Shown in pieces: positions 1 to 7,478 of a stretch of DNA of 7,478 bases. Position 1 is the first letter of the stretch, and each line of letters opens with the position of its first letter. The position numbers and the translations under genes are program-made. Source of the DNA: Clostridia bacterium (GTDB lineage Bacteria; Bacillota; Clostridia; Christensenellales; CAG-314); the NCBI GenBank assembly GCA_017452035.1, contig JAFTNE010000242.1, forward strand, positions 1-7,478. The letters run 5' to 3'. The notes beneath the pieces are model-generated. The model was given only the letters and a program-made list of their open reading frames with translations, was not told the DNA's origin and searched no databases.

Positions 1-90
1 GAGAATAGCGGCTTCCGCTTTGGAGCTCTGAATGATCTCTCTGATATACTCCTGGTATTTGTTTCCTTCAATAATAAACTGTATTTTCAT
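1..90 (-). CDS. N-terminal part of an unknown small protein (runs off left edge)
   Basis: Only the first 30 codons are visible, beginning MKIQFIIEGN and continuing as a charged, probably helical stretch (KYQEYIREII, then Ser/Lys/Glu/Ala-rich). The ATG at 88-90 is supported by a GGAG ribosome-binding site about nine bases upstream and by a promoter further upstream (126-154). It lies 69 bp downstream of the Fic stop codon on the same strand, but the separate promoter suggests it is not simply part of the fic transcript. I do not recognise the family. A partner or antitoxin role beside Fic is possible, but nothing in the visible residues shows it. Confidence 0.6.
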   Translation of the reverse strand, partial: MKIQFIIEGNKYQEYIREIIQSSKAEAAIL

Positions 91-125
91 GTTGGGTTCT
101 CCGATGTATGTTAATTAAATAGTGA

Positions 126-154
126 AAAATAGTTTCTAGCATTTTAAAAGTCAA
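126..154 (-). promoter_or_regulatory. Sigma-A-like promoter for the left-edge gene
   Basis: On the minus strand there is a -35 TTGACT (149-154), a spacer of exactly 17 bp, and a -10 TATTTT (126-131). The predicted start near 119 gives a leader of about 30 nt before the ATG at 90. It lies in the short gap after the fic stop codon. Confidence 0.55.
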
Positions 155-159
155 GCAAG

Positions 160-1218
160 TTAATCATAAATCTCTTTTGCTCTAAAATACCGAATATTAT
201 TTCCTTTGACCTCTCGTACAATAGCGCCTTCTGCAACCAATTTACGCAGAGCTCCTTCAATTGAACTTATACTTAGAGAAGGGCATAGCTCTCTAATATC
301 TTGTTTCGAGAATCTGCCAATCTTAGTCATAATAGCTCTTCGTACTGTTTCAACTGCGGATAACTTTTCTTCCACCAATGCAAATCTATCTTCAAAGTCC
401 TTGTAGGCAGAAAGTATTGTTCCAAGCAGATACTTAATAAATGGAACAACATCAGCTTGTCCATCGTGCCAACCTATTTGCGACTGATTCAATGCATCAT
501 AGTATAAATCTTTGTTTTTAGCTATCTTTGCTTCAAGAGATATATACTTGCCAACGTGAAATCCGCTTTGGTAAAGCAGTAGCGTAGTAAGCAATCTGCT
601 CATTCTGCCATTTCCATCATTAAATGGATGAATGCACAAGAAGTCGTGGATAAATACGGGTATTGCAATCAATGGTTCAAGTTCGTTATTGCCAATTACG
701 CGATTAAACTCGTTGCAAATGCTTTCTAATGCAGATGGTGTTTCAAATGGACTAAGCGGAGTGAAAAGTATTCTCGTAGTGCCATTTGGATAAGTTGCAC
801 TAATGTAGTTTTGCACAGATTTAGTTCTGCCTGCAGCAGGATTATTCATGTGACCGTACAACATCTTGTGCAGTTGCAGAATGTAGTTTGGTGTGATAGA
901 GATAACATCAAAGTTCTCGTGGATAATATTTAGCACATCACGGTAACCGGCAATTTCTTGTTCATCCCTATTTCTTGGAGTAGTCTTGTCCTCCATAATT
1001 TGTTTGATTCTAGTGTTCGTTGTTACAATACCTTCAATAGCATTGGAACTCTCAGTACTTTGTACCTTTGCAATTTCCACCAACTTTTCCAGCTTTTCGG
1101 GACGTTGTTTTAGATACAGTTCTTGCTTGCCCGCTTCTTTATATATAGCTGCAATTAGACCGAGAACTTCAGAATCCCATTTTTGTTCATTAATTTTTGT
1201 GTAGCTAAATGTTCTCAT
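160..1218 (-). CDS. Fic family protein (probable AMP transferase, class II) with C-terminal winged helix
   Basis: This 352-residue protein carries the full Fic core HPFNDGNGRMSR at residues 197-208: His197 as the catalytic base, Asp201 for metal binding, and the GNGR phosphate-binding loop. Such proteins usually transfer AMP from ATP to a hydroxyl side chain of a target protein in the cytoplasm. An N-terminal inhibitory motif S58-x-x-x-E62-G63 fits class II Fic proteins, in which the glutamate blocks ATP binding until released. The target-docking flap region (about 130-160) is typical. Residues about 285-350 look like a winged helix-turn-helix, common in this class. The start follows a GAGG ribosome-binding site seven bases upstream. 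The gene has its own promoter, overlapped by an inverted repeat that could be an operator for the protein itself (inference). It lies 333 bp downstream of the TIR gene. The target protein is unknown. Confidence 0.93.
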   Translation of the reverse strand: MRTFSYTKINEQKWDSEVLGLIAAIYKEAGKQELYLKQRPEKLEKLVEIAKVQSTESSNAIEGIVTTNTRIKQIMEDKTTPRNRDEQEIAGYRDVLNIIHENFDVISITPNYILQLHKMLYGHMNNPAAGRTKSVQNYISATYPNGTTRILFTPLSPFETPSALESICNEFNRVIGNNELEPLIAIPVFIHDFLCIHPFNDGNGRMSRLLTTLLLYQSGFHVGKYISLEAKIAKNKDLYYDALNQSQIGWHDGQADVVPFIKYLLGTILSAYKDFEDRFALVEEKLSAVETVRRAIMTKIGRFSKQDIRELCPSLSISSIEGALRKLVAEGAIVREVKGNNIRYFRAKEIYD

Positions 1219-1237
1219 AAACTTTACCTCATTTTTG

Positions 1238-1268
1238 TTCCCTTAAAAAATACCATATATTGAGGGAA
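1238..1268. promoter_or_regulatory. Operator-like inverted repeat IR1 over the fic promoter
   Basis: TTCCCTTA (1238-1245) and TGAGGGAA (1261-1268) form an inverted repeat with one mismatch and a 15-bp spacer. It covers the promoter spacer, the -10 box and the likely transcription start of fic, so a protein bound here should block RNA polymerase. A second copy with the same arm sequence and spacer (IR2) lies upstream. Confidence 0.6.
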
Positions 1269-1275
1269 TTGTCAA
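1247..1275 (-). promoter_or_regulatory. Sigma-A promoter of fic
   Basis: A consensus -35 TTGACA (1270-1275), a 17-bp spacer ending in TGG (extended -10), and -10 TATTTT (1247-1252). The predicted start near 1240 leaves a leader of about 20 nt containing GAGGT before the ATG at 1218. Confidence 0.75.
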
Positions 1276-1286
1276 TAGTATATAAA

Positions 1287-1325
1287 AATATTCCCTTAGT
1301 AATTTTAGAATTATAAGGGAATATT
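1287..1325. promoter_or_regulatory. Operator-like inverted repeat IR2 upstream of fic
   Basis: Perfect 12-bp arms AATATTCCCTTA (1287-1298) and TAAGGGAATATT (1314-1325) are separated by 15 bp. The core octamers and the spacer match IR1. The two repeat centres are 53 bp apart, close to five helical turns, so two bound dimers would sit on the same face of the DNA. This favours cooperative binding or looping (inference). Confidence 0.6.
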
Positions 1326-1386
1326 AGTTAAGAGTAAGAGATGCATATAATGGATTATGCTTTTCTGATGGAAGGTTTAGCGTTAT

Positions 1387-1420
1387 CTCAAACACTTAGG
1401 AGTTTTTAGAAGTGTTTGAG
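1387..1420. other. Perfect 11-bp stem-loop in the TIR-fic spacer
   Basis: CTCAAACACTT (1387-1397) and AAGTGTTTGAG (1410-1420) are exact reverse complements around a 12-nt loop. No T run follows on either strand, so it is not a standard intrinsic terminator. It could be an RNA structure in the TIR messenger trailer or a protein-binding palindrome. Confidence 0.5.
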
Positions 1421-1452
1421 TCTATCTTCAAATGGGGAAGCTTGCAAGATAA

Positions 1453-1485
1453 GCGTAAAATCTACTGCAAAGATAGGTTTTACGC
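1453..1485. other. Second stem-loop in the TIR-fic spacer
   Basis: GCGTAAAA (1453-1460) and TTTTACGC (1478-1485) are exact reverse complements, with a short inner TCT/AGA extension. The right arm is flanked by two direct copies of GATAGGTT (1472-1479 and 1488-1495). No T tract follows on either strand. With the 1387-1420 hairpin it makes up most of the recognisable structure in the gene-free stretch 1326-1551. Confidence 0.45.
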
Positions 1486-1551
1486 CTGATAGGTTGTTTG
1501 TATGCAAATTTTATAGTGTTTTGTAAGGTAGGCTGTATAAGGGGTGGGTGC

Positions 1552-2340
1552 TCATTTTATGGGAATACTTTCAAATAATCCTTTTTCTGCATTTTTTAAG
1601 ATATAGATTGTAATGTTTTTTAATGCATGGAGGTTCTGTTTGGCTACTACTTCAAACACAAAAGGAAATCCTGGTTGCAAAGTTCTTTGTATACGTGCAG
1701 TGTAAGCATTTAACACAAGTCCTTTCTCTGTCGTTATCTTAACACGATTTGTTAGTGCCAATCCTTCGCTTATTGTAAAGCAAGCAGAAAATTCATCAAA
1801 AGAATTTTGGCAGGCAAACGCAAAAGTAGGGCTGTTTTCTGAGTATGCGATTGCTTTGATGGTTATTTTTGCCTTTTTGCTATCAATTATTTCATAAGTA
1901 GCCTCAAGATTCTCTATGTTATCTAAAGGTTTGTAACAATTCTCTGACCTAATAATACATCTCATTTTTTCGACAGTTGAATCTAAACCTTCACCATATA
2001 AATCTATGTAAAGCTTGTCCAATAAAATTGCGGGTATTGAACAGTCATCAATTCTAATGGCTACAAACTTTAAGTCCTTATTGATAGACTTGTTTAATGC
2101 AGTTTGCCATTCGAGAGCAACCATTTTACTTTCTAAGCTGTTATTAGAAACGAAGAAAAAGAATGTTGTAAATGCGTCCAATCCTTCATTCATTTTTCCG
2201 ATAATGCTATCACCAGGTTGAATAGACCATGCGTCATAAAAGATGTTGTTTTTCCCAAATTCAAGGACAAGTCTACGGGTAACAGTATCAATTAGACGTT
2301 GATCTTTGTGGTTATAACTTATAAAGATTTTCTCTGTCAT
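1552..2340 (-). CDS. TIR-domain protein with C-terminal beta-rich region
   Basis: This 262-residue protein begins with a bacterial TIR domain (about 1-130). It opens with KIFISYNHKD (box 1 type), followed by FYDAWSIQPGDSI (residues 34-46), KMNEGLD (49-55), a hydrophobic strand and VSNNS, then an ALEW segment with Glu77. TIR domains of this kind often cleave NAD+ or make cyclic ADP-ribose-type signals in anti-phage defence. Glu52 is a candidate active-site residue, but I cannot assign it firmly without an alignment. Residues about 145-262 are predicted beta-rich and match no family I recognise; they may be a sensor or partner-binding domain. There is no transmembrane segment or signal peptide. 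The start is fixed by AGGAG six bases upstream of the ATG. The gene starts 18 bp after the EEP stop codon, so the two are almost certainly co-transcribed. The stop is TGA. Confidence 0.9.
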   Translation of the reverse strand: MTEKIFISYNHKDQRLIDTVTRRLVLEFGKNNIFYDAWSIQPGDSIIGKMNEGLDAFTTFFFFVSNNSLESKMVALEWQTALNKSINKDLKFVAIRIDDCSIPAILLDKLYIDLYGEGLDSTVEKMRCIIRSENCYKPLDNIENLEATYEIIDSKKAKITIKAIAYSENSPTFAFACQNSFDEFSACFTISEGLALTNRVKITTEKGLVLNAYTARIQRTLQPGFPFVFEVVAKQNLHALKNITIYILKNAEKGLFESIPIK

Positions 2341-2358
2341 TTCAAACTCCTATAAATA

Positions 2359-3138
2359 TTAAATTATAAACTCGGATATAATAGCAGCATGATCACTGCC
2401 GGCTTTTACAGCTTCATCGTACAAGTACTCGCAGCGTGTTATTTCAAAATTGTTGTTTGAAAACAAGAAATCATATCTAACAGCACCCTTTCGTTTCACA
2501 TTATGCGAAATAGTGACGGGCTTTCCCTCTTCACAATCTGCAATATTTTTGTGCTTCACAAATGCATCGCACAATCCTTTTGCTTTGACCTCGTGGAAAA
2601 ATGTTTGTGCACCTTTTCCGTTGTCAAAGAACACCATTTTATCAATGTCATAGGAATCCATTTGCGGTTCGTTAGCGTCAATTCCAATAATATCGGGGGA
2701 ATATGTGTCTATAAACTCGGCAAACGAATCGTATTGAACTGATTTTGCTTTGTAATAACTACAACCTGTAATAGAGTGAAGTGCTAAAACTTTCAGTTCT
2801 TTGCCTTCAACATTTATGATTGCGTATAATGTTCTGTCGGGAAAAACATTTCGTTCTATAACGCCCGATTTTTTGACCGATATATTTTTGCTTAATATCA
2901 TCATAACACCCAATTTTCTGGCGTCAGAGTCGAATTTGATTGGTGTGCGATAATCCAATGAGTAAAGAATGGTACTGTCTTGGTATTTGGATCTTATGTG
3001 CTCACATACGTGAGGCTTGACCTCTTGCAGTAAGACACAATAGTTGTCGTGTAAAAGAGAAAACAAGAAATCGAGTTTACTTTCGTGATTTCCCATATAA
3101 CTGATATTCCAATTTACCACTTGAATTTTATTATCCAT
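2359..3138 (-). CDS. Endonuclease/exonuclease/phosphatase (EEP) family protein
   Basis: This 259-residue protein has the ordered EEP (DNase I/exonuclease III-like) signature: VVNWNIS with Asn11, LLQEV with the metal-binding Glu39, LALHS with His121, GIDANE with Asp154 and Asn156, RYDFLF with Asp223, and GSDHAAI with Asp249-His250. All expected metal and catalytic positions are present, so it is probably active. The family cuts phosphodiester or phosphomonoester bonds in substrates ranging from DNA and RNA to inositol phosphates and sphingomyelin; the substrate here cannot be read from sequence. There is no signal peptide, which suggests a cytoplasmic role. The ATG at 3136-3138 has GAGGTG six bases upstream. 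It is the first gene of a two-gene operon with the TIR gene, which suggests a nuclease or effector job in a TIR-based defence module (inference). Confidence 0.9.
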   Translation of the reverse strand: MDNKIQVVNWNISYMGNHESKLDFLFSLLHDNYCVLLQEVKPHVCEHIRSKYQDSTILYSLDYRTPIKFDSDARKLGVMMILSKNISVKKSGVIERNVFPDRTLYAIINVEGKELKVLALHSITGCSYYKAKSVQYDSFAEFIDTYSPDIIGIDANEPQMDSYDIDKMVFFDNGKGAQTFFHEVKAKGLCDAFVKHKNIADCEEGKPVTISHNVKRKGAVRYDFLFSNNNFEITRCEYLYDEAVKAGSDHAAIISEFII

Positions 3139-3175
3139 AAACGCACCTCAGTAACTCACAAAACAATCTATATAA

Positions 3176-3204
3176 ATTATACCATAAAACTGTGAATAAA
3201 TCAA
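3176..3204 (-). promoter_or_regulatory. Sigma-A promoter of the EEP-TIR operon
   Basis: -35 TTGATT (3199-3204), a 17-bp spacer ending in TGG, and a perfect -10 TATAAT (3176-3181), with an extended -10 element. The predicted start near 3169 gives a leader of about 30 nt with GAGGTG before the ATG at 3138. Confidence 0.75.
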
Positions 3205-3245
3205 TCGGTATCATAAGACACACAAGCCCTAAAAACACAGTTTTA
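3185..3245. repeat. 10-bp inverted repeat around the EEP-TIR promoter
   Basis: TAAAACTGTG (3185-3194) and CACAGTTTTA (3236-3245) are exact reverse complements with 41 bp between them. The left arm lies inside the -35/-10 spacer and the right arm lies upstream of the -35 box. Arm centres are 51 bp apart, near five helical turns. This arrangement could be a pair of half-operators. Confidence 0.45.
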
Positions 3246-3416
3246 GGAAACAGGATAAGCGTAGGGTGCAAGTTTCCGCCACAGATGGAAAATTGTTGAC
3301 CAATTTTTGTCAGAACATGTTTGGTTTAATTCCGCGCGTGTCAATCGAATGAATGTATACATACAGTGAAGTCTTTTTTGCAAAAAGCGGGCTACAAATA
3401 TCTTTATAGCGACTTG
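3246..3416. other. Gene-free stretch between the EEP promoter and the tRNA-like sequence
   Basis: No convincing gene in either direction; the only open frame (minus strand, TTG start) begins inside the tRNA-like sequence and has no ribosome-binding site or recognisable motif. Small AT-rich symmetries are present: AAAATTG-N5-CAATTTT at 3289-3307, the 10-bp palindrome ATGTATACAT near 3353, and a near-palindrome CTTTTTTGCAAAAAG near 3373. None has a clear role. Confidence 0.4.
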
Positions 3417-3488
3417 TGGCACCCGCAATAGGAATCGAACATGTAACTATCCTTTAAGAATAAGGATAAATTACAGCTAAGACGTCCA
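3417..3488 (-). pseudogene. Degenerate tRNA-like sequence
   Basis: On the minus strand, the stretch has tRNA size and order: a TAGCT box, an anticodon-like hairpin (ATCCTT/AAGGAT around ATTCTTA), a spacer AGTT, a T loop TTCGATT, and GCCA at the 3' end. The D region is too short, the T stem has two mismatches and the 5' end does not pair with the acceptor strand TGCGGGT, so it is not a working tRNA. Its last 44 nt line up without gaps with the plus-strand tRNA fragment at 3671-3714 (about 30 of 44 identical). It may be a decayed tRNA, an old attachment-site scar, or a tRNA-mimicking element sequence. Confidence 0.5.
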
Positions 3489-3509
3489 CAAAAATACCCC
3501 TAAAAATAA

Positions 3510-3538
3510 GTATAAAAAAAGTATAAATTTGGTATAAA
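3510..3538 (+). repeat. Three GTATAAA repeats with 11-bp period
   Basis: GTATAAA occurs at 3510-3516, 3521-3527 and 3532-3538, exactly 11 bp apart, within an A/T-only context. The period matches one helical turn, suggesting protein-binding iterons or phased, bent DNA near the attachment site. Confidence 0.5.
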
Positions 3539-3568
3539 AATTTTTGCAAGATACTTGATGAAATGCAA

Positions 3569-3623
3569 AAAATGCACAAAATTTCTCAAAATACACGCAA
3601 AATAATGTCCAAAATGCACAAAA
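3569..3623 (+). repeat. Two copies of a 13-bp direct repeat near the tRNA fragment
   Basis: AAAATGCACAAAA occurs at 3569-3581 and 3611-3623, 42 bp apart start to start (four helical turns). Partial versions occur between and beside them. The copies lie about 50-100 bp inside the proposed element end, the usual place for integrase arm-type sites; that role is inferred. Confidence 0.5.
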
Positions 3624-3670
3624 ATAGCCATTTTTCACACCAAAAATGTTATTTTAGTAGTTTGGGCAAA

Positions 3671-3714
3671 CTCCTAAGGGCTAGTTGTGGGTTCGATTCC
3701 CGCAGGGAGTGCCA
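3671..3714 (+). other. 3' fragment of tRNA-Arg(CCT), probable att site
   Basis: The fragment reads as the second half of a tRNA: anticodon loop CTCCTAA (3671-3677, anticodon CCT), 3' anticodon strand GGGCT, a 4-nt variable loop, T stem GTGGG/CCCGC around TTCGATT (3687-3703), acceptor strand AGGGAGT (3704-3710), G73 and CCA. Nothing to its left pairs with the anticodon or acceptor strands, so the 5' half is absent. A terminator follows at once, as after a real tRNA gene. Tyrosine integrases commonly recombine within this half of a tRNA, leaving such a fragment at the distal end of the element. By that logic the element lies to the left and the old chromosome to the right. A simple decayed tRNA is the alternative. 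Confidence 0.7.
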
Positions 3715-3733
3715 ACGACCGAAAGGGAATGAA

Positions 3734-3767
3734 AGCATAACAACGCAAGTTGTTGTGCTTTTTGTTT
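3734..3767 (+). terminator. Intrinsic terminator behind the tRNA fragment
   Basis: An 11-bp stem (3734-3744 with 3749-3759, one G-T pair) is capped by a GCAA tetraloop and followed by TTTTTGTTT. It begins 20 nt after the tRNA CCA end and is most simply the original terminator of the tRNA-Arg gene. Confidence 0.75.
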
Positions 3768-3850
3768 GCGATAGCAAACTGAACCCATAGGGTTCGTAGA
3801 GCCGAGCGTAGCGAATGTCACGGAACGCAAGTGAAGTATTACTTCTGTGA
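3764..3850. repeat. Cluster of small palindromes after the tRNA terminator
   Basis: Adjacent hairpins follow one another: GTTTGC-GATA-GCAAAC (3764-3779), GAACCC-ATA-GGGTTC (3781-3795), and the looser pair TCACGGAA (3818-3825) with TTCTGTGA (3843-3850). This looks like a palindromic intergenic element. The rest of the gene-free stretch up to 3962 holds T-rich sequence with no gene. Confidence 0.4.
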
Positions 3851-3962
3851 TAGCCATAAAAAACAAAGGTTTGATACAAACATATTGGACTTTTTTTCTT
3901 TACATACAGGGAGTTCTTTCCTTTCTGTAAGCAAACAATTTTTTTCTAAATAACTGCAAAAC

Positions 3963-3996
3963 AAAAGTGCCTTGCGTAGTTGCAAAGCACTTTTTT
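3963..3996 (-). terminator. Terminator (usable on both strands) after the GH32 remnant
   Basis: AAAAGTGC (3963-3970) pairs with GCACTTTT (3987-3994), with an inner TTGC/GCAA stem, one mismatch and a GTAGTT loop. On the minus strand it ends in TTTTGTTTT and lies just downstream of the GH32 remnant. On the plus strand it ends in six T. Confidence 0.7.
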
Positions 3997-4022
3997 GTTT
4001 GCCATTTTTTAATGGGAATTTA

Positions 4023-4774
4023 TTACTTTGTAATTATTTCTGCACGTTCATACTCGCAGGTTTGTGCGTCAATTGTCAACTCCAATCCAACTGCACTTTC
4101 CGGTGGGTAAATAGTTGAAGACATCACTTTGCCGTCCTCAAAAATTTCCACAGAAAATTTGTCCATAACGATGGTCAAGGTTACGTCCCTTTTGTTGGAG
4201 AAGGGCATACGGCGAATTCCATTAAGTGAGTCGGTGTCCCTTTCTTCGCCAACGATTTGCTCGCCTGACTTGGAACGGAAACACCCCCCCCCTGGCCATC
4301 AATTAGCCCCAACGTGGTGGCATTTACACCGTCACAACGCATTTTTAGATGGAAGTTTGTAACGCCAGTCGCTTTGATGGTTATAACGCCTGTCAAAACA
4401 TTATCTGCAAGTTTGTTGGCTACAGTTGCTTTGTGTACTGGTGCGCAATTTACAATAGGATCTTGGCAAAGTGCGCCATTTTGGATAAAAACTCTTCTTG
4501 GCGCTGTAAGCATGCCAGCAAAGCCGTATTTGGCAGAAGGTACGTTTCTATCCCACATGTTGAGTCAACCAATTAGCGTTGTTTTGTTAGCAAATGTTTG
4601 TGGCGCGTACATATCAAAGCCGTAGTCAACAATGTTGCGACACTCTTCCACAAACAGGCCTGTTGCGTAGTCAATAGTTTCGCCTGTGTATTGGTAGCAG
4701 TATATGTTATAAAATTTCAAGCCCTTTTTTGGAAATGTTTCCAAAATTGAAAAAATAGTTTTGGTTTTTCTCAT
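4023..4774 (-). pseudogene. C-terminal remnant of a GH32 beta-fructosidase (sucrose/fructan hydrolase)
   Basis: The conserved second half of glycoside hydrolase family 32 is recognisable in order. DYGFDMYAPQTF and TLIG come first, then NMWDRNVP and GFAGMLTAPRRV (end of the five-blade propeller), an ALCQDP segment, and finally DKFSVEIFEDGK with STIYPP from the C-terminal beta-sandwich. Intact members hydrolyse sucrose, inulin or levan. Here the gene is dead. The N-terminal half, with the WMNDPNG nucleophile, RDP and EC acid/base motifs, is missing. A TGA stop (4565-4567) sits where Trp is expected in LIGWLNMW. The frame changes at or near a run of nine G on the coding strand (4284-4292), where one G too few or two too many would account for the shift. 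No ribosome-binding site precedes the first ATG at 4774. The upstream end abuts the LRR gene. Confidence 0.85.
4284..4292 (-). repeat. Nine-base homopolymer run at the GH32 frame change
   Basis: Nine consecutive C on the plus strand (G on the coding strand) stand out in this AT-rich window. The reading frame before the run (DGQGGG) and the frame after it (from FRSKSGEQIV onward to the C-terminal domain) differ, so slippage here is the simplest cause. A sequencing length error is equally possible. Confidence 0.6.
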
Positions 4775-4793
4775 TTGGGTGTTAAAATGACTT

Positions 4794-4829
4794 GTGGGCC
4801 GTGCAAAAATGTCATTTGCAACAGCCCAC
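4794..4829 (-). terminator. Hairpin after the LRR gene, possible terminator
   Basis: GTGGGC (4794-4799) pairs with GCCCAC (4824-4829), with an inner TGCAAA/TTTGCA stem. It starts 12 nt after the LRR stop codon. Only a weak T run (AAGTCATTTT) follows on the minus strand, so it may be an mRNA 3' end or stabilising structure rather than an efficient terminator. Confidence 0.45.
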
Positions 4830-4840
4830 TGCGTTTTATC

Positions 4841-6712
4841 TCAATATGAAGAATGATGATTCCACGAAACATCACAATTAGAGTAGTTCCAATCTTTGTC
4901 CCATCCGTTTGGTTTGGACTTTGCTTGGCAATAAATTTTGAGATTACTACATTTGTAAAATGCTTTGTAACCAATGTACGTAACTGTATCGGGTATATAT
5001 ACCGATTGCAGTTTGTAACACCCAGCAAAGGCTTGCTCTCCAATGCTTGTTAACGAAGGGGAAAATCTTACTTCGGTAATTGTTTTACATCCATCAAAAG
5101 CATTGGCACCAATGGTTGTAACGGAGTTGGGAATTTGAACGTTGGAAAGTGATTCGCAATTGTAAAACATACCATCGGGAATGGCCGATATACTTTCGGG
5201 AAGTTCTACACTACCTAGTGAAGAGCAGTATGTAAAGACGTAGTCGCCCAGCGTGGTTACCGAGATAGGAATTGTTACACTTGTAAGTGCTTTGCAATGA
5301 CTAAAAGCAAAACTTCCTATGCTTGTGACGGAACTAGGAATATTTACACTTTCAAGCAGTTCGCATTCACTAAATACATTGCTATAAATAATTTTGGTTT
5401 GGGTTGAAATGTCAAAGCTAACAATTTGCTTGTTTTTTACACCCATCAAAACAAGGTATTGGTTTTGTTCATTGCCCAGGTAGTAGGCGTTGTCGTCTTC
5501 GTTGCAAACAAGAGCATTACAGTCACCAAATGCATTGGAGCCTACATATTTGATATTGTCGCTCAAAACAACCTTTGCGAGAGCGCTGCAACCAGAAAAG
5601 GCATTTTTGCCGATTTCAGTAACAGTATCCAATGATATGTTTGTGATGTTAGAGCAGTAGAAAAATGCTTTATCGCCAATTTTTGTTACCGAAGCAGGAA
5701 TTTGCACACCGGAAAGTGCCGAACATCCATCAAAAGTACCCGATTCAATTACAGTAAGCTTGTTGTTTTCGCCAAAACTTACACTTTTTAGTGATGTACA
5801 GTCTTTGAAAGTCTCTTTGCCAATTGTGGCTACAAAATTGCCTATTGTTACGCTTTCCAAAGTTGTTAGTCCTGCAAATGCGCCCTCGTCAATGGCTGTA
5901 ATTGAATTGCCTATAACTACATTTTTGAGGGAGGGGTGTTGAGAAAAATCTATCCAGTTCAAGTTTGTCAGCGAATTGCCGATGACAATTTCTGCAAGGG
6001 ACTCACATCCCTCCAAAATGCCAGAATCAATGTTTGTTACACTATCGGGGATGGTAATACTTGTAAGGGATGAGCAATAGGAAAATGCACGCAAGCCAAT
6101 GCTAATAATACCATTGGGCAGGGTAATGCTTTTAAGCGCTTTACTATTGGAAAATGCATAATTGGGGATAACTGTGATATTTTGAGACAAAACAATGCTG
6201 GTAAGGTGCTCACTTTTGCTAAAAGCTCCCTCACCAAGAGTTGTTACAGTATTGGGGAGGGTAAAAGAAGTATCCTTTTTGCCAGAAGCATAACGAACCA
6301 GCACACTGCCATCCTTTGTGTAAAGGCTTCCATCCACTGTTTTGTAGTGTGCGTTGTTTTTGTCTACGTCAATGGCTGTATGCGCTTCGCTAATAGCACC
6401 GTCAGCAATATATTTAACAGATGCAGGGATAGTAATTTTTTCAATTTTGGAAGAAAAAATACGATTAATTGCTGTGATGGGCAAACCTTCGTACTCACTG
6501 GGAATTATCAAGTGGGTATAGGTGGGATTATCTATTAAATACTCAACAGAATAGCCGTCCTTGGCTTCGTTGAGGGTATACTGTAGGTGTTCTTTGGACT
6601 TGTTATCTCCCTCGTTGCCAAAGCCATCTGGCAATAAAAAACATGCCGAAAGGGCGCAAATTAGCACTAACATCAAAGTTACTAACAAAACCTGTTTAAT
6701 TACTTTTTTCAT
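4841..6712 (-). CDS. BspA-type leucine-rich-repeat surface lipoprotein
   Basis: This 623-residue protein has a lipoprotein signal peptide: MKK, a hydrophobic core (residues 8-20) and lipobox L21-S-A-C24, so it should be lipid-anchored on the outer face of the membrane. From about residue 90 to 590 it is built of 23-residue LRR_5 (TpLRR/BspA) repeats of the type IPxSVTxIGxxAFxxCxxL. Block 1 (about 90-400) contains an early DGSLYTKDGS segment (127-136) typical of the family. A non-repeat insert (about 403-435, AYYLGNEQNQYLVL) follows, then block 2 (about 440-590) and a Trp-rich end (GWDKDWN, SWNHH). There is no catalytic domain and no C-terminal anchor. Such proteins are usually linked to adhesion or ligand binding; the partner is unknown. 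The ATG is preceded by GTGAGG five bases upstream, and a clear promoter lies at 6810-6838. The stop is TGA. Confidence 0.93.
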   Translation of the reverse strand: MKKVIKQVLLVTLMLVLICALSACFLLPDGFGNEGDNKSKEHLQYTLNEAKDGYSVEYLIDNPTYTHLIIPSEYEGLPITAINRIFSSKIEKITIPASVKYIADGAISEAHTAIDVDKNNAHYKTVDGSLYTKDGSVLVRYASGKKDTSFTLPNTVTTLGEGAFSKSEHLTSIVLSQNITVIPNYAFSNSKALKSITLPNGIISIGLRAFSYCSSLTSITIPDSVTNIDSGILEGCESLAEIVIGNSLTNLNWIDFSQHPSLKNVVIGNSITAIDEGAFAGLTTLESVTIGNFVATIGKETFKDCTSLKSVSFGENNKLTVIESGTFDGCSALSGVQIPASVTKIGDKAFFYCSNITNISLDTVTEIGKNAFSGCSALAKVVLSDNIKYVGSNAFGDCNALVCNEDDNAYYLGNEQNQYLVLMGVKNKQIVSFDISTQTKIIYSNVFSECELLESVNIPSSVTSIGSFAFSHCKALTSVTIPISVTTLGDYVFTYCSSLGSVELPESISAIPDGMFYNCESLSNVQIPNSVTTIGANAFDGCKTITEVRFSPSLTSIGEQAFAGCYKLQSVYIPDTVTYIGYKAFYKCSNLKIYCQAKSKPNGWDKDWNYSNCDVSWNHHSSY

Positions 6713-6787
6713 GACAACCTCACTTTTAAAACTTCTACACTAGTGATATGTTCCATCAAAATGGCTGTTCGCAACAATTAAATAGTT

Positions 6788-6797
6788 AACAGCTGTT
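6788..6797. promoter_or_regulatory. 10-bp palindrome just inside the LRR transcript
   Basis: AACAGCTGTT is a perfect palindrome starting about six bases after the predicted LRR transcription start. This position suits a repressor site, but a chance palindrome cannot be excluded. Confidence 0.3.
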
Positions 6798-6809
6798 TTT
6801 TATAGTTCA

Positions 6810-6838
6810 ATTGTACCATTTACAAGGGACAAAGTCAA
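6810..6838 (-). promoter_or_regulatory. Sigma-A promoter of the LRR lipoprotein gene
   Basis: -35 TTGACT (6833-6838), a 17-bp spacer ending in TGG, and -10 TACAAT (6810-6815), giving an extended -10. The predicted start near 6803 leaves a 5' leader of about 90 nt. Confidence 0.75.
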
Positions 6839-6839
6839 T

Positions 6840-7281
6840 ACCGAATATTACTCAGCAGGTTGCTGGAAGTATTTACAAATAAGTAGCATTGCTATTTGAT
6901 AGTAAAAAAAGCAAAAAACCAAATAATGCTATCGAAAAATCAAAAATGCAAATTAAAAATTATCGAAACTAAAAGTATATAAAAAACAAACGGACTATGG
7001 TTTGAGACTTAAAAAAGCAAAAAAATAACACCACTGTTTAGTGATGCTTCCAATGTATATTTAACAACCTTTTGGGTTGGAATTGTAATATGTAAACAAC
7101 CAACGTTGTTGCCAGTTTGCAAATGTTTTTTTAATATGAAATCAAGAGGTATTATTGCTTGGCCTTTCTACGTTGATTGGAGTTGTATTTTTCTTGCCTT
7201 TTTCCTTTTCAAGATGCGTTTTGCTTTTGAAATGTTTACCAACAATTCCTTCACTTTTTGTGTTGAAGTGGTACTTTAGGC
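6840..7281. other. AT-rich gene-free spacer
   Basis: No convincing gene, tRNA or 23S/5S rRNA is visible. Short minus-strand frames near 7140-7270 encode Lys/Arg-rich peptides but have no ribosome-binding site. Structures seen are CAGCA-GGT-TGCTG (6853-6865), an imperfect inverted repeat TAGCATT(GCT)ATTTG (6884-6898) with CAAATAATGCTA (6920-6931), and CAACC/GGTTG (7065-7079). None has an assigned role. Confidence 0.45.
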
Positions 7282-7306
7282 AAAAAAAGAACACCCTAAG
7301 GTGTTT
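7282..7306 (-). terminator. Intrinsic terminator after the 16S rRNA trailer
   Basis: On the minus strand, AACACC-TTAG-GGTGTT forms a six-bp stem with a four-base loop, followed by C and seven T. It lies about 145 nt after the 16S 3' end and is the first clear stop signal for rRNA transcription. Confidence 0.75.
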
Positions 7307-7397
7307 TTAATGATGCTTTAACAGAACAGAAGAAGAAATTTCACAGTATCGGGTTTGTTACTGTTTTTAGTGTTGTAACTCCACTTTCGTAATTTCC

Positions 7398-7415
7398 GTG
7401 AGTATCTCTACTCAC
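7398..7415 (-). other. 16S trailer hairpin 2 (GAGA loop)
   Basis: A perfect 7-bp stem (GTGAGTA/TACTCAC) is closed by GAGA, a GNRA tetraloop, on the rRNA strand. It lies 12 nt beyond hairpin 1 and is probably a folded processing element in the 16S 3' trailer. Confidence 0.55.
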
Positions 7416-7427
7416 TCGACTTGGATG

Positions 7428-7445
7428 GTAGACATTCCTGTCTAC
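7428..7445 (-). other. 16S trailer hairpin 1 (GGAA loop)
   Basis: A perfect 7-bp stem (GTAGACA/TGTCTAC) is closed by GGAA, a GNRA tetraloop, on the rRNA strand. It begins six bases after the conserved 16S 3' end, where a maturation nuclease would act. Confidence 0.55.
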
Positions 7446-7451
7446 TCCCTT

Positions 7452-7478
7452 AAAGGAGGTGATCCAGCCGCACCTTCC
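7452..7478 (-). rRNA. 3' end of 16S rRNA (runs off right edge)
   Basis: The minus strand reads as the universal 16S 3' terminus: GGCTGGATCACCTCCTTT, including the anti-Shine-Dalgarno CCTCC. Only the last 27 or so bases are in the window and the exact mature 3' end may extend a few bases left. The gene is transcribed leftward into a short trailer and a terminator, with no 23S gene in the remaining 7.4 kb. Confidence 0.95.

Follow-up and report, generated by a model that had tools for sequence, protein, structure and literature searches.

SpbK of Bacillus subtilis is a single-gene TIR NADase whose cleavage of NAD+ leads to abortive infection and which interacts with the phage protein YonE (PMC12847820). 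In Thoeris, two adjacent genes encode the TIR protein ThsB and the effector ThsA, of SIR2-SLOG or macro-domain type (PMC12578639, PMC11204291). At the genomic level, tRNA hotspots of Escherichia coli carry defence genes that vary between strains, the mobility of some of these islands being described as unclear (PMC10121019), and CALINs are cassette arrays lacking an integron integrase (PMC11389934).

The DNA analysed here (7,478 nucleotides, the window) carries a TIR gene directly behind a gene of the EEP (endonuclease/exonuclease/phosphatase) superfamily. SpbK and the window TIR protein are alike in joining a TIR enzyme domain to another domain; the window protein differs in its C-terminal beta-sandwich, in having no known target and in the position of its gene behind EEP (PMC12847820). 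With Thoeris it shares two adjacent genes, one of them TIR, whereas the partner is an EEP phosphodiesterase instead of one of those effector types (PMC12578639, PMC11204291). The window pair also differs in falling under the ThsB HMM cut-off and in not being conserved in the genomes searched. No ThsA-type effector lies next to the TIR gene within the window, its neighbours being EEP and Fic. The features are the following.

160..1218, minus strand: Fic-family protein, next beyond the end site; same order in locus L029
1387..1420, minus strand: end site CTCAAACACTT-12-AAGTGTTTGAG containing AACACTTnTnAAAACTCCTAAG; att-like
1391..1547, minus strand: tail, the conserved right frame of the block
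1453..1485, minus strand: tail hairpin, of the type GCGTAAAAnCT..AGnTTTTACGC
1552..2340, minus strand: TIR protein, 262 aa, with TIR domain (about 1-130, Glu77) and C-terminal beta-sandwich (about 140-262)
2341..2358, minus strand: 18-bp spacer from EEP stop to TIR start, with ribosome-binding site; inside the segment missing from locus L003
2359..3138, minus strand: EEP-fold protein, 259 aa, predicted metal-dependent phosphodiesterase/nuclease
3176..3204, minus strand: promoter-like site with extended -10, TTGATT-17-TATAAT, ahead of EEP
3228..3283, minus strand: part of frame element X, the left frame of the block
3414..3459, minus strand: degenerate remnant of a tRNA-Arg 3' half, upstream of EEP
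3671..3714, plus strand: second fragment of a tRNA-Arg(CCT) 3' half, in opposite orientation

An earlier note on this DNA had described a two-gene EEP and TIR arrangement behind one strong promoter. The arrangement was confirmed in place and content: both genes are transcribed in the same direction, 18 bp apart, and each has a ribosome-binding site, as judged by eye. Promoter-like sites across the window are no more numerous than expected by chance, but the one before EEP is kept in L003 and partly in L002.

The predicted structure of the EEP protein shows the four-layered alpha/beta fold of the superfamily, and the complete motif set announced by the earlier note (N, E, H, DxN, D, DH) was indeed found. 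Residues N11, E39, H121, D154, N156, D223, D249 and H250, the predicted catalytic ones, are conserved in 47-48 of 48 sequences. The best structural matches are the repair enzymes TDP2, APE1 and ExoIII, from which the window protein differs by its low identity (14-19%) and by belonging to a distinct sequence family, marked by the signature GIDANEP and under the Pfam threshold. The whole chain aligns with the catalytic fold, and no added signal-binding domain is present. The gene is rare, with full matches in 2 of 201 relatives and 1 of 391 genomes of the class, the window genome counted. A match in G128 (E 4.3e-4) was rejected as chance, since it falls within an ORF of 290 aa for which phmmer, queried with the window EEP, gives no match. 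One relative, P0119, carries an ASCH domain fused at its C-terminus, which hints that RNA may be the target of some EEP members.

The claim of a full TIR domain was likewise borne out, the model showing an enzymatic-type TIR fold, close to NAD-cleaving TIRs, in which the conserved glutamate is present. The key glutamate had been placed at Glu52; the alignment moves it to Glu77, which is invariant in 33 of 33 sequences versus 28 of 33 for Glu52. A second, C-terminal domain, absent from the earlier description, is predicted as a beta-sandwich and is variable (mean pairwise identity 31%, versus 73% for the conserved TIR domain). It gave only weak Foldseek matches (CBM, cohesin, integrin and diphtheria-toxin chains), and a search with this domain returned five proteins, each with a TIR domain. 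The ThsB_TIR HMM (PF08937) scored the protein at 16.3 bits, under the 21.2 cut-off, and PADLOC ThsB reached only E 0.0025. A phage or plasmid origin of the pair was considered and rejected: viral_contigs and phages held relatives of neither protein, and plasmids held no EEP relatives and only partial TIR matches (27-32% identity, 6 records).

To judge conservation, EEP loci were located by two peptide patterns, a scan in which some loci will be missed, and nine further genomic loci were found besides the window. None of the nine has a TIR relative within 5.5 kb, the view being shortened upstream by contig ends or stored flank in L007 and L010. The window TIR, a query that recovers the window genome, gave no match in the nine genomes at E 1e-15, although these are MAGs in which a missing gene can be a gap. 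In larger sets the same query found the window genome only: 1 of 391 genomes of the class and 1 of 398 of the phylum at E 1e-40, and 1 of 25 of the genus at E 1e-15. It found nothing in the family of G576 (0/200, E 1e-40) or among relatives of G574 (0/65, E 1e-10); an empty search of this kind is informative only with a matching genome in the set, and the window genome is that control in the class, phylum and genus sets. The EEP gene thus lives, as far as genome sequences tell, without the window TIR.

Judged from the EEP loci, the co-occurrence that the earlier note had named as its check failed among the genomes searched. A conserved EEP-TIR two-gene system is rejected for these genomes, given 0 of 9 EEP loci, 0 of 9 genomes and a block in L003 that has EEP alone, without TIR. 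The reading of the pair as a defence module therefore survives in part: both proteins resemble enzyme types known from phage defence and the block is a cargo-swapping one beside tRNA remnants, but a conserved two-gene system is not supported in these genomes. For EEP as an effector or processor of the TIR product, which had also been proposed, adjacency is the sole argument left.

The neighbours of EEP change, since its start overlaps different upstream genes by 4 bases in L004 (a DUF6994 gene, 9252-10004, the apparent operon partner there) and in L005 (a gene of the 23S-rRNA-intervening-sequence type, 9528-10007). EEP lies near restriction-modification genes in L007 and near Cas9 in L008, observations not set against a background rate of defence genes, and among genes that look ordinary or housekeeping by eye in L006, L009 and L010. 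In tRNA-linked or integrase-linked places it is found in L003, L002 and L005. In L002 it is near a tRNA-Ser whose end recurs as a 21-base direct repeat (11253-11273 and 11438-11458, 185 bases apart), a layout in which a second tRNA type may serve as site.

Locus L003 comes from a Clostridia MAG of roe deer, and its EEP is 85% identical to that of the window. Its alignment with the window covers leader, promoter and EEP as well as a tail of about 160 bases (blastn E 2.8e-22 for this last part). In both sequences the start of the tail is at most 7 bases away from a stop codon, that of EEP in L003 and that of TIR in the window; what chiefly sets the two apart in the stretch from EEP to tail is the TIR gene with its 18-bp spacer. 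The L003 EEP gene stands between a complete tRNA-Arg(CCT) (9685-9759) and a second copy of a 25-base tRNA stretch (9716 and 10940). L003 is the one case of EEP alone among EEP-bearing blocks with X and tail frames. A gain of TIR in the window appears likely; with two sequences compared, loss in L003 is equally possible.

The tail is present in L003 and, with other cargo, in L027, L028, L029, L030, L031 and L070 (the last without end site). It ends in AACACTTnTnAAAACTCCTAAG; its last bases, CTCCTAAG, correspond to the anticodon-loop part of tRNA-Arg(CCT). The outer stem of the tail hairpin is invariant in 8 copies and compensatory two-sided changes amount to 0 of 16 pairs, so covariation does not prove the hairpin. 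When the end-site motif was searched with up to 2 mismatches, it was found in 1 of 25 genomes of the window genus, the window itself, with no match for the control pattern. Among relatives of the L003 genome it was found in 7 of 145, and the reversed control in 5 of 145 (9 places, 5 of them in one genome). With a reversed control nearly as frequent, the motif count alone is not evidence and the tail alignment carries the claim. A DNA search with the whole tail gave 6 of 145 genomes at E 1e-31 or better (G574, G1174 twice, G1176, G1188, G1198, G1244), and 29 further genomes of the 145 match the tRNA core or a short piece only. Of the seven motif matches, loci L026 and L032 were dropped, as each has an end-site match with 2 mismatches, yet neither hairpin nor tRNA core.

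The left frame, element X, spans about 90-130 bp in L003, L027, L029, L030, L031 and L070, where it lies before or between the cargo genes, and is partial in the window (3283-3228); in L028 its position is past the end site and behind a Fic gene. Neither X nor tail is found in L002, L004-L010 or the other fetched sites, and exact tail patterns are absent from viral_contigs.

Between these frames the cargo varies. From tRNA-Arg to tail, L027 carries a 254-aa protein and an HNH protein. L030 has a DUF2971 protein (PADLOC candidate PDC-S31, E 3.3e-44), a lipoprotein-like protein and a 193-aa protein, and L031 has a Fic protein (PADLOC candidate PDC-S04, E 4.5e-100) with a 168-aa protein. The cargo of L029 comprises a serine recombinase, a 455-aa protein, a type II restriction enzyme of GmrSD/HNH type (E 6.9e-83), an EcoRI-like methylase (E 1.5e-84), an HTH protein and a 128-aa protein; that of L070 comprises 207-aa and 89-aa proteins. 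In L028 the contig begins inside the block and the cargo is outside the view. The defence calls at this site and near EEP come from PADLOC on selected proteins (3, 10 and 10), with no background rate for comparison, and some cargo has no known defence link (the lipoprotein-like proteins of L030 and L070, the 168-aa protein of L031).

Direct repeats of the tRNA 3' part are found at both ends, with 44/44 identical bases in L027 and L030, 43/44 in L031 and 25 nt in L003; these four loci, with flanking tRNA direct repeats and island-free sites in relatives, thus have the attributes of tRNA islands. In L003, L027 and L030, but not in L031 or L070, the tRNA follows GT2 and RadC genes (identified by eye). 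Ten further loci were fetched. Six show the order GT2-RadC-tRNA-Arg (phmmer to the L003 genes) with a single core and no X or tail. Of the remaining loci, L067 and L073 have the tRNA but no RadC, L071 has two cores that enclose an unrelated island, and in L070 X and tail are present but a second core is not. Genes of the 23S-rRNA-intervening-sequence type recur, overlapping EEP in L005 and lying close after tRNA-Arg in L067 (6849-7208) and L071 (8882-9247).

No recombinase was found among the scanned cargo of L003, L027, L030, L031 and L070, so one from elsewhere may move these blocks. A serine recombinase is part of the L029 cargo, and in L030 another is encoded about 1.1 kb past the end site. 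An identical stretch of 85 bases occurs in the two contigs of G1174 (L029 9916-10000, L028 1-85), with a tail copy on each side of the Fic gene, which suggests two stacked blocks. With the E. coli hotspots the blocks have in common variable defence genes at tRNA sites and, as for some islands there, unclear mobility; the blocks here differ in going down to 1.2 kb and one gene, in being framed by X and a hairpin tail, and in having no recombinase in the scanned cargo of L003, L027, L030 and L031, L029 having one (PMC10121019). With CALINs the likeness is one of layout only (small genes, a structured recombination-like site downstream, possible mobilisation in trans and stackability, paralleled by the Fic gene that comes after the end site in the window as in L029); the block core differs in being a tRNA-Arg anticodon loop with tRNA direct repeats, not attC (PMC11389934).

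In the window copy the tRNA boundaries are eroded. The remnant at 3459-3414 has 80-82% identity to the tRNA-Arg 3' halves of L027 and L030, and the tRNA-Arg(CCT) fragment on the plus strand (3671-3714) has 86-91% identity and faces away from the island; two tRNA junctions thus adjoin, in opposite directions, inside a stretch of about 300 bases. The end site, an inverted-repeat site of 34 bases (1420-1387), keeps 8 tRNA core bases at 1416-1395, and ARAGORN found no complete tRNA in the window. On the strength of frame homology, we regard the window copy as an eroded or stacked member of the block family. Beyond the tail and end site, the Fic gene is shared with L029 (66% DNA identity over 876 bases); its product matches Pfam Fic (E 2.4e-17) and PADLOC SoFic (E 1.9e-38), a C-terminal HTH remaining below cut-off. 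Repeats of the A+T-rich TAAGGGAATATT type lie ahead of its start.

In its tetranucleotide profile the block leans further towards the L003-type genome than any of 150 host fragments of 2,070 bases, and it is therefore atypical for its host. Its likeness to the L003-type genome is itself incomplete: the difference is +0.08, below that of all sampled fragments of that genome (at least +0.16, scored against a profile that includes them). EEP and TIR stand out less when each is taken by itself (6 of 150 host fragments). The window's right half resembles the host (0.71 vs 0.30, from 7 host stretches), and a wrongly binned contig is for this reason unlikely. That half holds a broken GH32 gene of the sucrose-hydrolase type (4023-4774, in separate ORFs, the C-terminal piece at E 1.6e-7 and the N-terminal at E 1.7e-5) and a 623-aa leucine-rich-repeat protein of BspA type (4841-6712, minus strand) with host-like composition. 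Positions 7448-7478 resemble what we take to be the reverse complement of the 16S rRNA 3' end with its anti-Shine-Dalgarno region, for which Rfam gave no match, and the contig likely breaks at an rRNA operon there.

Taken together, these results lead us to a reading to which we give an even chance: EEP and TIR would be two defence genes stacked in a swappable tRNA-Arg island, the EEP protein being predicted to act alone and the TIR protein to cleave NAD+ upon infection. The small island would target tRNA-Arg(CCT) and move by site-specific recombination at the tRNA core, most copies depending for this on a recombinase provided in trans. X and tail would allow cargo exchange, and TIR was probably captured behind EEP in the window block. 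As the EEP of L003 must act without the window TIR, the enzyme is probably an effector directed at nucleic acid of the invader or the host, with no need of TIR. The variable beta-sandwich probably senses a phage product, which would be followed by TIR assembly, cleavage and depletion of NAD+ and abortive infection in the manner of SpbK, so that one shared promoter would stack two layers of defence. The defence role of the block is itself inferred from its contents.

That the two proteins instead form a Thoeris-type system, in which an ADP-ribose signal made by TIR activates EEP, or EEP hydrolyses the signal or NAD(P) as a brake, appears unlikely to us. The 18-bp spacing, the single promoter-like site and a TIR fold near NAD-cleaving TIRs are what one would expect of such a pair, and the EEP model matches nocturnin with NADPH bound (E 4.2e-10), an EEP enzyme acting on a dinucleotide, but nocturnin is one among many tied matches and ranks below TDP2. 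Moreover, the EEP chain shows no extra domain for signal binding, the ThsB_TIR score remains under its cut-off, and the window TIR is unmatched in the nine other EEP genomes, including that of L003 with the same block.

We also consider it improbable that EEP works in DNA repair or for the island itself, for instance by processing protein-linked or abasic DNA ends, with TIR alone defensive. Its top folds are indeed repair enzymes, and it recurs at tRNA-linked or integrase-linked places; yet its rarity is unlike that of a repair gene, and it is found near restriction-modification genes and Cas9, an association that lacks a background control. Very unlikely, finally, is a chance juxtaposition in a decaying island, the window version being a degraded relic with no present function. 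The tRNA remnants and the broken GH32 gene nearby would fit such decay, but both ORFs are intact, their catalytic residues are conserved, and ribosome-binding sites and a promoter are in place.

Returning to the stacked defence genes, neither TIR NADases nor EEP enzymes are new as such, and defence genes at tRNA hotspots have been described (PMC10121019). Within the literature searched, the EEP-TIR arrangement and the EEP family as a defence candidate are new: no paper joined TIR, the endonuclease/exonuclease/phosphatase phrase and defence terms, in a coverage outside which most subscription papers fall. Nor was a cargo slot framed by X and tail met in this literature, which was searched by words, not by sequence.

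More broadly, and as a tentative proposal, the blocks may be trans-mobilised cassettes, in which the frames of X and hairpin tail with its tRNA-Arg core enable clostridial gut bacteria to take up single defence genes at tRNA-Arg(CCT), to stack them and to exchange them, in most cases with no recombinase inside the cassette; in the window this would have built a two-enzyme immune unit from an EEP nuclease and a TIR NADase with a fast-changing sensor domain. If this is true, the gain or loss of TIR would be a single step in an otherwise matching block, and the uncharacterised EEP family would be marked as a candidate anti-phage nuclease in its own right. Many animal-gut Clostridia are known from metagenomes only, and X with the hairpin tail by tRNA-Arg would then provide a DNA signature by which defence candidates in these bacteria could be listed.
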